Assembly: GCA_902386205.1 (NCBI GenBank)
Contig: CABMIH010000009.1
Coordinates: forward strand, 1 to 64,000
Source: an uncultured archaeon
Lineage (GTDB): Archaea > Halobacteriota > Methanosarcinia > Methanosarcinales > Methanoperedenaceae
Reading direction: 5' to 3'
DNA length: 64,000 bases
Below the pieces are notes generated by a model. The model saw nothing but the letters and a program-made list of their open reading frames with translations, was not told the origin of the DNA and did not search any database. The translations under genes and the position numbers were made by a program. Below, one piece after another: positions 1 to 64,000 of the stretch. Within the stretch, counting starts at the first letter, position 1; each line of letters starts with the position of its first letter.

Positions 1-30
1 GTTTCAATACCCAATCCGGATGTCCCATAA

Positions 31-48
31 ATTACGTATATACGTAAT
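31..48. promoter_or_regulatory. 18-bp perfect palindrome beside a TATA-like box
   Basis: ATTACGTATATACGTAAT reads the same on both strands. It is followed at once by the AT-rich stretch acatataaataaacc, which resembles an archaeal TATA box. A palindrome next to a TATA box is the usual place for a dimeric repressor site. The reading frame that once followed is a broken transposase, so the site may belong to a lost promoter or to the left end of the element. Confidence 0.4.
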
Positions 49-91
49 ACATATAAATAAACCTTTCAACATGAGTTGGCTGAATTTATGA

Positions 92-502
92 AAATATTAC
101 CTAAATCAGGCAGAGTTACGGTTTAAAGAAGGAAAGGAAATCATAGGCAAACGGCCTAACGTGCTTATAACCGACGGCCTGAGAGCTTACCACGATGCTT
201 TTAACAGAGAATTTTATCAAAACTCTGCCCCACGCTCGAAGCATATTAACGCCATAAAGTTAAATGGTGACATGAATAATAACAAGATGGAAAGGATTAA
301 CGGAGAAATCAGAGATAGGGAAAAAGTAATGAGGGGCTTGAAGAAGAAAGATACCCCCATCTTGAAAGGCTATCAGATATTTCATAATTTCATACGAACT
401 CATGAAGGGCTTGATGGCAAAACTCCAGCCGAAGCTTGTGGTATAAAGGTAGAAGGAGATGACAAATGGCTTACCTTAATCCAGAACGCAAGTTCAACTT
501 AA
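92..502 (+). pseudogene. DDE transposase C-terminal fragment (IS6/IS240-like)
   Basis: The frame stays open from just after a TGA at 89-91 to the stop at 502. It encodes the C-terminal part of a DDE-type transposase: LITDGLRAYHDAF carries the second catalytic Asp region, and NNKMERINGEIRDREKVMRGL carries the conserved region with the catalytic Glu. The N-terminal helix-turn-helix and first Asp are missing, so the protein cannot be active. The apparent GTG start at 161 lies inside the domain, because the matching residues continue upstream of it (GKEIIGKRPNV). Family assignment to IS6-like elements is by motif memory. No terminal inverted repeats were found. Confidence 0.7.
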
Positions 503-534
503 TGTTATATATCCTGCTTCTCATTTTTGTTGGT

Positions 535-726
535 ATGAGTGAATATCACGGTATTAAAGTTGTAAAAAAAGAAGGAATTGCAAACACTTTTGAAGTAACT
601 TTAAGTGACCTCTCCCCCCTTGTAATAGCTTCTAACTATAAAGGGGCACATATTGAGGACGTAGTTTTAAATGCAATCTTAACCGCTCAGGTGAAAGCTC
701 ACGACCATGTTATGAATACACTTTAA
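535..726 (+). CDS. hypothetical protein, 63 aa
   Basis: This is an open frame from ATG 535, in the same frame as an upstream ATG at 466 that would overlap the transposase remnant. The product (MSEYHGIKVVKKEG...) is soluble and of mixed composition. No family is recognised. It ends tail to tail with the small zinc protein on the other strand, overlapping by four bases. No clear Shine-Dalgarno sequence precedes either ATG, so it may be a remnant or a chance frame. Confidence 0.3.
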   Translation: MSEYHGIKVVKKEGIANTFEVTLSDLSPLVIASNYKGAHIEDVVLNAILTAQVKAHDHVMNTL

Positions 727-884
727 ACTCGTGTTCCCCCACCAACGCCAGTAGATACACTGAGGAATTGTTTTATTTTAGATTCTTCTTTCGATTCTTT
801 CTTAGGAAAATGGGTTTTACAGTAACTATTTCCATTGAATATATATTCTGCATCTTTGTCGCATTCTATACATTTCAAATTCAT
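723..884 (-). CDS. small zinc-finger-like protein, 53 aa
   Basis: This short gene begins at ATG 884 on the minus strand with a strong ribosome binding site, AGGTGAT, placed four bases ahead of the start. The product opens MNLKCIECDKDAEYIFNG and then has SYCKTHF, giving a CxxC...CxxH pattern (C5, C8, C22, H25) expected to bind one zinc ion. The tail is Lys/Glu rich and then Gly rich. Such one-finger proteins are common in Methanosarcinales and mostly uncharacterised, and a nucleic acid or protein contact role is only inferred. It runs opposite to its neighbours and appears to be a single-gene unit. Confidence 0.6.
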   Translation of the reverse strand: MNLKCIECDKDAEYIFNGNSYCKTHFPKKESKEESKIKQFLSVSTGVGGGTRV

Positions 885-1198
885 TAGATCACCTATATTT
901 TATCATTACTTGTTGATTTTAGATTCGCTAAGCTACACCGATATTATTATTACCCTGTAGAGCATACAAAAAGGTGCTAATTATTCTGTATGTTGTAGGG
1001 TAAAGCCATCCTTGGTTTTACTTTACAATTCAGATTTTTTATATCAACTCCTTCGACTGAACGGTGTAAGAATGCATGCACTTCTATATAATATTTCTCT
1101 GAAAAATCAGCAACCGGATTTTGACAATGGTTTATAAAGTTAAAAGCAACCGAAGACTTGACAGAACCGAAAACCAGAACTATAATAAGGAGGAATTT
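885..1198. other. intergenic, imperfect inverted repeat 951-1002
   Basis: No convincing gene is seen. The arms TACCCT/AGGGTA (951-956, 997-1002) and CATACA/TGTATG (963-968, 987-992) could form a hairpin with an internal loop. It may be a terminator, an operator or a small mobile scar. The rest is AT-rich spacer leading into the flavoprotein gene. Confidence 0.3.
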
Positions 1199-1765
1199 AT
1201 GAAAAAGTCATTAGGTGCAACAACTATTGCTCATCCTGTCCCGGTCTGGGTGATCGGAACGTATGACAGTGAAGGAAAGCCGAACGTATCGACCGTAGCC
1301 TGGGGCGGGATATGCTGTTCCAGGCCGCCGTGTGTCGCAATATCTCTTCGGAAAGCGACGTATTCTTACGGGAATATCGTGGAGCGAAAAGCCTTCACTG
1401 TGAATATTCCATCAGAAAAGTACGTGAGGGAAGCAGATTATTTCGGTACGATCTCAGGCAGGGATGCGGACAAGTTCGGTGAAACCGGGCTTACCAGCGT
1501 AAAGAGCGAACTGGTGGATGCTCCATGCGTGAAAGAATTCCCGCTTGTTCTTGAGTGCAAACTGCTCCACACCATTGAGATAGGACTGCATACTGAGTTT
1601 ATCGGCGAGATTATGGATGTAAAAGCGGATGAGGGGGTGTTGGGGAAAGATGGGCTTATTGATGTTGAAAAATTAAGGACTGTCATATTCGCGCCGGATA
1701 CTGCTGGATATTATGGGATAGGCAAATATCTTGGAAAGGCATTTTCTATTGGAAAGAAGAGATAA
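1199..1765 (+). CDS. flavin reductase-like FMN-binding protein (flavoredoxin type)
   Basis: This 188-residue protein belongs to the flavin-reductase-like split-barrel family that binds FMN. Seen directly: the N-terminal [20 protein letters not shown], the conserved [12 protein letters not shown] strand, then [12 protein letters not shown] and FTVNIPS, which line the FMN pocket in this family. The start at 1199 is chosen because AAGGAGG lies five bases ahead of it; an in-frame ATG at 1121 would add 26 residues that do not fit the family. Methanogen relatives act as electron carriers or flavin reductases, and the physiological partner here is unknown. It is a single gene, followed by a toxin-antitoxin pair. 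Confidence 0.85.
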
Positions 1766-1828
1766 TGTTTTTCCTTTTCTAATTAATTTTTATTCAAGAG
1801 CAAGAATTATAAGTGTACATGCACATAC

Positions 1829-2059
1829 ATGGATAATATGGCGACTAAAACCATTACAATCACACTGGATGCCTACAAGAGATTACGTGCAAAAAAAGCC
1901 TCTAATGAAAGCTTTTCGGATATCATATTGAAACTGACCAGAAGAAAAAATACGCTTGACTATATCCGCTCTTTAAAACCAAGCAATGAACTTGCGGATA
2001 ATATTGAAAAAGCAATGCGGGAAACAAGAAAAGCAAAGTTGAGGAAAGTTGATTTATAA
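1829..2059 (+). CDS. vapB: VapB-type antitoxin
   Basis: This 76-residue protein opens with TKTITITLDAYKRLRAKKASNESFSDII, the pattern of archaeal VAPB_antitox proteins: a short DNA-binding strand and helix, then a charged tail that would wrap the toxin. Its stop codon overlaps the start of the PIN-domain gene by one base (TAATG), the normal coupling of a vapBC operon. An alternative start is the ATG at 1838. No Shine-Dalgarno is visible, and the upstream sequence gtgtacatgcacatacatgg has partial symmetry that could be an autoregulatory operator. Confidence 0.8.
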   Translation: MDNMATKTITITLDAYKRLRAKKASNESFSDIILKLTRRKNTLDYIRSLKPSNELADNIEKAMRETRKAKLRKVDL

Positions 2060-2454
2060 TGACCTGCCTTGACACTGATTTCATGATCGACCTGATGCGC
2101 CGGAGACCTTTTGCTGAGAGGAAACTGGAAAACCTTACAGCAGAGGGGGATAAATTAACTACAACGCCCCTTAACGCATCTGAACTCTATAAAGGTGCAT
2201 ATAACTCCTCCCGGCCAATCGAAGAAGCTAATAAAGTAAGGCGTCTTCTCGATACACTTGACATTCTGGAGTTTTCAACGGCTGCAAGTGAAACCTTTGG
2301 AAAACTTTCGATTGAATTCCAGAGAAAAGGAAATGACATTGGGGATTTTGACCTCATGATAGCGAGTATTGCGCTTACTCACGGGGAGACGCTGCTTACT
2401 AAGAACACCAAGCATTTCTCTAAGGTGCCAGGACTGGCGGTGGAGGGGTACTGA
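2059..2454 (+). CDS. vapC: VapC-type PIN-domain ribonuclease toxin
   Basis: This 131-residue PIN-domain protein shows the acidic residues that bind the metal: D5 in MTCLDTDFMIDLM, the Glu in LNASELYKGA, and the Asp pair in NDIGDFDLMIASIAL. VapC enzymes cut RNA, often tRNA, and are held inactive by VapB. The gene overlaps vapB by one base. All key acids are present, so it looks functional. The length is normal for the family. Confidence 0.87.
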   Translation: MTCLDTDFMIDLMRRRPFAERKLENLTAEGDKLTTTPLNASELYKGAYNSSRPIEEANKVRRLLDTLDILEFSTAASETFGKLSIEFQRKGNDIGDFDLMIASIALTHGETLLTKNTKHFSKVPGLAVEGY

Positions 2455-2472
2455 AGGTAATTAAAAAATCCC

Positions 2473-2592
2473 TCATATCCCACACCAGGAATCCCTTTCT
2501 CCCGAGAGCCTTCTTCCGTACAGGACTATGATCTGGCTTTTATTGGTATTGTATGCGTTTTGCAGGAAGTCGAGTTTATCATCAATCTTTTC
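2473..2592 (-). pseudogene. archaeal AAA ATPase N-terminal remnant
   Basis: In the minus frame that ends at TGA 2473-2475, the translation contains KLDFLQNAYNTNKSQIIVLY followed by GRR. This closely resembles the start of archaeal ATPases of the PF01637 type, where the sequence then continues RVGKT as the Walker A motif. Here the motif is cut off and followed by LSGERDSWCGI and a stop. Another frame immediately after reads like a second protein tail (KGFLVWDMRDFL). I infer an ATPase gene reduced to its first 30 or so codons by internal deletion. Confidence 0.45.
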
Positions 2593-2622
2593 CCCCTTCC
2601 TTAACAAGCCTCCTGCATAGTT

Positions 2623-3006
2623 TCAAGATTTCCTCAGCGCTCTTAAACCTTCATCCCTGCCGAATATTTTAGATGCAGGTGTAACTGACCTTTCAATCCC
2701 ATAGAATGCCGGACCTCTTTTCCTTGCCAGGTCACTCGAAACGGCTGCCATGAACTCTATTTTCTCATAAAACCATTTTGGGATTTGTCGTATTTCCTTC
2801 ACCCTGATAAGAACATCGCTCACATCATGGTCTCTCGGATATTCAATCGCAAGATATCTCAAAGCTCCTTTCAATGAAAGCTCGCATGTCTCCTGCGCCC
2901 TCCTGATAGCCAGGGAATATACTTCCTTTTCAAATGCGCTCCTCGCTTCTTCAAGCGTAAGTCCGGCGCGGTCGATATAATCATGCGCAAGCTCATCAGT
3001 CCTCAT
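2623..3006 (-). CDS. HEPN-domain protein (MNT-HEPN pair), probably frameshifted at the 3' end
   Basis: This is a helical HEPN protein. MRTDELAHDYIDRAGLTLEEA, then RRAQETCELSLKGALRYLAIE and YPRDHDVSDVL match the HEPN family, with the conserved Arg and the His of HDV that form the RNase-like centre in toxic members. It overlaps the upstream nucleotidyltransferase by four bases (ATGA), typical of an MNT-HEPN toxin-antitoxin pair. The open frame stops at 2623, but the other frame continues from about 2645 with KSAEEILKLCRRLVKEGGKD to a stop at 2582-2584. That is a typical HEPN last helix, so one A appears to be missing in the TTTAAGAG run. The intact protein would be about 149 residues. Confidence 0.8.
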   Translation of the reverse strand: MRTDELAHDYIDRAGLTLEEARSAFEKEVYSLAIRRAQETCELSLKGALRYLAIEYPRDHDVSDVLIRVKEIRQIPKWFYEKIEFMAAVSSDLARKRGPAFYGIERSVTPASKIFGRDEGLRALRKS

Positions 3007-3506
3007 ATTTCCACGACCTCTCCCAATTTATAATCAGGTTTTAAATCCCAGTAATATCTTTTGTCATCAAGGAATATCCTTTTTGAGCCCATTTTTTTAA
3101 GTTTTCTTCTCATGCTTTTCATTTTATTTACTATAAAATCATCGACATCATAAAGCATAATTCCATCCATTACTATATCCAGCAGGATGGAAGGGTTATT
3201 TTCAACTTCAGAAGGTGTGAGTGGAACAGGGCTGATTAATGTTCCGAGTTTTTTATCTTTCAGTTCCCGGTAATCTTCGGAAGCTTTCAGTTCTTTTTCG
3301 ATCGCATTAAAAACCTCAAACCGACCTTCCTTTCCGAATTTTTCAGCGACTACCAAAATATCAATGTCGCTTCCTTCTCCCGCGTCTCCTCTTGCCGCGC
3401 TGCCGAAAAGGACGATTGAAATGAGGTCATCCTGTAAGATTTCCTCTAATTTGTCAGCAATGAGGCTGGCGTAATTGAGGTAGAGGTTTTGAATTTCATC
3501 GGTCAT
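3003..3506 (-). CDS. mntA: minimal nucleotidyltransferase (MNT) of an MNT-HEPN pair
   Basis: This 167-residue protein carries the nucleotidyltransferase signature SIVLFGSAARGDAGEGSDID followed by ILVV: GS, then two metal-binding Asp residues two apart, and a third acid later. In MNT-HEPN systems the MNT protein is the antitoxin and can inactivate HEPN by adding AMP to it. The HEPN gene starts four bases before this gene stops. The C-terminal half (LLDIVMDGIMLYD) is usual for the family. The gene order and overlap support one operon. Confidence 0.82.
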   Translation of the reverse strand: MTDEIQNLYLNYASLIADKLEEILQDDLISIVLFGSAARGDAGEGSDIDILVVAEKFGKEGRFEVFNAIEKELKASEDYRELKDKKLGTLISPVPLTPSEVENNPSILLDIVMDGIMLYDVDDFIVNKMKSMRRKLKKMGSKRIFLDDKRYYWDLKPDYKLGEVVEI

Positions 3507-3656
3507 TTTGACTCCGGGGGTTTTATCGAAGATATGGTTTTCAATGTATATTCTATTCTTTGGATGGATTAATTATATTAACATGCGCAAAATAGAAATA
3601 GTTACTCTCTTATTTTTGTTATATTCATGGTTGGCAGTTACGTTTGGCGGCTATTT

Positions 3657-4120
3657 TTATGACTTTAACAAGTAATCTCTCGCAGTACCCTTAAAATAGA
3701 CATAACTTACAGGATTAGGTGCTCTTGGCAGAATATACGGTTTGCTATTTTTATAATAAAGGATATTTTTTTTAGCTCTATCATAATCTAATTCTTTAAT
3801 ATCTGTGCATTGCAGAAAATATGCAATTTTATCTTGATTGATGTTCTCTTGATATTCGGGTGGCAGATGATTCTTTTCATTTTCATTTAACGGATTGCCC
3901 ATGTTATTTGGACCTGGAAATATATCTAAAAGATGAGCATGGTATAATTTCCCTTGTCCAATAAAAAAAACTTCTTTTTTTATTATGTCTTTATGGTCAT
4001 ATGGTTTGTGGTAGGGTTTCCAAAATAACAATACCACACATATTCATTGTCATTCGCAGCATTTTTATGATTTTCCATTATTTCTTCAATGTTTTCATCT
4101 AATTTAATTATCAAACTCAC
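3657..4120 (-). CDS. hypothetical protein with a likely single-base frameshift
   Basis: The uninterrupted frame (3657-4037) would start inside a domain at a GTG with no ribosome site. In a different frame a GTG at 4120, preceded by GAGGTA six bases away, opens MSLIIKLDENIEEIMENHKN and runs to NDNEYVWYCYF. The second frame then carries on with WKPYHKPYDHKDIIKKEVFF. Joining them needs one extra T in the TTTT run near 4025, giving one protein of about 154 residues. No family is recognised. The C-terminal half is rich in aromatic residues and Pro. A perfect palindrome lies 30 bases upstream of the proposed start. Confidence 0.5.
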
Positions 4121-4149
4121 GCTCTTACCTCTTTTAAGTTACCAAACCC

Positions 4150-4167
4150 TTTGATATGCATATCAAA
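4150..4167. promoter_or_regulatory. 18-bp perfect palindrome (putative operator)
   Basis: TTTGATATGCATATCAAA is fully symmetric. It lies upstream of the proposed start at 4120 of the leftward hypothetical gene, within promoter distance. A dimeric regulator is the simplest reader. It also lies downstream of the PIN gene end, so a role there is less likely. Confidence 0.4.
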
Positions 4168-4318
4168 TTCAACAATAAATAGTTTCGCTTTTTAACGGCC
4201 TTGACCCCCCCTTCTCTATTCGCCACGGAGTGCACCCCAGGCATGTGTTCCATCATGACAAACGATCGCCTGCGCGCCAGCATCGGAAAGCGAAAAAGCA
4301 GGTGTCTGCCCCGATCCT

Positions 4319-4819
4319 TCAATCGCCCTCCCTGGCTTTCGGTCTCTTTTTCGTATCCAGAATGCCTTCAATGATATCAGGCGCCATAAAAAATCCAGCA
4401 GCTCCCAGTTCACTTATTATTTTCAGCAGTTCATTTTTATCTTTTATCGGGCAGAGTTCATACCTTATTTTAAGCAATCCCAGTGTTCCTGTAATTTTTA
4501 AGTGTTCTTTCTTTGCGAGTTTCCTTGCATCAAGGTCATCAAGAGCCGCTATCCAGCTATGTTTTTTTGCCAGTGCAATAACGCCCGCTTCGCCATCATG
4601 AAGTATAGAAAGATATTTTTCAAAATCCTGCGTTTTTTCTATGTCTATCCATCCGCCGTTTTCCTTCAGGGCTGAGATGGCTTCAGAGAATATGATTTCC
4701 TTTTCTACAGTATGCGGAATTATGGCTTTTACCTTTAACCGGCTTAATATCTCCTTCAGCAGAGGAAACCTTCCGATCTCACAGAACGCACTTATGACGC
4801 TTGTATCCAGGACTATCAA
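4319..4819 (-). CDS. PIN-domain toxin-like protein (DUF3368 type)
   Basis: This 166-residue protein opens MIVLDTSVISAFCEIGRFPL, the first PIN strand with its Asp. It then has HTVEKEIIFSEAI with the conserved Glu, and HDGEAGVIALAKKHSWIAALDDLDARKLA, which supplies the remaining acids in the form typical of DUF3368 proteins. It overlaps the antitoxin-like gene upstream by four bases (ATGA). The expected role is a metal-dependent ribonuclease neutralised by that partner. The C-terminus is long and charged. Confidence 0.8.
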   Translation of the reverse strand: MIVLDTSVISAFCEIGRFPLLKEILSRLKVKAIIPHTVEKEIIFSEAISALKENGGWIDIEKTQDFEKYLSILHDGEAGVIALAKKHSWIAALDDLDARKLAKKEHLKITGTLGLLKIRYELCPIKDKNELLKIISELGAAGFFMAPDIIEGILDTKKRPKAREGD

Positions 4820-5136
4820 TCTTCTGTCCCCTTCAAAGTTTCATAGTCCTCATAAAGCTCTCTTACGCCTTCTACTCCAAGCCTGGGTCTAATACCTTTT
4901 TCAATAAGGATTTCTTTCATTCTGGTTATTGAAACCCCCGCTATTCCGGCAGCTTTGGCAAGTGAGACTTTTTCCTGCCTGTATAGTTCTGCCGCGATTT
5001 CTTTCTCATCATATTCCCTGAGCATATGGCGCAGCGCGTCACGAACAGCTTCGGCTATGTTCCCATATAACCCTGCATCTATCAACCGTTTTATTTTTAT
5101 TTCGAACTCACCTTTTATTTCAACCGTAGTAGGCAT
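4816..5136 (-). CDS. UPF0175-type antitoxin
   Basis: This 106-residue protein begins MPTTVEIKGEFEIKIKRLID, a ribbon-helix-helix strand and helix. It continues with the UPF0175 region EIAAELYRQEKVSLAKAAGI and AGVSITRMKEILIEKG, which looks like a helix-turn-helix. It precedes and overlaps a PIN-domain gene, the usual arrangement for a UPF0175/DUF3368 toxin-antitoxin pair. It likely represses its own promoter, which would lie in 5137-5200. This is the third such module in the first 5.2 kb. Confidence 0.8.
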   Translation of the reverse strand: MPTTVEIKGEFEIKIKRLIDAGLYGNIAEAVRDALRHMLREYDEKEIAAELYRQEKVSLAKAAGIAGVSITRMKEILIEKGIRPRLGVEGVRELYEDYETLKGTED

Positions 5137-5331
5137 TTGATCACTTGAATAAATATATGTTTTTCCAAGTTAAATAGTTAACTTTCCCTCATCCCCCGTC
5201 AACGTATCAGCTTCGGTCGGGCCCAAATTTTGCACATTATAGAGCGCGGTATCAGATTTTTTTCAGGGGAAAGACACCAGTGACCCCGCCATTGCCGTAC
5301 GAATGGTATGAAACCCCCTAATCTGCAATTT

Positions 5332-7761
5332 TCACACCCCTCCTGAACTGAATAATTTTTTCATCTCCAACAAACCGACAACGAATGTCATTGCTAAGGC
5401 AATGAGTATTAGCTGAGTAAAGCTGATCGGAACAAGATTAAACCTGTCACTCAAAAATGGGAAATAAATCCCCATGACAAGAAAAGTGATTGCTGCCACA
5501 GCCCAGAGATTAATGACTCTGTTAGCAAATATTCCCAGAGGGAAAATGGATTCTTTATCAGAACGGGAAATATAAGCAAGAGCGATATGACCGAAAATCC
5601 AGGCTGAAAAAGCATAGGTTTGTGTCTCTCTAATACTTAAACCCTGGCTCCGGGCATAAAAGTACACGGAAATAACCCCGACGAACAGGAATGCTCCCTT
5701 GGTTAAAAGGTCTTTAATTACCCGGTTATTGATTATATCCTCTTTCGGGTTGCGGGGAGGCCTGGAATAAATATTTTTTTCTTTTGCCTCGGCGACGAAA
5801 CCAGCAGATGCGGCTAAATCCATGAATAATTCCAGGAGGATTATCTGGATGGGAGCAAAAGGCATTGGCATATCTAAAAGAACGGGCAGGAGGAAGATCA
5901 ACACTAAAGCCGTCTTCACCGAGAGATAGTATTTAATTCCTTTTTGCAGATTATCAAAAAATTTCCTGCCTTCGAAAATACCCTGCGCAATAGTTATATA
6001 ATTATCATCCGCCACTACAACTTCTGCAGCCTCCCTGGCTACATCGGTTCCCCTGATTCCCATCGCTATGCCGATATCAGCTCCTTTCAGGGCCAGTGCA
6101 TCGTTGATACCGTCACCGGTCACAGCTACCACTTCCCCGTTCTTTTGTAATGCTTTCACGATCCTGTATTTATGTTCCGGGGTTGCTCTGGCAAAAACGG
6201 AAGACTCTTTCATGGTTTTCTGCAATTCATCGTCAGTTAAATTATCCAGTTCTTCACCTGTTAATACTCTGTCAGATGTTGGAATACCGACTTCCCTCGC
6301 AATGAAGACAGCCGTTAGCGGATGATCCCCTGTAACCATGATTGTCCTGATACCTGCCCTCATCGCCGCAGCAATAGTTTCCTTAACTCCCTTCCTCGGC
6401 GGGTCTTCAAAGCTTATCAGCCCTGCAATCTCCATTTCCTGCTCGATCCTGTCAAAATCAAGGTACTTTCCCTCAAGAGTTAATCTTTTATACGCAATAG
6501 CTATTACACGTCTGCCTTTTTCGGTTTCTTTTGCCAGCGCAGCTTTTATATCTCCGCCGATATGAGAGCAGCTTCTAAAAATCTCCTCGGGCGCGCCGCT
6601 TAAAAACAATTCATAATCCGGCTCATTTTTCCTTATAACTGCTTTTGTTTTCCTGCCGTTCCCAAAATCTCTTGCGCGGACCAGCCGGGGCAGGACCGTT
6701 CCAATTTTCAACTCACCGGCTTTATTTTTTATCTCCCGGTCCAGAGGGGATAAAGTGAATTCTGTCAGGGAGCCGAGAGCTTTTCCAAGGATTTCTTTCT
6801 CTTTGCTTTCAGGATAAAATGAGACAATTTTCATCTGGCTTTCCGTGATTGTTCCGGTTTTGTCGGTAACAATGACTGTGGCATTACCTAAGGTTTCGGC
6901 AGCTTTTATTCTTTTGACCAAAAATTTATTTTTAGATAGAGTATATGCACCCAGCCCCAGTACCATCGTGATAATTATAGGAAGTTCTTCGGGAATGGTA
7001 GCAAAGGAAAGGGAAAGACCGGTCAGGATCATCGTCTTTATATCCTGCCCTTTTAAAATACCAATAAGGGGAATAGTGATCGAAAAAAACAGGGCTACAA
7101 AAACCAGCTTGCCAGCCAGGGATTTCATCGCCAATTGCAGTGAGGTTTTGGGCGGTTTGATCTCCTTTGAAATAGTAGCGATTTTACCAAGCCTTGTATT
7201 CTTACCTGTTGCAAAGACCCGTGCCAGTCCTTCGCCGGAGAGGATTATCGTACCTGCATAAATTTCATCACCGCTATTTTTGTCCTGGGGAAAAGACTCG
7301 CCAGTCAATGCTGACTCATCCAGTTGCATGCCTGCTGAGCGTTCTATTTTTGCATCGGCAGCAACCCTGGTTCCGGTGGTTAAAATTAAAAAATCATCAG
7401 GTACAACGCTCTCCGAATCGATTTCTGTGATCTTTCCATCCCTTAACACTTTTGTTCTTGGCGCAGCTATTTTTCCTAAAGAAGCAATTGCTTTTTTTGC
7501 CCGGAATTCATTATAGACTTCGGCTAAAACTAATAATATGATTACTACAAAGATGGTAATGGCATCTTCAAGTTTTCCCCAGATGCTGTAGAAAAAGCCA
7601 ACCACCAGTAAAAGAAGGATCATTGGCTCTGTAACTTCATGCATAGCAATGCCAAAGAAACTGACTTTAGCGGGTTTAAAAATCTGGTTGGGGCCGAATT
7701 TTAAAATTTTCTCTTGAGCTTCGGCTGAACTCAGTCCATTATAATTTTTTTGACTCATCAC
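5332..7761 (-). CDS. P-type cation-transporting ATPase (P2/P3-like)
   Basis: This 809-residue membrane pump has all P-type marks: the N-terminal cation ATPase domain (NGLSSAEAQEKILKFGPNQI), TGES near residue 154, PEELP in helix M4, the phosphorylated Asp in DKTGTIT near residue 299, a nucleotide-binding site variant (SGAPEEI), and TGDGINDA near residue 548. About eight to ten hydrophobic helices are visible, with six in the C-terminal half. PEELP and the short C-terminus place it among Ca2+ or H+ type pumps rather than heavy-metal pumps. The transported ion is not certain. A PadR regulator overlaps its start by four bases, so both are in one operon. Confidence 0.9.
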   Translation of the reverse strand: MMSQKNYNGLSSAEAQEKILKFGPNQIFKPAKVSFFGIAMHEVTEPMILLLLVVGFFYSIWGKLEDAITIFVVIILLVLAEVYNEFRAKKAIASLGKIAAPRTKVLRDGKITEIDSESVVPDDFLILTTGTRVAADAKIERSAGMQLDESALTGESFPQDKNSGDEIYAGTIILSGEGLARVFATGKNTRLGKIATISKEIKPPKTSLQLAMKSLAGKLVFVALFFSITIPLIGILKGQDIKTMILTGLSLSFATIPEELPIIITMVLGLGAYTLSKNKFLVKRIKAAETLGNATVIVTDKTGTITESQMKIVSFYPESKEKEILGKALGSLTEFTLSPLDREIKNKAGELKIGTVLPRLVRARDFGNGRKTKAVIRKNEPDYELFLSGAPEEIFRSCSHIGGDIKAALAKETEKGRRVIAIAYKRLTLEGKYLDFDRIEQEMEIAGLISFEDPPRKGVKETIAAAMRAGIRTIMVTGDHPLTAVFIAREVGIPTSDRVLTGEELDNLTDDELQKTMKESSVFARATPEHKYRIVKALQKNGEVVAVTGDGINDALALKGADIGIAMGIRGTDVAREAAEVVVADDNYITIAQGIFEGRKFFDNLQKGIKYYLSVKTALVLIFLLPVLLDMPMPFAPIQIILLELFMDLAASAGFVAEAKEKNIYSRPPRNPKEDIINNRVIKDLLTKGAFLFVGVISVYFYARSQGLSIRETQTYAFSAWIFGHIALAYISRSDKESIFPLGIFANRVINLWAVAAITFLVMGIYFPFLSDRFNLVPISFTQLILIALAMTFVVGLLEMKKLFSSGGV

Positions 7762-8057
7762 ACCAAAACCTCATCTATAAGCTCTTTAATTTTCATTTTT
7801 GACTTTTCCAGCATCTCTAACCCTTCTGGCGTAATGGAATAATATTTCCTTACTTTTCCATTTACGGTTTCCTTTCTGCTTTTCAAGTAACCTTGTCTTT
7901 CCAAAAGATGAAGAGTAGGATAGAGTGTACCTGGACTAAGGGAATAGCCATGCCTTCTTAACTCATCTAAAATCTCTACTCCATAAATTTCTTCTTTGTT
8001 AGCATGGTGGAGTATGTGGACTTTTATAAATCCAAGGAAAAAATCTTTGTCAATCAT
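7758..8057 (-). CDS. PadR-family transcriptional regulator
   Basis: This 99-residue winged-helix protein carries the PadR pattern YGVEILDELRRHGYSLSPGT followed by LYPTLHLLERQGYLKS and a wing with KVRKYYSITPEG. It is of the small PadR type without a long C-terminal domain. It overlaps the P-type ATPase start by four bases, so it probably controls the pump, and a 26-bp near-palindrome lies four bases upstream of its start. Autoregulation is the simplest model. Confidence 0.85.
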   Translation of the reverse strand: MIDKDFFLGFIKVHILHHANKEEIYGVEILDELRRHGYSLSPGTLYPTLHLLERQGYLKSRKETVNGKVRKYYSITPEGLEMLEKSKMKIKELIDEVLV

Positions 8058-8060
8058 AAT

Positions 8061-8086
8061 ATCAAATTTCGATATCGATATATGAT
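8061..8086. promoter_or_regulatory. 26-bp near-perfect palindrome, likely PadR operator
   Basis: The two 13-bp arms, ATCAAATTTCGAT and ATCATATATCGAT on the other strand, match at 11 positions. The perfect 10-bp core TCGATATCGA is at 8069-8078. The site sits just upstream of the PadR-ATPase operon, overlapping where its transcription should begin. PadR dimers bind palindromes of this size. Confidence 0.6.
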
Positions 8087-8460
8087 AACAGTGAATTTAA
8101 AACTTTCGGTCGAATTCGATGGTCCAATAGATAATAAAGGAACAGAGAGAAATTTTGTTCCAAACTTAGCGATATTGGAAAACCATAAGGGATTGAAACA
8201 TGTTACGCCAGCCAATTCACCAACCACAAATCTAACACATGAAAAATTTAGACAAACCCTAAATCAGATTGGATATGCACAAATATGTACAGGTTATCGC
8301 TCTGCGTCCCTCAGACCTGTCCAGCTATAAACTTAAATCTGTACAGGTCATGTTAGAAAGGTAGTTTTAAAGCATTCATACTCCTTATTTCAGGGTCGAC
8401 AAACCCCTTTAAGGATCGCAAGATGAAAACTAAGGCATAAAAGTAAGAGTATTATAAAAA
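8087..8460. other. intergenic region, no convincing gene
   Basis: An open frame on the plus strand crosses this stretch (to 8330) but starts inside the PadR gene, has no ribosome site and matches no family, so it is not called. The octamer GTACAGGT occurs at 8287-8294 and 8341-8348, 54 bp apart, with an inverted ACCTGT between them at about 8315. These could be regulator half-sites upstream of thiI. Confidence 0.3.
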
Positions 8461-9639
8461 ATGGAGAAAAAGGTATTGAAATTTCATGACATAGTTTTAG
8501 TAAGATACGACGAGATAGCCCTGAAAAGCAAAAAAGTCAGGTCCAGGTATGAACAGATACTTGTAAAGAACATAAAATCAATGCTAAATGCAGACGGTTG
8601 TTCATACTCGCAGATAAGCAAGGAAATGGGCCGTGTTTTTATACACTCAGATGATGATAATGTTGTAAAAAGCGCAGCAAAGGTCTTTGGGGTGGTTTCG
8701 GTGAGTCCTGCGTATACATGCGAGCCCACACTGGAATCGGCTGCCGGGCTATGTGCAGATGTGGGATGTCGTATAATCAGGGAAGGCCAGTCCTTTGCAA
8801 TAAGGGCGCGCAGGGCCGGGAACCATAGTTTCACCTCCCGCGATATTGGCGTTGCCTGCGGGGATGCTGTTTTTAAAAAGATCAATAAGAACACCACGGT
8901 AGACCTTGATGAGCCGGATGTTGAAATTTTCGTGGAGATCAGGCAGGAAAAGGCTTATGTTTTCACGGAATCCGTAAAAGGTGTTGGTGGCTTGCCCATG
9001 GGAACACAGGGCAAGATGGTAGCGCTGATCTCAGGAGGCATAGATTCACCGGTTGCAGCCTGGCTAATGATGAAACGCGGCTGCGAGATAGTCCCGCTGT
9101 ACCTTAACAACGAGCCTTTTTCTGATGAGACCACACGCGAGAGGGCGATGGCATGTATCGCTGTCCTCCAGAAATGGTCCCCCCAGAAGAAATTCACAAT
9201 ATACGAAGCGCAGCATGGTGAAAATCTCCTTGCTTTCCTGGAAAATTGTGATAACAGGCTGAACTGCGTATTGTGCAGGCGTATGATGTATCGGATAGCG
9301 GGAGAGGTGTTAAAGCTTGAAGACGCACATGGTATCATCACGGGTTCATCGCTCGGGCAGGTCGCGTCACAGACCTCGCTGAACATGCTTGCAGAGATGT
9401 ACGGCATGGAATACCCAATTTATCATCCGCTTATCGGTCTTGATAAACTTGAGATAACCGATATAGCACGAAAAATCGGAACGTTTGAACCCTCGACCAA
9501 ACCCGCTACCTGCTGCATGGCAGTACCTGAATATCCCTCAACTGCGGCAAAACCGCAGGAAGTGCTGGATGCTGAGAAGCTTATAGATGTTCCTTCGCTT
9601 GTGGATAAAATGGTCAAAAATATTAAGAAGTTCTCTTAA
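8461..9639 (+). CDS. thiI: tRNA 4-thiouridine sulfurtransferase ThiI
   Basis: This 392-residue protein makes 4-thiouridine in tRNA, and in many organisms also supplies sulphur for the thiamine thiazole. An N-terminal ferredoxin-like part and THUMP domain (about residues 1-170) precede a PP-loop ATP pyrophosphatase with SGGIDSPVAAWLMMKRG near residue 190. Conserved DNRLNCVLCRRMMYRIA and TKPATCCMAVPEYP follow. No rhodanese domain is present, as in archaeal ThiI. The sulphur route therefore differs from the E. coli enzyme. It converges on a thioredoxin gene, overlapping its 3' end by 17 bases. Confidence 0.93.
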   Translation: MEKKVLKFHDIVLVRYDEIALKSKKVRSRYEQILVKNIKSMLNADGCSYSQISKEMGRVFIHSDDDNVVKSAAKVFGVVSVSPAYTCEPTLESAAGLCADVGCRIIREGQSFAIRARRAGNHSFTSRDIGVACGDAVFKKINKNTTVDLDEPDVEIFVEIRQEKAYVFTESVKGVGGLPMGTQGKMVALISGGIDSPVAAWLMMKRGCEIVPLYLNNEPFSDETTRERAMACIAVLQKWSPQKKFTIYEAQHGENLLAFLENCDNRLNCVLCRRMMYRIAGEVLKLEDAHGIITGSSLGQVASQTSLNMLAEMYGMEYPIYHPLIGLDKLEITDIARKIGTFEPSTKPATCCMAVPEYPSTAAKPQEVLDAEKLIDVPSLVDKMVKNIKKFS

Positions 9640-10108
9640 TAAATCTCATGATTTTAAGCATGGATATTAAAAATAATAGATACAGTGCTTCAAATCCTGG
9701 CGCTTCTTTTGGCGATTTTCCGCGCCATTGCTTTATCTCCTCCACCATCTCCTCAGGGCCAAGGTAACCGATATGCCTTCCAATTTCTTTCCCTTCTGGA
9801 TCAAGGAACACGACCGTGGGATAATAGGCTATACCGTACTTTGTTTCGATATCAATCCTCTTCTGGGTATCGACCTTGATGGCGATGAAGTCGGACATCT
9901 CGGACATCACCCGGGGATCGGGGTAAGTTCCCTGTTCCATAGCTATGCACGGCCCGCACCAGTCGGCATAAAAGTCAATGATGACGGGCTTTTCAGTTAC
10001 GCTTGACGCCAGTATTCCCTCCTCGTAGTTGTACCATCTTGTGGCCCCGGCACTTCCCGGGATAGCTGCAATTGAAAGGATAATGATTAATAGAAGTCCT
10101 TTGAGCAT
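9623..10108 (-). CDS. secreted or membrane-anchored thioredoxin-fold protein
   Basis: This 161-residue protein starts with a signal peptide or anchor (MLKGLLLIIILSIAAIPGSA), followed by a thioredoxin domain with the redox motif CGPC in DFYADWCGPCIAMEQG and the cis-Pro in YGIAYYPTVVFLDPEG. A C-terminal hydrophobic stretch (ALYLLFLISMLKIM) ends in basic residues and likely anchors it outside the cell. It probably acts on disulphides of exported proteins, and cytochrome c maturation is possible given the multihaem protein nearby. Partner genes are not adjacent. Confidence 0.85.
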   Translation of the reverse strand: MLKGLLLIIILSIAAIPGSAGATRWYNYEEGILASSVTEKPVIIDFYADWCGPCIAMEQGTYPDPRVMSEMSDFIAIKVDTQKRIDIETKYGIAYYPTVVFLDPEGKEIGRHIGYLGPEEMVEEIKQWRGKSPKEAPGFEALYLLFLISMLKIMRFIKRTS

Positions 10109-10208
10109 CGTAGCAGGATTGACTTTGGGATATAAAGAATATTCGAAAATTATAGACGCATTAATGAAAACATTACTTATAAATATTCCTCGATACCTGC
10201 TTGATTCA

Positions 10209-10694
10209 ATGAGCGATTACTGGGATGTCCCCGAACAGGAATATGAGATCTCACTCCTTCAATTCGCAAGGGAGGAGTTATCAAAGATAGGCTACTCTGT
10301 GCTCAGCGAAAAAGTGGAAGTATGCAGCGGGGCAGGGGCTATGACTTTAACAGCAGTACTGGAAAAGAAAGACCTGCGCTTTGGTTTATATATCCATGAC
10401 GGACCAAAACAGCGAAAAAGCAGGGGACCCCCGATAATCTGGATGCTCGCGCTTTTGCCCGGAATGAACACAGCAGAGGACTTAAGAAATTTCATATTGA
10501 CCCACCCGCATGATTTCAGTACCCTTCTTGCGCCTGAAAATACGATGTTAAAAGACAGGAAAGAAGCAAAACTAAAAAAAATCTACACGTTCCTGTACAA
10601 TTCAAAGATAAAAGACCTTTATGATACAGACCTCTCAAGCGCAGCCGATGTATTAAGAGAAAGGCTCAGGAAGGACCAGCAGTTTGGGCCTTGA
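10209..10694 (+). CDS. hypothetical protein, 161 aa
   Basis: The open frame begins at 10029, but the start at 10209 (MSDYWDVPEQEYEISLLQFA) is preferred because TTATAAATA lies about 30 bases ahead, the spacing for a leaderless archaeal transcript. The protein is soluble, with no Cys pair or membrane segment. It has a helical start, a middle with YIHDGPKQRKSRGPPIIWML and a Lys-rich helical tail. I do not recognise the family. It converges on thiL with a 29-base overlap of the 3' ends. Confidence 0.6.
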   Translation: MSDYWDVPEQEYEISLLQFAREELSKIGYSVLSEKVEVCSGAGAMTLTAVLEKKDLRFGLYIHDGPKQRKSRGPPIIWMLALLPGMNTAEDLRNFILTHPHDFSTLLAPENTMLKDRKEAKLKKIYTFLYNSKIKDLYDTDLSSAADVLRERLRKDQQFGP

Positions 10695-11661
10695 AATGCT
10701 CATATCCGCGCGCCTCGAGCTCCCAAACCCCGGCAGCCCTTTCAATAAAAATACCTTTTTCAATGACTTCACCTATGATCGTGAACTGGCAGGCTTTTTC
10801 CGCCCCCCTGGTTTTATCAGGACTTATAGTGAATAATAATTCAAAATCGCCGCCTGAATAAACAGCCGCCTCCAGCAAATCCTCATTTTTCAATCCCCTG
10901 ACCCGGGGAAGGGCTGGCAGCCTGCTTTCGTATATTTTAAAACCCACGCCGCCTGCTCTGCCCATATCGTGGAGCGAGAGAGCCAGCCCGTCGCTTATAT
11001 CCATCATGGACGAAACAGACCTGGAACAGGTAAGGGCAATCCCTTCATTTATTCTTGGTGCCGGTTCAAAAAGGGCTTTTAACACTTCGCTGCCGACAGG
11101 TAAATCCTTATCCAGTGCAAGAAGTGCCACTCCTGCCATCCCCGGATGTCCTGTCACGCACACCAGATCGCCTTGCTTTGCCCCACTTCTATGCACCAGC
11201 AGTTCTTTTTTCACAAGCCCCAGAGCAGTCCCGGTAATGGTTAGTTCATCGTGTGAATCAGTGTCCCCTCCGATAACCCCGGTGCCGTATCTGGAGGCAC
11301 ATTCATCCATTCCTTTTGCGATTTCATCGATAAATGCAAGTTCGGTATCCGGCGGTATCCCCATCGCCATCAGTACGCCAATGGGCCTTGCTCCCTTGGA
11401 AGCGATGTCGCTCAGGTTTACTGCAACAGACATCCAGCCTATCTGCCATCCTGACATCAGGGGCGGGAAATCCGTTTTCCTGTGAAGCATATCCGTGGTT
11501 ATGAGCAGGTAATCCTCCCCCCCTATGTCAAGCACGGCGCAATCATCCTCACCCGCTCCAACGAGGACATTGCCGCCTGTTTTTGTAAGTGACTTGGTGA
11601 TATGCGAAATCAATTCACGTTCGCCCAGTTCGCTGGCTTTCATGCATCCAATTATTCGCAT
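10666..11661 (-). CDS. thiL: thiamine-monophosphate kinase ThiL
   Basis: This enzyme phosphorylates thiamine monophosphate to the active cofactor thiamine pyrophosphate. The 331-residue sequence shows GAGEDDCAVLDIGGEDYLLIT, TTDMLHRKTDFPP, the NLSDIASKGARPIGVLMAMG loop, GGDTDSH and SMMDISDGLALSLHDM, all ThiL/PurM-fold ATP and Mg sites. M7 (MKASELGERELI) may be the real start; an AT-rich TATA-like box sits upstream at about 11670-11684. Length is normal. Confidence 0.92.
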   Translation of the reverse strand: MRIIGCMKASELGERELISHITKSLTKTGGNVLVGAGEDDCAVLDIGGEDYLLITTDMLHRKTDFPPLMSGWQIGWMSVAVNLSDIASKGARPIGVLMAMGIPPDTELAFIDEIAKGMDECASRYGTGVIGGDTDSHDELTITGTALGLVKKELLVHRSGAKQGDLVCVTGHPGMAGVALLALDKDLPVGSEVLKALFEPAPRINEGIALTCSRSVSSMMDISDGLALSLHDMGRAGGVGFKIYESRLPALPRVRGLKNEDLLEAAVYSGGDFELLFTISPDKTRGAEKACQFTIIGEVIEKGIFIERAAGVWELEARGYEHFKAQTAGPS

Positions 11662-11721
11662 TGTATTCTATATAAATTTATATGACACTACGTTTTATAA
11701 GTAATAAGGAATCAGTAAACA

Positions 11722-12432
11722 GTGATGAACGCAGTACCGGGCGACCAGGAAATGCCCCTGGTCGAGCATATTAAAGAATTACGCTCAAGAATGATTATTA
11801 CTGCTGTTCCAATTACAATATTAACATCAATTGCGTTTCTTTTCTCAGGTGAACTGCTGCAATTGATATGGAAACAAACAGTTCCTGTTCCCATGACCAT
11901 ATATTCCCCGATGGATTTGATCCTCACTAAACTTTCCCTGTCTTTAATGTGCGCTCTTTTTTTTGGGATACCGATTATTGTTTACGAAGCTTTCATGTTC
12001 GTAAGCAAAGGTTTGTATGCCAATGAAAAAAACTTTTTTATCAAGGTCGTGCCATTATCTTTTATCCTGTTTACAGCCGGGGCAGCGCTTGCTTTCTTTG
12101 TAGTGGTACCTTTCATATTCAAAAACACGATACTCTATTCGATCGATGTTGCGACTCCCCAGATTTCAGTTATAAAGACAATTTACACACTTATAACACT
12201 CATCCTGAGTTTCGGGATCGTTTTCCAGTTCCCCCTTCTTGTCGTATTCTCTATAAAAATGGGTCTTTTAAAATTGGAATACCTGAAGGGAAAAAGGAAG
12301 GTGGTTTACGGTATCCTCATCGCATTTTCATTGGTGGTATCCCCTGATCCTTCAGCCCTGTCGGAATTGATTGTTGCCGCAACGCTTGTGGTTTTATTTG
12401 AAATCAGCCTTTTATTGGCCAGGTTTTTCTAA
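11722..12432 (+). CDS. tatC: Sec-independent protein translocase TatC
   Basis: TatC is the receptor of the twin-arginine pathway, which exports folded, often cofactor-bearing proteins. The 236-residue sequence has six hydrophobic helices, the hallmark N-terminal HIKELRSRMI and the conserved FQFPLLVVFSIKMGLL region. Starts at GTG 11722 or ATG 11725 are both possible. No TatA gene is adjacent. Redox enzymes of the respiratory chain are the usual cargo in this lineage. Confidence 0.9.
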   Translation: MMNAVPGDQEMPLVEHIKELRSRMIITAVPITILTSIAFLFSGELLQLIWKQTVPVPMTIYSPMDLILTKLSLSLMCALFFGIPIIVYEAFMFVSKGLYANEKNFFIKVVPLSFILFTAGAALAFFVVVPFIFKNTILYSIDVATPQISVIKTIYTLITLILSFGIVFQFPLLVVFSIKMGLLKLEYLKGKRKVVYGILIAFSLVVSPDPSALSELIVAATLVVLFEISLLLARFF

Positions 12433-12479
12433 ATCTAAATCGTAAGATTTATATACTATGTTCGCAAATATACGAATTA

Positions 12480-12534
12480 ATAGTGGGCAAGTAATAACTT
12501 TTTTACACCACCATAATCCCCACCTGCCCACTAT
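12480..12534 (+). repeat. intergenic hairpin element, copy 1
   Basis: Perfect 10-bp arms ATAGTGGGCA (12480-12489) and TGCCCACTAT (12525-12534) enclose a 35-base loop with a T run and a C-rich end (ATAATCCCCACC). The same ordered blocks occur in reverse orientation at 51002-51079: ATAGTG, GGCARGTAAWAAC, TTTTTT, CCCCAC, CTGCC, CACTAT. It lies just after tatC, so one role could be termination, but sequence conservation of the loop suggests a small mobile or RNA element. Confidence 0.5.
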
Positions 12535-13220
12535 CCTCCTGCTAATTCTGAAGGGGTCACGTGTCAGTTTCCAGATGAAATAAGGGTCTGCTATCCGGGG
12601 AAATCCCAAAGAATGAAAATGGAGGGAAATATATCAAAATCGACAGAATTTCCGGATTGAAAAACCAGGCAGTATAGAATGACTTTCATGGAATAAAATT
12701 ACATCATAATAATGAGTATTATGTTTAATATTTTCCAACAGAAATAAAGGGGTTGGCCGACCCTGATGCTGTTTGAGTCGTGTGAATTCACCCAGGAGTG
12801 AGGAAAAAGCGGCCATGGTCGATAAAAACAAGGAAACAATTCAGGGGTAAAATCGATAAGGTCGAAATAACCTTCAGAAAAAGTATAGAGTTTGCAGAAA
12901 CGGTGGCTTGTGAGTTCGGTTCGCCGATTGAAACATCATTAATGGATGGTTCATTGATACAATTGATACCACAAGTCTTAAATAATAACAAGGTCAAAAC
13001 ATAAATCAGGATAGGACAATAACGATTAAGCAAAAAGCTGGTCAATATAATTTAAGAAAGGATAGGAAAAACGATATGAAAGGTTTTAATAACCTTATCT
13101 TTGGCCCGGCAGTAATAGTAGCCTCTAAAATCAGTCGCATAGACGACAGGAATTATGCCGGGGATTGTACTTCAATAACAACATATCTTTCTCGAAATTA
13201 TCATTTGACCTGGAAAAACA
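12535..13220. other. long intergenic region with one weak frame
   Basis: About 690 bases separate the hairpin element from the winged-helix gene. Apart from the low-confidence frame at 12798-13004, it holds AT-rich sequence and two copies of a GGATAGGA motif (13004-13016 and 13058-13067) that recur ahead of the multihaem gene. No RNA gene was recognised. Confidence 0.35.
12798..13004 (+). CDS. hypothetical small basic protein, 68 aa
   Basis: This open frame from GTG 12798 encodes a basic N-terminus and then RGKIDKVEITFRKSIEFAET and GSPIETSLMDGSLIQLIP, which looks protein-like. A ribosome site (AGGAG) touches the GTG directly, which is too close. A second ATG in another frame (12816) dies after 11 codons, so the gene may be frameshifted. 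No family is recognised. Confidence 0.3.
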   Translation: MRKKRPWSIKTRKQFRGKIDKVEITFRKSIEFAETVACEFGSPIETSLMDGSLIQLIPQVLNNNKVKT

Positions 13221-13580
13221 ATGAACTTAAAAACAAATTCTGAAGACAACTTTATTCAACTGTTGGCAGATGAGTGCTCCAAAGCAATAATGTCTCTGAC
13301 CACAAGAAAGGAATACTCAGCCCTGCAGCTTAGCCGTGAACTCAATATACCTTCTACGACTGTTTACAGGAAATTGAAGCTTCTTGAAGAGGCCGATATG
13401 ATACAGAACGTCAAGACGCTCATAGACCGCTCAGGTAATGAGGAGAAATATTATCGTTGTATAATCCAGGAAGCTATAGTGAAGTTCAATGAAGGTAAGG
13501 TTTTGATCACAATAAAGAGATTGGACTTCAGAGATAAATTTGTAAAGCTCTGGAAAAAACTTTCTGCTCCTGAAAGCTGA
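13221..13580 (+). CDS. winged-helix transcriptional regulator
   Basis: This 119-residue protein has an ArsR-like or TrmB-like winged-helix core: TTRKEYSALQLSRELNIPST followed by TVYRKLKLLEEADMIQNV, then a wing with RSGNEEKYYRC and a C-terminal dimer helix. It is placed directly upstream of the multihaem cytochrome, and a three-half-site operator lies between the two genes, so it probably controls that gene. The signal is not evident, as no Cys-rich metal site is present. Confidence 0.8.
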   Translation: MNLKTNSEDNFIQLLADECSKAIMSLTTRKEYSALQLSRELNIPSTTVYRKLKLLEEADMIQNVKTLIDRSGNEEKYYRCIIQEAIVKFNEGKVLITIKRLDFRDKFVKLWKKLSAPES

Positions 13581-13621
13581 AAAGTATTGGACCCGTTTAA
13601 ATATATTTTTCCTGTGTGACC

Positions 13622-13657
13622 GATTACCAAATGATGGTAATCATAAAATGATAACCA
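13622..13657. promoter_or_regulatory. three-half-site operator upstream of the multihaem gene
   Basis: GATTACCA (13622-13629) and TGGTAATC (13635-13642) form a perfect 8-bp inverted repeat. TGGTAATCAT and ATGATAACCA (13648-13657) form a second, with 9 of 10 matches. The middle half-site is shared. A TATA-like box, tttttatatatg, follows at 13665-13676. The placement just ahead of the TATA box suits an activator or repressor such as the winged-helix protein encoded upstream. Confidence 0.6.
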
Positions 13658-13808
13658 TTATGTCTTTTTATATATGAAGCTCACGTTCCATTAATCAGGA
13701 TAGGATGAATGGATAGGCCTCCTCGAACCTTTCATCTACAAACAGGGCAGGAATGCTAGCATAGCGTTTTTTGTCCTGGACTGAGCAAAAATTGAGGCAG
13801 GATAGGAT

Positions 13809-16800
13809 ATGATAAATAAAACGTTAGATAGGATAAAAAGTTTGAACCGTATACGAACAAGTTTATTGCTGGGCATATTTTTTATTTTTTCAATATTTTT
13901 TATACAAACAGTTGCAGCGGACTGTACTACCTGCCATACATCATATGGTGATGCAGTCAGTTCTTCAAAGCATAGCCCGGTCAATCCAGGTACGCCAGTG
14001 TGCACTGATTGTCACACCGGCTATGTCGATGGGCATTCATACATTGGTTATGTAGTGAATGAAAGTAACACATGCAGAAATTCAGGGTGTCATGAACAGG
14101 ATGTTAATGGATTCTATGAAAGACATAGCAGTAAATCGGATTGTACGCAATGTCACTTTGCAAATACTACTAGACCTTTCAGCCTGAATGGATCGCTCTT
14201 CGAACATGACCATAACCTGACAGTTGAGCATAATTTCTATCAATACAACCAGTCAGGCATGCCTCTCAAGAGTAATGGTGGTGTTGGCGTGGGTATGTTC
14301 CCATACTACACATGCACATTGACCTGTCATGGAAGTGGAAACCAAAAAATCGATGAAGCGGCCAATAGCTGGCTGGGAAGTGCACATGCAAGGTCATTAC
14401 ACATGAGCGGCGACAACAAGCAATCCTGTGCAAAATGCAAGTCACCATTTAACTACAACGTAAGCTTGCCGTCAGGTACACTCATTTCACAGCCTGACTG
14501 GCAGGGAATCCAGTGCAGGGTCTGCCATAATCTCCACAAGAGGAATGTAAGCACCAGTGGGCCAATAGCATACTATAACGAAACCAGTAGTTCCCTTAAT
14601 GGCTATGCGATTTATGAACCGGTCAGCAATGCCACCCAATTGTGCGAGAAATGCCATACCGGAACAACGCACAATAGTCAATTCGGCGGAACGCACAAGA
14701 ATGTTGTAGGCTTTGACTGTGCAAGCTGCCATCTGAATACGACATTTAACAAGAATGAAACACATATGTTCGAGGTCAAGAACACTACCACAGGTGTAAC
14801 AGGTTGTGAAGTGTGCCATAAAGCGGAAGATCACACATTCCAGTTCTCAGCAAACCATACGGGTAAAGCAACATGCGAAGCCTGCCACGATAAGACAGTT
14901 GCAAGGAATGCCACCGGTTATGCAGTGAGTTCCGATGGCAAGACTTACGGCCTCTATAATGATACTTTAACCGGAGAAATATCAAGCTGGAAAGATTCGC
15001 ACGGTACTCCTGCAACATGGCCCCTGCACAATATAAGCAAAGAAGTGAATTGTGCCAAATGCCATATGACAAAATCGAAATCTACAGGAACATTGCTGGC
15101 AGGCTCAATACTTGCCCATACGGGCAGTGGGACGTGTGATGAGTGCCATGTAGTAACTCCAGGCTCTGGCTTTACCTTGCCGGCAACGAACGTATGCAAA
15201 ACCTGCCATACAACATATGCAGACCAATACGGAGCACCCAATCTGACTGGCACGGTAATGGCAGGATATTCATCCTGTGGAGGGAACAACTGCCATAAAG
15301 GCGTTTCCGGTACTACGACAATAGCTACAGTTGCGGATCACAACATAGACCGCAATTATAGCGGTGGCGGTATAGTAACGTACACGGTTTTCCTGAATGG
15401 CCAGAACAGCCTCACAATTACACAGGGAACAACGCCGGTTACGATCAGGTCAAATATCAGCGATGCAGGCAGTGCAGGTAAAGTAGCGGCGGCACAGTTC
15501 CAGCTCAGGAACAGTACAAATAAAATATTGATCGACTGGACTGCCATGAGCGCACTGGATGGTAAGTTTGATGCAATCAATGGAGTATGGGAGTCGATAA
15601 CAGGCAGCATTGATACGACCGCAATGCCAGCGGGCACATACACAATATATGTCCGTGGCATGGATATTGGAAAGCAATGGAGCACTACGCAAAGCGCAAC
15701 ACTGAACATCATATCAGCACCGGCTTTTACGCTCAGTGGAAAAGTTACAGATGCTTCTGGAAATGCGATAAGTGGGGCCCGCGTTGAACTCGTTGAATAT
15801 TCACAGGTTTATAACAACCTGACCAATAGCCTTGGGGATTATTCAATGCAAGTTCCGGGAGGAACATACCATTTCAGTGCAAGTGCTTCGGGATACGCCC
15901 TGAACACAACGACAGTAACAATAAATGCAGATAGCATACAGGACTTCACCCTCGTTCCGGTTTCAGGAATATTCATCCCGTGGATCGCCTATTCCCAGAC
16001 CACATGGTACACGCCTGTCCAGGTACAGAACATAGGTACAATCGCTTCTGATGTGAATGTATCGATGTATGACCAGAACGGTAACCTCGTCCAGATCCAG
16101 AATACAACAATACAACCAAAGACCTCCGCAGTATTCTGGCCTTCAGCAGGTCCGACAGATGGTGGTTCTGCGGTGATAGCCTCGACCCAGAGCGTAATTG
16201 CCATTGTGAATGAAATGCCAAAGAATGGTCTTGATGGAATGAGTTATGGCGGATTCGCCCAGGGCTCGACCAAATTATACATACCCTGGATAGCTTATTC
16301 CCAGACTACCTGGTATACCCCGATACAGGTACAGAACATAGGCACAGTTGCTTCTGATGTAAATGTATCGATGTATGACCAGAATGGCAATCTGGTCCAG
16401 ATACAGAATGCAACCATCCAGCCCAAGACCGCCTCTGTCTTCTGGCCGCCAGCCGGACCGACAGATGGAGGTTCTGCGGTAATAACATCGACCCAGGATG
16501 TAGTCGCAATAGTCAATGAAATGTCAAAGACAGGATCGCAGTCAATGAGCTACGAGGGATTCCAGACAGGCTCGAAGAAGACATTCATTCCTGTGATAAG
16601 CTTCTCGCAGACGAACACTTATACGCCTATCCAGGTACAGAACGTCGGAACGGCAAGTGCGAGTGTGAATGTCAACATATATGATTCAAATGGAGCCTTT
16701 GTAGTGACCCAGAATGCAATAATACAACCAAATACTTCGGCTGTATTCTGGCCCCCGGCCGCGTCAACACCTTCGGGTTCGGCAGTTATTGAATCGAACG

Positions 16801-17186
16801 AGGATGTTATCGCGATCGTGAATGAGATGATAAACAATAACAACTGGGCCATGAGCTATTATGGGTTCTCGGCAGGATCGACACAGGTATTCATACCCTG
16901 GATAGCATACGGCAGTTCTGGCTGGTCTACGCCGGTGTATGTCCAGAATGCAGGTACATCAGGTGCAAATGTTGCTGTGTCGTTCTATGACCAGAATGGC
17001 GGGCTTGTGGAGACGAGAAATGGGAACATACTGGCGAATGCTTCGCAAATATTCGTTCCAAGGTCATCTGCACCGACAGCAGGCGGGTCTGTGATGATAA
17101 CTTCACTCCAGCCGGTTACTGCTGCGGTTCACGAGATCGATGCGGCTTCGAAGGTTGCGATGGCATACAGTGGAAAGTCAGGATAG
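13809..17186 (+). CDS. extracellular multihaem c-type cytochrome fused to beta repeats
   Basis: This 1125-residue exported protein has a signal peptide at residues 16-37. Residues 39 to about 495 hold 15 haem-like sites: 11 CxxCH, two Cx4CH (CRNSGCH, CGGNNCH), one Cx3CH (CTLTCH) and one CxxCK (CAKCK at about residue 207). After a Gly/Thr-rich linker comes a carboxypeptidase-regulatory-like beta domain (FTLSGKVTDASGNAISGARV). Four tandem repeats of about 100 residues follow from residue 720, each beginning FIPWIAYSQT or similar. There is no C-terminal helix, so anchoring must be by other means. Related proteins in Methanoperedens carry electrons across the S-layer to outside acceptors. Start: ATG 13809 with GGATAGGAT just ahead. 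A regulator and operator precede it and a strong terminator follows. Confidence 0.92.
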   Translation: MINKTLDRIKSLNRIRTSLLLGIFFIFSIFFIQTVAADCTTCHTSYGDAVSSSKHSPVNPGTPVCTDCHTGYVDGHSYIGYVVNESNTCRNSGCHEQDVNGFYERHSSKSDCTQCHFANTTRPFSLNGSLFEHDHNLTVEHNFYQYNQSGMPLKSNGGVGVGMFPYYTCTLTCHGSGNQKIDEAANSWLGSAHARSLHMSGDNKQSCAKCKSPFNYNVSLPSGTLISQPDWQGIQCRVCHNLHKRNVSTSGPIAYYNETSSSLNGYAIYEPVSNATQLCEKCHTGTTHNSQFGGTHKNVVGFDCASCHLNTTFNKNETHMFEVKNTTTGVTGCEVCHKAEDHTFQFSANHTGKATCEACHDKTVARNATGYAVSSDGKTYGLYNDTLTGEISSWKDSHGTPATWPLHNISKEVNCAKCHMTKSKSTGTLLAGSILAHTGSGTCDECHVVTPGSGFTLPATNVCKTCHTTYADQYGAPNLTGTVMAGYSSCGGNNCHKGVSGTTTIATVADHNIDRNYSGGGIVTYTVFLNGQNSLTITQGTTPVTIRSNISDAGSAGKVAAAQFQLRNSTNKILIDWTAMSALDGKFDAINGVWESITGSIDTTAMPAGTYTIYVRGMDIGKQWSTTQSATLNIISAPAFTLSGKVTDASGNAISGARVELVEYSQVYNNLTNSLGDYSMQVPGGTYHFSASASGYALNTTTVTINADSIQDFTLVPVSGIFIPWIAYSQTTWYTPVQVQNIGTIASDVNVSMYDQNGNLVQIQNTTIQPKTSAVFWPSAGPTDGGSAVIASTQSVIAIVNEMPKNGLDGMSYGGFAQGSTKLYIPWIAYSQTTWYTPIQVQNIGTVASDVNVSMYDQNGNLVQIQNATIQPKTASVFWPPAGPTDGGSAVITSTQDVVAIVNEMSKTGSQSMSYEGFQTGSKKTFIPVISFSQTNTYTPIQVQNVGTASASVNVNIYDSNGAFVVTQNAIIQPNTSAVFWPPAASTPSGSAVIESNEDVIAIVNEMINNNNWAMSYYGFSAGSTQVFIPWIAYGSSGWSTPVYVQNAGTSGANVAVSFYDQNGGLVETRNGNILANASQIFVPRSSAPTAGGSVMITSLQPVTAAVHEIDAASKVAMAYSGKSG
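15967..17186 (+). repeat. four tandem ~300-bp coding repeats
   Basis: Inside the cytochrome gene four units start near 15967, 16270, 16576 and 16886. Units 1 and 2 are very similar at DNA level (for example ATCGATGTATGACCAGAA in both), pointing to recent duplication or homogenisation. Units 3 and 4 are more diverged. Each unit encodes a beta-rich module with PVQVQN, NVSMYDQNG, VFWP and AIVNEM motifs. Confidence 0.85.
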
Positions 17187-17215
17187 GGATTATTCCCTAT
17201 CCAACATTTTTTTTT
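17181..17215 (+). terminator. hairpin plus T-run terminator of the multihaem gene
   Basis: GGATAGGG (17181-17188) pairs perfectly with CCCTATCC (17195-17202) over a six-base loop, and a run of nine T follows at 17207-17215. The stop codon TAG lies inside the left arm. Confidence 0.75.
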
Positions 17216-17387
17216 CTGAGGAAGTAACGGAATTGGAGATCATTCACAATAGTCCTCGACTTCATCTTCATACTTTTCATCATCGGATTCTGGAACTGCC
17301 AATATGCCATATGTCGCTAAAGACGGATATCCGCAATTTGTTGGTTGTGTAAAAACATTAAAAAAGGCTCCTGTTGCATAAAATTGA

Positions 17388-17462
17388 TAGCGGGGCATGG
17401 ATTCGAACCATGGATCTACGGGTTATGAGCCCGTCGGGATTTCCTGACTACCCTACCCCGCT
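17388..17462 (-). tRNA. initiator tRNA-Met (CAU)
   Basis: The minus strand folds as a 75-base tRNA. The acceptor AGCGGGG pairs with CCCCGCT, with A as discriminator. The anticodon arm is ACGGG-CTCATAA-CCCGT with anticodon CAT, and the T arm is CATGG-TTCGAAT-CCATG. The A1-U72 end pair and the three G-C pairs next to the anticodon loop are marks of an archaeal initiator tRNA rather than elongator tRNA-Met. CCA is not encoded. Confidence 0.92.
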
Positions 17463-17574
17463 TTGGAGCTAAAATAGTATCCTCCCAATGTTGATGATGG
17501 CTGATAAAGACTTCGGTGTGGCCGCACTTCCTGAACTTATAGCACGGGTTTCATATTTCGGGATTCATTTAGCC

Positions 17575-17691
17575 TTTTCAAGATATGCCCTCACAACGAC
17601 CAAAAATTCTTCATTTGAAAAGTTCAGATATTTTGTCAGGAGGATAGCGCTTACCAGCCATCTTTAAGAGTGCCGCTATTTCCTCATTCAT
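17575..17691 (-). pseudogene. short broken coding frame
   Basis: From ATG 17691 the frame reads MNEEIAALLKMAGKRYPPDK and ends at 17611. In another frame the same stretch gives LVSAILLTKYLNFSNEEFLV followed by VVRAYLEKAK and ends at 17575. The second frame has protein-like composition but no start, so the two may be one small gene of about 40 codons split by a frameshift near 17660. No family is recognised. Confidence 0.25.
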
Positions 17692-17775
17692 ATGGCAATC
17701 CCATCGCGTTTAATATTTAATATTAATGCAGTTTTTCTTCTACGCCAGTCGTTTTCTTTTATAGGAACAAGAGAT

Positions 17776-17889
17776 ATGAGGGTATCGAATTTTAGTGATA
17801 ATGAGGACACGATATCACCGGTGCGCTCAATCTCTGCGCAGGCATGGGAAAAATCTTCAAGGATTAAAGATTTTTTTATTTATTCTTAA
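17776..17889 (+). pseudogene. type IV pilin N-terminal remnant
   Basis: ATG 17776 opens MRVSNFSDNEDTISPVRSIS. The segment NEDTISPV matches the start of archaeal type IV pilins (compare [10 protein letters not shown] at 18292), but the hydrophobic helix that must follow is absent and the frame ends after 37 residues. A weak hairpin (AAATCTT...AAGATT plus a T run) ends it near 17880. I take it as a pilin gene cut after its processing site, next to two intact pilin genes. Confidence 0.4.
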
Positions 17890-18053
17890 CGCTATCGGGC
17901 GCATAATAAAAAAATGTTGAATGTAATGCAGATAATGTCCATATACATAACCTCCGCAACATTTAAATACATTATGATAATAATGATAGTTATAGCGAGA
18001 AGACACTACCGTAACTTAGGTTGCGGCATCATCTCGTTCTAAGGAGATGAAAG

Positions 18054-18260
18054 ATGGCGAAAATAATGCACGTACAAACTGTTCTTGTGGTAGAAGACCT
18101 CGAAGCCCTGAAAGTAAAGACGGGTGAGAGCAGCACCAAGGACGCCCTCGCCAAAGCGGTCCATCATTTCCTCGATTGCGAATACACGCAGGTAGAGGAT
18201 ATGTGGGCCAAGAAACTTGAGAAGGTAGTCAATCGTAAGAAAGAAATTAACACATCTTGA
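18054..18260 (+). CDS. small conserved protein upstream of pilins (DUF5371-like)
   Basis: This 68-residue protein reads [20 protein letters not shown] and then [19 protein letters not shown], ending in a Lys-rich helix. The [11 protein letters not shown] core with flanking helices resembles a ribbon-helix-helix or small regulator; I recall it as the methanogen family DUF5371, with moderate certainty. The start has AAGGAGATGAAAG directly ahead. It precedes the pilin by 16 bases, so it is likely cotranscribed and may regulate pilin expression. The AT-rich box catttaaatacatt near 17962 is a likely promoter. Confidence 0.75.
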
Positions 18261-18276
18261 ATGGAGGAGATTGAGT

Positions 18277-18771
18277 ATGTTCAGAAGAAATGAAGAAGCA
18301 GTATCGCCTGTCATCGGTGTCATCCTGATGGTGGCGATAACTGTTATATTGGCGGCTGTGATAGCCGCGTTCGTGTTCGGATTAGGCGGCTCCCAGGAAA
18401 AAGCCCCGACCGCGAGCATAGTAGTTGCGAATAACCCTGATACTACAACATATGACCTGAAGATAAGCCACAAAGGCGGAGACACCCTGAAAGGCGGCGA
18501 CTGGAAGTTATCCGTAGTTTCAGCCACAGGTGGCAGTACTGCACCAGAATTTGTTAATTCCAATTCAGGAAATGACCTGTCGGTTGGCGCTCAGATCAGT
18601 GTTACAAATATAACAACCGGCTGTGGAACGACATGCACATTAACTAACCAGAGCCTTAACACCAGCGCGGCGTCTACTGCGGTGTTAACAACAGGCACCA
18701 AGTACGACATTAAACTCGTACACGTTCCATCCAACGCAATGCTGGTTGACACTGTAGTCGAAGTAAGATAA
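18277..18771 (+). CDS. archaeal type IV pilin
   Basis: The product starts [20 protein letters not shown] and continues with a hydrophobic helix ending FVFGLGG. This is the Pilin_N (DUF1628) class III signal, cut by the prepilin peptidase PibD/FlaK so that the helix packs in a fibre core. The rest is a Ser/Thr-rich beta domain. It contains [13 protein letters not shown], two Cys that may form a disulphide. ATG 18277 is preferred over TTG 18271 because GGAGGAG lies about eight bases ahead. The mature length is about 155 residues. Confidence 0.87.
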
Positions 18772-18776
18772 GCCTT

Positions 18777-18808
18777 AAAATCCCCCTTTTTGGGGGAATT
18801 TTCTTTTT
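18777..18808 (+). terminator. hairpin and T-rich terminator between pilin genes
   Basis: TCCCCC (18781-18786) pairs with GGGGGA (18792-18797) over a T5 loop, extended by AAAA/TTTT, and is followed by TTTTCTTTTT. It would let the first pilin be made in excess over the second, if readthrough is partial. Confidence 0.65.
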
Positions 18809-18827
18809 ATCAACACAGGATTGAAGA

Positions 18828-19319
18828 ATGAAACGATGCGAGGAGGCTGTATCACCGGTCATCGGTGTTATTATGATGGTGGCTATTACCGTTATACTGG
18901 CGGCGGTAGTGGCGGCATTCGCGTTCGGGCTTGGCGGTAACTCGGATTCAAAAGCGCCTACTGTAGCTGTTATAGCAGGGAATTACCCTGATACCATCGG
19001 TGTACCTGACATCAGGATTCAGCACAAGGGCGGGGACACGCTCAGGAGCGGGGACTGGAAGATATCCATAGCGCCTGTAGGAAAGCCGCCCGTGTATCAG
19101 GTTTCAAGTGCCGATCTAAATGTCGGGGACCAGATACTGACAGGGAATGTGACAAATCTTGCAGGTGCGACTTATAACGTAACCAATGGCGCGATATTCA
19201 TAACTGCGGGAGACAGCCCGACGACGGCAAGACTTGCATTCGGCCAGAAATACGAGGTCAAATTGATCGTATTTCCGTTCAAATCCATGTCGCTTGACAC
19301 GGTTGTGGAAGTAAGATAA
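18828..19319 (+). CDS. archaeal type IV pilin, second copy
   Basis: [20 protein letters not shown] and a hydrophobic helix ending FAFGLGGN match the first pilin. The C-terminal part shares QHKGGDTLRSGDWKISI with [15 protein letters not shown] of copy one and the same final VVEVR. It is a tandem duplicate, 163 residues long and diverged in the surface region. It probably forms part of the same pilus. The start is backed by the signal peptide position. The last 40 bases recur at 20139-20175. Confidence 0.87.
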   Translation: MKRCEEAVSPVIGVIMMVAITVILAAVVAAFAFGLGGNSDSKAPTVAVIAGNYPDTIGVPDIRIQHKGGDTLRSGDWKISIAPVGKPPVYQVSSADLNVGDQILTGNVTNLAGATYNVTNGAIFITAGDSPTTARLAFGQKYEVKLIVFPFKSMSLDTVVEVR

Positions 19320-19358
19320 ATAATATTTTTTTTGTTCTCTTTTTTTTAAGGCTCGTTC

Positions 19359-19455
19359 TTAGTAGGGAAATTCTTTTGGATGGTAAACTTCAATGGGCAG
19401 ATTTTTATTTTTTAATTTCAAAACAAATTCATCCTCATTAACCCTTTACATGCCG
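19359..19455 (-). pseudogene. PIN-domain toxin C-terminal remnant
   Basis: A frame with no start ends at TAA 19359-19361 and reads NEDEFVLKLKNKNLPIEVYH followed by PKEFPY. This looks like the end of a PIN-domain protein, where a NDEDF motif holding the last acid is followed by a strand and PxEF. It is the truncated 3' part of a toxin gene. Confidence 0.4.
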
Positions 19456-19457
19456 TC

Positions 19458-19586
19458 TCATTGTTCTAACTTCTTCAACAGAAGATAATTTGCCCTTCCA
19501 CCGGTTTCCGATCTCTCTTGAGGTTCTAAATATTTATGGACTGCTTCTTTCAGTTTTTGTGCATCTGTTTCGACAATATAAGGCAT
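19458..19586 (-). CDS. unrecognised 42-aa protein downstream of an antitoxin gene
   Basis: ATG 19586 comes two bases after the stop of the antitoxin gene, as in a coupled operon. The product MPYIVETDAQKLKEAVHKYL is helical and ends RANYLLLKKLEQ. It is too short for a full toxin. It may be the cut-down N-terminal half of one, with the PIN-like tail lying just beyond it in another frame. Confidence 0.4.
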   Translation of the reverse strand: MPYIVETDAQKLKEAVHKYLEPQERSETGGRANYLLLKKLEQ

Positions 19587-19588
19587 TT

Positions 19589-19807
19589 TTATCTTTTCAA
19601 GTTTAGCGACTCAAAGAGTTTTTTTACATCGTGGCTATCTTTGCATTTCACGGTATCTCCGCTTTCAGCCTCGCCGATGCCTTTTTTAATGCTTGCCATA
19701 AATTTTGGATCGCTATATATCAGCAAATCATCCTTTAACAACTCCAGCTCTTCTTTTCTTTTTTCAAGTTTATCTATAAGATCAACAAAATTGTAAAGCT
19801 TCTTCAT
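19589..19807 (-). CDS. RelB-like antitoxin
   Basis: The 72-residue protein from ATG 19807 reads MKKLYNFVDLIDKLEKRKEE, then DPKFMASIKKGIGEAESGDT and VKCKDSHDVKKLFESL. A helical N-terminus and the late I-K-G-E-GD-V-LF pattern are typical of RelB/ParD-like archaeal antitoxins. An in-frame upstream extension exists but has no support. The expected toxin gene next to it is broken. Confidence 0.5.
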   Translation of the reverse strand: MKKLYNFVDLIDKLEKRKEELELLKDDLLIYSDPKFMASIKKGIGEAESGDTVKCKDSHDVKKLFESLNLKR

Positions 19808-19878
19808 AATAACTCCGCAGGCAGCTTGTTTTAAGCGCCGCATATAGAGGCAGAGGCGCAGCAAAGTTTTAAGTGATC

Positions 19879-20133
19879 TCACCTGGCTATTTTCAAAGCC
19901 GTTTTGAGATTAATAGGTTTGATCAAATTAATAACAGGATTCATTTGATCGCCTTACCTATTAGCTTCTCCCTCTTTTCATCATCTTTTCGCATCTCTTC
20001 TATTTGTTTTCTTACAGCTTTAGGATCGAGTTGTCCTTTCAATATCCCGCACAATGTTGTAAGATCTGCCGTTTTGGGTATCATTTTAATGTAACTTCCC
20101 TCATCTTCGATTAATATTTCAGTATATGCCTCA
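19879..20133 (-). pseudogene. VapB-like antitoxin fragment with truncated toxin stub
   Basis: The frame 19941-20133 reads EILIEDEGSYIKMIPKTADL followed by TTLCGILKGQLDPKAVRKQI and a Lys/Glu tail, a common archaeal antitoxin end, but no start exists upstream because the sequence joins a pilin remnant there. A second frame overlaps its stop as ATGA (19942-19944), as a toxin would, yet it ends after 21 codons (19879). Both genes are truncated. Confidence 0.4.
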
Positions 20134-20138
20134 GGTCA

Positions 20139-20175
20139 TTCAAATCCATGTCGCACGCGTATTGAAGTAAGATAA
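20139..20175 (+). pseudogene. duplicate of a pilin gene 3' end
   Basis: TTCAAATCCATGTCGC followed by GAAGTAAGATAA repeats the last codons of the pilin gene ending at 19319, with a short indel between the two blocks. The repeat in the same orientation flanks the toxin-antitoxin scar at 19.3-20.1 kb, as if a third pilin gene was lost or the segment was inserted with duplication. Confidence 0.55.
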
Positions 20176-20240
20176 AATCTCAAAGAACTTGTTACCAGTT
20201 TGAGAAGAATATTTATCAAAAGCATGTGAATTACTTTAGT

Positions 20241-21383
20241 ATGGTGTATGTTACAAGTTTCAAGTGTTTTCGCTGCGCAAGAAAATATAAACCACAGGAA
20301 ATAGAAAAGCTTCCCATCCCCAGATGCAGGAATTGCGGCTCTGCCCTTGATGCGGAATATGATTACAGGTCAATACAGAAGCTCATCCTTCGCGACGACT
20401 TCATGCGCGATGACCCCACACACTGGAAATACTGGGCATTCATGCCTGTCAAAGACCTCTCAAAAGTTGTGACCCTGGGAGAAGGGGGAACGCCGCTGCT
20501 TGAAAACAAGAGACTCGGGAAAACCGGGAGATTACTTGTAAAATATGAAGCTGCAAACCCCACAGGGTCTTTTAAGGACAGGGGTTCCTCACTTGAGATA
20601 ACAAAAGCGCTTGAACATGGAAAACGCAAAGTAGCGCTTGCTTCAACCGGCAATATGGGTGCTTCCGTGGCAGCTTATGCGGGTTTTGCGGGGCTTGAAT
20701 GCAAAGTGTTCATCCCGGACATCGTAGGAAAAGAGAAATGCACGCAGATAAAAGCTTACGGCGCAGAAATAGTTGCTGTCGAAGGGGATTACTCTGTCGC
20801 AATGAAACAGGCTGAAGAATATGTGGTCTCCCACAGCGATTCTTTTTTAACGGGGGATTATCCGTGGCGAAGCGAGGGGACAAAAACCGTGGGTTTTGAG
20901 ATAGCAGACCAGTTATACTGGCACGTCCCGGATCATGTTGTAGTGCCTGTCGGCAACGGCACGCTCATATGGAGTATTTATGAAGCGTTCCGCGAGCTTG
21001 CGCTTGTGAAGATAACTGAGAGGATACCCCGCATAATAGGCGTGCAGGTTGAGAATTGCGCGCCCGTGGTACATGCATGGGAAAACGAGCTTGGTGAAAT
21101 AATCCCGGTACAGGACCCGAAAACAATAGCTACCGCCATAGCCTGCGGCGACCCGATAGACGGTATCGCAGCGCTTCGGGCAATAAGGAATTCAGGTGGG
21201 GAAGCGCTGAGGGTAACAGATGGGGAAGCCCTTTCTGCCCGCGATAAACTTGCAAGGAACGGGCTTTTCGTTGAACCAAGCGGCGCCGTCGCTTATGCGG
21301 GTGTTTTGAAAAAGAAGCTATCCGGTACAGTTGTGGTCATTGCCACAGGGCACGGGCTAAAGGATATGTATGGGCTGGAGTGA
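20241..21383 (+). CDS. thrC: threonine synthase
   Basis: This PLP enzyme converts O-phosphohomoserine to threonine. The protein (380 residues from ATG 20241) begins with a zinc ribbon, CFRCARKY and CRNCGS. It then shows the PLP-lysine motif NPTGSFKDRGSS, the phosphate loop ASTGNMGASVAAYA and a C-terminal GHGLKD. The frame opens at GTG 20226, but tatttatc at 20209-20216 lies about 28 bases before ATG 20241, which fits a leaderless start there. An inverted repeat, CTCAAA/TTTGAG at 20179-20204, sits next to this box. Related cysteate synthases share the fold, but threonine synthase fits better. Confidence 0.87.
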   Translation: MVYVTSFKCFRCARKYKPQEIEKLPIPRCRNCGSALDAEYDYRSIQKLILRDDFMRDDPTHWKYWAFMPVKDLSKVVTLGEGGTPLLENKRLGKTGRLLVKYEAANPTGSFKDRGSSLEITKALEHGKRKVALASTGNMGASVAAYAGFAGLECKVFIPDIVGKEKCTQIKAYGAEIVAVEGDYSVAMKQAEEYVVSHSDSFLTGDYPWRSEGTKTVGFEIADQLYWHVPDHVVVPVGNGTLIWSIYEAFRELALVKITERIPRIIGVQVENCAPVVHAWENELGEIIPVQDPKTIATAIACGDPIDGIAALRAIRNSGGEALRVTDGEALSARDKLARNGLFVEPSGAVAYAGVLKKKLSGTVVVIATGHGLKDMYGLE

Positions 21384-21398
21384 TGGAAAAATAAAGAA

Positions 21399-21472
21399 AG
21401 CCCCGGGAGGGGTTTGAACCCTCGACCTAGAGATTACAAATCTCTCGCTCTGCCAGGCTGAGCCACCGAGGC
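21399..21472 (-). tRNA. tRNA-Thr (UGU)
   Basis: The 74-base minus-strand sequence folds as a tRNA. The acceptor GCCTCGG pairs with CCGGGGC (one U-G pair), with T as discriminator. The D arm is GGCTCAGCCTGGCAGAGC, the anticodon arm AGAGA-TTTGTAA-TCTCT gives anticodon TGT, and the T arm is GAGGG-TTCAAAC-CCCTC. No intron or CCA is seen. Confidence 0.92.
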
Positions 21473-21521
21473 TTTGAGGAAAGGCTTTAAGGATTGATTG
21501 AAATTTAAAAGCTTCGGTATA

Positions 21522-23195
21522 TCAATCCTCATCAACAAATTTTTTATCTGTGCCTTCAGTAAGCATACCCTGTATGACAACAGCATAAGCCGGTCTTGCA
21601 ATAAACACACCTATGAACACGCCTGCTATGGTAATTTCTGCAAAACCCCTCAGTGCGCTTGAATCCATGAACAATATAAGCGGCAACATGGCAACAAGGA
21701 CTGTCGCGGCTGCGGCAAAGATAATGGAAAATGCTTTTGCGATACGGGATTTGTACACTTTATCCGGCGGCATGGCTCCGCCTGCAAGCGCCTCATCTGT
21801 TATAATGATCAGATGGTCAACGCCTGTACCGATAACCGCTATGATGCCTGCGATGGTCGCAAGGTCAAGCTGCAATCCGGAAATAACTGCAAAACCCAGG
21901 ATAATGATCACTTCACTGAAAGACGTTGAAAGCATCGGGATGATAATATTGGGCTGCCTGTACCTGAAACCTACAACTATGGCAACCAGCAGCAAGGCAA
22001 TGAGCCCGGCTATCGCGACCTGCTCCTTGAATTTCTGGCCAAGGGGCGCAGGGACTTCTCCTGAACCCGCTTCTTTCACATGCACCGGCAACGCCCCTGC
22101 CCTTAGGTGAAGCTGGAGTTCTTTTGCTTTCTGCTGTCCCGCTTCACCGGTTCCTGTTGTTGCTACTACGTTTTTCACAGGTACGCTCTGGATGTTCCTG
22201 GCAAGCTCAGGAGCGAGCGGCGCATCATACACAAGCTTATCGTCAAGATACATGTAAAGGTAATGTGCGGAAGGGTTTTTCACGGCATCATATTGGATAG
22301 CCGCATCCTGGAGTGCCTTGGCCCCCTCATCATTAAGCTCAAATGACACACCCCACGCTTCTCCTTTTTCTTTCTGTGGAACCCCTACGCCGCTTATCAT
22401 ATCGCCGTAAAGGATATGTTCAGTCTCATTTCCCTTGACCTGTATCCTGATCTCGAATTTTCCAGGAGTCAGGGCAAGTTTCCTTGCTTCCTCTATCGAT
22501 ACGCCAGGCAGGTCGATAAGCAGATAATTATCGCCGATCGGCGTAATGGTTATTTGCTTGAGGGCAACGGGATTGAGTTTATTCTCCAATCTCTTTTTGG
22601 TTTCATCCCGCGTTTCTTTTGTCACACCAGCCCTGAATGGAGGTACCACTTTTCCATCCACAGGTTGCAGGATGGCATTTAACGAGTCCTCTGTCACCTC
22701 TTTCCGTATTTCATATGTGGGGAACCTGCCGGGGATCTGTTTAACGTCCGCATTGAGGGTGTCCTTCAGATATTTCTGGATAAAAAATTCTTTGTTCGTC
22801 TGGAGTGTCACCCTTGTACCGCCGCCTGGATCGGCTGATACTGCGGATGCGCCAAAACCGAATGAATCAATGGTTTTTTGCGTGGTCTGTTTTGATGTTA
22901 TGAAAGTTACCGAAGCACCAGATGCGTTTTCTATCCTGACCCCCGGGTCATCAAGCAATTTTGCGAATTCAACCTGGATGATTTTGCCGGGATCCGCATC
23001 TACCTGGGCGATAGCTCCCTGGAGCTGTACTTGCAGCCAGGAACCGCCGTCAAGATCAAGGCCGTACTTCAAATTATTCCCTATATGCAATTCGCCATCG
23101 GAATATGATACCATTATGGCAGCCACCGAACCCAGGATGACCGCTGCCAGCAATAAGACGCGCCGGTTCTTATAAAAAGGTTCATCTTCGTTCAT
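21522..23195 (-). CDS. secD: protein-export membrane protein SecD
   Basis: SecD helps SecYEG export proteins using the proton gradient. The 557-residue protein has one N-terminal helix, a large external P1-like region and five C-terminal helices with the conserved ATIAGIIAVIGTGVDHLIII motif holding the functional Asp. GLDLDGGSWLQVQL at the N-terminus is the family hallmark. It overlaps secF by four bases and is translated after it. The pair gives full SecDF function. Confidence 0.93.
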   Translation of the reverse strand: MNEDEPFYKNRRVLLLAAVILGSVAAIMVSYSDGELHIGNNLKYGLDLDGGSWLQVQLQGAIAQVDADPGKIIQVEFAKLLDDPGVRIENASGASVTFITSKQTTQKTIDSFGFGASAVSADPGGGTRVTLQTNKEFFIQKYLKDTLNADVKQIPGRFPTYEIRKEVTEDSLNAILQPVDGKVVPPFRAGVTKETRDETKKRLENKLNPVALKQITITPIGDNYLLIDLPGVSIEEARKLALTPGKFEIRIQVKGNETEHILYGDMISGVGVPQKEKGEAWGVSFELNDEGAKALQDAAIQYDAVKNPSAHYLYMYLDDKLVYDAPLAPELARNIQSVPVKNVVATTGTGEAGQQKAKELQLHLRAGALPVHVKEAGSGEVPAPLGQKFKEQVAIAGLIALLLVAIVVGFRYRQPNIIIPMLSTSFSEVIIILGFAVISGLQLDLATIAGIIAVIGTGVDHLIIITDEALAGGAMPPDKVYKSRIAKAFSIIFAAAATVLVAMLPLILFMDSSALRGFAEITIAGVFIGVFIARPAYAVVIQGMLTEGTDKKFVDED

Positions 23196-24133
23196 GCTCT
23201 CTGCCCCTTCTTTTTCGGTTTTTCAATTCGTCTTTCTATCTTTTTGGTTCCTCGTTCCAGATACCATCTCAGAATACCCACATTTGTCATCCATGTGTTT
23301 ATGATATCCGCTAAAAGACCGAAAATAAGCACTATGGAAATATCTCGAATTATATCTATAAGCATGAATGATGAAATGAAACCTGAAGATACGAAGAACA
23401 ATGCAATAAGTGCGCCAAGCGTCGTAAAGGTCATTGTCAGGCCTGTCTTCATGGCTTCCTTTATTTTATCGTTCAGCTCGCCTTTCCTCTTGAGCAGGCG
23501 CGTTGTCAAAAGTATGTCGGTGTCCACTGAATACCCGATAAGCATTAAAAGAGCTGCCACAGTTCCCAGAGAGAGCAGGATTCCAAAAACATCCATCATC
23601 GCGGCCGCGAACGCTATGTCGGCAAAGGCTGAGATAAGAACAGCGACAGACGGGATAAAAGTCCTGAAAAAAATGAAGATTACTATGGCCATGAGAATGA
23701 ATGAGATAACTATCGCGCGAATGGCCTGTGATTGCAGCGATTGGCTGAATTGTTCCCCCATATCCCTTATTTCGACAGTATCAGGGTTGGTGGATTCTGA
23801 TTTGGCTTTCTGGATCAAACTATCTTTCAATGATGGATCCATCGGGCCGAACTGTATGATTTTACGTTGTCCTGCGCCGTATTCTCTCGCCTGGGACACA
23901 TGGAACTCCTTGAAATCCTCTTTTAACTGGTCGGGTGTTTTCGCAGTGTCAAGATATACGGCTGTCCCGCCCTTGAATTCCAGGCCAAGTTCAAGAGGCG
24001 AGCCTGTCCTGTATGTCGTATATGCCAGAATTGAAAGTGATAATAAAAGAAGTAATGCCGGGACAATAAGCAATTGTTTTAAAGTCGTGTTTTTAATGTA
24101 TGCTTCTAAGGCTTTTTCATCAATGAGATTCAT
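23192..24133 (-). CDS. secF: protein-export membrane protein SecF
   Basis: This 313-residue SecF has the N-terminal helix, LGLEFKGGTAVYLDTA, an external domain, and helices with GYSVDTDILLTTRLLKRKGE, the conserved Asp motif. It precedes secD in the operon, in the order secF-secD. The promoter should lie in 24134-24180. The antisense open frame of 310 codons here is a shadow of this gene. Confidence 0.92.
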   Translation of the reverse strand: MNLIDEKALEAYIKNTTLKQLLIVPALLLLLSLSILAYTTYRTGSPLELGLEFKGGTAVYLDTAKTPDQLKEDFKEFHVSQAREYGAGQRKIIQFGPMDPSLKDSLIQKAKSESTNPDTVEIRDMGEQFSQSLQSQAIRAIVISFILMAIVIFIFFRTFIPSVAVLISAFADIAFAAAMMDVFGILLSLGTVAALLMLIGYSVDTDILLTTRLLKRKGELNDKIKEAMKTGLTMTFTTLGALIALFFVSSGFISSFMLIDIIRDISIVLIFGLLADIINTWMTNVGILRWYLERGTKKIERRIEKPKKKGQRA

Positions 24134-24189
24134 CAGGATTCTCCTTTCGACAACTCAGAACCTGCCTAAATTATAACACAACATATTTA

Positions 24190-24400
24190 CCTTTTGCTAT
24201 TGGGGTCGAGGGAACCCAGAATTGCGCCTCAAAGAGCTCACGCTTCTGGAGGGCGCACACACGTATGCCCTGCGGGCACACGTAGATACCAGTCGAGAAG
24301 GATAGCTTTCAGAGTCGGCATGTCCACGCATGGCGGGAGCCATGCGTGTGCGCGGAGTCGAGAACCCGCAGGGTTTCGCAGATGGTTTCGCTGATGCTTT
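24190..24400. other. GC-rich, hairpin-rich intergenic island
   Basis: This island contrasts with AT-rich flanks. CACGCATGGC (24325-24334) and GCCATGCGTG (24339-24348) make a perfect 10-bp stem with a GGGA loop. ACGTATGCCC/GGGCACACGT (24261-24283) is a second stem with one mismatch. GCGCACAC (24253-24260) pairs perfectly with GTGTGCGC (24346-24353) and would enclose the first two, competing with part of the 10-bp stem. GTCGAG occurs three times. It ends just before the TATA box of the dCMP deaminase gene, so it is not its leader. Confidence 0.45.
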
Positions 24401-24437
24401 CGGTAAATATTTATCATTTGGTGCATATTCACCGCTG

Positions 24438-24887
24438 ATGCGACCCACAATAGATGAATATTTTATGGAACTTGCAACCGTCGTGGCAAAACGTTCCACC
24501 TGCCTGCGTAATCAGGTCGGCGCTGTGATAGTAAGAGATAAGAGGATTCTCTCTACAGGTTACAACGGCGCGCCAAGGAACCTTCCGCATTGTCTTGATA
24601 TAGGCTGCATCAGACAGCAGAACAATATTGCATCCGGGACAAGGCATGAACTATGCCGCGCCGTGCATGCAGAACAAAACGCCATCATCCAGGCTGCGCT
24701 CCACGGGGTCAGCATTGAAAACGCCACAGTCTATTGCACGCACCAGCCATGCATTCTCTGTGCCAAGATGCTGATCAACGCGAATATTGAAAAAGTAGTT
24801 TTCGGGACAGTCTATCCTGACACTGAAGCATTGAAATTTTTTGAGAAAGCCGGCGTCAAGGTCGAACAATTAACATTTAATCCCTAA
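24438..24887 (+). CDS. deoxycytidylate (dCMP) deaminase
   Basis: This zinc enzyme turns dCMP into dUMP for dTTP synthesis. The 149-residue product shows the catalytic HAEQNAII and the zinc cysteines in THQPCILCAKMLI, with GTRHELCRAV and an extra Cys/His set (NLPHCLDIGC) typical of ComEB-like dCMP deaminases. An upstream in-frame ATG at 24330 lies in a GC-rich hairpin island. The box taaatatttat at 24403-24413 sits about 27 bases before ATG 24438, so a leaderless start there is preferred. It heads a tight operon with carS and pyrE. Confidence 0.88.
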   Translation: MRPTIDEYFMELATVVAKRSTCLRNQVGAVIVRDKRILSTGYNGAPRNLPHCLDIGCIRQQNNIASGTRHELCRAVHAEQNAIIQAALHGVSIENATVYCTHQPCILCAKMLINANIEKVVFGTVYPDTEALKFFEKAGVKVEQLTFNP

Positions 24888-24901
24888 TCCCAGGAAGATA
24901 T

Positions 24902-25426
24902 ATGCTTGAAATAATTATCAATGCAATCTGGTTGATGTTGCCTGCTTATATTTCCAATCCGATGGCTGTAGTGTTCGGAGGGGGAACTCCCATCGATCTT
25001 GGGAAGAAATGGGGTGACGGGCGAAGGATTCTTGGTGACGGAAAAACCATTCGCGGCCTTTTCGCGGGCACAATCTGCGGGATCATTGCCGGGCTCATCC
25101 AGATGCAGATCTCACCTCTGGGGTCTCTGGGCAATTTCACATACACAGCGATAATCACAATATCGTTTGGCGCTTTGCTCGGCGATATAGTAAAAAGTTT
25201 TTTCAAACGAAGACTCGGATTTACCCGCGGGGCAAAACTCCTGCTTATTGACCAGCTTGATTTTGTTGCGGGTGCATGGATACTGACATATGCTTTCGAT
25301 ACTCAGTGGTTTATCATGAACTTTACACCACAGATAATAATCACAGTACTTATCCTGACGCCAATATTCCATCGGTTGACAAACATTTTCGGTTATTATA
25401 TAAAACTAAAAAAGGAGCCATGGTAA
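24902..25426 (+). CDS. carS: CDP-archaeol synthase CarS
   Basis: CarS activates digeranylgeranylglyceryl phosphate with CTP, a committed step of archaeal ether lipid synthesis. The 174-residue membrane protein has about five helices. It also has GGGTPIDLGKKWGDGRRILG, DGKTIRG and the C-terminal LLIDQLDFVAGA, the conserved metal and CTP sites. It starts 14 bases after the deaminase and abuts pyrE without a gap. Confidence 0.9.
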   Translation: MLEIIINAIWLMLPAYISNPMAVVFGGGTPIDLGKKWGDGRRILGDGKTIRGLFAGTICGIIAGLIQMQISPLGSLGNFTYTAIITISFGALLGDIVKSFFKRRLGFTRGAKLLLIDQLDFVAGAWILTYAFDTQWFIMNFTPQIIITVLILTPIFHRLTNIFGYYIKLKKEPW

Positions 25427-25954
25427 ATGAGCGGTCTTGCAGGTGCCCTTAAAGAATGCGGCGCCATCAAATTCGGTGATTTCACTCTTGCCTCAGGGAA
25501 AAAGAGCGATTTTTATGTTGACATCAAAAAAGCGAGCACAAATCCGGGAATATTAAAAATGATAGCCTGCCGGGTCAGGGATTTAATGGGAACCCATTCC
25601 ATTTCTGGAGATTATATAGCCTGCGTGGCGCTGGGAGGCGTCCCTATTGCCGTTGCAGTATCGCTGGAAACAGGACTGCCTCTTGTCATAATCAGGAAGG
25701 AATCCAAAGAATATGGCGCCAAAGGCCAGATCGTGGGAGAAATCGAAAAGGGCCGGTCAGTCATATTGGTCGAGGACGTGACAACTACAGGCGGCTCCAT
25801 ACTGAAAGCAATAGGAATATTGAGGGATGAGGGAATGGTCATTAATCACGTCATAACTGTGGTAGACCGCGATGAAGGAGCATTCAAGAACCTGGCTGAT
25901 GCTGATGTGGAATTAACAGCGCTTGTCAGTATAAAAGAATTGCTAAAAAGATAA
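25427..25954 (+). CDS. pyrE: orotate phosphoribosyltransferase PyrE
   Basis: PyrE joins orotate to PRPP to give OMP in pyrimidine synthesis. The 175-residue protein has FTLASGKKSDFYVDIKKAST, a Lys-rich loop with KESKEYGAKGQIVG and the PRPP-binding motif VILVEDVTTTGGS. The gene starts directly after the carS stop (TAAATG), which suggests translational coupling. Grouping with dCMP deaminase makes a small pyrimidine set. Confidence 0.93.
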   Translation: MSGLAGALKECGAIKFGDFTLASGKKSDFYVDIKKASTNPGILKMIACRVRDLMGTHSISGDYIACVALGGVPIAVAVSLETGLPLVIIRKESKEYGAKGQIVGEIEKGRSVILVEDVTTTGGSILKAIGILRDEGMVINHVITVVDRDEGAFKNLADADVELTALVSIKELLKR

Positions 25955-25959
25955 AGCAG

Positions 25960-26820
25960 TTAAACAATAGACCTGAGCATGTCCTTATCACGTAAAAGAC
26001 CCAGGAGTTTTCTTGAGCTTGTAATAACGGGTAACTGGTCGATCCTGTGCCGCCTCATCTTCCTTGCGCAATCACTGACCTGTGAGCTCAAAACCGCAGT
26101 TTCAGGTTCACCTGTGATTTTTAGAACATCTTTAACAGGTTTAGCCGGGAGCTTGATCTTGGATACGCTGTAATAAAGGCTCATAGTATCCCGAAGGGAT
26201 TCCCAGGTCCATGCATCGTCATCCGACCCTGCCGACATATTTGACATTTCTGTCCGGTCTTCGATCATGCTTGCACTGATAAGATCCTTATCTGTGGCCA
26301 CGCCGATAAGCGCGAGATTTGAATCAAGGATCGGAACGGCTTTTACATCCGCAAGTTCCATAATGGCGCCTGTTACTGAAATAGGCGTTTCGCTCCATAC
26401 CGACACCACGTGGTTCCCGATATAATCACTGATAGGACTGGTGATATTTAACCTGCCTATTGCCCCTACTATGTCCGCAATAGTGATAAGCCCGACAAGA
26501 GAATGGTTATCTACAACCGGCAAACGCCTGATATTTCTTGCCAGGATTATACGCGCGGCTTCAACGATTGATTTGTCAGGTGAGATCGTTATCGGGCTCC
26601 GGGTCATCAACATAGCAACCTGCTCTTCTTCCGGGTTTTTTAACAGGTCGGTTCGGGTTACTATCCCGACAAGTTCATGGTTCTTTACGATTGGAACTCC
26701 GGAAATATGTTTACTCTTCAATATCTCAAGGACTTCATCCCTGGATCCTGGTAATTCAGTATATGCAACATCCTTGACCATCACTTCCTCTACAGTGATG
26801 CTTTCTGGAGTATCAGCCAT
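25960..26820 (-). CDS. protein with four CBS domains
   Basis: The 286-residue protein is built from two CBS pairs and nothing else: VKDVAYTELPGSRDEVLEIL, MTRSPITISPDKSIVEAARI, then VSVWSETPISVTGAIMELAD and a final unit ending LLGLLRDKDMLRSIV. Each has a GVP/RLPVVD-like strand. Such proteins bind adenine nucleotides and act as energy sensors. A charged stretch (MSAGSDDDAW) separates the last two domains. It lies six bases downstream of a UspA gene on the same strand, a common pairing in archaea. Confidence 0.87.
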   Translation of the reverse strand: MADTPESITVEEVMVKDVAYTELPGSRDEVLEILKSKHISGVPIVKNHELVGIVTRTDLLKNPEEEQVAMLMTRSPITISPDKSIVEAARIILARNIRRLPVVDNHSLVGLITIADIVGAIGRLNITSPISDYIGNHVVSVWSETPISVTGAIMELADVKAVPILDSNLALIGVATDKDLISASMIEDRTEMSNMSAGSDDDAWTWESLRDTMSLYYSVSKIKLPAKPVKDVLKITGEPETAVLSSQVSDCARKMRRHRIDQLPVITSSRKLLGLLRDKDMLRSIV

Positions 26821-26826
26821 TATACT

Positions 26827-27285
26827 TCACCTTTTTTTGCCATTTTTTCCGCGGACCACAAGTACCGGTATTTTCGAGGTGCGGACAACTTTCTCAGCAA
26901 CGCTGCCCAACAGGAACCTGTCAAGGCCGGTTTTTCCAAGGGTTCCCATCACTATCACGTCCACCGAGTTCTTTTCTGCATATTTTATTATTTCTTCGGC
27001 CGGATGTCCCTCGACTGTGAGCCTTTCAATGTCCAATCCTTCTGCCTGCGCCTTTTCAGCTACGTATTTTGTAGCCTCATCGCCTTCCTGTTTTAAAAGC
27101 TCGTACATGCTTTCCCATGCTGCATCCATAGGGATAGACGCAAAAGCCGCAGTGTCAACAACATAGATTGCATATAGTTTTGCTTCCGTGTTCTTTGCCA
27201 GTTCTATTCCATACTCGACCGCGTTTTTAGTATATTCCGACCCGTCTGTGGAAATCAATATTTTTTTAAACAATCTGCTTGTCAT
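26827..27285 (-). CDS. universal stress protein, UspA family
   Basis: The 152-residue protein has the UspA fold and the ATP-binding motif G-2x-G-9x-GS in MGTLGKTGLDRFLLGSVAEK. It starts KILISTDGSEYTKNAVEYGI with the conserved Asp. It is probably cotranscribed with the CBS-domain gene downstream. ATP-binding members act in stress survival, and the exact target here is unknown. Confidence 0.9.
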   Translation of the reverse strand: MTSRLFKKILISTDGSEYTKNAVEYGIELAKNTEAKLYAIYVVDTAAFASIPMDAAWESMYELLKQEGDEATKYVAEKAQAEGLDIERLTVEGHPAEEIIKYAEKNSVDVIVMGTLGKTGLDRFLLGSVAEKVVRTSKIPVLVVRGKNGKKR

Positions 27286-27300
27286 AACTTATCCTTTCCT

Positions 27301-28341
27301 TTAGATAATCCCTATAATATCGTCAGGTCTTGCCCGCCTTACCATACTGCTCAATGGGTTTTTTATCCCCATCATATTATTTGATTTTTTTGTCAGTATC
27401 ATCAATCTTGCTTTTTTCCCCTTTTTGATGGAACCTAATTCATTATCGATTCCTAATACTTTTGCTCCATTTAGCGTACACAACTTAAATACTTGTCTGT
27501 CATCAAACAGGGTTGTCTTGGCAAGAAATTCCATCTCAGAGAACATATTTACCGAATTCAGCATTACATTGTCTGTTCCCGCAGCAACGAGTATCTCTTC
27601 ATCCAGCATTTTCTTAACAGGCGGGATTCCTGATCTTGTAAGGAAGTTCGAGCGCAGGCAAATCACTACAGGAATATTTGCATCAGAGATCGATCTTAAG
27701 TCATTCATTCCTGCGTGGGTGAGATGCATCAGGAAATCGGGTTCAAGCCCAATAGCCGTATCTATATCGGTTGTGTCTTTTTCTCCCGCATGGATTGCAA
27801 ATTTTTTCTTTTTTATTTTTGTCTGTTTGAGGATCTCTTTTATGGAATCAATATCCATGTCATTGGTACTGCTCAATCCTGTCCCATCGCACAGACCAAG
27901 ATAACTCATGTCGCTATCCATCGGCCTTCCAAAAACCCGGGCACAGATATTATGACCTGAAAGTGCTTCTCTAAGTGCCCTGGCCCCGTTAATGCCGCCT
28001 TCACGAAAATCCGCAAAAGCGCAGGTGCCTGTTTTTATCATATCTTCGGTACATGCCTTCATTGCCATAACAAGGTCCAGGTACGATGTCTCCTTCAAAA
28101 TCCTGTGTTTTAATCCATTGGGAGGCTGCACGAGTTCAGGCAGGGGAAGATAAGGCGGGTCTTTTATTACCGAATCCCCGATATGCGTATGTGCGTTCAC
28201 AAAACATGGGGCGATTATGCTTTCGGTTTTGATGTTGCTTTCTTCAATATCTTCGATTATGCCGTCCTTTATTGTGATGTAACCCTCAATAGCCTCGAAC
28301 TCATCCCCGAGAATTATTGTACCCTTGAGGGTTTGTTCCAT
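27301..28341 (-). CDS. amidohydrolase, cytosine deaminase/chlorohydrolase-like
   Basis: The 346-residue protein is a metal-dependent TIM-barrel hydrolase. Metal ligands are visible in FVNAHTHIGDSVI, FAIHAGEKD, MHLTHAGMND and AAGTDNVMLN (His-x-His, His, His, Asp). It lacks the Lys that is carboxylated in binuclear members, so a single-metal deaminase-like enzyme is likely. The substrate is unknown; guanine, S-adenosylhomocysteine or related purines are possible. It precedes the UspA gene by 15 bases and may share its transcript. Confidence 0.83.
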   Translation of the reverse strand: MEQTLKGTIILGDEFEAIEGYITIKDGIIEDIEESNIKTESIIAPCFVNAHTHIGDSVIKDPPYLPLPELVQPPNGLKHRILKETSYLDLVMAMKACTEDMIKTGTCAFADFREGGINGARALREALSGHNICARVFGRPMDSDMSYLGLCDGTGLSSTNDMDIDSIKEILKQTKIKKKKFAIHAGEKDTTDIDTAIGLEPDFLMHLTHAGMNDLRSISDANIPVVICLRSNFLTRSGIPPVKKMLDEEILVAAGTDNVMLNSVNMFSEMEFLAKTTLFDDRQVFKLCTLNGAKVLGIDNELGSIKKGKKARLMILTKKSNNMMGIKNPLSSMVRRARPDDIIGII

Positions 28342-28391
28342 GTAGACTCATTTACGCTCATTGTATTTGCGTTTTTCGCCGATATATTTGA

Positions 28392-28520
28392 TCAGGCTCC
28401 AGGCTTGTCATCATGCATTTCAGGATAAGGTGGCACATCGGCATATAAGCCTTCAGGCTTATTATTCGACCGGATCTTTGATATTATTGCTCTTCGTTTA
28501 TATTTTTTTGCTATGATCAT
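28392..28520 (-). CDS. small basic protein, 42 aa
   Basis: ATG 28520 has GTGAGGT nine bases ahead, a good ribosome site. The product MIIAKKYKRRAIISKIRSNN continues KPEGLYADVPPYPEMHDD and ends KPGA. The N-terminal half is strongly basic and could bind nucleic acid; the C-terminal half is Pro-rich and acidic. No family is recognised. It lies 50 bases upstream of the amidohydrolase on the same strand. Confidence 0.45.
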   Translation of the reverse strand: MIIAKKYKRRAIISKIRSNNKPEGLYADVPPYPEMHDDKPGA

Positions 28521-28736
28521 AATCTGAAACCTCACTCTTTAATCCTTTCACATTCAAATTAGCATAAGTGTGAAAAAAATGTGATCCGGTGTGAACTCTT
28601 ATTCCGCTTATCGGATTTCGGGAAAGGTGAAATTGATCGGATTGTCGGGGAATATATTGATGTCAAGTAAATAGAACATTAAGAATATATTAACAACCCC
28701 CGACTCCTACTTTTATGCCCTGTACCCAATACCGAT

Positions 28737-28862
28737 CTATAAATTTATTGTACGTTTATTTTTATAACTGCAGTCTACACCATATTCGCAGGCGCGCATC
28801 TCTTCCCATGTCTGGTTTATGATGCGCGTTACGCAGTTGATGTTCATATGTTTGCACTTCAT
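28737..28862 (-). CDS. small Cys-rich protein, 41 aa
   Basis: The frame from ATG 28862 reads MKCKHMNINCVTRIINQTWE and EMRACEYGVDCSYKNKRTI. C3, H5, C10, C25 and C31 could hold one zinc or iron ion. AGGTAAAGTGGT lies just upstream as a ribosome site. The gene stands alone in a 650-base gap. It is a likely member of the many tiny zinc proteins of Methanosarcinales, with no known role. Confidence 0.5.
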   Translation of the reverse strand: MKCKHMNINCVTRIINQTWEEMRACEYGVDCSYKNKRTINL

Positions 28863-28991
28863 TTTTACCACTTTACCTGGCCGATTTTTCTTTTTAGCCT
28901 GAATACGCCTCTTGTCATTTTTATATATTCACAATTTTATTAGTGTGGGTGTGAGGAAGGTGTGTACTGGATGTGAAGGGTTTTGTTCGGT

Positions 28992-30365
28992 TTAACTATC
29001 CTTGCTCAATTTTTTCTTTCGTTCCAATCGGGCAGAATTGATTTTTATCTTTCCTGACCTTCGCCACTTATCAATAACTTCCTCCAGCGTGATATCCACC
29101 TCCTCTATTCTGTACCTCACCCTCGCAACAGGTTTATTGAGCTTTAACAGCCCGCCAAGGTCGATGGGCGTGCCCGCTATCACAGCATCGCAATCAGAAG
29201 CGTTTATCGTCATCTCAAGTTCTTTCACCTGCACGGCGCTGTAACCCATAGCAGGAAGCACCGCGCCAAGATGCCTGAAATCCTCATAAACCCTCAGGAT
29301 CGAGCCGACGGCATGCGGACGGGGGTCTATAACTTCTTTTGCCCCATACTTCTCTGCCGCAATAACACCTGCGCCAAAGGCCATCCCGCCATGCGTGAGC
29401 GTGGGGCCGTCTTCCACGACAAGGACGCGTTTTCCCTTTATCAATTCAGGCTTATCAACAGTTACCACGGATTTTGCTTTTATGATCGTTGCTTTATCAT
29501 TTATGGATCTGACATTATTAATGACGGTCTTCACATCCTCTTTTCTTGCGGAATCCACCTTATTGACGACCACCACATCCGCGAGCCGCACATTCACTTC
29601 CCCCGGGTAGTAAGTGAGCTCATGCCCGGCCCGGTGCGGGTCTGCTATCACGATGTGGAGGTCAGGCCTGTAGAACGGGATATCGTTATTCCCGCCATCC
29701 CAGATGATGATATCAGCTTCCTCTTCTGCCATGCGGAGTATCTTCTCAAAGTCAACCCCGCTATAGACCACGCTTCCGCAGCAGATATACGGTTCATACT
29801 CCTCTCTTTCTTCAATTGTGCATTCTTTACTGATGCAATCTTCCATAGATGCAAACCGCTGGCATTCCTGCTTAAGCAGGTCGCCATAAGGCATGGGATG
29901 GCGCACCACCACGACCCTGAAACCTTTTTCTTTCAATATGTCAACAAGTTTTTGCGAGGTTGGGCTTTTACCAGAGCCTGTCCTGACGGCACACACCGAA
30001 ATAACAGGCCTTTTTGAATTAAGCATCGTGCTTTCAGTCCCCATCAGCCTGAAATCAGCGCCTGAGGCGAGAACCAGTGAGGCCTTTTGCATGACGGTCT
30101 CATGCGACAGGTCAGAATAGGCAAGAATGACCTGCTCGACTTTGTGCGCTTTTATGAGCTTCATCAAATCTTCTTCAGGATATATCGGGATGCCTTTTTC
30201 GTAAAGCGAACCTGCAAGTTCCCGCGGATAAACCCGTCCTGCAATTCCCGGTATCTGGGCCGCCGTGAATGCAACTACATCGTAATCCCTGTTATCCCTG
30301 AAAAAGACATTGAAATTATGGAAATCCCGGCCCGCTGCACCCATTATTATGACTTTTGTTGCCAT
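28992..30365 (-). CDS. cyclic 2,3-diphosphoglycerate synthetase-like GTPase
   Basis: This 457-residue protein matches the archaeal family annotated as cyclic 2,3-diphosphoglycerate synthetase. It starts with a Rossmann-like strand, MATKVIIMGAAGRDFHNFNV. A P-loop, CAVRTGSGKSPTSQKLVDIL, lies near residue 127, then WDGGNNDIPFYRPDLHIVIA and VVVNKVDSA as a NKxD-type base motif. Many relatives live in organisms without much cyclic DPG, so the true reaction is open. It is a single gene with a long leader region. Confidence 0.85.
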   Translation of the reverse strand: MATKVIIMGAAGRDFHNFNVFFRDNRDYDVVAFTAAQIPGIAGRVYPRELAGSLYEKGIPIYPEEDLMKLIKAHKVEQVILAYSDLSHETVMQKASLVLASGADFRLMGTESTMLNSKRPVISVCAVRTGSGKSPTSQKLVDILKEKGFRVVVVRHPMPYGDLLKQECQRFASMEDCISKECTIEEREEYEPYICCGSVVYSGVDFEKILRMAEEEADIIIWDGGNNDIPFYRPDLHIVIADPHRAGHELTYYPGEVNVRLADVVVVNKVDSARKEDVKTVINNVRSINDKATIIKAKSVVTVDKPELIKGKRVLVVEDGPTLTHGGMAFGAGVIAAEKYGAKEVIDPRPHAVGSILRVYEDFRHLGAVLPAMGYSAVQVKELEMTINASDCDAVIAGTPIDLGGLLKLNKPVARVRYRIEEVDITLEEVIDKWRRSGKIKINSARLERKKKLSKDS

Positions 30366-30499
30366 GAACTAACCTCACTTATAATGATTACTTCCATCTC
30401 ATTTAATTGTATTGCGTCCTGCCCGTGTACAAATTGACAATATAAATAATTAAGTCATGTTCATATTATATAAATTCATCATACCATTCATGACGACTC

Positions 30500-31579
30500 A
30501 TGCATTATCATATAATCCTGACAAAGGAATGTAATCTTAACTGCAATTACTGCGGTGGGGGCAGCGACACTCCACCAAAGGAGATACAGTACACAATTCC
30601 TGACCTTGTGGGATTCTTATCAACAGATAAGGCGCCGGTCGTCGAGTTCTACGGCGGTGAACCGCTTTTGCGGACCGGAACGATGGAACAGATAATGGAT
30701 GCCGTACCGGGAAGGTTCGTGGTACAGACTAACGGCTTACTTTTAGACAAAATCGAGCCGCACTATCTTGAAAAATTCCATTCTATCCTGGTTTCGATAG
30801 ATGGAGGAAAAGAAGTGACTGACAGGAACCGGGGTAGCGGTGTTTATGATAAGGTAATCAGGAATTCAAAATTGATCCGGGAAAGAGGATTCCCGGGCGA
30901 CCTTATTGCAAGGATGACCGTGCCGCAGGGTATGGATATTTATGAAAATGTGCTGCACCTTGCAGGCCTTCAGATATTTGATCATATCCACTGGCAGCTT
31001 GGCTTTGAAATGTTCTGGGAAAGCTGGGAAGAAGAAACAGGAATTGAAACATGGGTTCGAACGTATAATGCGGGCATATCCTCGCTTGTGGAATGGTGGA
31101 TCAGGGAGATGAAAAATACAGGCAGGGTTCCGGGTATAGTTCCATTTATCGGCATCACGAATTCGTTACTTAGCGGCGCGCCTTCACGCCTTCGATGCGG
31201 TTCGGGCATTGATTTTTTCACAGTCATGCCAGACGGCAGGATATCGGCATGCCCAGTGTCTGTCGATTTTGATTTTTCCATTGCGGGTTCGATATTTGAA
31301 GATGCCCCGCAGTCACTTTGCAATAAGGTCTGCGTGGTTGAACCCTGCACATCCTGCGGGATCTTCACTATTTGCGGTGGGAGATGCCTTTTCGTGAACC
31401 GCGCGCAGGATATGCTACGGAAGAACGGTTACTCCCTGATATGCTCGACAGTCAGGCACCTGGTGCAGGAACTGGAGACTGCACTTCCCCGTATTAAAGA
31501 GATGATCGATGGCGGGGTTATAGGAAGGAAGGAATTCGAGTACCCTGAATTCAATAACGGGTGCGAGATCATACCGTGA
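30500..31579 (+). CDS. radical SAM/SPASM protein, putative peptide-modifying enzyme
   Basis: The 359-residue enzyme has the radical SAM cluster CNLNCNYC near residue 11 and the GGEP motif (VEFYGGEPLL). Its C-terminal SPASM-like region has cysteines in LRCGSGIDFFTVMPDGRISA CPVS, CVVEPCTSCGIFTICGGRC and the final CS. It resembles methanogen families (AF1577 or Mhun_1560 types) predicted to modify peptides. The box ttatataaatt at 30467-30477 lies about 27 bases before ATG 30500, a leaderless start. No proven substrate gene is adjacent; a 19-codon frame with two Cys follows at once. Confidence 0.85.
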   Translation: MHYHIILTKECNLNCNYCGGGSDTPPKEIQYTIPDLVGFLSTDKAPVVEFYGGEPLLRTGTMEQIMDAVPGRFVVQTNGLLLDKIEPHYLEKFHSILVSIDGGKEVTDRNRGSGVYDKVIRNSKLIRERGFPGDLIARMTVPQGMDIYENVLHLAGLQIFDHIHWQLGFEMFWESWEEETGIETWVRTYNAGISSLVEWWIREMKNTGRVPGIVPFIGITNSLLSGAPSRLRCGSGIDFFTVMPDGRISACPVSVDFDFSIAGSIFEDAPQSLCNKVCVVEPCTSCGIFTICGGRCLFVNRAQDMLRKNGYSLICSTVRHLVQELETALPRIKEMIDGGVIGRKEFEYPEFNNGCEIIP

Positions 31580-31587
31580 GAATAGTT

Positions 31588-31647
31588 ATGTCGGTTGGGA
31601 ATGTTTTGTTTTATCTTAACGACTGTAAATGCCAAATTGCCTCTTGA
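31588..31647 (+). CDS. 19-codon frame with CxC after the radical SAM gene
   Basis: ATG 31588, eight bases after the radical SAM stop, opens MSVGNVLFYLNDCKCQIAS. The small peptide has a hydrophobic start and a Cys-Lys-Cys end. It could be a precursor peptide for the enzyme, but it is short, lacks a strong ribosome site and may be chance. Confidence 0.15.
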   Translation: MSVGNVLFYLNDCKCQIAS

Positions 31648-31654
31648 CGGGCAG

Positions 31655-31679
31655 CCTGCGAGTTTGCGCAGCTCGCAGG
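31655..31679. terminator. GC-rich hairpin after the radical SAM gene
   Basis: CCTGCGAG (31655-31662) pairs perfectly with CTCGCAGG (31672-31679). The surrounding 31645-31722 stretch is strikingly GC-rich against an AT-rich background. No T run follows, so termination is uncertain; a structured RNA or a foreign scrap is also possible. Confidence 0.35.
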
Positions 31680-31814
31680 GTCGGCCTCATCGGCGACGGG
31701 CGCGCCGGGTGGAGGACGCTGTTGATATCAGTGAAGGAATTATTCAATATATTTAGAAAACTATTAAATACTAACCTGTATTTTTAAAGTATAGAGGAAG
31801 AGGCGACTTCTTAT

Positions 31815-33098
31815 ATGGCAAGGTCACGGAGAATTAGAGGATTTCAAATAAAAAGCGAACGAGTTGAAAAAGAGAAGCTACAGATTGATAAAGAAAGGTT
31901 AAAAAGTTCTAATGATTTCAATCAGATAACTCTTGCAATATCCTTATTGGCTGGAACATGGTTCTTTTTATCAAAACTAATTGATTATCTTAATAATAGT
32001 TTACTCACTCAAAATAACTACCTTCAGTCTATAGTTTATTTTGTGTTAATTTTTTTGCTTATAGAACTCTTGATAACGTTTTTCTTTATACTAATTAAAG
32101 GATATTTAATATCCGGTAAAAATGGAAATGAATGGTTAAATAAAATCGCTCAACTTTTATTGAAAAATAGTTTTAAATATTCTATATTTTTTTCTGTTTT
32201 GATGATTTCTAAACTTTTCTTAGATTTTATTCTCAAAAATCAGCGAGAAAACTTTTTTTTGTCCAGTTTCCAATATGATTTTATTATTTCATTAATAATA
32301 ATTATCTTTTTTTGTTTAATATTTTCCGATTATATTAAAATACTTATTTCATATATGTATTTATATTTTAAAAAGATTATGGGCATTAATGAAAAAGTAC
32401 CAGAATCCAAGAATATAGAAATGTTTCTGGCACAAAAATTGCTGCAACTAAAACAATATGAATTAACGAGCAGATTTTTAACTTATAGTTCTAAAATCTT
32501 AAAGACATTGATTTTCCGATCATTTCTTAGAAAAATAGACCTTAATAAGATAAGTAGATTTTATCTCAATATATATTTCATACTTACAGGTGTTTTAGTA
32601 TTATCTTTTGTATTCCTTTTTATTATTAATTCATTCTTAATGATGCCAACATATTTGTTAAAGGACTCTTATTCGGTAGATGTTTTTCCGCAATCAAATA
32701 TTAACTCTGATTTTATAACCTTAGCAATAAAAGAAACAGGCTTCCCGTATAACTATATTTATATAACATTAGATATATTCAACTCTACTGATAACCATAA
32801 GCAATATGTTGGTAATGTTACAATAAATCGAACTAAAGAATCTCCAGCAAATAATTCGTTCATGTTCGGAGAGAATTATGAAGGTATATGGTATTTGAAC
32901 ATTAATACATGCAATTTACAACCAGGAAATTATATGTTGCATGCTGAAGTTACGAATGAGGCATCTATAAACAATACTATATTTGGAGCTTTCAGAAAAC
33001 ATACTGAAAAATTATTCTACATCGCACCAAATAGCACAAAGTGTTTTCTTAATTCAACGCAAGAATTAAAAAATTCTTCGCGCTCCTCTTCTATCTAA
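31815..33098 (+). CDS. AT-rich multi-pass membrane protein of unknown function
   Basis: The 427-residue protein has a basic helical N-terminus (RIRGFQIKSERVEKEKLQID), about five membrane helices between residues 36 and 285 (for example SIVYFVLIFLLIELLITFFF), and an external C-terminal domain rich in Asn and possible N-glycosylation sites (NST, NVT, NRT, NNS). Its base composition is far more AT-rich than any neighbour, with AAT, TTT and ATA codons, so recent transfer is likely. No family is recognised. A TATA-like box, tattaaatac, and gaggaag lie upstream. Confidence 0.75.
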   Translation: MARSRRIRGFQIKSERVEKEKLQIDKERLKSSNDFNQITLAISLLAGTWFFLSKLIDYLNNSLLTQNNYLQSIVYFVLIFLLIELLITFFFILIKGYLISGKNGNEWLNKIAQLLLKNSFKYSIFFSVLMISKLFLDFILKNQRENFFLSSFQYDFIISLIIIIFFCLIFSDYIKILISYMYLYFKKIMGINEKVPESKNIEMFLAQKLLQLKQYELTSRFLTYSSKILKTLIFRSFLRKIDLNKISRFYLNIYFILTGVLVLSFVFLFIINSFLMMPTYLLKDSYSVDVFPQSNINSDFITLAIKETGFPYNYIYITLDIFNSTDNHKQYVGNVTINRTKESPANNSFMFGENYEGIWYLNINTCNLQPGNYMLHAEVTNEASINNTIFGAFRKHTEKLFYIAPNSTKCFLNSTQELKNSSRSSSI

Positions 33099-33222
33099 AA
33101 TATCTTTAAAAATATATGTCTTAAAATCGTTATCAACAGCCTTAAAAAGATAAGGTATGATAGATTAGTACTTTAATCAATCGAATCAGACGACCCCTGA
33201 AAATTCCTCATTCTTATCCGCC

Positions 33223-34251
33223 TCACCCAAGCTTCCAGTACCGCCACTGAACCTTCTTCACCTGTTCCAACCTTTCCCTGACACGCGGATCCAATGCTAC
33301 ATCTTCTCCCCTCACAGGTTCCTTCCCCATGAAAACCTCCAGTATGGCAGCAACAGAACGCGCAAGCAGCCCGAGGTCATAACCCCCTTCAAGTGCGGCA
33401 ACAACTTTTCCTTCACAGGTCTCGCTGGCGATTGATCTTACGATAGATGCAAGCGCCGCAAAACCCCGGGGGCTCATTCTCATCCTTGCAAGACCGTCTT
33501 CTGCACATGCATCCTGGCCCGCAGAAATGAGTATCAAATCGGGCTTGAACTCACGCGCTGCGGGAACAAGTATCTCTTCAAAAGCAGCAATGAATCCGGG
33601 ATCACAGGTCCCGGCAGGCAGGGGTACGTTGATATTAAACCCTTCCCCTCCCCCGCTTCCGACCTCATCCAGCCAGCCTGTACCGGGATAATGCGGGTAT
33701 TCGTGCGTGGAAAAATAAAGCACCGTGGGGTCATCATAAAAAGCATCCTGCGTCCCGTTCCCGTGGTGCACGTCCCAGTCCACTATCAATATGCGCTTTT
33801 TCCCTTTTTTCTGAGCATGGCGCGCCGCGATCGCAATGTTGTTGAAAATGCAGAACCCCATCCCCCTGTCAGGCATTGCGTGGTGACCCGGCGGCCTGAC
33901 AAGCGCGAATGAGCAATCAAGTCCATCGAGCACGGAATCCACGGCAGTTATCGCGCCGCCTGCTGCAAGGAGCGCAACATTGTATGATTCCTTGCTCAGG
34001 ACGGTATCGGGGTCAATCTGAAGCTCCAGTTCCGAATACCTTCTGGCCTTTTCAATATATCCGGGGGTATGGATATATCGTATCTCGTCCTGTAAAGCAG
34101 GCCGCGGCCCTGTCAAAACAACCTTTTCCATCATCCCGGTTTCTTTAAGATGAGAAATTATCGAAAGCAAACGCTCTTTTCTCTCAGGATGCGAACCGGT
34201 TTCGTGTTTCAAATAATCGGGATGGTAAACGATCCCGCATCTTTTGGGCAA
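33223..34251 (-). CDS. histone deacetylase family protein (AcuC/HdaH-like)
   Basis: The 342-residue hydrolase has the class II deacetylase set: RPPGHHAMPDRGMGFCIFNN with the His pair, DWDVHHGNGTQDAFY with the zinc Asp and His, and SAGQDACAED with the second zinc Asp. It likely removes acetyl groups from protein lysines, or from polyamines, as in bacterial homologues. Archaeal chromatin proteins are possible targets. It is the last gene of a leftward run after mutL and the FMN protein. Confidence 0.9.
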   Translation of the reverse strand: MPKRCGIVYHPDYLKHETGSHPERKERLLSIISHLKETGMMEKVVLTGPRPALQDEIRYIHTPGYIEKARRYSELELQIDPDTVLSKESYNVALLAAGGAITAVDSVLDGLDCSFALVRPPGHHAMPDRGMGFCIFNNIAIAARHAQKKGKKRILIVDWDVHHGNGTQDAFYDDPTVLYFSTHEYPHYPGTGWLDEVGSGGGEGFNINVPLPAGTCDPGFIAAFEEILVPAAREFKPDLILISAGQDACAEDGLARMRMSPRGFAALASIVRSIASETCEGKVVAALEGGYDLGLLARSVAAILEVFMGKEPVRGEDVALDPRVRERLEQVKKVQWRYWKLG

Positions 34252-34278
34252 TTTTGTAAAAAAAGAGAAATATCCTGC

Positions 34279-34677
34279 CTACAGAAGCCTCTCACCTGCG
34301 CGCGGCCCGTACGTGGCATCGTATATTTCTTTCACATGGAAAATAAAAGCTGCTTTCCCCGGCAGTTTCTTGGTATCAGCCATCTCCCTTGCGCTTGTGA
34401 ACCTGTTTCCCTTTGTTTCAATATCTACGGTCCCTTTGATCTGGTAGGATTTCTTGGCATCGCCGTCATACGCCACTATGGCCATATTGGGATTTGCTTC
34501 GATGTTCTTTTTTGTCTTATTGAAGAAATTATCCACGAACAGAATGGTCTCATCGTCGAGGATCTTCCACATGGTAACGAATACCACATTTGGCTTCCCG
34601 CTCTTATCCGCGGTCGCTATGGGCAGCGGTTTTTGCTTTGCTACAACATCTTTTATCTCAGGAGGCATTTTCACCAT
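34279..34677 (-). CDS. pyridoxamine 5'-phosphate oxidase-like FMN-binding protein
   Basis: The 132-residue split-barrel protein reads PPEIKDVVAKQKPLPIATAD and GKPNVVFVTMWKILDDETIL, the flavin-binding pattern of this superfamily. It continues with NPNMAIVAYDGDAKKSYQIK, which in archaeal members binds FMN or F420. Either an oxidoreductase or a flavin carrier is possible. It sits 27 bases upstream of the deacetylase gene and downstream of mutL. Confidence 0.8.
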   Translation of the reverse strand: MVKMPPEIKDVVAKQKPLPIATADKSGKPNVVFVTMWKILDDETILFVDNFFNKTKKNIEANPNMAIVAYDGDAKKSYQIKGTVDIETKGNRFTSAREMADTKKLPGKAAFIFHVKEIYDATYGPRAGERLL

Positions 34678-34726
34678 AATTTATCACAATTCATCGTTTC
34701 GCAAGCTTTGTGTATAAAGGTTTTGA

Positions 34727-36478
34727 TTAGTTAGTTCTCTTAAACAGCTTATCAAGCTCCTGCCTGTTGAACGATATCATCGTGGGCCTGCCGTGCGGGC
34801 AAGTATAGGGATTCCCTGTCATGAAAAGCTGCCTGACAAGGCTTTCCATCTGGTCCCCCGAACAGTCGGCTCCAGCTTTTATTGCGCCCCTGCATGCGAT
34901 GCTTTTTGTCACCCGCTCAAAAAGACCGGTATCGTCTTTTATCCTGCCTCCTGAAAGGATATCAGATATTATATCATGTACAAGAAGCGGGTCTTCAAGC
35001 CTGCCCAGCACGTTCGGGACAGAGGTCACGGCAAAAGTGGAGGGGCCGAATTCCGATATCCTGAAACCAAACTCTTCAAGATAGGGAATGGATTCCTTCA
35101 TCAAGCTTAGCTCCCTCGGATCAAGATCAAGATTTACCGGCACGATAAGCTCCTGGGAATCTGTGCTTTTTGAATCCCTCACCTGTTCAAAAAGAATCCT
35201 CTCATGCGCTGCATGCTGGTCTATTATCATTAACCCGTCCGGCGTTTCTGCGATGATATATACACTGTCCACCTGCCCGAGCACTTTTACCTGCGGCAAT
35301 TCGCTTTTTTTGTTTTTTTCTTCATCCGGAAAATAACGCTCGGTACGCCTTAATCTCTTTTCCGTATCCTTCGCAGGGAACTTAAATCCGCCGCCTGTCT
35401 CTTTTAATAAATCCGGTTTTTCAGGAACTTGTTCATATTGCAGGGGCAACTGGGCAGGGGGTTTCACATCTGGAATAAGTGCCTCCTTTGAAAGCGTGCG
35501 CCTCACGGCTTCAGCTACAGTATCGGAAATCTCCCTTTCGTGGCTTAGCCTGACCTGGTTCTTGGTCGGGTGCACATTGACATCGACCTGTCTTGTATCT
35601 ACATAAATTTTCAAAACGGCAACAGGATAACGTCCCTTCTGTAACAGGGTGCCGTAGCCGTCCCTTATTGCATAACTGAACGCCCTTCCACTTATGCTCC
35701 TGTCATTAATATAGAAAGACTGGATGTCAGCGCTGCCCCTTGTAACATGGGGTTTTGTGACGAATCCGGTGATTCTTGCGAATCCTGATTCAAAGTTCAC
35801 AGGAAGCATCGCTCCTGCAATTTCCTGGCCGTAAATGTGGACGATTATATCCATGAGATCATTGGAACCCGGCGTCCGCAAGAGCTCCGCTCCGTTATGC
35901 AGCAAAGTAAAAGAAATATTGTTATTGCCAAGCGCAGTCCTCGTTACAACGTCAATTATATGCGCAAGTTCGGTACTGTCGGATTTTAGATATTTTTTTC
36001 TTGCCGGGGTATTGTAAAACAGCTCCTCTGCCGTTACCGTCGTACCGTCAGGGGCGCCGGTATCTGCTATGCTCACCAACCTGCCGCCATGGATGACAAG
36101 CTTTGTGCCTGACAGCTCATCCCTGGTTTTTGTAGTGATCTCGACCTTCGCCACGGCAGTGATCGAGGACAGGGCCTCGCCCCTGAACCCCATCGTTATA
36201 ACGGATTCAAGGTCATCTATCCCATTTATTTTGCTTGTAGAATGCTTGATAAATGAAAGGGATGCATCTTCCCTGCTCATTCCGCAGCCGTTGTCTGAAA
36301 CGCGTATAAGCTTCTTTCCGCTTTTTATGACCTCCACCCTGATACTGGACGCCCCGGCATCGATAGAGTTCTCGATAAGCTCTTTGACAACCGATGCCGG
36401 TCGCTCAATAACTTCCCCGGCGGCGATCTTGTTTATCGTTGCTTCATCAAGTATGTGGATTTTTCCCATCTTGCACAA
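34727..36478 (-). CDS. mutL: DNA mismatch repair protein MutL
   Basis: MutL links mismatch recognition to excision. The 583-residue protein has the GHKL ATPase N-domain: VIERPASVVKELIENSIDAG, SDNGCGM, and GFRGEALSSI. Its C-terminal domain has the endonuclease metal motif DQHAAHERILFE and the CPHGRP motif near the end. It should therefore nick DNA, as in organisms without MutH. MutS is not in this window. The M50 protease gene starts 29 bases upstream on the same strand. Confidence 0.93.
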   Translation of the reverse strand: MCKMGKIHILDEATINKIAAGEVIERPASVVKELIENSIDAGASSIRVEVIKSGKKLIRVSDNGCGMSREDASLSFIKHSTSKINGIDDLESVITMGFRGEALSSITAVAKVEITTKTRDELSGTKLVIHGGRLVSIADTGAPDGTTVTAEELFYNTPARKKYLKSDSTELAHIIDVVTRTALGNNNISFTLLHNGAELLRTPGSNDLMDIIVHIYGQEIAGAMLPVNFESGFARITGFVTKPHVTRGSADIQSFYINDRSISGRAFSYAIRDGYGTLLQKGRYPVAVLKIYVDTRQVDVNVHPTKNQVRLSHEREISDTVAEAVRRTLSKEALIPDVKPPAQLPLQYEQVPEKPDLLKETGGGFKFPAKDTEKRLRRTERYFPDEEKNKKSELPQVKVLGQVDSVYIIAETPDGLMIIDQHAAHERILFEQVRDSKSTDSQELIVPVNLDLDPRELSLMKESIPYLEEFGFRISEFGPSTFAVTSVPNVLGRLEDPLLVHDIISDILSGGRIKDDTGLFERVTKSIACRGAIKAGADCSGDQMESLVRQLFMTGNPYTCPHGRPTMISFNRQELDKLFKRTN

Positions 36479-36507
36479 CTAAATGCTTTTATGGTAATTC
36501 ATCCTTT

Positions 36508-37644
36508 CTACTGTACCTGGAAAGGGACCAGCGTCACGCAGAGCAGCCCAAGAATAAAGGTGATTATTCCAAGAGCCATCCTTACTTTTCCGATCGGTAC
36601 ATCGTCATCAAGAGGCTTTGGATGGCCCATGCCGGCAAAGAAAAACAAAAGCACCCCCCAGAACATCCATATGGAGCCATCTATATTCCTCACATAAGTC
36701 AGGTAAATTCCCAGGAAGAGCAGCACAAACGGCAAAGTACCTGACACATACGAGGCTTTTTTACCCAGCATGGCACGAAGAACATGACCCCCGTCCAGTT
36801 GTCCTGCCGGGATGAGATTCAGGGCAGTTACGAGCATCCCTACCCAGCCCGCAAAAGCGACAGGGTGCAACATCGAATTTTCCGCAGGCGGGATAAGGCG
36901 CATGAGGAGTTCAAACAGCGGGGGAGGGGACAGGATGATCTGGACACCATCCATGCCAGAGACCGCAGGAACGGGTGGGAGGAGCAGTCCGATTATGGTG
37001 ACGATGACAGATACGAAAAGACCCACCAGGGGACATGAAATTCCCACATCGAACAGGGCTTTTCGATTTGGTATCGGCCCGCGATGCTTGATAACTGCCC
37101 CCATTGTCCCTATCATGCTCGGGAAAGGTATGAAGTATGGCAGGGAAGTATTCATACCGTGTCTTTTCGCTACTATGTAATGCGCACTTTCATGGGCGCC
37201 CAGCACGGTCATGATCGCAATGGTGAACGGGATACCTTTCAGGACATCGGATGGATTGTTGATCGGGTCAACGCCAAAAAGGAAAGAACCCATGACCATG
37301 GTAGATAAAACAGTTGCAACTAACAAAACCACGTTAATCCATCGGCGTTCATGGGCAGGTTTGAACGGAGTCGCTATCAGGACATTCTCTCCAAGATCAT
37401 GCCTGAGAGAGAACTGATAGCCTTTTTCGGCAAATATCGCCCACAACTTTTGATATAACATCGGTTCTATGCTATGCCTAACAACAGCACCATCTATCTC
37501 CTCAGCCACTACTCTTGCTTCTTTTGGCGTTACGAAGAAAAAAATATTGCCATCACGTTGTTGTATATCATATATGGTAAAGAACGGGCTGATTTTTTCT
37601 GCCAGTTCTTTGGCAACAAAGGAATTAGGAGATGGATCGTTCAT
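36508..37644 (-). CDS. M50 (site-2 type) membrane metalloprotease
   Basis: The 378-residue protein has about six helices. The zinc site HESAHYIVAKRHG lies inside one, and the second metal motif NLIPAGQLDGGHVL lies in a later one. A soluble N-terminal domain of about 110 residues precedes them. Site-2 proteases cut membrane-spanning segments of regulators. GRPxPN-like PNRKALFDVGISCPLVGLF follows the zinc site, as in archaeal members. The substrate is unknown. It is first in a run with mutL. Confidence 0.9.
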   Translation of the reverse strand: MNDPSPNSFVAKELAEKISPFFTIYDIQQRDGNIFFFVTPKEARVVAEEIDGAVVRHSIEPMLYQKLWAIFAEKGYQFSLRHDLGENVLIATPFKPAHERRWINVVLLVATVLSTMVMGSFLFGVDPINNPSDVLKGIPFTIAIMTVLGAHESAHYIVAKRHGMNTSLPYFIPFPSMIGTMGAVIKHRGPIPNRKALFDVGISCPLVGLFVSVIVTIIGLLLPPVPAVSGMDGVQIILSPPPLFELLMRLIPPAENSMLHPVAFAGWVGMLVTALNLIPAGQLDGGHVLRAMLGKKASYVSGTLPFVLLFLGIYLTYVRNIDGSIWMFWGVLLFFFAGMGHPKPLDDDVPIGKVRMALGIITFILGLLCVTLVPFQVQ

Positions 37645-37681
37645 TTTCGCTCATATTCTATGTCTAATGCCTTAAAAGTAT

Positions 37682-37911
37682 TATTATATTAACAGCCACT
37701 TCCAAACCGGGACGTATTTTATGGTTTTTCCATTTTCAAGAATTACCGCATCCTTCGGAGAATATCCTGGATCTTAAATAATTAGAGGAGACAGGACAGG
37801 ACGCTGGCGCTTCATCATGCCGCCGTTAATTGCTCCTGGTTCTGTCGGCATGTGGTTCTCATCGACCGGCGTTGTTCCGATCATTAAAAAAAGTGAAAAC
37901 AGGGACTGCAT
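37682..37911 (-). pseudogene. small reading frame interrupted by one in-frame TAA
   Basis: ATG 37911, just after the stop of the PHA reductase, opens MQSLFSLFLMIGTTPVDENH and reads to a TAA at 37774-37776. The same frame then continues DPGYSPKDAVILENGKTIKY and VPVWKWLLI to a stop at 37682-37684. The second part is protein-like but has no start. A nonsense change in a small gene of about 73 codons would explain both. It lies at the end of the PHA operon. Confidence 0.3.
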
Positions 37912-37914
37912 CCT

Positions 37915-38775
37915 TCAGATGTACAGCCCGCCATTGATATCGATTACCTGCCCGGTTATGTAATCGCCGTCAGGAGACGCAAGGTAAGCTACAGTGCCGG
38001 CGACCTCCGATGCCCTTCCCAGTCTTCCGAGAGGTATTTTTGCAACGATTTTTTCAAGAACGTCATCAGGGACGCCTTTCACCATATCGGTCTCTATAAA
38101 TCCGGGCGCTATCGCATTCACCGTAACCCCTTTACCTGCAAATTCCTTTGCAAGCGCTTTCGTAAGCCCGATCATCCCGGCCTTTGCAGCCGTATAGTTC
38201 GCCTGCCCGAAATTACCCATCCTCCCGATAACCGAGGAAATATTTACGATCCTGCCGTAATTCCTTTCAAGCATGCCTTCTATGAATGCCTTGGTGCAAT
38301 AGAAAGCCCCGTTCAGGTTCACGGATAGGACATCAGACCACATATCATGGGTCATCTTGACAAATGATTTATCCCTGACTATTCCCGCGTTATTGACCAG
38401 GATATCGACCTTCCCGAACTGGCTGAGAACCTCTTCACGCATCCTGCTTACCTGTTCAGGACTGCTTACGTTCGCCTGGCAGATGTAAGAATGCCTGTCA
38501 ATGGCATCGATCAACTTTGAAAATTCCTGGGCCTTAACACCTGTATCCAGCCTGTCTATCTCAACCGCCAGTTTTTCGAGTTCATCCGCCATGCCCATCT
38601 GGTCTATCAGTTTGGACACCTTTTGCGCGTGTTCCTTCGTGCTCTGGTAATTGACTATAACATCTGCTCCTTCCTGCGCAAGCCGCAGTGCGATCGCCCG
38701 TCCGATCCCCCTTGAGCCCCCGGTAACAAGGGCAACTTTACCTTCAAGTCTTTTTCCATACTTTTTGTCCATCAT
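37915..38775 (-). CDS. phaB: SDR acetoacetyl-CoA reductase-like protein (PHA operon)
   Basis: The 286-residue short-chain dehydrogenase has the NADP site TGGSRGIGRAIALRL, NNAG, the catalytic Ser in NISSVIGRMG and YTAAKAGMIGLTKALAKEF with the Tyr-Lys pair. An extra stretch of about 40 residues (KLIDQMGMADELEKLAVEID onwards) lies after the second strand, not usual for PhaB/FabG. It starts two bases after the thiolase stop. It likely reduces acetoacetyl-CoA to hydroxybutyryl-CoA for PHA synthesis. The inserted stretch might alter coenzyme choice or oligomer contacts. Confidence 0.83.
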   Translation of the reverse strand: MMDKKYGKRLEGKVALVTGGSRGIGRAIALRLAQEGADVIVNYQSTKEHAQKVSKLIDQMGMADELEKLAVEIDRLDTGVKAQEFSKLIDAIDRHSYICQANVSSPEQVSRMREEVLSQFGKVDILVNNAGIVRDKSFVKMTHDMWSDVLSVNLNGAFYCTKAFIEGMLERNYGRIVNISSVIGRMGNFGQANYTAAKAGMIGLTKALAKEFAGKGVTVNAIAPGFIETDMVKGVPDDVLEKIVAKIPLGRLGRASEVAGTVAYLASPDGDYITGQVIDINGGLYI

Positions 38776-38776
38776 T

Positions 38777-39955
38777 TCACCTCTTTACAACCATCGCAAC
38801 GCCCTGCCCTCCTCCGACACAGAGGGTTGCAAGGCCGTATACGCTTTTACTTCTCTTCAGTTCATAGAGAAGTGTTACCAGGATCCTTGCGCCGCTTGCC
38901 CCTATCGGATGCCCGAGTGCTATGGCGCCTCCATTAACATTAACCCTGTCAGGATTCAGGCCCAGCGACTTATTGACCGCAATGCTCTGCGCTGCAAAGG
39001 CTTCATTGGCTTCTATAAAGTCAAGATCGCCTGTAGCGATACCGGCGCGCAGCAGGGCCTTTTTAGTTGCATCGATGGGCCCCGTACCCATTATTTCCGG
39101 CGCCACGCCGGACAGGCCGTAGCTCTTCACTGTTGCCAGGGGTTCAATCCCCTTATCTTTTGCTTTTTCTTCCGACATCAAAAGGACGCAGGCAGCCCCG
39201 TCATTAATGCCCGAGGCATTGCCCGCAGTCACTGTTCCGTCCTTTTTGAACGCCGGTTTTAGTTTTGACAGCGTCTCCTTCGTTGTCCCGAACCTGGGGA
39301 ATTCATCAGTATCGAAAAGAACAGGATCGCCTTTTGGCTGCGGTACAGGTACCGGAACTATCTCATCCTTGAAATTCCCGGCCTTGATGGCAGCTTCCGC
39401 TTTGTTCTGGCTCCGTGCCGAGAACTCATCCTGTTCTTCCCTTGTAATCCCGAATTTTTGTGCAACATTTTCAGCAGTAACTCCCATATGATAATTATTG
39501 AAAATATCCCACAGCCCGTCATGCACCATCAGGTCCACAAGTTCATCGTTCCCCATTTTCGCCCCCCAGCGGGCTTTTTTCAGTGCGTAGGGCGTTGTGG
39601 ACATGCATTCCACGCCGCCTGACAGGACGATATCAGCATCGCCCAGCATGATGGCCTGCGTGCCAAGAATAATTGATTTCAATCCCGAACCGCATACCTT
39701 GTTCACGCAATAAGATGAAACCTCAACAGGGATGCCTGCGGCGATCGCGGCCTGCCTCGCAACATTCTGCCCGTGACCCGCTGAAAGGACATTTCCCAGA
39801 ACGACCTCATCCACTTCGCCGGTATCCACATCTGCCCGCTTCAGCGCATCTTTCAATACTATGGAACCAAGCTGTCCGGGAGTGAAATCTTTCAGGCTTC
39901 CTCCGAATTTCCCGATCGCTGTGCGGGAGGCTGATGCAATAACGACATTTCTCAT
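38777..39955 (-). CDS. phaA: acetyl-CoA acetyltransferase (thiolase, PhaA-like)
   Basis: The 392-residue thiolase joins two acetyl-CoA to acetoacetyl-CoA, the first step of PHB synthesis. The nucleophile Cys lies in [11 protein letters not shown] near residue 88. The His lies in [17 protein letters not shown], and the second Cys lies in [11 protein letters not shown] near the end. Length and motifs are those of bacterial biosynthetic thiolases rather than of the archaeal mevalonate-pathway type, so transfer from bacteria is likely. It lies 13 bases after an SDR gene. Confidence 0.9.
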
Positions 39956-39968
39956 TTTGTCTCCTTGA

Positions 39969-40709
39969 TTATATCAGCAGGCCTCCATCCACACTGAGCA
40001 CTGCGCCGTTTACGAAATTAGCTTCATCCGAAGCCAGGTATAAAAGTGCATTTGCAATATCGTCAGGCTGTCCAAGTCTCTTCAGGGGGGTTTTCTCTTT
40101 CATCATCTCAAGTATTTTATCAGGTACCCCTGCCGTCATCGGAGTTGCTATAAATCCGGGAGCTACTGCATTGACCCTTATCCCCTTTTTCCCGAGTTCC
40201 TTTGCCAGAGTCTTTGTCATTCCTATCAATCCGGCTTTTGCAGCGGCATAGTTGGTCTGGCCGATATTGCCGTACAACCCAACAATAGAAGATACGTTTA
40301 TGATCTCGCCTGTCCCGTGTTCTGTCATGGCATCGACCACAGCCTGTATGCAGTTAAAAGGACCTTTAAGGTCTATCGTAATTACCTTGTCCCACTGCTC
40401 CTCTGTCATCTTTGATACAAGGGCATCCTGGTTGATTCCTGCATTGTTTATCAGTACGTCGATTTTGCCGAATCTTTCAAGTGTATCTTTTACAACCTGT
40501 TTCGATTGTTCCCTGTTTGAAACATCAAGTTTTGCGAAAAATGCTTCTCCGCCAGCCTTCTCGATCTCCTCTACTATTGCCCTCCCCCCGGTTTCATTCA
40601 GATCCGCCACCACGACTTTAGCTCCTTCCTGGGAGAAAGTCAGTGCGGTCTGCCTTCCGATACCGCTTGCTGCTCCTGTGATAATAACAACCTTGTTTTC
40701 AACTCTCAT
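39969..40709 (-). CDS. phaB: acetoacetyl-CoA reductase / 3-oxoacyl reductase (SDR)
   Basis: The 246-residue protein is a standard PhaB/FabG type reductase: [29 protein letters not shown], the catalytic Ser in [34 protein letters not shown] and [13 protein letters not shown]. It should make (R)-3-hydroxybutyryl-CoA for the polymerase. Its start overlaps the stop of phaC by four bases. Two reductases in one operon suggest different substrates, chain lengths or cofactors. Confidence 0.88.
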
Positions 40710-41878
40710 TTGTTAGTCTCCTTCGATTTTCGATTAATTTTTTTAATTTCTTTTTGTTTTATATGATTCGCATTCCCGGTTTCTTCAATCATGGAACGAG
40801 GCTTTAGCCAGTCGGCGATTTTAGGACAGACTTCGTTCTGGGATTTTGAACCCACGAACATGCCTATATGCCCTGTTGGAAAAACCAGTGTCTTCTTATC
40901 TGCGCTTGAAACGGCATCAGTGATAGGATGACTTGCATCGTTGGGGACAAGATGATCGAATTCTGCCATGACATTAAGGAGGGGCATTGATATTTTCGTG
41001 AGGTCGATCCTCTTTCCGCCAATCACCATCCTGTTCTTGACAAGGAGGTTTTTCTGGTAGCAGTCCTTGATGAATTGCCTGAAAGTCTCGCCTGCCTGGC
41101 CGGGACTGTCAAATATCCATTTTTCCATACGAAGAAAATTTTCAACTGTTCTTTTATCGTCCATCCGTTCAAGAAACCCTATGTACTTATCTATCAGGAG
41201 CCTGAAAGGATCAAGCAGCAGGAACCCCATGTTCAGGAAATCTCCCGGGACTATTCCATAGTAATCAACGATCTTATCGACGTCAAGTTTCTTTGCCCAT
41301 ATATTCAGGAGAGCCTTATCTGTATCAAAATCCAGCGGGGCCACAAAAGTAATGAGGTTTTTCACTTTTTCGGGGTGGAGCGCAGTGAACATCAGTGAAA
41401 AAGTCCCGCCCTGGCATACGCCCATAAGCGTGATACTGTCAAGACGCGACTTTTTCCGGATATAGTCCACTGCATTGTTAATGTAACCATTCACATAATC
41501 GTCAATAGTGAGATACCTGTCAGTGCCTGTGGGATATCCCCAGTCAATGGCATATACGTCAAAACCCTGGTCAAGCAGGTTCTTTATCACGCTCTTGTCG
41601 GGCTGGAGATCCAGGATATAATAACGGTTCACAAGAGCATACACTACAAGAACCGGTACCGGGCATGTTTTTTCTACTGTCGGCTTATAGTGGAGCAGTT
41701 GCATTTTATCTTCACTGTAAACTACGTTGTGAGGCGTTGTCCCGACAGAAAAATCCGGAGGCTCTATTAATATTTGTGCTCCTTTCGTAAATTTCATGTA
41801 ATTGTTCTGTAACAGATCAAGCTCACCCATAATGCTTTCCTGGATCATAAAATACTCACATATTTCCTGAGAGTTCAT
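40706..41878 (-). CDS. phaC: class III polyhydroxyalkanoate synthase subunit PhaC
   Basis: PhaC polymerises hydroxyacyl-CoA into PHA granules. The 390-residue protein has the modified lipase box GVCQGGTFSLMF with the nucleophile Cys, the Asp in MAEFDHLVPNDASHP and the His in FPTGHIGMFVG. This size and the separate PhaE show class III. The first ATG overlaps phaE by 23 bases. ATG 41848 with GTGAG six bases ahead, or ATG 41830 with AGGAA ahead, may be the true start. The Lys-rich tail ([17 protein letters not shown]) is extra and may bind the granule or DNA. Confidence 0.92.
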   Translation of the reverse strand: MNSQEICEYFMIQESIMGELDLLQNNYMKFTKGAQILIEPPDFSVGTTPHNVVYSEDKMQLLHYKPTVEKTCPVPVLVVYALVNRYYILDLQPDKSVIKNLLDQGFDVYAIDWGYPTGTDRYLTIDDYVNGYINNAVDYIRKKSRLDSITLMGVCQGGTFSLMFTALHPEKVKNLITFVAPLDFDTDKALLNIWAKKLDVDKIVDYYGIVPGDFLNMGFLLLDPFRLLIDKYIGFLERMDDKRTVENFLRMEKWIFDSPGQAGETFRQFIKDCYQKNLLVKNRMVIGGKRIDLTKISMPLLNVMAEFDHLVPNDASHPITDAVSSADKKTLVFPTGHIGMFVGSKSQNEVCPKIADWLKPRSMIEETGNANHIKQKEIKKINRKSKETNK

Positions 41879-42401
41879 TGACTTTACAGGTTAACTCTTT
41901 TACCTTTTTATTAAGAGAATACAATTCTTTGTTCAATTCATCGATTTCAGTCTTTGTCGGAAGATTCATGGGTTTAAGAAAGCTCTCCTCAAGCATTTCC
42001 TGGTTGTATTTCTGGGCTTCTATGAAGCTTGACATGAATTTCCCTGAATCCGAAGCAAAATGACCTGATCTCAGGAATTCCTTGAAAGTATCGCTATAGG
42101 TTTCGATCCATATGTTGTAAAGTTCTCTGGACTGCTCAGGACTGATCTCACCCTCCATGTCAGCAGCTTTTTCCTGCATCCTGTTCATGGCTTCCATGGA
42201 AAGTTTCTGGAAATCGGAAACCGAGTCCATCCATGTTTCATAAAGGTTAAAAAACAGCGAGAAACCCCTCATCATTTTTTCAGATCTCTCGCGCGCCGGC
42301 CCCATGGCAGGCAATTCGGCCAGCTTGCCGAAGGAAGCGTCACAGGTTTTCAAATACATATTAAAAAAATCTTGTGTAGATGCAAACCTTGCGTTATCCA
42401 T
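41856..42401 (-). CDS. phaE: PHA synthase subunit PhaE
   Basis: PhaE binds and activates class III PhaC. The 181-residue helical protein shows FSLFFNLYETWMDSVSDFQK, LYNIWIETYSDTFKEFLRSG and a C-terminal coiled coil (IDELNKELYSLNKKVKELTC). These are PHA_synth_III_E features, though the length is at the short end. The motif around YNIWIETY recurs several times in the protein encoded just upstream. It overlaps phaC. Confidence 0.88.
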   Translation of the reverse strand: MDNARFASTQDFFNMYLKTCDASFGKLAELPAMGPARERSEKMMRGFSLFFNLYETWMDSVSDFQKLSMEAMNRMQEKAADMEGEISPEQSRELYNIWIETYSDTFKEFLRSGHFASDSGKFMSSFIEAQKYNQEMLEESFLKPMNLPTKTEIDELNKELYSLNKKVKELTCKVNELSGNM

Positions 42402-42403
42402 AG

Positions 42404-43492
42404 TTATACCTTAAAAGGATTCCCGGAGCGCAGGTACGAATCCATACACAATTTTGACATCTTGATTGAAGTATTTGAATATATTTTACTTGCGTTCTTT
42501 ACAGGGTCCATGATCTCTTTCAGGGGGCTGATCATAGGCATTCCTTCAAAGAAGTCTTCAAAAGCCCTCTCATGCATTTTTACCCAGAGATTAAAAAATT
42601 CCTTATAAGCCTCAGGGTCTGTGGTCAGCTTTGAGTTATCTTTTAATTTTTCTGATATTTTTTCAAGAGCTGCTATCCAGGATTTATACAGGTTAAGGCA
42701 GATGTTGGTGCTCTCTAAGAAATTTTCGAATGCTTCCTTTGAAGGCTTCATGGAATTGCTGTCAAACAACTTGCCATATGTCTCCTGGTATGTGTGCATC
42801 CATATGTTATAAAATTCCTTGTAGGTCTCCGGGGTTCCCTCGCCTTTTGAGATCTTTGCTACGTTCCCGGAAAGCTTCTGCATGGCTTCTACCCATGGGT
42901 CATATAGCCTGGTGTATGAATCCTTCCAGAGTTTTGACATTTTCACAAAACTATCAGTGTAAAAATCCGGAATACCTGTGTAATTTTCAAAAGTCTCTTT
43001 ATGATATCTGATGGCTGGCAGATCAAGTAATTGTTCTGATATTTTTTCGTAGGTCTTCATCCACATATCATGGATTTCTTTGTATTTTGCAGGATCTGCT
43101 CCGTTGGTAAGCACCTCTGTAGTCTTGCGTGTATTCTCTTCGAACTCATCCATCCACGATTTGTATATCTTTTTTGATTCATCGGCGCTTTTTAAGAAAT
43201 TCTCAAGAGTTTCTTTGGGAGCCGGTGTTGAAACTGGATAAAACCTTCCAAATGAATTCTGGTATGTTTTCATCCATTCATCGTAAAAGTCCTTGTATTT
43301 TTTCGGGACTGCATTTGCCGAAAGGTCAGCCATCTTCTGGGATACGTCCATAAATTCAATCCAGGGCTTGTACAGTTTCAAGTAGGATTCATCCCACATT
43401 TTCGATACCCCGACATAACTGTCGGCCCAGGTTTTGAAAATATCCCGGTTCTCGTCGAGCGTTTCACCTTTATCATCATGTTTCTTGGTCAT
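42404..43492 (-). CDS. PhaE-like protein with internal duplication
   Basis: The 362-residue helical protein is the first gene of the PHA operon. It has four copies of a WMxTY motif: YKDFYDEWMKTY (66), YKEIHDMWMKTY (137), YKEFYNIWMHTY (224) and YKEFFNLWVKMH (296). A second motif, MWDESYLKLYKPWIEFM (32) and LWKDSYTRLYDPWVEAM (188), shows that residues 29-184 and 185-344 are a tandem duplication, with a third unit begun at the end. PhaE shares the YNIWIETY motif. Likely roles are a second PhaC activator, a phasin or a granule scaffold. It has no signal peptide or membrane segment. TATA-like ctatatata lies near 43525, and GAGGG precedes the ATG. Confidence 0.75.
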   Translation of the reverse strand: MTKKHDDKGETLDENRDIFKTWADSYVGVSKMWDESYLKLYKPWIEFMDVSQKMADLSANAVPKKYKDFYDEWMKTYQNSFGRFYPVSTPAPKETLENFLKSADESKKIYKSWMDEFEENTRKTTEVLTNGADPAKYKEIHDMWMKTYEKISEQLLDLPAIRYHKETFENYTGIPDFYTDSFVKMSKLWKDSYTRLYDPWVEAMQKLSGNVAKISKGEGTPETYKEFYNIWMHTYQETYGKLFDSNSMKPSKEAFENFLESTNICLNLYKSWIAALEKISEKLKDNSKLTTDPEAYKEFFNLWVKMHERAFEDFFEGMPMISPLKEIMDPVKNASKIYSNTSIKMSKLCMDSYLRSGNPFKV

Positions 43493-43612
43493 AATAAACC
43501 CTCATCATGGTAATACTTATTATCGTATATATAGTTTTCGGATTTCAGCGTGAACTGCACAAAAAAGAGACCATAAACTTTAACTAACATCAAATCAAAC
43601 ACAGAAGGCTTT

Positions 43613-44938
43613 ATGGTACTCGATAAACTGGGCGATTCCCTCCAGGGGGCATTAAAGAAACTTGTAGGAGCTGGCAGGATTGATGAAAAGGTAGTGGACG
43701 AAGCTGTAAAGGACATCCAGCGCGCCATGCTGCAGGCTGATGTGAACGTCAAACTCGTGATGACGTTATCACAGAAGATAAAGCAGCGTTCGCTCAAGGA
43801 AGAACCTCCGGTCGGCATGAACCCGAGAGAACATATCCTCAGGGTCGTGTACCAGGAACTTATCGGCATCCTCGGGAAAAGCGCAAATGTCAGGCTTGCG
43901 CCCCAGACAATAATGATGGTGGGGCTCCAGGGGAGCGGTAAAACCACCACGACGGCAAAGCTTGCGCGTTATTTCCAGAGGAAAGGATTAAAGACCGCGG
44001 TCATCTGTGCAGATACGTTCAGGCCAGGGGCATATGACCAGTTAAAAACCCTGTGCGAGAGGAACGGGATCTTCTTCTACGGCGAGAAGGATGTGAAGGA
44101 CGCGGTCGCCATCACGCAGCGGGGACTTCCAGCCATCGAAAAATATGATGTGAAGATAATAGATACTGCGGGAAGGCATGCTCTTGAGAAAGACCTGATA
44201 AAAGAAATGGAGGATATTCACAAGGTCGCAAAACCCGATCACAAGCTTCTTGTTATCGATGCTGCGATGGGCCAGCAGGCAAGCGAGCAGGCAAGGGCAT
44301 TCAATAATTCCATTGGGATAACCGGAGTTGTCATAACAAAACTCGACGGCACGGCAAAAGGAGGCGGCGCTCTTTCTGCGGTCTCAGAGACTGACTCTGC
44401 TATCGCCTTCATCGGAGTGGGCGAGACCCCGGATGACCTTGAGAAATTCGAGGCCGACAGGTTCATTTCCCGGCTCCTTGGTATGGGGGATATCAAATCC
44501 CTTGTAGAGAAGGCCGAAGAGTCGCTGAAAGAGGATGACATAGACATGGAAGCCATGCTCAGCGGGAAATTCACGTTGAAAGATATGTACAAGCAGCTTG
44601 AAGCCATGAACAAGCTTGGGCCTCTCAAGCAGGTTATGCAGATGCTTCCTATGGGGAAACTCGGGATGAACGTCAGCGATGACATGTACAGCGTTACACA
44701 GGAAAAATTGGGCAAATACAAGGTCATAATGGACTCGATGACAGATAAGGAACTTGAAGATCCGAAACACATCAACAGTTCAAGGATCATAAGGATTTCG
44801 CGGGGTTCGGGGACCAAATATGACGAGGTACGTGAGCTTCTGAAATACCATAAAACGATGCAAAAAACAATAAAAGGTCTAAAAGGCGGGAAATTCAACC
44901 TGCAAAAAATGATGAAGAAATTCGGAATGGGAGTATAA
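43613..44938 (+). CDS. srp54: signal recognition particle GTPase SRP54
   Basis: SRP54 binds signal peptides at the ribosome and 7S RNA. The 441-residue protein has the N helical domain, G motifs [27 protein letters not shown] and [14 protein letters not shown], and the Met-rich M domain ([20 protein letters not shown] onwards). It is divergent from the PHA operon across a 120-base promoter region. Length is normal for archaea. 7S RNA was not found here. Confidence 0.94.
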
Positions 44939-45000
44939 AGTTATATAGTTAAACAACAATTAAAATAGTGAGCCGCAATTTCGAAGGAGGCTTCAAATAT

Positions 45001-46200
45001 ATGGTCACAGATCTGAAAGAATTTGCAAAGACTGCAAAACCATCTGTTGCTGTTGTCGGGCTGGGTGGTGCTGGTTGCAATATAACGACATGGATCGCTG
45101 AGAAAGGAATGTCTGGCGGCAGGATAATTGCTGCCAATACCGATGTGAATCATCTTTACATACAGAAAGCGGACAAAGTGATCCTGCTTGGAGAAAAACT
45201 CTGCAAAGGTCATGGTTGCGGAGGATTCCCTGAAATGGGGGGCCAGGCTGCAAGGGAAAATATCGTAGAATTAAAAACTGAACTTGAAGGTGCGAATCTT
45301 GTATTCCTTGTGGCCGGATTGGGCGGAGGAACAGGAACGGGCGCCATGCCTGTTGTTGCAGAGCTCACACGCGAGATGGGGGCTCTTACAATCGGATGCG
45401 TGACAATCCCGTTCACAATAGAAATGGCAAGAAGGGAGAAAGCCAGGGAAGCGATAAACCTGCTTGCCTCTTCATGCGATTCAGTAGTAATTATTGATAA
45501 CACGAAATTAAGGGAAGTTGCTGGTAATCTCCCATTAAAAGAAGCCCTCAATGTTGCGAACGCGCTTGTTGGAGCATTCGTTAAGAACCTGACTGACACA
45601 ATAACCCAGCCAAGTCTTGTTAATCTGGACTATGCTGACCTTCGCGCAGTAATGGAACGCGGCGGGATATCATCAATCGGAATCGGTGAAAGCGATGGCA
45701 ATGATAGGGTCGAGAAGGCAGTTGCACAGGATATCAGAACCCCGCTGCTTGATGTCACGGATATTTCCTCAAGCTATGGCGTCCTTGTACATATCGTAGG
45801 AGCCGAGGACCTGACACTTGAAGAAGTGGCGGTAGCAGGCGAACTGATAATGGACAAAGTCCCGAACACAAAGAGGATCATCTGGGGCGCAAAGGTGGAT
45901 AACAACCTCACCGGGGCGGTCCGCGTTATGGCAGTATTGACAGGTGTTGAGAGCCCGTTCGTATCAGGTGCCGAACCCCGGAAAGTAAAGGTGGAAGAAA
46001 AACCTGTTGAAGAACCGGTACCCGAACCTGTGATCGAAAAGCCAAAAGTTGAAGCCCCGAAGCCAAAACCAATCGTTCGGATTACACCAAAACCTGAAGT
46101 CGTGAAAGAAGAAGAAAAGGGCAGCGGCGCCTATATCTGGATAGCAATAATCATCGTAATAGTAGCGATTGTTCTCTGGTATCTTACACAGACGGGATAA
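45001..46200 (+). CDS. ftsZ: FtsZ-family GTPase with C-terminal transmembrane anchor
   Basis: The GTPase part (residues 1-310) has GLGGAGCNITTWIAEK, the tubulin signature GLGGGTGTGAMPVVAEL and the T7-like loop NLDYADLRAVM, so it can bind and probably hydrolyse GTP in filaments. After it comes a linker of about 55 residues rich in Pro, Glu, Lys and Val, then a hydrophobic helix (AYIWIAIIIVIVAIVLWYL) that ends the protein. Normal FtsZ ends in a short peptide for FtsA, ZipA or SepF; here the polymer appears tied directly to the membrane. ATG 45001 is preferred, as AAGGAGG lies 10 bases ahead. The protein is 399 residues, with an attenuator-like hairpin after it. Confidence 0.85.
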   Translation: MVTDLKEFAKTAKPSVAVVGLGGAGCNITTWIAEKGMSGGRIIAANTDVNHLYIQKADKVILLGEKLCKGHGCGGFPEMGGQAARENIVELKTELEGANLVFLVAGLGGGTGTGAMPVVAELTREMGALTIGCVTIPFTIEMARREKAREAINLLASSCDSVVIIDNTKLREVAGNLPLKEALNVANALVGAFVKNLTDTITQPSLVNLDYADLRAVMERGGISSIGIGESDGNDRVEKAVAQDIRTPLLDVTDISSSYGVLVHIVGAEDLTLEEVAVAGELIMDKVPNTKRIIWGAKVDNNLTGAVRVMAVLTGVESPFVSGAEPRKVKVEEKPVEEPVPEPVIEKPKVEAPKPKPIVRITPKPEVVKEEEKGSGAYIWIAIIIVIVAIVLWYLTQTG

Positions 46201-46208
46201 GGTCGGTG

Positions 46209-46234
46209 TTCCGGTAAAAACCGGAAACTTTTTT
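46209..46234 (+). terminator. hairpin plus T-run terminator after ftsZ
   Basis: TTCCGGT (46209-46215) pairs with ACCGGAA (46220-46226) over an A4 loop, and a run of T (46229-46234) follows. It separates the ftsZ transcript from ileS. Confidence 0.7.
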
Positions 46235-46316
46235 CATTTCTATTTCTTCTTTTCCAAACCATAAGTTTTAATTGCTTTATCGCATTACTACCCTCCATTC
46301 TTTGGAGATTATTTTT

Positions 46317-49300
46317 ATGTTAAAAGAGGCTTCCCAGTACGACGCAAAACTCATAGAGCAAAAAGTCCAGAAATCATGGGATGAAATGGATACTTATTCC
46401 CGTGTGAGGGAACTCAGGAAAAACGGAAAGAAGTTCTTTTTTGTGGACGGCCCCCCATATACCACGGGCAGGATACATCTTGGTACTGCATGGAACAAGA
46501 TAATCAAGGATTCTATCCTCCGGTACAAGTCCATGAACGGTTTTCACGTCCTTGACAGGGCAGGATGGGATATGCACGGCCTCCCCATCGAGGTTAAGGT
46601 CGAAGGTGTTCTTGGTTTTAAATCAAAAAAAGACATTGAGAAATACGGAGTTGGAAATTTCGTAGCAAAGTGCAAGGAATTCGCCCTCACGCACAGGGAT
46701 GAGATGACGTTGCAGTTCCAGAACCTTGGCATCTGGCTTAATTGGAAAGACCCCTACATGACCCTGAGGGACGAATACATAGAAGCGGCCTGGTGGACAT
46801 TGAAACAGGCGCATGAGAAAAAGCTTCTTGAAAAAGGCCGCAGGGTAGTGAACTGGTGCCCCAGATGCGAAACCGCCATAGCCGACTCAGAGGTGGAATA
46901 CTGGGACGAGACCGACCCTTCAGTGTATATAAAATTCCCGCTAAAGGATGAGGAAAATACATTCATAGTGATATGGACTACCACACCGTGGACCATCCCT
47001 GCAAATATAGCGGTTGCCGTCCATCCTTCTTTTGAGTATGTAAAAGTCAGGGTAGTGAAAGACGGGAAGGAAGAAATACTGATAATGGCAGCACAGCTTA
47101 TGCAAAATGTCCTGAAACAGGGAAGGTACAAGGACTATGAGGTTCTTGAAACTGTGCTGGGGGAAGATATCAAGATCGAATACCTTCATCCGCTTGACTC
47201 TAAAGTGCCACTGCAAAAGACTTTTAAGCATAACGTTTACATGGCTGATTTTGTCACGGCCGAGAACACGGGATGCGTTCACATAGCTCCCGGTCACGGC
47301 ATCGATGACTTTGAACTCGGGGCAAAGCACGGCCTTCCGATATTCTGCCCCGTGGGTCCCGACGGCAGATATACCGACGAGGCCGGGGAATATAGAGGGA
47401 TGCACGTAAAGGAGGCAAATAAAGTCGTTCTTGATGACCTGACAGATAAGAACCTGCTCCTTGCAAGCGGCAGCATCTCTCACAGGTACGGGCATTGCTG
47501 GAGATGCAAGACCCCGATCATTTATCTGGCCACAGAGCAGTGGTTCCTGCGGGTGACAGACCTCAAGGAAAAAATGCTTGGCGAGGTACAAAAAATAAAA
47601 TGGTATCCCGAGTGGGCAGGTTCAGCGCGGTTTGCCGACTGGATTGCGGGTTCGCGCGACTGGTGCATATCACGCCAGAGGTACTGGGGTATCCCCATCC
47701 CGGTATGGATATGTGATTCCTGCGGCGAGGCTGAGGCGATAGGGACAAAACACGAACTTGAGAAGCGCTCAGGTGTACCGCAACTCCCTGACCTTCACAG
47801 GCCGAACGTGGATAACATCCATATCAAGTGTAAATGCGGGGGAAGGATGACCCGTGTCCCGGATGTTTTTGACGTGTGGTTTGACTCGGCGGTCGCATCG
47901 TGGGCAACTCTCAATTTCCCGCATGAAGAGAAAGCATTTGATGAATGGTGGCCTGCGGATTTTATCACGGAAGGCCACGACCAGACGCGCGGCTGGTTCT
48001 ATTCACAGCTTGGCGCAAGCATGATAGCATTCGGGAAAGCGCCCTACAGGAGCGTACTGATGCACGGTTTCACCCTTGACACAGAAGGCAAGAAGATGTC
48101 AAAGAGCCTTGGCAATGTGGTCTCACCTGAAGCTGTTGTGGAAAAGTACGGCGCAGAATCGCTTCGCTTATACGTCCTTTCCCAGAATGCGCCCTGGGAA
48201 GACCTTAAATTCAGCTGGGACGAGGTGGGCAACGTGCACAGGATGCTGAATATCCTCTGGAATGTTTACCGCTTCCCGCTGCCGTATATGATCCTTGATA
48301 ACTTCAACCCGCTTGAGATGAAAGGAACCCCGGAAGGATTACGCCCTGAGGACAGGTGGATACTCTCAAGAGTGCAGTCTTTGATAAAAAAGGTAGATGC
48401 TGCCATGTCTGAGTACAACCTGCACAAAGCCACGCGCCCGATCTCGGAGTTCATACTCGAAGACCTCTCCCGGTGGTATATCCAGCTCATACGTCCGCGC
48501 ACATGGCGCGAAGCCAACGACCCGGACAAGCTGGCGGCATATTATACCCTGTACGAGGTTCTTGTCAGTTTAACAAACCTTATAGCGCCTTTTGCGCCCC
48601 ATATCTCAGAGGAGATGTACCAGAACCTTGTGCGTAATGTCGATCCTGATGCACCCGCAAGCGTTCACCTGTGCGACCGGGTCAAGGCGAAAGAAGAGTT
48701 CATCGATACCGATCTTGAAACCAGGATGGATATAATCCGTGAGATCGTTGAAGCCTCATCCAATGCAAGGCAGAAATTGAAGCGCAAACTGCGATGGCCT
48801 GTGAAAAGGATAGTTGTGGCCCCGAAGAAAGATGAAGTTGCTGCCGCAGTAAAGAGTCTTGGATCCGTATTAAAAGAGCAGACAAACTCCAAGGAAATAG
48901 TGTTACTTGGAACAGGCGGGACATGGGATGAGCTTGGAGTTGAAGTGATGCCGAACCATGCGGCGCTTGGCCCTGCCTTCAAGAAAGAGGCCGGGAAAGT
49001 GATCGCAGAGTTAAAGATAGCAGACGGCAGGGCGATCAAGAAAGCCATTATGGAAGCCGGCAGTTTTGAACTCAAAGCCGGTACAATCACGAAAGACATG
49101 GTAAGTTTCAAGGATTTAATTCCGGCATCGATTGCAAGCGCAGGATTTTCGGCAGGCGAGGTGTATGTGGATACCGAACTCACACGTGAGATCGAATCCG
49201 AAGGCTATGCCCGCGAGGTCATAAGAAGAATCCAGGATATGAGAAAGGAACTTGACCTGGCCGTGGAAGAAGAGATCGATGCATTCGTGGATATCAAGGA

Positions 49301-49463
49301 TAAGAGGGTCATGGAGCTTGTGGAAGAAATGAAAGACTTCATCGCCGGGGAAATAAGGGCAAGATCGCTTGTGATCGGTTCTGGCGTTGAGATGGAAGGC
49401 GACCTTGTCAAGGATTGGGATGTCGAGGATGTCGGGATGAAAATGGCGGTGTCGAGGAAATAG
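46317..49463 (+). CDS. ileS: isoleucyl-tRNA synthetase
   Basis: The 1048-residue class I synthetase has [15 protein letters not shown] as its HIGH motif and KKMSKSLGN as KMSKS. Zinc-like Cys sets occur (CPRCETA, CWRCKTP, CDSCGEA, CKCGGRM), and an editing domain contains [15 protein letters not shown]. The long C-terminal part is of the archaeal/eukaryal type. The start at 46317 has GGAG ahead; an in-frame ATG 15 codons earlier lacks one. It follows ftsZ after a terminator. Confidence 0.93.
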
Positions 49464-49473
49464 TTGTACCTCT

Positions 49474-50556
49474 TCACTCCTGCTGTTTTAAAATCTCAAT
49501 TCTTCTAACTTCCGCGCTCGCCCTGTATGCCGCCACTATTGCGCCAAGCAGTATCGGAGCTATGAAGAAGCCGGCAATCCCCCCAACCAGCGCGCCTCCC
49601 AGGAACGCTATTATGATCAGCATCGGGTGTATGTTCGAGCGGGTGTTTATGAGATACGGCCTGATAAAGAGATCGGGAATGATAATAAACGCAATCAGTG
49701 AGACCCCGATAAAAATAAACGCGCTTTCACTTCCCATTTCATAATACCTGTAAATCGCAAGAGGTACTATGACCATCCAGGCGGTGAACATGGGAACAAA
49801 AGCAACAATGAGCATGAGAGCGGAAAGTGCAAGGACGCTTGGGAAGCCAAATGCCCAGAAAATTACGAGTGAAAGGATCCCGACCGCGATCGCACTGTAT
49901 GTATTTCCTATAAATAAAGCAGATAATATGCCATCAAAATGTTTTACGAATTTTTGAGAGAATACCTCGATATCTTCAGGAATAATATCTATTACTTTAT
50001 CAACAAGGCGGCCGCCATCGACCAGGAGGTAGAAACAAACTATCACGGCAAGAAGGATATTTATTATGAACATCGTAAAAGTCATTATAAAATTCTTGCC
50101 AATTTCAATAAGGGGCAATTGCTTCATGAAAGGTAGAAGATACAGGGTGAAATTCAATATGATATCTTTTATCTTTTCCCCGGCAAAATCAGGGAGATTC
50201 AGCGTTTCCAGCAGTGCCAGTAAGGTACTCACCACATATTCCTGGTTTTTTGCAGCCCATAGAATAAAATTGAATATTTCAATAACACCCAGCCCGATTA
50301 TCAGGAAAATCGGAAAAACGATAGCAAATGTTGCAAGGTATGCAGATGGTTTTGGGCTGAACCGGTCGATAAAACGTTTCAGGGGTCTTGCGACGTAGGC
50401 CAGCACAATTCCCATGATTATGCCGTCAAGGAGAGGGAGCAGGATAGCTATGAAAGCTGCAGCGATAATCAGTACTATGATCGCCAGCACGATCTTCCAT
50501 TTGTATTTTATTAAGACTGATAATCCATCCGTGGATTGGGAATCGGACATTGACAC
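49474..50556 (-). CDS. AI-2E family membrane transporter
   Basis: The 360-residue protein has about eight helices and the pattern of the PerM/AI-2E exporter family, such as PLLDGIIMGIVLAYVARPLK near the N-terminus and LVDGGRLVDKVIDIIP in the middle. The C-terminal AFLGGALVGGIAGFFIAPIL is the family hallmark. Members export small molecules or Na+/H+; the substrate here cannot be told. It lies 32 bases after the SdhC-like gene on the same strand and converges on ileS. Confidence 0.85.
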   Translation of the reverse strand: MSMSDSQSTDGLSVLIKYKWKIVLAIIVLIIAAAFIAILLPLLDGIIMGIVLAYVARPLKRFIDRFSPKPSAYLATFAIVFPIFLIIGLGVIEIFNFILWAAKNQEYVVSTLLALLETLNLPDFAGEKIKDIILNFTLYLLPFMKQLPLIEIGKNFIMTFTMFIINILLAVIVCFYLLVDGGRLVDKVIDIIPEDIEVFSQKFVKHFDGILSALFIGNTYSAIAVGILSLVIFWAFGFPSVLALSALMLIVAFVPMFTAWMVIVPLAIYRYYEMGSESAFIFIGVSLIAFIIIPDLFIRPYLINTRSNIHPMLIIIAFLGGALVGGIAGFFIAPILLGAIVAAYRASAEVRRIEILKQQE

Positions 50557-50588
50557 ACATAATGTTTTAAGAGAATATATATTAATTG

Positions 50589-50909
50589 TCAGGAAAAACG
50601 GCTGTAATATGAAAAAATAATCACAACCCCCCCGAATATCATAAGCGCCCAGAATAAGACCTTCTGCGCTCTTTCGCTTATACCGAAATCGACAGCAAAT
50701 ACGCGAAAGCCATTAAGCGCATGGGGAACTGCAAGCAAAAGAAGGATGAAGAATGCAAGGGGGGCGGGGAAAAATAAAAAATCAAACGGCGTGCTTATCC
50801 CGTGCGCCCACCCGACGTGCAGGAACAAGTAGAATACCAGCAGGAATCCCGTGACGCGCTGGAGCAGCCAGGCCCACATCCCTGTCCCGTAAGCTCTTTC
50901 TTTTTCCAT
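50589..50909 (-). CDS. sdhC: succinate dehydrogenase/fumarate reductase cytochrome b-like subunit (SdhC)
   Basis: The 106-residue membrane protein has three helices. It has the SdhC sequence LLQRVTGFLLVFYLFLHVGW with the conserved Arg and Thr and a haem-ligand type His, and the later PHALNGFRVFAVDFG that matches the second His region. It would anchor the iron-sulphur and flavin subunits to the membrane and pass electrons to menaquinone or methanophenazine. sdhB lies 250 bases upstream, but sdhA and sdhD are absent here. Confidence 0.8.
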   Translation of the reverse strand: MEKERAYGTGMWAWLLQRVTGFLLVFYLFLHVGWAHGISTPFDFLFFPAPLAFFILLLLAVPHALNGFRVFAVDFGISERAQKVLFWALMIFGGVVIIFSYYSRFS

Positions 50910-50912
50910 GTT

Positions 50913-50946
50913 GCCTTAATTATTGTTAAGGCTTTAAATATTTAAA
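50913..50946 (-). promoter_or_regulatory. promoter and overlapping inverted repeat of sdhC-like gene
   Basis: TTTAAATATTTAAA (50933-50946) is a symmetric TATA-like box about 27 bases ahead of the ATG at 50909. GCCTTAA (50913-50919) and TTAAGGC (50926-50932) form a perfect inverted repeat between box and start, a place where a bound repressor would block initiation. Confidence 0.5.
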
Positions 50947-51001
50947 CATAGCGACAGACGATTCGAGAATTCAATCCCTATTGCATACCAAATAGATACA
51001 T

Positions 51002-51079
51002 ATAGTGTGTAGGGTGGCAGGTTAGGGAGTGGGGGTTAGTTTTTGAAAAAAGACGTTTTTACCTGCCACTTCACACTAT
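51002..51079 (-). repeat. intergenic hairpin element, copy 2
   Basis: The outer arms ATAGTGTG (51002-51009) and CACACTAT (51072-51079) and inner arms GTGGCAGGT (51014-51022) and ACCTGCCAC (51061-51069) give a 17-bp stem with an internal loop. The 38-base loop is G-rich on the plus strand (taggg, ggggg, ttag). Read on the minus strand, it carries the same blocks in the same order as 12480-12534, plus short insertions. It stands between the sdhC-like and sdhB-like genes. Confidence 0.55.
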
Positions 51080-51161
51080 GATATATACTCAATTATTTTA
51101 TATAAAGTTAACGAAGTGAACTTTTCATGAGTTCATTTTTGCATGGAATGAAAATGGAGTT

Positions 51162-51917
51162 TTAGAATATTGCTTTAAACTTATGCTTTATAATGTTTCT
51201 CATAAAGCCGGTTATAGCATTGGTAGGCGGGACTTTTTTGGGGCAGACTTCTACGCACCTGTAAACCTCGTTGCATGCCCATACTCCGTTCTTGATATCA
51301 ACCCTCTTTAATATCGCTTCAGTGTCCGAATTGCGGGTGTCTGCATAGAAACGCCAGGCTTTTGCAAGCGCAGCGGGACCCGGGAAATCCTTATTACGCG
51401 AAACAACGGGACACGCTCCGTAGCAGATGCAGCACTGGATGCAGGCAGCGTATTTTTCGACTTTTTCAAGGTCTGCCTGCGACATCAGCATTTCGGTTTC
51501 AGTCTTTGTGCCATTTCCAATGAACCACGGCTGCATATCCCTGTAATGCTTAAAGAAGGGTTCCCAGTCCACTATAAGGTCCTTGACCACCGGGAGGTTC
51601 GGGAGCGGTTCAATGAGGATGTCATCCCCTGTTTTTAGAAGCGGCCTCACAAGAGGGCCGAATGCAGCAGGGGCCAGCACGCGCTCTCCCGCTATCTCGG
51701 AAACCTGCGTGCGGCAGGCAAGTCTCTGTTTTTTATTGATGAGCAAGGCGCACGAGCCGCACACGGCACCCCGGCATGAGTACCTGAAGGCGAGGGTGCT
51801 GTCCTGCTCGTCCTGTATCTGGAAGAGGGCTTCAAGCACTGACATGTGGGGCGTTACTTTCACTTCGAAAATGTCGAAATGCCCATCGGATCTTTTGATC
51901 TTGAATTTCATGAGCAA
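51162..51917 (-). CDS. sdhB: succinate dehydrogenase/fumarate reductase iron-sulphur subunit
   Basis: The 251-residue protein has a plant-type [2Fe-2S] domain with YSCRGAVCGSCALLINKKQR and a later Cys in LAC. A bacterial-type domain has CIQCCICYGACPV and CNEVYRCVEVCPKKVP for the [4Fe-4S] and [3Fe-4S] centres. It transfers electrons between the flavin subunit and the membrane anchor. The flavoprotein SdhA is missing from this neighbourhood, so the gene may serve a complex whose other parts are elsewhere. Length is normal. Confidence 0.9.
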   Translation of the reverse strand: MLMKFKIKRSDGHFDIFEVKVTPHMSVLEALFQIQDEQDSTLAFRYSCRGAVCGSCALLINKKQRLACRTQVSEIAGERVLAPAAFGPLVRPLLKTGDDILIEPLPNLPVVKDLIVDWEPFFKHYRDMQPWFIGNGTKTETEMLMSQADLEKVEKYAACIQCCICYGACPVVSRNKDFPGPAALAKAWRFYADTRNSDTEAILKRVDIKNGVWACNEVYRCVEVCPKKVPPTNAITGFMRNIIKHKFKAIF

Positions 51918-51989
51918 GTGAATATTTTCTTTTCGGGATTATATAGGTATTGAAAAATCAAAAAATTAATATAAGTTGACTATAATTAT

Positions 51990-52823
51990 ATGATAATAAT
52001 GAGCAGTGTAATTTGCGATACGCCAACTCTGGCTGAGAGGTACGATAAGGTTAGCAATAGCCAGTTTGAGCATGGGAAATTGCTGGCTGAAGAACTGAAA
52101 ATAAAGAAAGGAGATTGCATCCTTGATGTAGGGTGCGGCACCGGGCGCCTGGCAGAATATATCTCAGAGATAATTGGAAACAAAGGGCGTATTTATAGTA
52201 TTGACCCTGCAGAGTATCGTATCCAGGTCGCACAGAAAAAGATCAAAGACAAAAACCTTCCCAACATCTCCTTTGAGGTGGGAAGTGGTGAAGACCTGAG
52301 CAACTTTGCCGATAACAGCTTCGACACGGTTATTATGAATGTGGTTTTTGGCTGGATTACTGATAAAAAGACTACGCTTGCAGAGGTCTATAGGGTATTG
52401 AAACCCGATGGACTTATGGGAATAACAACTTCAAGCAAAGGATTGCCAGGTCCATTGATGGTGATTACAGATGAGCTTCTAAAGAGAGAGCCGTATGCCT
52501 CGGAGGTTGGTTCTAATATGGATTCGGGCAAATCGATTACTACGGACAGGCTGCTTCAACTGTTGATTGATGCAGGTTTCAGCGACATAAATTTAAAACT
52601 CAGAAGGACCTCTATACATTACAGGAACTCCAGCGATCTTATCGAATTTACCGAAGCAAGTCATTTTGGGAATTATCTGGATCATGTGCCTTTATATCTG
52701 CGTGATGCTTACAGATCCGAGTATATCACCGAGCTTGAAAAAAGACAGACGGCTAAAGGAATCGAATCCGTTTGGAACATGCTCCATGTGATTACAAGGA
52801 AACCAGCAGAAGATGCATATTAG
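51990..52823 (+). CDS. SAM-dependent methyltransferase, class I
   Basis: The 277-residue protein has the SAM-binding motif CILDVGCGTGRLAEYISEI, followed by IYSIDPAEYRIQVAQKKI as the acidic strand and a UbiE/Methyltransf_11 style order. The C-terminal part (SDLIEFTEASHFGNYL) is specific to some archaeal relatives. Starts at 51990 or 51999 are possible. The substrate is unknown. The next gene is a QueG-like Fe-S protein, but the 210-base gap and hairpin suggest separate control. Confidence 0.8.
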   Translation: MIIMSSVICDTPTLAERYDKVSNSQFEHGKLLAEELKIKKGDCILDVGCGTGRLAEYISEIIGNKGRIYSIDPAEYRIQVAQKKIKDKNLPNISFEVGSGEDLSNFADNSFDTVIMNVVFGWITDKKTTLAEVYRVLKPDGLMGITTSSKGLPGPLMVITDELLKREPYASEVGSNMDSGKSITTDRLLQLLIDAGFSDINLKLRRTSIHYRNSSDLIEFTEASHFGNYLDHVPLYLRDAYRSEYITELEKRQTAKGIESVWNMLHVITRKPAEDAY

Positions 52824-53001
52824 ATGTACTATGGAAACCCATTGTAGATGCATATGATTTCGTCACCCCTGCTCCGAGTAGCAGGGCATCAACGGGAGAT
52901 GCGTGAGGAAAAATAAATAAGAATAAAAGCCACCCTTACTGGAATAGGTCACGAATAAAAAACATCGTAATATTTATGAATAACAATGAATACTAATGAG
53001 T

Positions 53002-53037
53002 ACCAAATTAGTAGTCCTGACTATCTACTAATTGGGT
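53002..53037 (+). promoter_or_regulatory. 13-bp inverted repeat at the 5' end of the QueG-like gene
   Basis: ACCAAATTAGTAG (53002-53014) and CTACTAATTGGGT (53025-53037) match at 12 of 13 positions across a ten-base spacer. The right arm covers the upstream GTG (53036) of the next frame, which favours a downstream start. It may be an operator or an RNA hairpin that limits translation. Confidence 0.5.
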
Positions 53038-53050
53038 GCAGTCCAAATTT

Positions 53051-53782
53051 ATGTTTAGGAGAAATAAAAATTTGAATCAACAACTACGCAATTTAGCATC
53101 TATTAATGGAGTTGATTATTTTGGTATTGCTGATCTTTCACAAGCCTATGCAGCTATACTTGAACAGGGAGGTAGTTTCATAGCTAGCTTTCCTTTTTCC
53201 ATCTCTATTGGGATATCCTTGCTTAACCCAATTGTCGAACTTTTGCCACAGCGAAATGAAAAAGCGGTAAGAGTAAGCTACCGGCATCATGCTTATGATA
53301 TAGTGAATTTACGGCTGGATATTGCAGCTTCAATTATTAGTGGTCATCTCCAACAATCCGGATTCAGAGCTTTACCAATTCCTTCTTCAAAGCGTGTAGA
53401 TGATGAACGTATTTGTGCATCTTTCTCGCATAAGCTGGGTGCTAATCTGGCCGGACTGGGATGGATTGGAAAGAGTTGTTTATTCATCACGCCAGAATGC
53501 GGACCAAGAGTTCGTTGGGCAACTATACTAACTGATGCACCCCTTGAATCAACTGGAGAGGTGCAACAGGAACAATGCGGAGATTGCAGAGAATGTATTG
53601 ACATTTGCCCGACACAGGCAATCACAGGGAAACCATTCAGAGCAAACGAACCACGAGAAGCCAGATATGATGCACGAAAATGTGATCGGTATTTTGATTC
53701 CCTGGAAGAAAAAAATGAAATAGCAGTCTGTGGGTTGTGTTTATTTGTGTGTCCCTACGGAAGAAAACGAAAAGATGAATGA
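53051..53782 (+). CDS. QueG-like iron-sulphur protein
   Basis: The protein has two ferredoxin-like [4Fe-4S] motifs (CGDCRECIDICPTQAI and CGLCLFVCPYG with a Cys further up) and an N-terminal domain containing GANLAGLGWIGKSCLFITPE, as in epoxyqueuosine reductase and related B12-dependent reductases. It is shorter than QueG (about 240 against over 300 residues) and has no HEAT repeat. The substrate is probably different. ATG 53051 or TTG 53072 (AGGAG ahead) are likelier starts than GTG 53036. Confidence 0.75.
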   Translation: MFRRNKNLNQQLRNLASINGVDYFGIADLSQAYAAILEQGGSFIASFPFSISIGISLLNPIVELLPQRNEKAVRVSYRHHAYDIVNLRLDIAASIISGHLQQSGFRALPIPSSKRVDDERICASFSHKLGANLAGLGWIGKSCLFITPECGPRVRWATILTDAPLESTGEVQQEQCGDCRECIDICPTQAITGKPFRANEPREARYDARKCDRYFDSLEEKNEIAVCGLCLFVCPYGRKRKDE

Positions 53783-53923
53783 ATCATAATAGTTAGAAAT
53801 AGAAACCTTTCGACTTCAAGCAGTCACAAATCCCGTACTTATGTGGCTTGTAGCTTGCGTTTTTGGCATGATGTAAATTCCGTGTTTCAATGTATTTGCT
53901 CGCAACATCCATTTCCTGCAGAA

Positions 53924-54622
53924 CTAAAGGAAAACCCCTGATCCTGAATGAACCACGATACCGCTTCCTGTTATATTATACGGCTTGATCTCTTTCGAAT
54001 GGTCGATGTGCCTCATCTTCGAGACTTCGATAACGGTCGTGACAGCGCCCATATCAGCCTGCCTGGCCTGCCGCAGTATGATAACCCCGTCAGCGATATA
54101 CTCTAACAGGCCGTATTTTGAATAATACGGGTTCTCCTTGCTGATCTCTGAAGTCATTACTGCAGTTACCCCCGTTCCTTTTATTATCTGGGCAAGGTTG
54201 AAAAGATGATCGCGGCGTTCAGATTCCGAGTCGTGTATCATCTCGTAAAGCGTAACAGGGTCTATGGCAAGGCGTTTGACATTGAATGACTTAAAAAGCT
54301 TTGGCAGGTCATTCTCGATGCGTTCTATCATGGCCTTGAGGTTCAACGTACTGAGGTGCACCAGCGCCATTTTTTTGTTCTCAATATAAGGCATCAGGTC
54401 CCAGTTGAAAATTGCCGCTGTCTTGATGATGTTCTCTGCGCTTTCCTCAAGGCTCAGATACGCACAGGTCTCGCTCTTTCGAAGGCCTGCGTAAATGAAC
54501 TGGAGGGCAAATGTGGATTTCCCGGTACCCGGAGGTCCCAGGACTGCGGCAATATGCCCGGCCGGGATGCCTCCTCCAAGCATCTCATCCAGTCCAAGTA
54601 TCCCGGTATTCAGTTGCTCCAT
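53924..54622 (-). CDS. KaiC/RecA-family ATPase
   Basis: The 232-residue single-domain protein has GLDEMLGGGIPAGHIAAVLG and the Walker A GPPGTGKST, then a Glu-rich YLSLEESAENIIKTA and a Walker B region at VKRLAIDPVT. It is like archaeal KaiC-type signal ATPases (and ArlH of the archaellum). It is the last gene of a three-gene operon; its start shares a base with the stop of the previous gene. The intact P-loop suggests activity. Confidence 0.88.
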   Translation of the reverse strand: MEQLNTGILGLDEMLGGGIPAGHIAAVLGPPGTGKSTFALQFIYAGLRKSETCAYLSLEESAENIIKTAAIFNWDLMPYIENKKMALVHLSTLNLKAMIERIENDLPKLFKSFNVKRLAIDPVTLYEMIHDSESERRDHLFNLAQIIKGTGVTAVMTSEISKENPYYSKYGLLEYIADGVIILRQARQADMGAVTTVIEVSKMRHIDHSKEIKPYNITGSGIVVHSGSGVFL

Positions 54623-55464
54623 TACCTGCCCCTCACCCTTTTTACATTCGACACTTCAAAACCTTTCAGCGGGCTTATCTGCGTCTCAAAATTCACAATA
54701 TTATCCTCACAAAGGCCGGGCAGGACGCCCCTGAATTTTTTCAGGTACATGACGCGTTTCCTCTGTGAAGGCCCCATTTTTTCCCATTCAAAAACCATAA
54801 CGCCGTCCATGCATTCTGATATCTCCTCCTGCTTGCTCTTATCAAAAATCCCCTCGCTCAGTATTGCATATACAAGCCCGTCCCACATTTTTGAGGCTTT
54901 CTGGAGCCCGCGCAAGAACAGTATAAGGTCATTCCATTCCATCCGTTCAAGACAGTACTGTGTAAGCGCGGTCAGGGAGTCTATGATAACAACGCTTCCA
55001 GCCGCATTTTTATCCAGATAGTCTATCAGTGTCTCAACAAGGTTCTTTTGCTCTTCATTCCACTTCAGGGAGTCAAACGACAGTTGGGTACTGGAAGAAG
55101 ACCTCCAGGATGCGGGTATGAACGACCTGGCAAAGTAAGAGTCCGAGAAATCCTTGAATTCAAATCCGTTTTTTGAATTATTGCCGTCCAATATTTTGTG
55201 ATAGTCCGGAAAAGATAATGCAATTTCTTTAATTATATCCTCTTTTGACCGGGTAAATGAGATGTAGCAGACTTTTTTGGGCATGATTATGCCGTTGTTC
55301 TGTTTTACCTGCCCCATCAGCAGGCGTGCCGAGGATGTGAGCACGAACTCGGAATCCCCCGCGCCTATCTCACCCAGTAGAAGGATGAGCGAACCTGAGG
55401 GCAGGCCGCCCTGCAGGATGGGGTCAAGTGAATCAATACCTGTGGGAATTCTTGATAGTTTCAT
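54622..55464 (-). CDS. KaiC-like protein with a degenerate P-loop
   Basis: The 280-residue protein starts MKLSRIPTGIDSLDPILQGG like KaiC, but the P-loop reads GEIGAGDSEF, so the lysine that binds the phosphates is Asp. The Walker B-like SVVIIDSLTALTQYC is kept. It may bind but not hydrolyse ATP, acting as a partner or regulator of the active KaiC encoded next. It overlaps the membrane protein gene by 32 bases. This pairing of a dead and a live RecA-fold protein recalls ArlH-type regulation of secretion motors. Confidence 0.82.
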   Translation of the reverse strand: MKLSRIPTGIDSLDPILQGGLPSGSLILLLGEIGAGDSEFVLTSSARLLMGQVKQNNGIIMPKKVCYISFTRSKEDIIKEIALSFPDYHKILDGNNSKNGFEFKDFSDSYFARSFIPASWRSSSSTQLSFDSLKWNEEQKNLVETLIDYLDKNAAGSVVIIDSLTALTQYCLERMEWNDLILFLRGLQKASKMWDGLVYAILSEGIFDKSKQEEISECMDGVMVFEWEKMGPSQRKRVMYLKKFRGVLPGLCEDNIVNFETQISPLKGFEVSNVKRVRGR

Positions 55465-55789
55465 TCTCGACCTTGGCCTTAAATCCGAACACGTTTGCCA
55501 GCTTGAACAAATGGAATGAAGCAGATGCTATTAGCATAAAAGCTATGATCGACAATATATATTCCGGGTATTCCATGAAAGTGCCAATATTTTCCTTCCA
55601 TTCCATCGCCTCTCTCAAAGTATGCCATAAATCATGCAAAGTAAATACAAAAATAGAGAAAATTACCCATTGCACATAGGTTGCCAGCAATCCGGAAGTC
55701 AGTTTTTTCAAGGCTAAATACGATACTATTAAAGCAGTTATTCCAAATAGGACCGCAAAGATTCCCAGTACGAGTTCAAATGATTCCAT
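55433..55789 (-). CDS. small membrane protein with three helices
   Basis: The 118-residue protein has three hydrophobic helices (FELVLGIFAVLFGITALIVS, TYVQWVIFSIFVFTLHDLW, YILSIIAFMLIASASFHLFK) and a basic C-terminal tail. It is first in the operon with the two KaiC-like proteins, overlapping the next gene by 32 bases, and would hold them at the membrane. The family is not recognised. Just upstream at 55823-55906 a 27-codon scrap is not called. Confidence 0.65.
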   Translation of the reverse strand: MESFELVLGIFAVLFGITALIVSYLALKKLTSGLLATYVQWVIFSIFVFTLHDLWHTLREAMEWKENIGTFMEYPEYILSIIAFMLIASASFHLFKLANVFGFKAKVENETIKNSHRY

Positions 55790-56049
55790 ATTTATATCCT
55801 ATTTTTATCTATAAAAATATTATCACAACACAATCTCTGGAAGTTCCTTCAGTGTTTCCTCGATTTGAATTTCGATATCATTCATAGCCTTCGACCATTT
55901 CCTCACATTAAAATTATGATAATAATAATGAACATATCTGGATCAATTAGTATTTAAACCTAATCTTTCTCATATTTATAATAAATTTTTTAATGTTATT
56001 GGGAAACGCAAAAATGTCGAAAATTTAATCGAAAACTATATTAATTTAT

Positions 56050-58269
56050 ATGAGCATTATGATGATGATAGCGAACGACAGGAGTTACAAGATGGTTCAT
56101 GTGCCAATACTGTCGGAGAAATTAAAGATAATATCTTTAAAAATTAAATCCAGAGAGGTTCCAACCGTCACATCAAAGGAAAATTTTGGGAAAAATTCTA
56201 CGGCAAACATATCTGAAGGCCTGAAAGAAAAAATCAAAGAAGAATATGCGGACTTAAAGAACTACCTGCATGTTCTTTTAAGAGGGAAGCTCAAGCTGGA
56301 ACCATACATACCTGAAAAGTTCGAACCTTTGGTTTCCTTTAAAAGACCTGAGGGTTATGTGGAGAAAGAACGATACTGGGTAAACGAGCCATATGCTTTT
56401 GTATCAATACTGTTCAATGAAGATGAGAAAGAGTTCTTATATTTTGCAGCTGAGCCAGAGCTTTCGGCGTTCGAGCGGATGGTGCTTGAAACCGTTTATG
56501 AAAATATCCTTGATACACTGACGGTTTATGAAACATCAGACAAAGCTAAGAGCGAGCTTCTGGAAAAGAAAACACTTGAACTCATAGATGGCTACTCGAT
56601 CGAAATCGGCATGCTTTCCATCCATAAAATCTTGTATTATATAAAACGAGATTATATAGGGTACGAAAGGATCGACGTACTGATGAGAGATCCCAATATC
56701 GAGGATATATCCTGCGATGGTTCCGGGATCCCCATCTTCGTGTACCACAGAAAACACCAGAACATCAAGACAAATATATCTTTTGAAGCAGCAAGGCTTG
56801 ACTCTTTTGTCATGAAACTCGCTCAGCGATGCGGAAAACATGTCTCTATCGGCGAACCGTTGATAAACAGCACTCTTCCTGATGGCTCGCGGCTGAATGC
56901 ATCGCTTGGCAAAGAAGTGACGTTCAGGGGCGGCACTTTCACGATAAGAAAATTCCGCGAACAGGCCTTCACCCCCGCGGAACTAATAAAAAACGGCACA
57001 TATTCGAAAGAAATCCTGGCCTATCTCTGGCTTGCGGTGGAAAATGGCAAGAGCATGGTTTTCGCGGGCGCAACAGCTGCGGGAAAAACCTCTTCCTTGA
57101 ATGCAGTCTCCCTGTTCATCCCCTCGATGGCCAAGATCGTGAGCATCGAGGACACACACGAGCTAATGCTGCATCATGATAACTGGATAGGAAGCATTAC
57201 GCGTGAGGCAGCCTCCAAAACAGCGAGTGGCAGGGATATAGATATGTACGAGCTGCTGCGACAGGCCCTGAGACAGCGCCCGGAATATATTATCGTAGGA
57301 GAGATCAGGGGAAAAGAAGCCATGACTTTATTCCAGGCGATGAGCACAGGCCATACAACATATTCTACCATGCATGCAGACTCGGTAAATACTGTTATCA
57401 GCAGGCTTGAAGGTGACCCTATAAACATCCCACGCGCCATGATACAGTCTCTTGACCTCCTGAGCATCCAGAAGGTTATACAGTTCGAAGGAAAAAGGAT
57501 GCGTCGTCTTGATACTGTTATAGAGTTCATGGGAATTGACCCCACGACCCAGGACCTCAAGTTCAATGATATTTATGCATATGACCCGAAAACAGACGCT
57601 TTCAAAACAAGCGGCAAATCATTTGTGCTTGAAGACATCATGGCAAGGCGCAACTGGGATGAAAAAAAGCTGAGGGAAGAACTTGAGAACAGGAAGAAGC
57701 TCCTCGATTACATGGTAGAGAAAGACATGGATGAATTTGATATTGTTTCACTTATCCAGAGCTATTATGTAAACCCTGAAAAGACCATGATAATTATGGA
57801 AGGGCGTGATGCTAATAAGGCCCAGATATCATCTTCCGCATCAAAAGACACGAAGGAGTGCAGGAAGCTTGAGATAAATTTATCGCCGTCAAGAAAATCA
57901 GGGGAAGAAGCCTTATGGAAGAAATCTGGCCGCATAACAATAACCAAAAAATCCAGGTTCTTTTTCCCCGGATATAAAGTTCCATTCATAATTGAGTCAG
58001 ATAAAGGATTGTTGAATGTGGAAATAAATTCGGCCAGGAAAGGTACGGCTGTAGGTGATCCTATAGCAGGAAAATACCTCCAGGGAAGCGACCTTCAAGT
58101 CTGGTTCCATGAGCATCAGGAATTGCATCCATACGACAGGATGATCTTTGAAATAGTGGAACCAGGAAAGAAATATAAGATGTACATTAAGAAAAAATTA
58201 ACTACAATTCCCCAAGAGGTGGCAAAACACCAGCGAATGAAAACAAGAAGAGTCAACCAAACGCAATGA
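56050..58269 (+). CDS. type II/IV secretion system ATPase (pilus assembly, GspE/TadA-like)
   Basis: The 739-residue ATPase powers assembly of type IV pilus-like fibres. N-terminal helices precede a hexameric motor with the RDPNIEDISCDG region, GATAAGKTSSLN (Walker A, about residue 339), the Asp-rich IEDTHELMLHHDNW and VGEIRGKEAMTLFQAMSTGH (Walker B and switch). A C-terminal region of about 190 residues after residue 550 (KLEINLSPSRKSGEEALWKK onwards) is extra to normal GspE/ArlI and looks like a separate beta domain. The start may be one of the clustered ATGs (MSIMMM). It heads an operon with the TadC-like gene 37 bases on. Confidence 0.87.
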   Translation: MSIMMMIANDRSYKMVHVPILSEKLKIISLKIKSREVPTVTSKENFGKNSTANISEGLKEKIKEEYADLKNYLHVLLRGKLKLEPYIPEKFEPLVSFKRPEGYVEKERYWVNEPYAFVSILFNEDEKEFLYFAAEPELSAFERMVLETVYENILDTLTVYETSDKAKSELLEKKTLELIDGYSIEIGMLSIHKILYYIKRDYIGYERIDVLMRDPNIEDISCDGSGIPIFVYHRKHQNIKTNISFEAARLDSFVMKLAQRCGKHVSIGEPLINSTLPDGSRLNASLGKEVTFRGGTFTIRKFREQAFTPAELIKNGTYSKEILAYLWLAVENGKSMVFAGATAAGKTSSLNAVSLFIPSMAKIVSIEDTHELMLHHDNWIGSITREAASKTASGRDIDMYELLRQALRQRPEYIIVGEIRGKEAMTLFQAMSTGHTTYSTMHADSVNTVISRLEGDPINIPRAMIQSLDLLSIQKVIQFEGKRMRRLDTVIEFMGIDPTTQDLKFNDIYAYDPKTDAFKTSGKSFVLEDIMARRNWDEKKLREELENRKKLLDYMVEKDMDEFDIVSLIQSYYVNPEKTMIIMEGRDANKAQISSSASKDTKECRKLEINLSPSRKSGEEALWKKSGRITITKKSRFFFPGYKVPFIIESDKGLLNVEINSARKGTAVGDPIAGKYLQGSDLQVWFHEHQELHPYDRMIFEIVEPGKKYKMYIKKKLTTIPQEVAKHQRMKTRRVNQTQ

Positions 58270-58305
58270 ATCTAAAAAATTCGTTCTATAAGCCGGGTAA
58301 AGGAT

Positions 58306-60210
58306 ATGGATAGGATTCATAAGCTGGCTTTTGCGATTTTTGGCAATTATGTAAGAAATAATAAGGAAAGTTACTCTTCAATACAGGTGACCATCAGGCA
58401 GGCGCACCTGACTTTGCCATGGGATATTTATGTAAGTGCAGCATGTTTCTGGGGTGCAGTCTCGGGTATACTGGGTTTATTGTTCGTATTCCTGCTCATA
58501 CCTCTGTGGCGTTTTTTATATTTGCATTACCTGAAGGCAATATCCCGTGTCGGATCAATAGGTCTTGGACCATACGGTGAGACATTATTTATAATTGTCA
58601 TTGGATTATTATTTTCATTGTTCCTGGCAGCTATCGTTTATTTCGGGATATTAGCTTATCCGGGATTAGTCGCCCAGACAAGAAAAAGCAAGATAGACCT
58701 GACACTTCCTCATGCAGTGGCATACATGCATGCCCTTAGCAAAGGGGGTTTGAGCCTGGTATCGATTTTCAAATCCTTACATGATCATGTCAATGTCTAT
58801 GGGGAGGCAGCTGAAGAGATAGGATACATAGTGATGGATACCGAACTCCACGGGAGTGATATGATCACGGCGCTACGGACCGCAGCGGTCAGGACGCAAT
58901 CGGAAAAATTCAGGGATTTTCTTGAGAATCTCATAAATGTTGCAGGAACCAGCGGGGATCTTGAAACGTTTTTCGGGAATATGGTTGCGTATTACCATAC
59001 CTCATCCGAGGCAGACCAGAGCATGTACCTTGAGCTTCTCGGAATGATGGCCGAGACCTATATAACGGTCTTTGTGGCTGGGCCCCTGTTCTTGATAACG
59101 ATTCTTATCGTAATGGGTATGATGGGGCCGAGCAGCCTCCTGATAATCAATTTGCTGATATACGCAGTTATTCCGTTGAGCGCTACTGCATTTAGTATTT
59201 TACTGAGTGTAATATCACTTGGAAGTGATACCAAGACAAACGAGATATATTCTGTCACTAAGAAGATAAATCACTACGATGATGTAAGGACGGTCATCTC
59301 AATGGATGATGAGAGGCTGGTTCGCAAACTGACGAGGTCTCTGCGCTGGACGGGTGTGGTCAATGCCAGGAAGAATCCGTTGAAACTTTTTTTTGGCGAC
59401 CCTTTTAAAGTATTCTATATCAGCATACCCATTGCAGTTATCTACTTCATTGTCTCGATTTACAATCACAAGATTACAATAGATATTCTGGACGATTCAA
59501 TCATTATAAGCATATTAATTATTCTCGTGCCGTTCCTTTTATTTTATGAAACACTATTGAGACGTATCAGGGCGATTGAAGATTCGGTACCCACTTTTCT
59601 CAAGCGCCTTGCAGTTGTAAATGAAGTTGGAATGCCGCTTGCCGAAGCCATCAGGTCGATTTCCAATATAAATCTCGGTATACTGAGCACCGAGGTAAAA
59701 CTCATGTACAAGGATCTTGTATGGAGCAACAGTATCTTCAAAGCGCTTACGAAATTCGAACTCAGGATCAGGACAGTCTCAATATCAAGAATTGTCACTC
59801 TCATAACCAAAGCCAGTGAAACTTCAGGAAACATAAAGGAGACTCTGAGAGTAGCCGCGAACGATGCATCGCTTACTGAAAAACTCAGGCGCCAGAAGTT
59901 CACGGTTCTTTTCTCTTACCTGATAGTTGTGTATATCTCGTTCGCTGTATTTTTGCTCGTGCTGTATGTATTCGCCACAATGTTCCTGCCGCAGATACCA
60001 GAGGCCAGTTCCGCTGCCGGTTCAGGTATGTTATCAATAAGCGCCCACAAGGAAGAATATACAAGGTTGTTCATGCATGCTACAGTGATACAGGGGTTTT
60101 TTTCAGGGATTATTGTGGGCCAGATGACGGGGGAAAGCGTGTACGACGGCCTCAAACATTCCGTGATAATGATGGGTATCGCATATTTGTTCTTTGTGTT
60201 ATTTGTTTAG
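58306..60210 (+). CDS. type II secretion/pilus assembly platform protein (TadC/T2SSF-like)
   Basis: The 634-residue membrane protein contains two T2SSF domains, each a helical cytoplasmic block (LTLPHAVAYMHALSKGGLSL and DSVPTFLKRLAVVNEVGMPL) followed by membrane helices, with about nine helices in all. It is the inner-membrane platform for fibre growth, next to its ATPase. It resembles ArlJ/TadC in plan. It is followed after seven bases by the pilin-like gene. Confidence 0.85.
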   Translation: MDRIHKLAFAIFGNYVRNNKESYSSIQVTIRQAHLTLPWDIYVSAACFWGAVSGILGLLFVFLLIPLWRFLYLHYLKAISRVGSIGLGPYGETLFIIVIGLLFSLFLAAIVYFGILAYPGLVAQTRKSKIDLTLPHAVAYMHALSKGGLSLVSIFKSLHDHVNVYGEAAEEIGYIVMDTELHGSDMITALRTAAVRTQSEKFRDFLENLINVAGTSGDLETFFGNMVAYYHTSSEADQSMYLELLGMMAETYITVFVAGPLFLITILIVMGMMGPSSLLIINLLIYAVIPLSATAFSILLSVISLGSDTKTNEIYSVTKKINHYDDVRTVISMDDERLVRKLTRSLRWTGVVNARKNPLKLFFGDPFKVFYISIPIAVIYFIVSIYNHKITIDILDDSIIISILIILVPFLLFYETLLRRIRAIEDSVPTFLKRLAVVNEVGMPLAEAIRSISNINLGILSTEVKLMYKDLVWSNSIFKALTKFELRIRTVSISRIVTLITKASETSGNIKETLRVAANDASLTEKLRRQKFTVLFSYLIVVYISFAVFLLVLYVFATMFLPQIPEASSAAGSGMLSISAHKEEYTRLFMHATVIQGFFSGIIVGQMTGESVYDGLKHSVIMMGIAYLFFVLFV

Positions 60211-60217
60211 GAGACAT

Positions 60218-61489
60218 ATGAGAATATTTGACAATGAAGATGGTGTTTCGGAGCTTGTAGGCGTGATGTTGATACTTTTAATCGTTGTAATGTATCTGGG
60301 TATTATGCAGACATATGATGTACCAAGATGGAATAAGGAGCTCGAAAGACAGCATTTCGACCAGGTGTATAGCGATTTTATTACCCTGAGGTCGGACATT
60401 GAGGATGTCTCGGCAAAGAACATCCCCAAGACGAGCAGCCTGCATATGGGAGTGAGGTATCCGGAACGGTTCATGCTTCGAAGTCCGGCACCTTCGCAGG
60501 GAATAATTGACACATATCCGCTAAATATTACTGTCACCCTGAATGAATCCGGATCCATCAAGAATTACCAAATTAATTCAACCGGGATTGAATATCAGGT
60601 GAATACCATATCAAATCTGCCAAAGCTTGTATTCGAGCATGGTCTGGTTATTAAGGATTTTGGAGAAATTAATCTCCCGGCAGATGAGAAACAATCTCTT
60701 GTCCTGGATGGCAATATTTATCTTCCAATTGTTTTGAAGAGCGCTGGTTTTTATTCCTCCTCAATGGACGTGGAAACCCTCAATTTCCAGCCGGTTCCGG
60801 CGGATGCGTATCGCAGCAGGAGATTTACTACAATGAATGTGACAATTGAAACAAGGTATCCGGATTTGTGGGCCAGGTGGTATGAAGCTGGAAATAAATC
60901 AAAATGTTCAGAAATAACTACAGATTACGGTTGTATTAAAATTACAAATATCTACGGGTATGATATCCTGAAACTTGGGCTGGTAAATACAAGTGAACTG
61001 GTGAATGATATTATGTATGCAGGTATGATCACTATCCCTGAGACTGGTTACAGTTGCAAACAGGGGATGGAAATGTGGACAAAAAACCAGATGTGTGGTA
61101 ATTTTCCACCCAGCAACAGTGCAAATCAATTCATTGTGAAGGATATCACTTTTGGGCGGTCAGGGCATGGACATGACGATGATGACGACGAAGGATCCGA
61201 ATTGGAGTTCTCTGTAAAGGATTTAAAAGGGAATCTCTGGACAACTGAAATAAGGTTCATTAACCAGTCATCCGCCTGGGTCGTTTCAAGTGTCAGGCAA
61301 AAAGTCCCTCACCCGCCCCCATATTACTGCGATTACAGTACAAGATTCAATGGTAAGAAGCTCAATGCCGACTTAGGTGGAATTATTGACCTGACATCAT
61401 GTTACAAAAATGCCGGCATTGAATCTCCCAATATCCTGGTTATTGACAAGATGCAGAATATCATCTTTGCGGATTTCCTTATCAATTGA
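60218..61489 (+). CDS. large pilin-like exported protein
   Basis: From ATG 60218 (AGGAG ahead) the product is 423 residues and begins MRIFDNEDGVSELVGVMLIL, a class III signal-like start with acidic residues before the hydrophobic helix, then LLIVVMYLGIMQ. The mature part has beta-rich sequence, several Cys and a run HGHDDDDDEGSE that could bind Ca2+, Zn2+ or Ni2+. It is likely the minor pilin or tip protein of the fibre built by the two genes before it. An N-terminal extension from 60194 is not supported. Confidence 0.75.
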   Translation: MRIFDNEDGVSELVGVMLILLIVVMYLGIMQTYDVPRWNKELERQHFDQVYSDFITLRSDIEDVSAKNIPKTSSLHMGVRYPERFMLRSPAPSQGIIDTYPLNITVTLNESGSIKNYQINSTGIEYQVNTISNLPKLVFEHGLVIKDFGEINLPADEKQSLVLDGNIYLPIVLKSAGFYSSSMDVETLNFQPVPADAYRSRRFTTMNVTIETRYPDLWARWYEAGNKSKCSEITTDYGCIKITNIYGYDILKLGLVNTSELVNDIMYAGMITIPETGYSCKQGMEMWTKNQMCGNFPPSNSANQFIVKDITFGRSGHGHDDDDDEGSELEFSVKDLKGNLWTTEIRFINQSSAWVVSSVRQKVPHPPPYYCDYSTRFNGKKLNADLGGIIDLTSCYKNAGIESPNILVIDKMQNIIFADFLIN

Positions 61490-61494
61490 GACCA

Positions 61495-62103
61495 TTACCA
61501 ATTAATGAACAAGAAAAGGATTATCGAGGGGATCCCTACCATGCCCCATAATACTGGATTGTACCGCCATACTTTCGCGCCGTCAAGCGGGCCGAAAGGT
61601 ATCATGTTGAACCCTGCAAGGACTACGTTTATGAAAGCCCCTGTTGTAAAAATAGTGTGAATCAAAGAATGGGGAATCACATATTGCGAAGCCAGGAAAA
61701 ATGATACGGCAAGTATCAGGTTCACCACAACTCCTGAAACCGATATGTACGCAAACTCCTTTGAGGTTTGATTTGAGTCCAGGTAACTATCTTCAAAAAG
61801 GCTGTCCGGAACTCTTTTGCCGTAAATCATTACAGCGCCGGGTGCCGCGAAAACAATTCCAGTAAGAACGCGAAGAGCAATCGCCAGCATAAGCCCGATG
61901 GGGCTTGCTTCATATTCAGCGAAATAGCCGTATCTCTGAGCCGTGAACTTATGGGCGAGTTCATGAAGGAGGAAACCACTTCCTACGCCGATGGCCACTA
62001 TTGCCAGCATATCAGGTCTCATGCTGGGATATGTGAAGGCAACAGTGAGTACGATCAAAGAGATAACAAGATGTGTTATCTCGCGTAAACTTGTCCTGCT
62101 CAT
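61495..62103 (-). CDS. small M50-family membrane metalloprotease
   Basis: The 202-residue membrane protein has about five helices, HELAHKFTAQRYG as the zinc motif and NMIPFGPLDGAKV as the second metal motif. It lacks PDZ or other domains. It converges on the pilin-like gene. The substrate is unknown; regulators or membrane proteins are typical. This is a second site-2 type protease in the window. Confidence 0.87.
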   Translation of the reverse strand: MSRTSLREITHLVISLIVLTVAFTYPSMRPDMLAIVAIGVGSGFLLHELAHKFTAQRYGYFAEYEASPIGLMLAIALRVLTGIVFAAPGAVMIYGKRVPDSLFEDSYLDSNQTSKEFAYISVSGVVVNLILAVSFFLASQYVIPHSLIHTIFTTGAFINVVLAGFNMIPFGPLDGAKVWRYNPVLWGMVGIPSIILFLFINW

Positions 62104-62134
62104 GGGTTAATAATATATCTTAAAACACATAAAA

Positions 62135-62452
62135 CTATACTATGCCGCATGCGAAGTTTGAAATTATCTCGTCATGTATGGAACTCTTCACTCCGTACAG
62201 GCACTGGCGTGCATCTTTAAAATAAAGCCTCTCCTCTATCATTCCTTCTTTTTTTAACCTGCTGAGGGCATACCGCACAGTGCGTGACGGCAGGTAGCTT
62301 TCTGCAGCGAGTTCTTTCTGCGTCATAAGCCCTTTGTATTCAAGCACCTTGAAAACGAGTTTCACAGAGGGGGATAAATGTTCTATCTTCCTTGTATAAA
62401 CATCCTGCACTGCCGCGGTTTCAGAATAAAGGTGTTTTTCATTTTGTGGCAT
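62135..62452 (-). CDS. winged-helix regulator (MarR/ArsR type)
   Basis: The 105-residue protein has a central LVFKVLEYKGLMTQKELAAE and SYLPSRTVRYALSRLKKEGM, then a wing with FKDARQCLYGV. The inverted repeat GTTAAC-3-GTTAAC at 62453-62467 touches its start codon and lies between the TATA-like atataaat and the ATG, so autoregulation is likely. Its start is probably leaderless. It may control the adjacent M50 and Gate-domain genes. Confidence 0.8.
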   Translation of the reverse strand: MPQNEKHLYSETAAVQDVYTRKIEHLSPSVKLVFKVLEYKGLMTQKELAAESYLPSRTVRYALSRLKKEGMIEERLYFKDARQCLYGVKSSIHDEIISNFACGIV

Positions 62453-62467
62453 GTTAACAGCGTTAAC
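62453..62467. promoter_or_regulatory. GTTAAC palindromes next to the winged-helix start
   Basis: GTTAAC (62453-62458) and GTTAAC (62462-62467) are spaced by three bases and together form a symmetric site. They lie between the TATA-like sequence at about 62468-62480 and the ATG at 62452. Confidence 0.5.
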
Positions 62468-62512
62468 TATGCATTTATATGATTTAAATCTTTAGGCAAA
62501 ATATGCCTGTTT

Positions 62513-63445
62513 TCACCAGAACAAAGCAAGAAGAACGATCACTATAACCGTTAATCCTTCTTGCATGAGTGTGGCCAGCAACATTATCTGCATACCAAGC
62601 TTCGGGGAAAATATGCCGGTATAATAAGGTACGGTGAACCTCAGGCGCACGATGCTTGAAAGTACCCTCCCGACAAGCAGTGTTATAACGATCTCCCTGG
62701 ACGACATTATCCCCTCGGTTAGCAGGTTGCTCGCTATCGTATATGCCCCTATGTTGCTTGCAAACCATGCTGCGATCACAGGAAGGCCCTGCGGCGGGAG
62801 ATATTTTAGAACAGGGATATCTTTCAGATAAACAGAGATCATATCGAAAAAACCTATATCTATAAGCTGGAACACGAATATCGCAACAACCACCATTGTC
62901 GGGATTATGCGCTTAAGCGGCACCACAGACGATGAAATTGCGTTCTTAAAAGCAATGCCGAATTTTTTCCTCTTCACTTCCTGTCTTATCACTGCGGCTT
63001 CTTTGGGCGGGAGCATCATGCGCCCGATGACAAGGATTATCGCGGTCCTCAGGAAACCTACCGCCACGACTATACCCAGGTAGATCAGTCCCGTAGTCCC
63101 AAGCAATATCAAAAGTACCGGGAGCAGGTCCCGGAGGAATATGAAAGTTGCAGGGAAAGAGGTGACAAGAGAGGCGATCAGGGTCTCTTTATTGTTTATC
63201 AGGCCTTTTTTATTAAGCTGTGCTATCATGGAATTCCCTGCAGTCGGGGAACCGAAAGCTACAAGAAAACTCACGCCGACCTCCTCCCGCAAATGGCCAA
63301 AACGCATGAACGGGGCTGTCATGAAACCAAGCTTCTGTATCCAGCCAAGTTCGATCAGGAGTTCCATCAGGACGATGCCGATAACAGTTGCCGGGATGAC
63401 CGAGATGAGATATTTTAAGGCTGAGAGGAGGGCATCGAACAACAT
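62513..63445 (-). CDS. Gate-domain membrane protein (nucleoside recognition type)
   Basis: The 310-residue protein has about eight helices and two Gate-like regions (GWIQKLGFMTAPFMRFGHLR, VSFLVAFGSPTAGNSMIAQL and the later YTIASNLLTEGIM). Such proteins are linked to nucleoside or ion movement and to spore maturation in bacteria. Methanogens carry many copies. The transported substance is not known. The regulator gene next to it runs the same way with a gap of about 60 bases. Confidence 0.82.
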   Translation of the reverse strand: MLFDALLSALKYLISVIPATVIGIVLMELLIELGWIQKLGFMTAPFMRFGHLREEVGVSFLVAFGSPTAGNSMIAQLNKKGLINNKETLIASLVTSFPATFIFLRDLLPVLLILLGTTGLIYLGIVVAVGFLRTAIILVIGRMMLPPKEAAVIRQEVKRKKFGIAFKNAISSSVVPLKRIIPTMVVVAIFVFQLIDIGFFDMISVYLKDIPVLKYLPPQGLPVIAAWFASNIGAYTIASNLLTEGIMSSREIVITLLVGRVLSSIVRLRFTVPYYTGIFSPKLGMQIMLLATLMQEGLTVIVIVLLALFW

Positions 63446-63498
63446 CAGGGATTAATTGGAGGTGGGTTTAATTAATTCTGTCTATGACCCGCCCCCCG

Positions 63499-64000
63499 TT
63501 ATTTAGTTTGATTAATAAAATTTTCAAGCATAGTCTTATTAATACCATATTTTTCTGCAATTTGACTGTGACGTTCTTCTCCGGTCTGTATCAGGTCACG
63601 CATAGAGTTAATTTCTTCATCTTCCAGTATGGTAATCTTTTGGTGAGTGATTCCCATCTCATATAGCTTCTTTGCTTTCTCCTTCAAAACGATAACATAA
63701 TCTTTGTCAATACCCGCCTTTTCCATTTCTTCTTCTATGTTCTTGATAGCTACAAGGTCATCAATATCTTTTATACCAGCATCTTTAAGCCTGGCTGCGA
63801 TACCAGTACTTACCCCAAGCCACCTGATAATTTCCAGGGTCTTCATATCTTTTTCCATGACTTCATTTTTCTGTTTTTCGGTCAGGAACTTCTTACCTAT
63901 CTCCTCTAAAGTTCCTTCAATCTGCTTGGTGTAAAGACCAACGAAGTATGCGAAGAACAATACTGCCCAGGGGTTTCCCACCTGTGCGACTTCTGTTATC
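63499..64000 (-). CDS. partial protein with helix-hairpin-helix-like region
   Basis: The frame is open to the window edge, so the start lies beyond it. Visible are one hydrophobic stretch (GNPWAVLFFAYFVGLY), a helical charged part (TLEEIGKKFLTEKQKNEVME) and a GVSTGIAARLKDAGIKDIDD region that resembles helix-hairpin-helix repeats of DUF4332 proteins. The C-terminus reads ILEDEEINSMRDLIQTGEER. The GTG at 63981 is inside the gene. A membrane-linked DNA- or protein-binding role is only guessed. Confidence 0.6.
   Translation of the reverse strand, partial: ITEVAQVGNPWAVLFFAYFVGLYTKQIEGTLEEIGKKFLTEKQKNEVMEKDMKTLEIIRWLGVSTGIAARLKDAGIKDIDDLVAIKNIEEEMEKAGIDKDYVIVLKEKAKKLYEMGITHQKITILEDEEINSMRDLIQTGEERHSQIAEKYGINKTMLENFINQTK

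Follow-up and report, generated by a model that had tools for sequence, protein, structure and literature searches.

Can an otherwise ordinary FtsZ be an integral membrane protein and, if so, does it replace the adaptor-based division machinery of its host or act beside it? In the usual description, an adaptor or a peripheral helix binds FtsZ filaments to the membrane, and the question is raised by a gene at positions 45001..46200 (+) of the window, a 64,000-nucleotide stretch of DNA from Candidatus Methanoperedens (ANME-2d; host genome of 2.79 Mb in 88 contigs). A sequence-only reading of this locus had described an FtsZ homologue whose GTPase core is followed by a Pro/Glu/Lys-rich linker and a 19-residue hydrophobic helix in place of an adaptor-binding peptide, and had suggested that a filament tied directly to the membrane would need no adaptor for division.

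The gene, assigned here to clade 3, subfamily A, is a single frame, unbroken from ATG to TAA, that encodes 399 residues (all of its features are on the + strand). A probable ribosome-binding site, AAGGAGG, read off the sequence, is located 10 nt before the ATG (44984..44990), and a terminator-like hairpin with a T run, a kind of site no commoner in the region than expected by chance, lies between ftsZ and ileS (46209..46236). The core contains a GTPase domain (PF00091, residues 16-174, 45046..45522; Pfam Tubulin E 3e-37) and an FtsZ_C domain (PF12327, residues 222-317, 45664..45951; E 2e-25), and it scores 337.7 bits against the TIGR00065 ftsZ equivalog over residues 8-328, relative to a curated cut-off of 295.2. 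All loops are intact, including the GTP-binding motifs GLGGAGCN, GGGTGTG (the T4 tubulin signature, residues 108-114, 45322..45342) and IDNTKL, and the catalytic T7 synergy loop NLDYAD (residues 208-213, 45622..45639), and the sequence-only reading was right to place GGGTGTG and the T7 loop in the core. An AlphaFold2 model, built from an alignment of 23 relatives, has the FtsZ fold (core mean pLDDT 72, pTM 0.71), and its top Foldseek match in the PDB is Methanocaldococcus jannaschii FtsZ (E 5e-36), with a TM-score of 0.86-0.87 normalised to target length. Judged by its motifs and predicted fold, the protein is a canonical FtsZ that is probably competent to polymerise.

Beyond this core, the tail is composed of a linker and a helix. 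The linker (residues ~324-373, 45970..46119) contains 11 P, 12 E and 10 K in 51 residues, and AlphaFold2 predicts residues 328-377 to be disordered (pLDDT 31-43). The C-terminal transmembrane helix, AYIWIAIIIVIVAIVLWYL, spans residues 377-395 (46129..46185), with AlphaFold2 modelling residues 375-398 as helical at a pLDDT of ~78. On the Kyte-Doolittle scale its 19 residues average 2.77, compared with 1.44 or less for any 19-mer that begins before residue 320, and the Wimley-White octanol and GES scales concur. An adaptor-binding ending of the GSIIDxI or YGIDFV type is absent. The N-terminus, MVTDLKEFAKTAK, runs directly into the FtsZ core with no signal peptide by inspection, and the stretch MVTDLKEFAK is common to the orthologues. 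The protein thus has a single helix within ~30 residues of its C-terminus and no signal peptide, and resembles tail-anchored membrane proteins, which likewise combine a soluble N-terminal domain with one C-terminal helix and lack a signal peptide. In the orthologues, the helix shows a recurrent YIWI...LLWY pattern and is followed by only 1-6 residues, while the linker varies in both length and sequence.

The window protein is neither FtsZ1 nor FtsZ2. In a maximum-likelihood tree, the six copies of its genome that are not FtsZ1 or FtsZ2, together with their orthologues and copies from ANME-1, form a single clade (support 100/100) separate from both, which we call clade 3. In an earlier, bacterially rooted tree, this clade groups nearest FtsZ2 (99%). 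The window FtsZ sits on a long separate stem and is 42% identical to FtsZ1 and 43% to FtsZ2. Membership of FtsZ1 or FtsZ2 is rejected, as it falls together with paralogues B-F and the copies from ANME-1. A CetZ identity is rejected as well: the window FtsZ is 40-43% identical to FtsZ1/2 but 19-27% identical to the order's weak third homologues, which are presumed to be CetZ-like. The phylogeny that the sequence-only reading had suggested, against FtsZ1, FtsZ2 and CetZ, thus yielded a third group apart from all three. Clade 3 comprises six subfamilies in Methanoperedens, for which the names A-F were coined in the present analysis. The helix-bearing subfamily A is monophyletic (100/100), and its sister is the tail-less B/D group (95/87). 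Across 393 genomes of 136 genera in the phylum, matches at E <= 1e-95 were confined to Methanoperedens and one ANME-1 genus, with none in another genus of Methanoperedens' own family.

The ANME-1 (Methanophagales-like) genus encodes a tandem pair of clade-3 genes adjoining a divergent ftsZ2 (L217 = G206:C13; G168:C292). One copy has a P/E/K-rich linker that ends in KKKRAPLFGR and carries no helix, and the other has a tail like that of subfamily C. As the ANME-1 copies are without a helix, either the Methanoperedens line acquired it or the ANME-1 line lost it. The subfamily C tail is itself conserved (KPLREAMEHM...KAAVFSKEK, in L008, the C copy of the window genome, and L080-L112) and resembles that of the ANME-1 copy (L217). 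A tree test on the core sequence rejects the C-tailed Methanophagales copy as an orthologue of Methanoperedens subfamily C (AU p 6.7e-5), and gene conversion or an ancestral tail are possible sources of the likeness. The ANME-1-like genus also has 10-12 tubulin-superfamily matches and two SepF genes per genome, and an open frame of 900 residues that weakly matches the tubulin family (G206:C40:2882-3439) is possibly a divergent member of the superfamily.

Conservation shows that the tail belongs to the protein. Exactly one orthologue, 79-100% identical through the helix, was found in each of 30 of the 31 Methanoperedens genomes, the exception being a genome that is 68% complete, and all three hydrophobicity scales place the helix in every orthologue retrieved. 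Among 153 distinct tubulin-superfamily proteins, the 29 with the helix are subfamily A copies and the remaining 124 lack it. Further afield, no C-terminal helix was present in 30 additional FtsZ proteins of the phylum (the best-scoring, hence a non-random set), and a search of the phylum with the tail alone matched P/E- or P/T-rich membrane proteins and no additional FtsZ. Viral contigs contained no relatives; plasmids and phages yielded distant FtsZ proteins only (<60% identity), and among the matches listed none covers the tail. Borgs have been reported to carry tubulin/FtsZ-like genes, and in the collections searched nothing was recognised as Borg sequence. In subfamily A orthologues, pN/pS is 0.09 for the core, 0.41 for the linker and 0.39 for the helix, values to be read with synonymous sites close to saturation and with tail columns that omit four orthologues; on these ratios, the helix is under purifying selection. 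The retention of the helix in every orthologue, its presence in 30 of 31 genomes and this selection together argue against a chance tail, and the helix-tailed FtsZ is almost certainly real as a structural claim. The linker and helix described by the sequence-only reading therefore stand, and neither of the two outcomes that it had named against itself materialised: hydrophobicity scales and AlphaFold2 give a helix, and the tail, shared by the orthologues, is in frame with the core.

A hydrophobic C-terminus could also serve as an archaeosortase-type signal for export or sorting, or be a chance tail without membrane function. Archaeal surface proteins that end in a transmembrane segment do have P/E/T-rich stalks similar in composition to the linker (weak matches, L241-L243); however, there is neither a signal peptide nor a PGF-type motif, and a helix found in all subfamily A orthologues retrieved and in 0 of 124 other proteins makes either explanation most improbable.

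If the helix is a genuine anchor, one might expect the adaptors to be dispensable, and it is here that the sequence-only reading held only in part. Direct tethering to the membrane is the natural reading of the tail and has good support from the sequence, but the adaptor has not been dispensed with. The window genome encodes eight FtsZs (FtsZ1, FtsZ2 and six clade-3 copies, one of which bears the helix), and the second, normal-tailed FtsZ that had been proposed as a check is among them, as FtsZ2 ends in the SepF-type peptide GSIIDQIM. All genomes tested, this one included, encode SepF. Since SepF, FtsZ1 and a SepF-type FtsZ2 are all present, the helix-tailed FtsZ has not taken the place of the adaptor-based machinery and need not be part of the division ring; with that set intact, the protein more probably adds to it than replaces it. 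Expansion of the family is general in the genus: Methanoperedens genomes carry 5-11 tubulin-superfamily genes each, with two FtsZ1-like copies in some (G009, G005, G007 and others), whereas one to three FtsZs are the rule among 197 genomes of the phylum. Genome G014 (10 contigs, 99% complete), for example, encodes FtsZ1 and FtsZ2 plus a single copy each of A, B and C. The clade-3 paralogues B, C and D are 72-81% identical to the window FtsZ, with intact loops and shared subunit-interface motifs; B and D are tail-less, and C has a different tail.

In our preferred reading, held with somewhat better than even confidence from the sequence evidence, a canonical FtsZ has turned into an integral membrane protein, anchored by its C-terminal tail, that likely serves as a built-in anchor for clade-3 filaments. 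The absence of a signal peptide and the 1-6 residues beyond the helix suggest that the FtsZ core would lie in the cytosol, with the flexible linker acting as the usual spacer and the helix embedded in the membrane. Filaments containing this subunit would then form on the inner membrane face without SepF. They may, more speculatively, include paralogues B, C and D, as identity and shared interface motifs suggest. Subfamily A would be the anchoring subunit of such a mixed filament, doing in cis the job that FtsA, ZipA and SepF do in trans. This is an economical model, though paralogue identity alone is no proof of it. The mixed filament may constitute a second tubulin-type cytoskeleton beside FtsZ1/FtsZ2/SepF, serving division or envelope and shape control. 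We offer only tentatively this larger proposal of a self-anchored cytoskeleton, in which mixed clade-3 filaments with an integral FtsZ anchor stand apart from the FtsZ1/FtsZ2/SepF ring. One objection is that a subunit inserted for good may be too slow to work in a dynamic ring.

Alternatively, the helix-tailed FtsZ may co-assemble with FtsZ1/FtsZ2 at mid-cell and tether or tune the main ring as a second, SepF-independent anchor. All of the partners in that arrangement are FtsZ, and Methanoperedens ftsZ transcripts have been taken as cell-division markers, with the copies undistinguished (PMC12138975, PMC11337218). However, its 42-43% identity to FtsZ1/FtsZ2 and long separate stem make co-polymerisation with them less likely than with clade 3, and SepF and the FtsZ2 tail remain intact, so that we regard a main-ring role as unlikely. 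A further reading, again no more than tentatively proposed, is that the protein does no division work and serves instead as a tubulin-type scaffold, bound to the membrane, that organises cell shape, the envelope or protein patches, with a purpose like that of CetZ and no kinship to it. The standard division set is complete without the helix-tailed FtsZ, relatives in the order have FtsZ1 and FtsZ2 without clade 3, and a tubulin/FtsZ transcript, its copy unspecified, has been listed among Methanoperedens cell-architecture genes (PMC11208441). On the other hand, a division role fits the same molecular picture, and the neighbourhood specific to the helix-tailed copy lends a scaffold no support.

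That neighbourhood is in fact variable. The placement between srp54 and ileS noted in the sequence-only reading is correct for the window, but it fails as a functional clue, as it is lineage-specific: srp54 is found upstream at only 14 of the 27 orthologous loci and ileS downstream at 7, some loci being cut by contig ends. In the remaining lineages, the subfamily A gene has unrelated neighbours, and the tail is kept wherever the gene sits. The idea of an srp54/ileS operon was dropped for this variability, and no neighbour at the orthologous loci ties the helix-tailed FtsZ to division or the envelope. Beside srp54 in the window is an apparent polyhydroxyalkanoate gene cluster (37915-43492, -), with two SDR-type reductases, a thiolase and a PhaC-like synthase recognised by eye, and two PhaE-like products examined by family search, a subunit (41856-42401) and a longer, repetitive protein (42404-43492).

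Several known systems invite comparison. Archaeal FtsZ2, which is tethered by SepF, shares the FtsZ fold and the GTPase and T7 loops with the window FtsZ, but is only 43% identical and ends in a SepF-binding peptide where the window protein has a linker and transmembrane helix. OdinFtsZ1 has been shown to bind membranes directly through an N-terminal amphipathic helix (PMC12583498). Direct attachment, demonstrated there, is predicted for the window FtsZ, but archaeal FtsZ1 is 42% identical to it, and the Odin helix is peripheral and N-terminal rather than C-terminal and transmembrane. Natural direct binding at a terminus is also known from Mycoplasma FtsZ and chloroplast FtsZ1, which PMC12583498 cites as having membrane-targeting or membrane-interacting ends and not a transmembrane span. 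The engineered FtsZ-YFP-mts, which treadmills on membranes, has a C-terminal tether in cis through a linker, as here, but the tether is an engineered targeting sequence rather than a natural integral helix (PMC7320174). Finally, one archaeal member of the FtsZl1 family has been reported as fused to a transmembrane region; that family is highly divergent, without identifiable T6-H7 and FtsZ C-terminal domain, whereas the window FtsZ is canonical (PMC2875224). An FtsZl1 identity was rejected on the presence of the T6 motif and FtsZ_C. A search of the open-access literature found no canonical FtsZ with a transmembrane anchor, no report on clade 3 and no work on the FtsZ complement of Methanoperedens, which is weak evidence of absence in each case.

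Taken together, a natural FtsZ with its own transmembrane anchor, kept genus-wide, offers a test case for whether a tubulin-type subunit fixed permanently in the membrane remains capable of treadmilling or constriction. It further draws attention to an FtsZ expansion, so far unstudied, in a methane oxidiser of environmental importance, and it advises caution wherever Methanoperedens 'ftsZ' transcripts are used as division markers, as these may derive from several functionally different genes.
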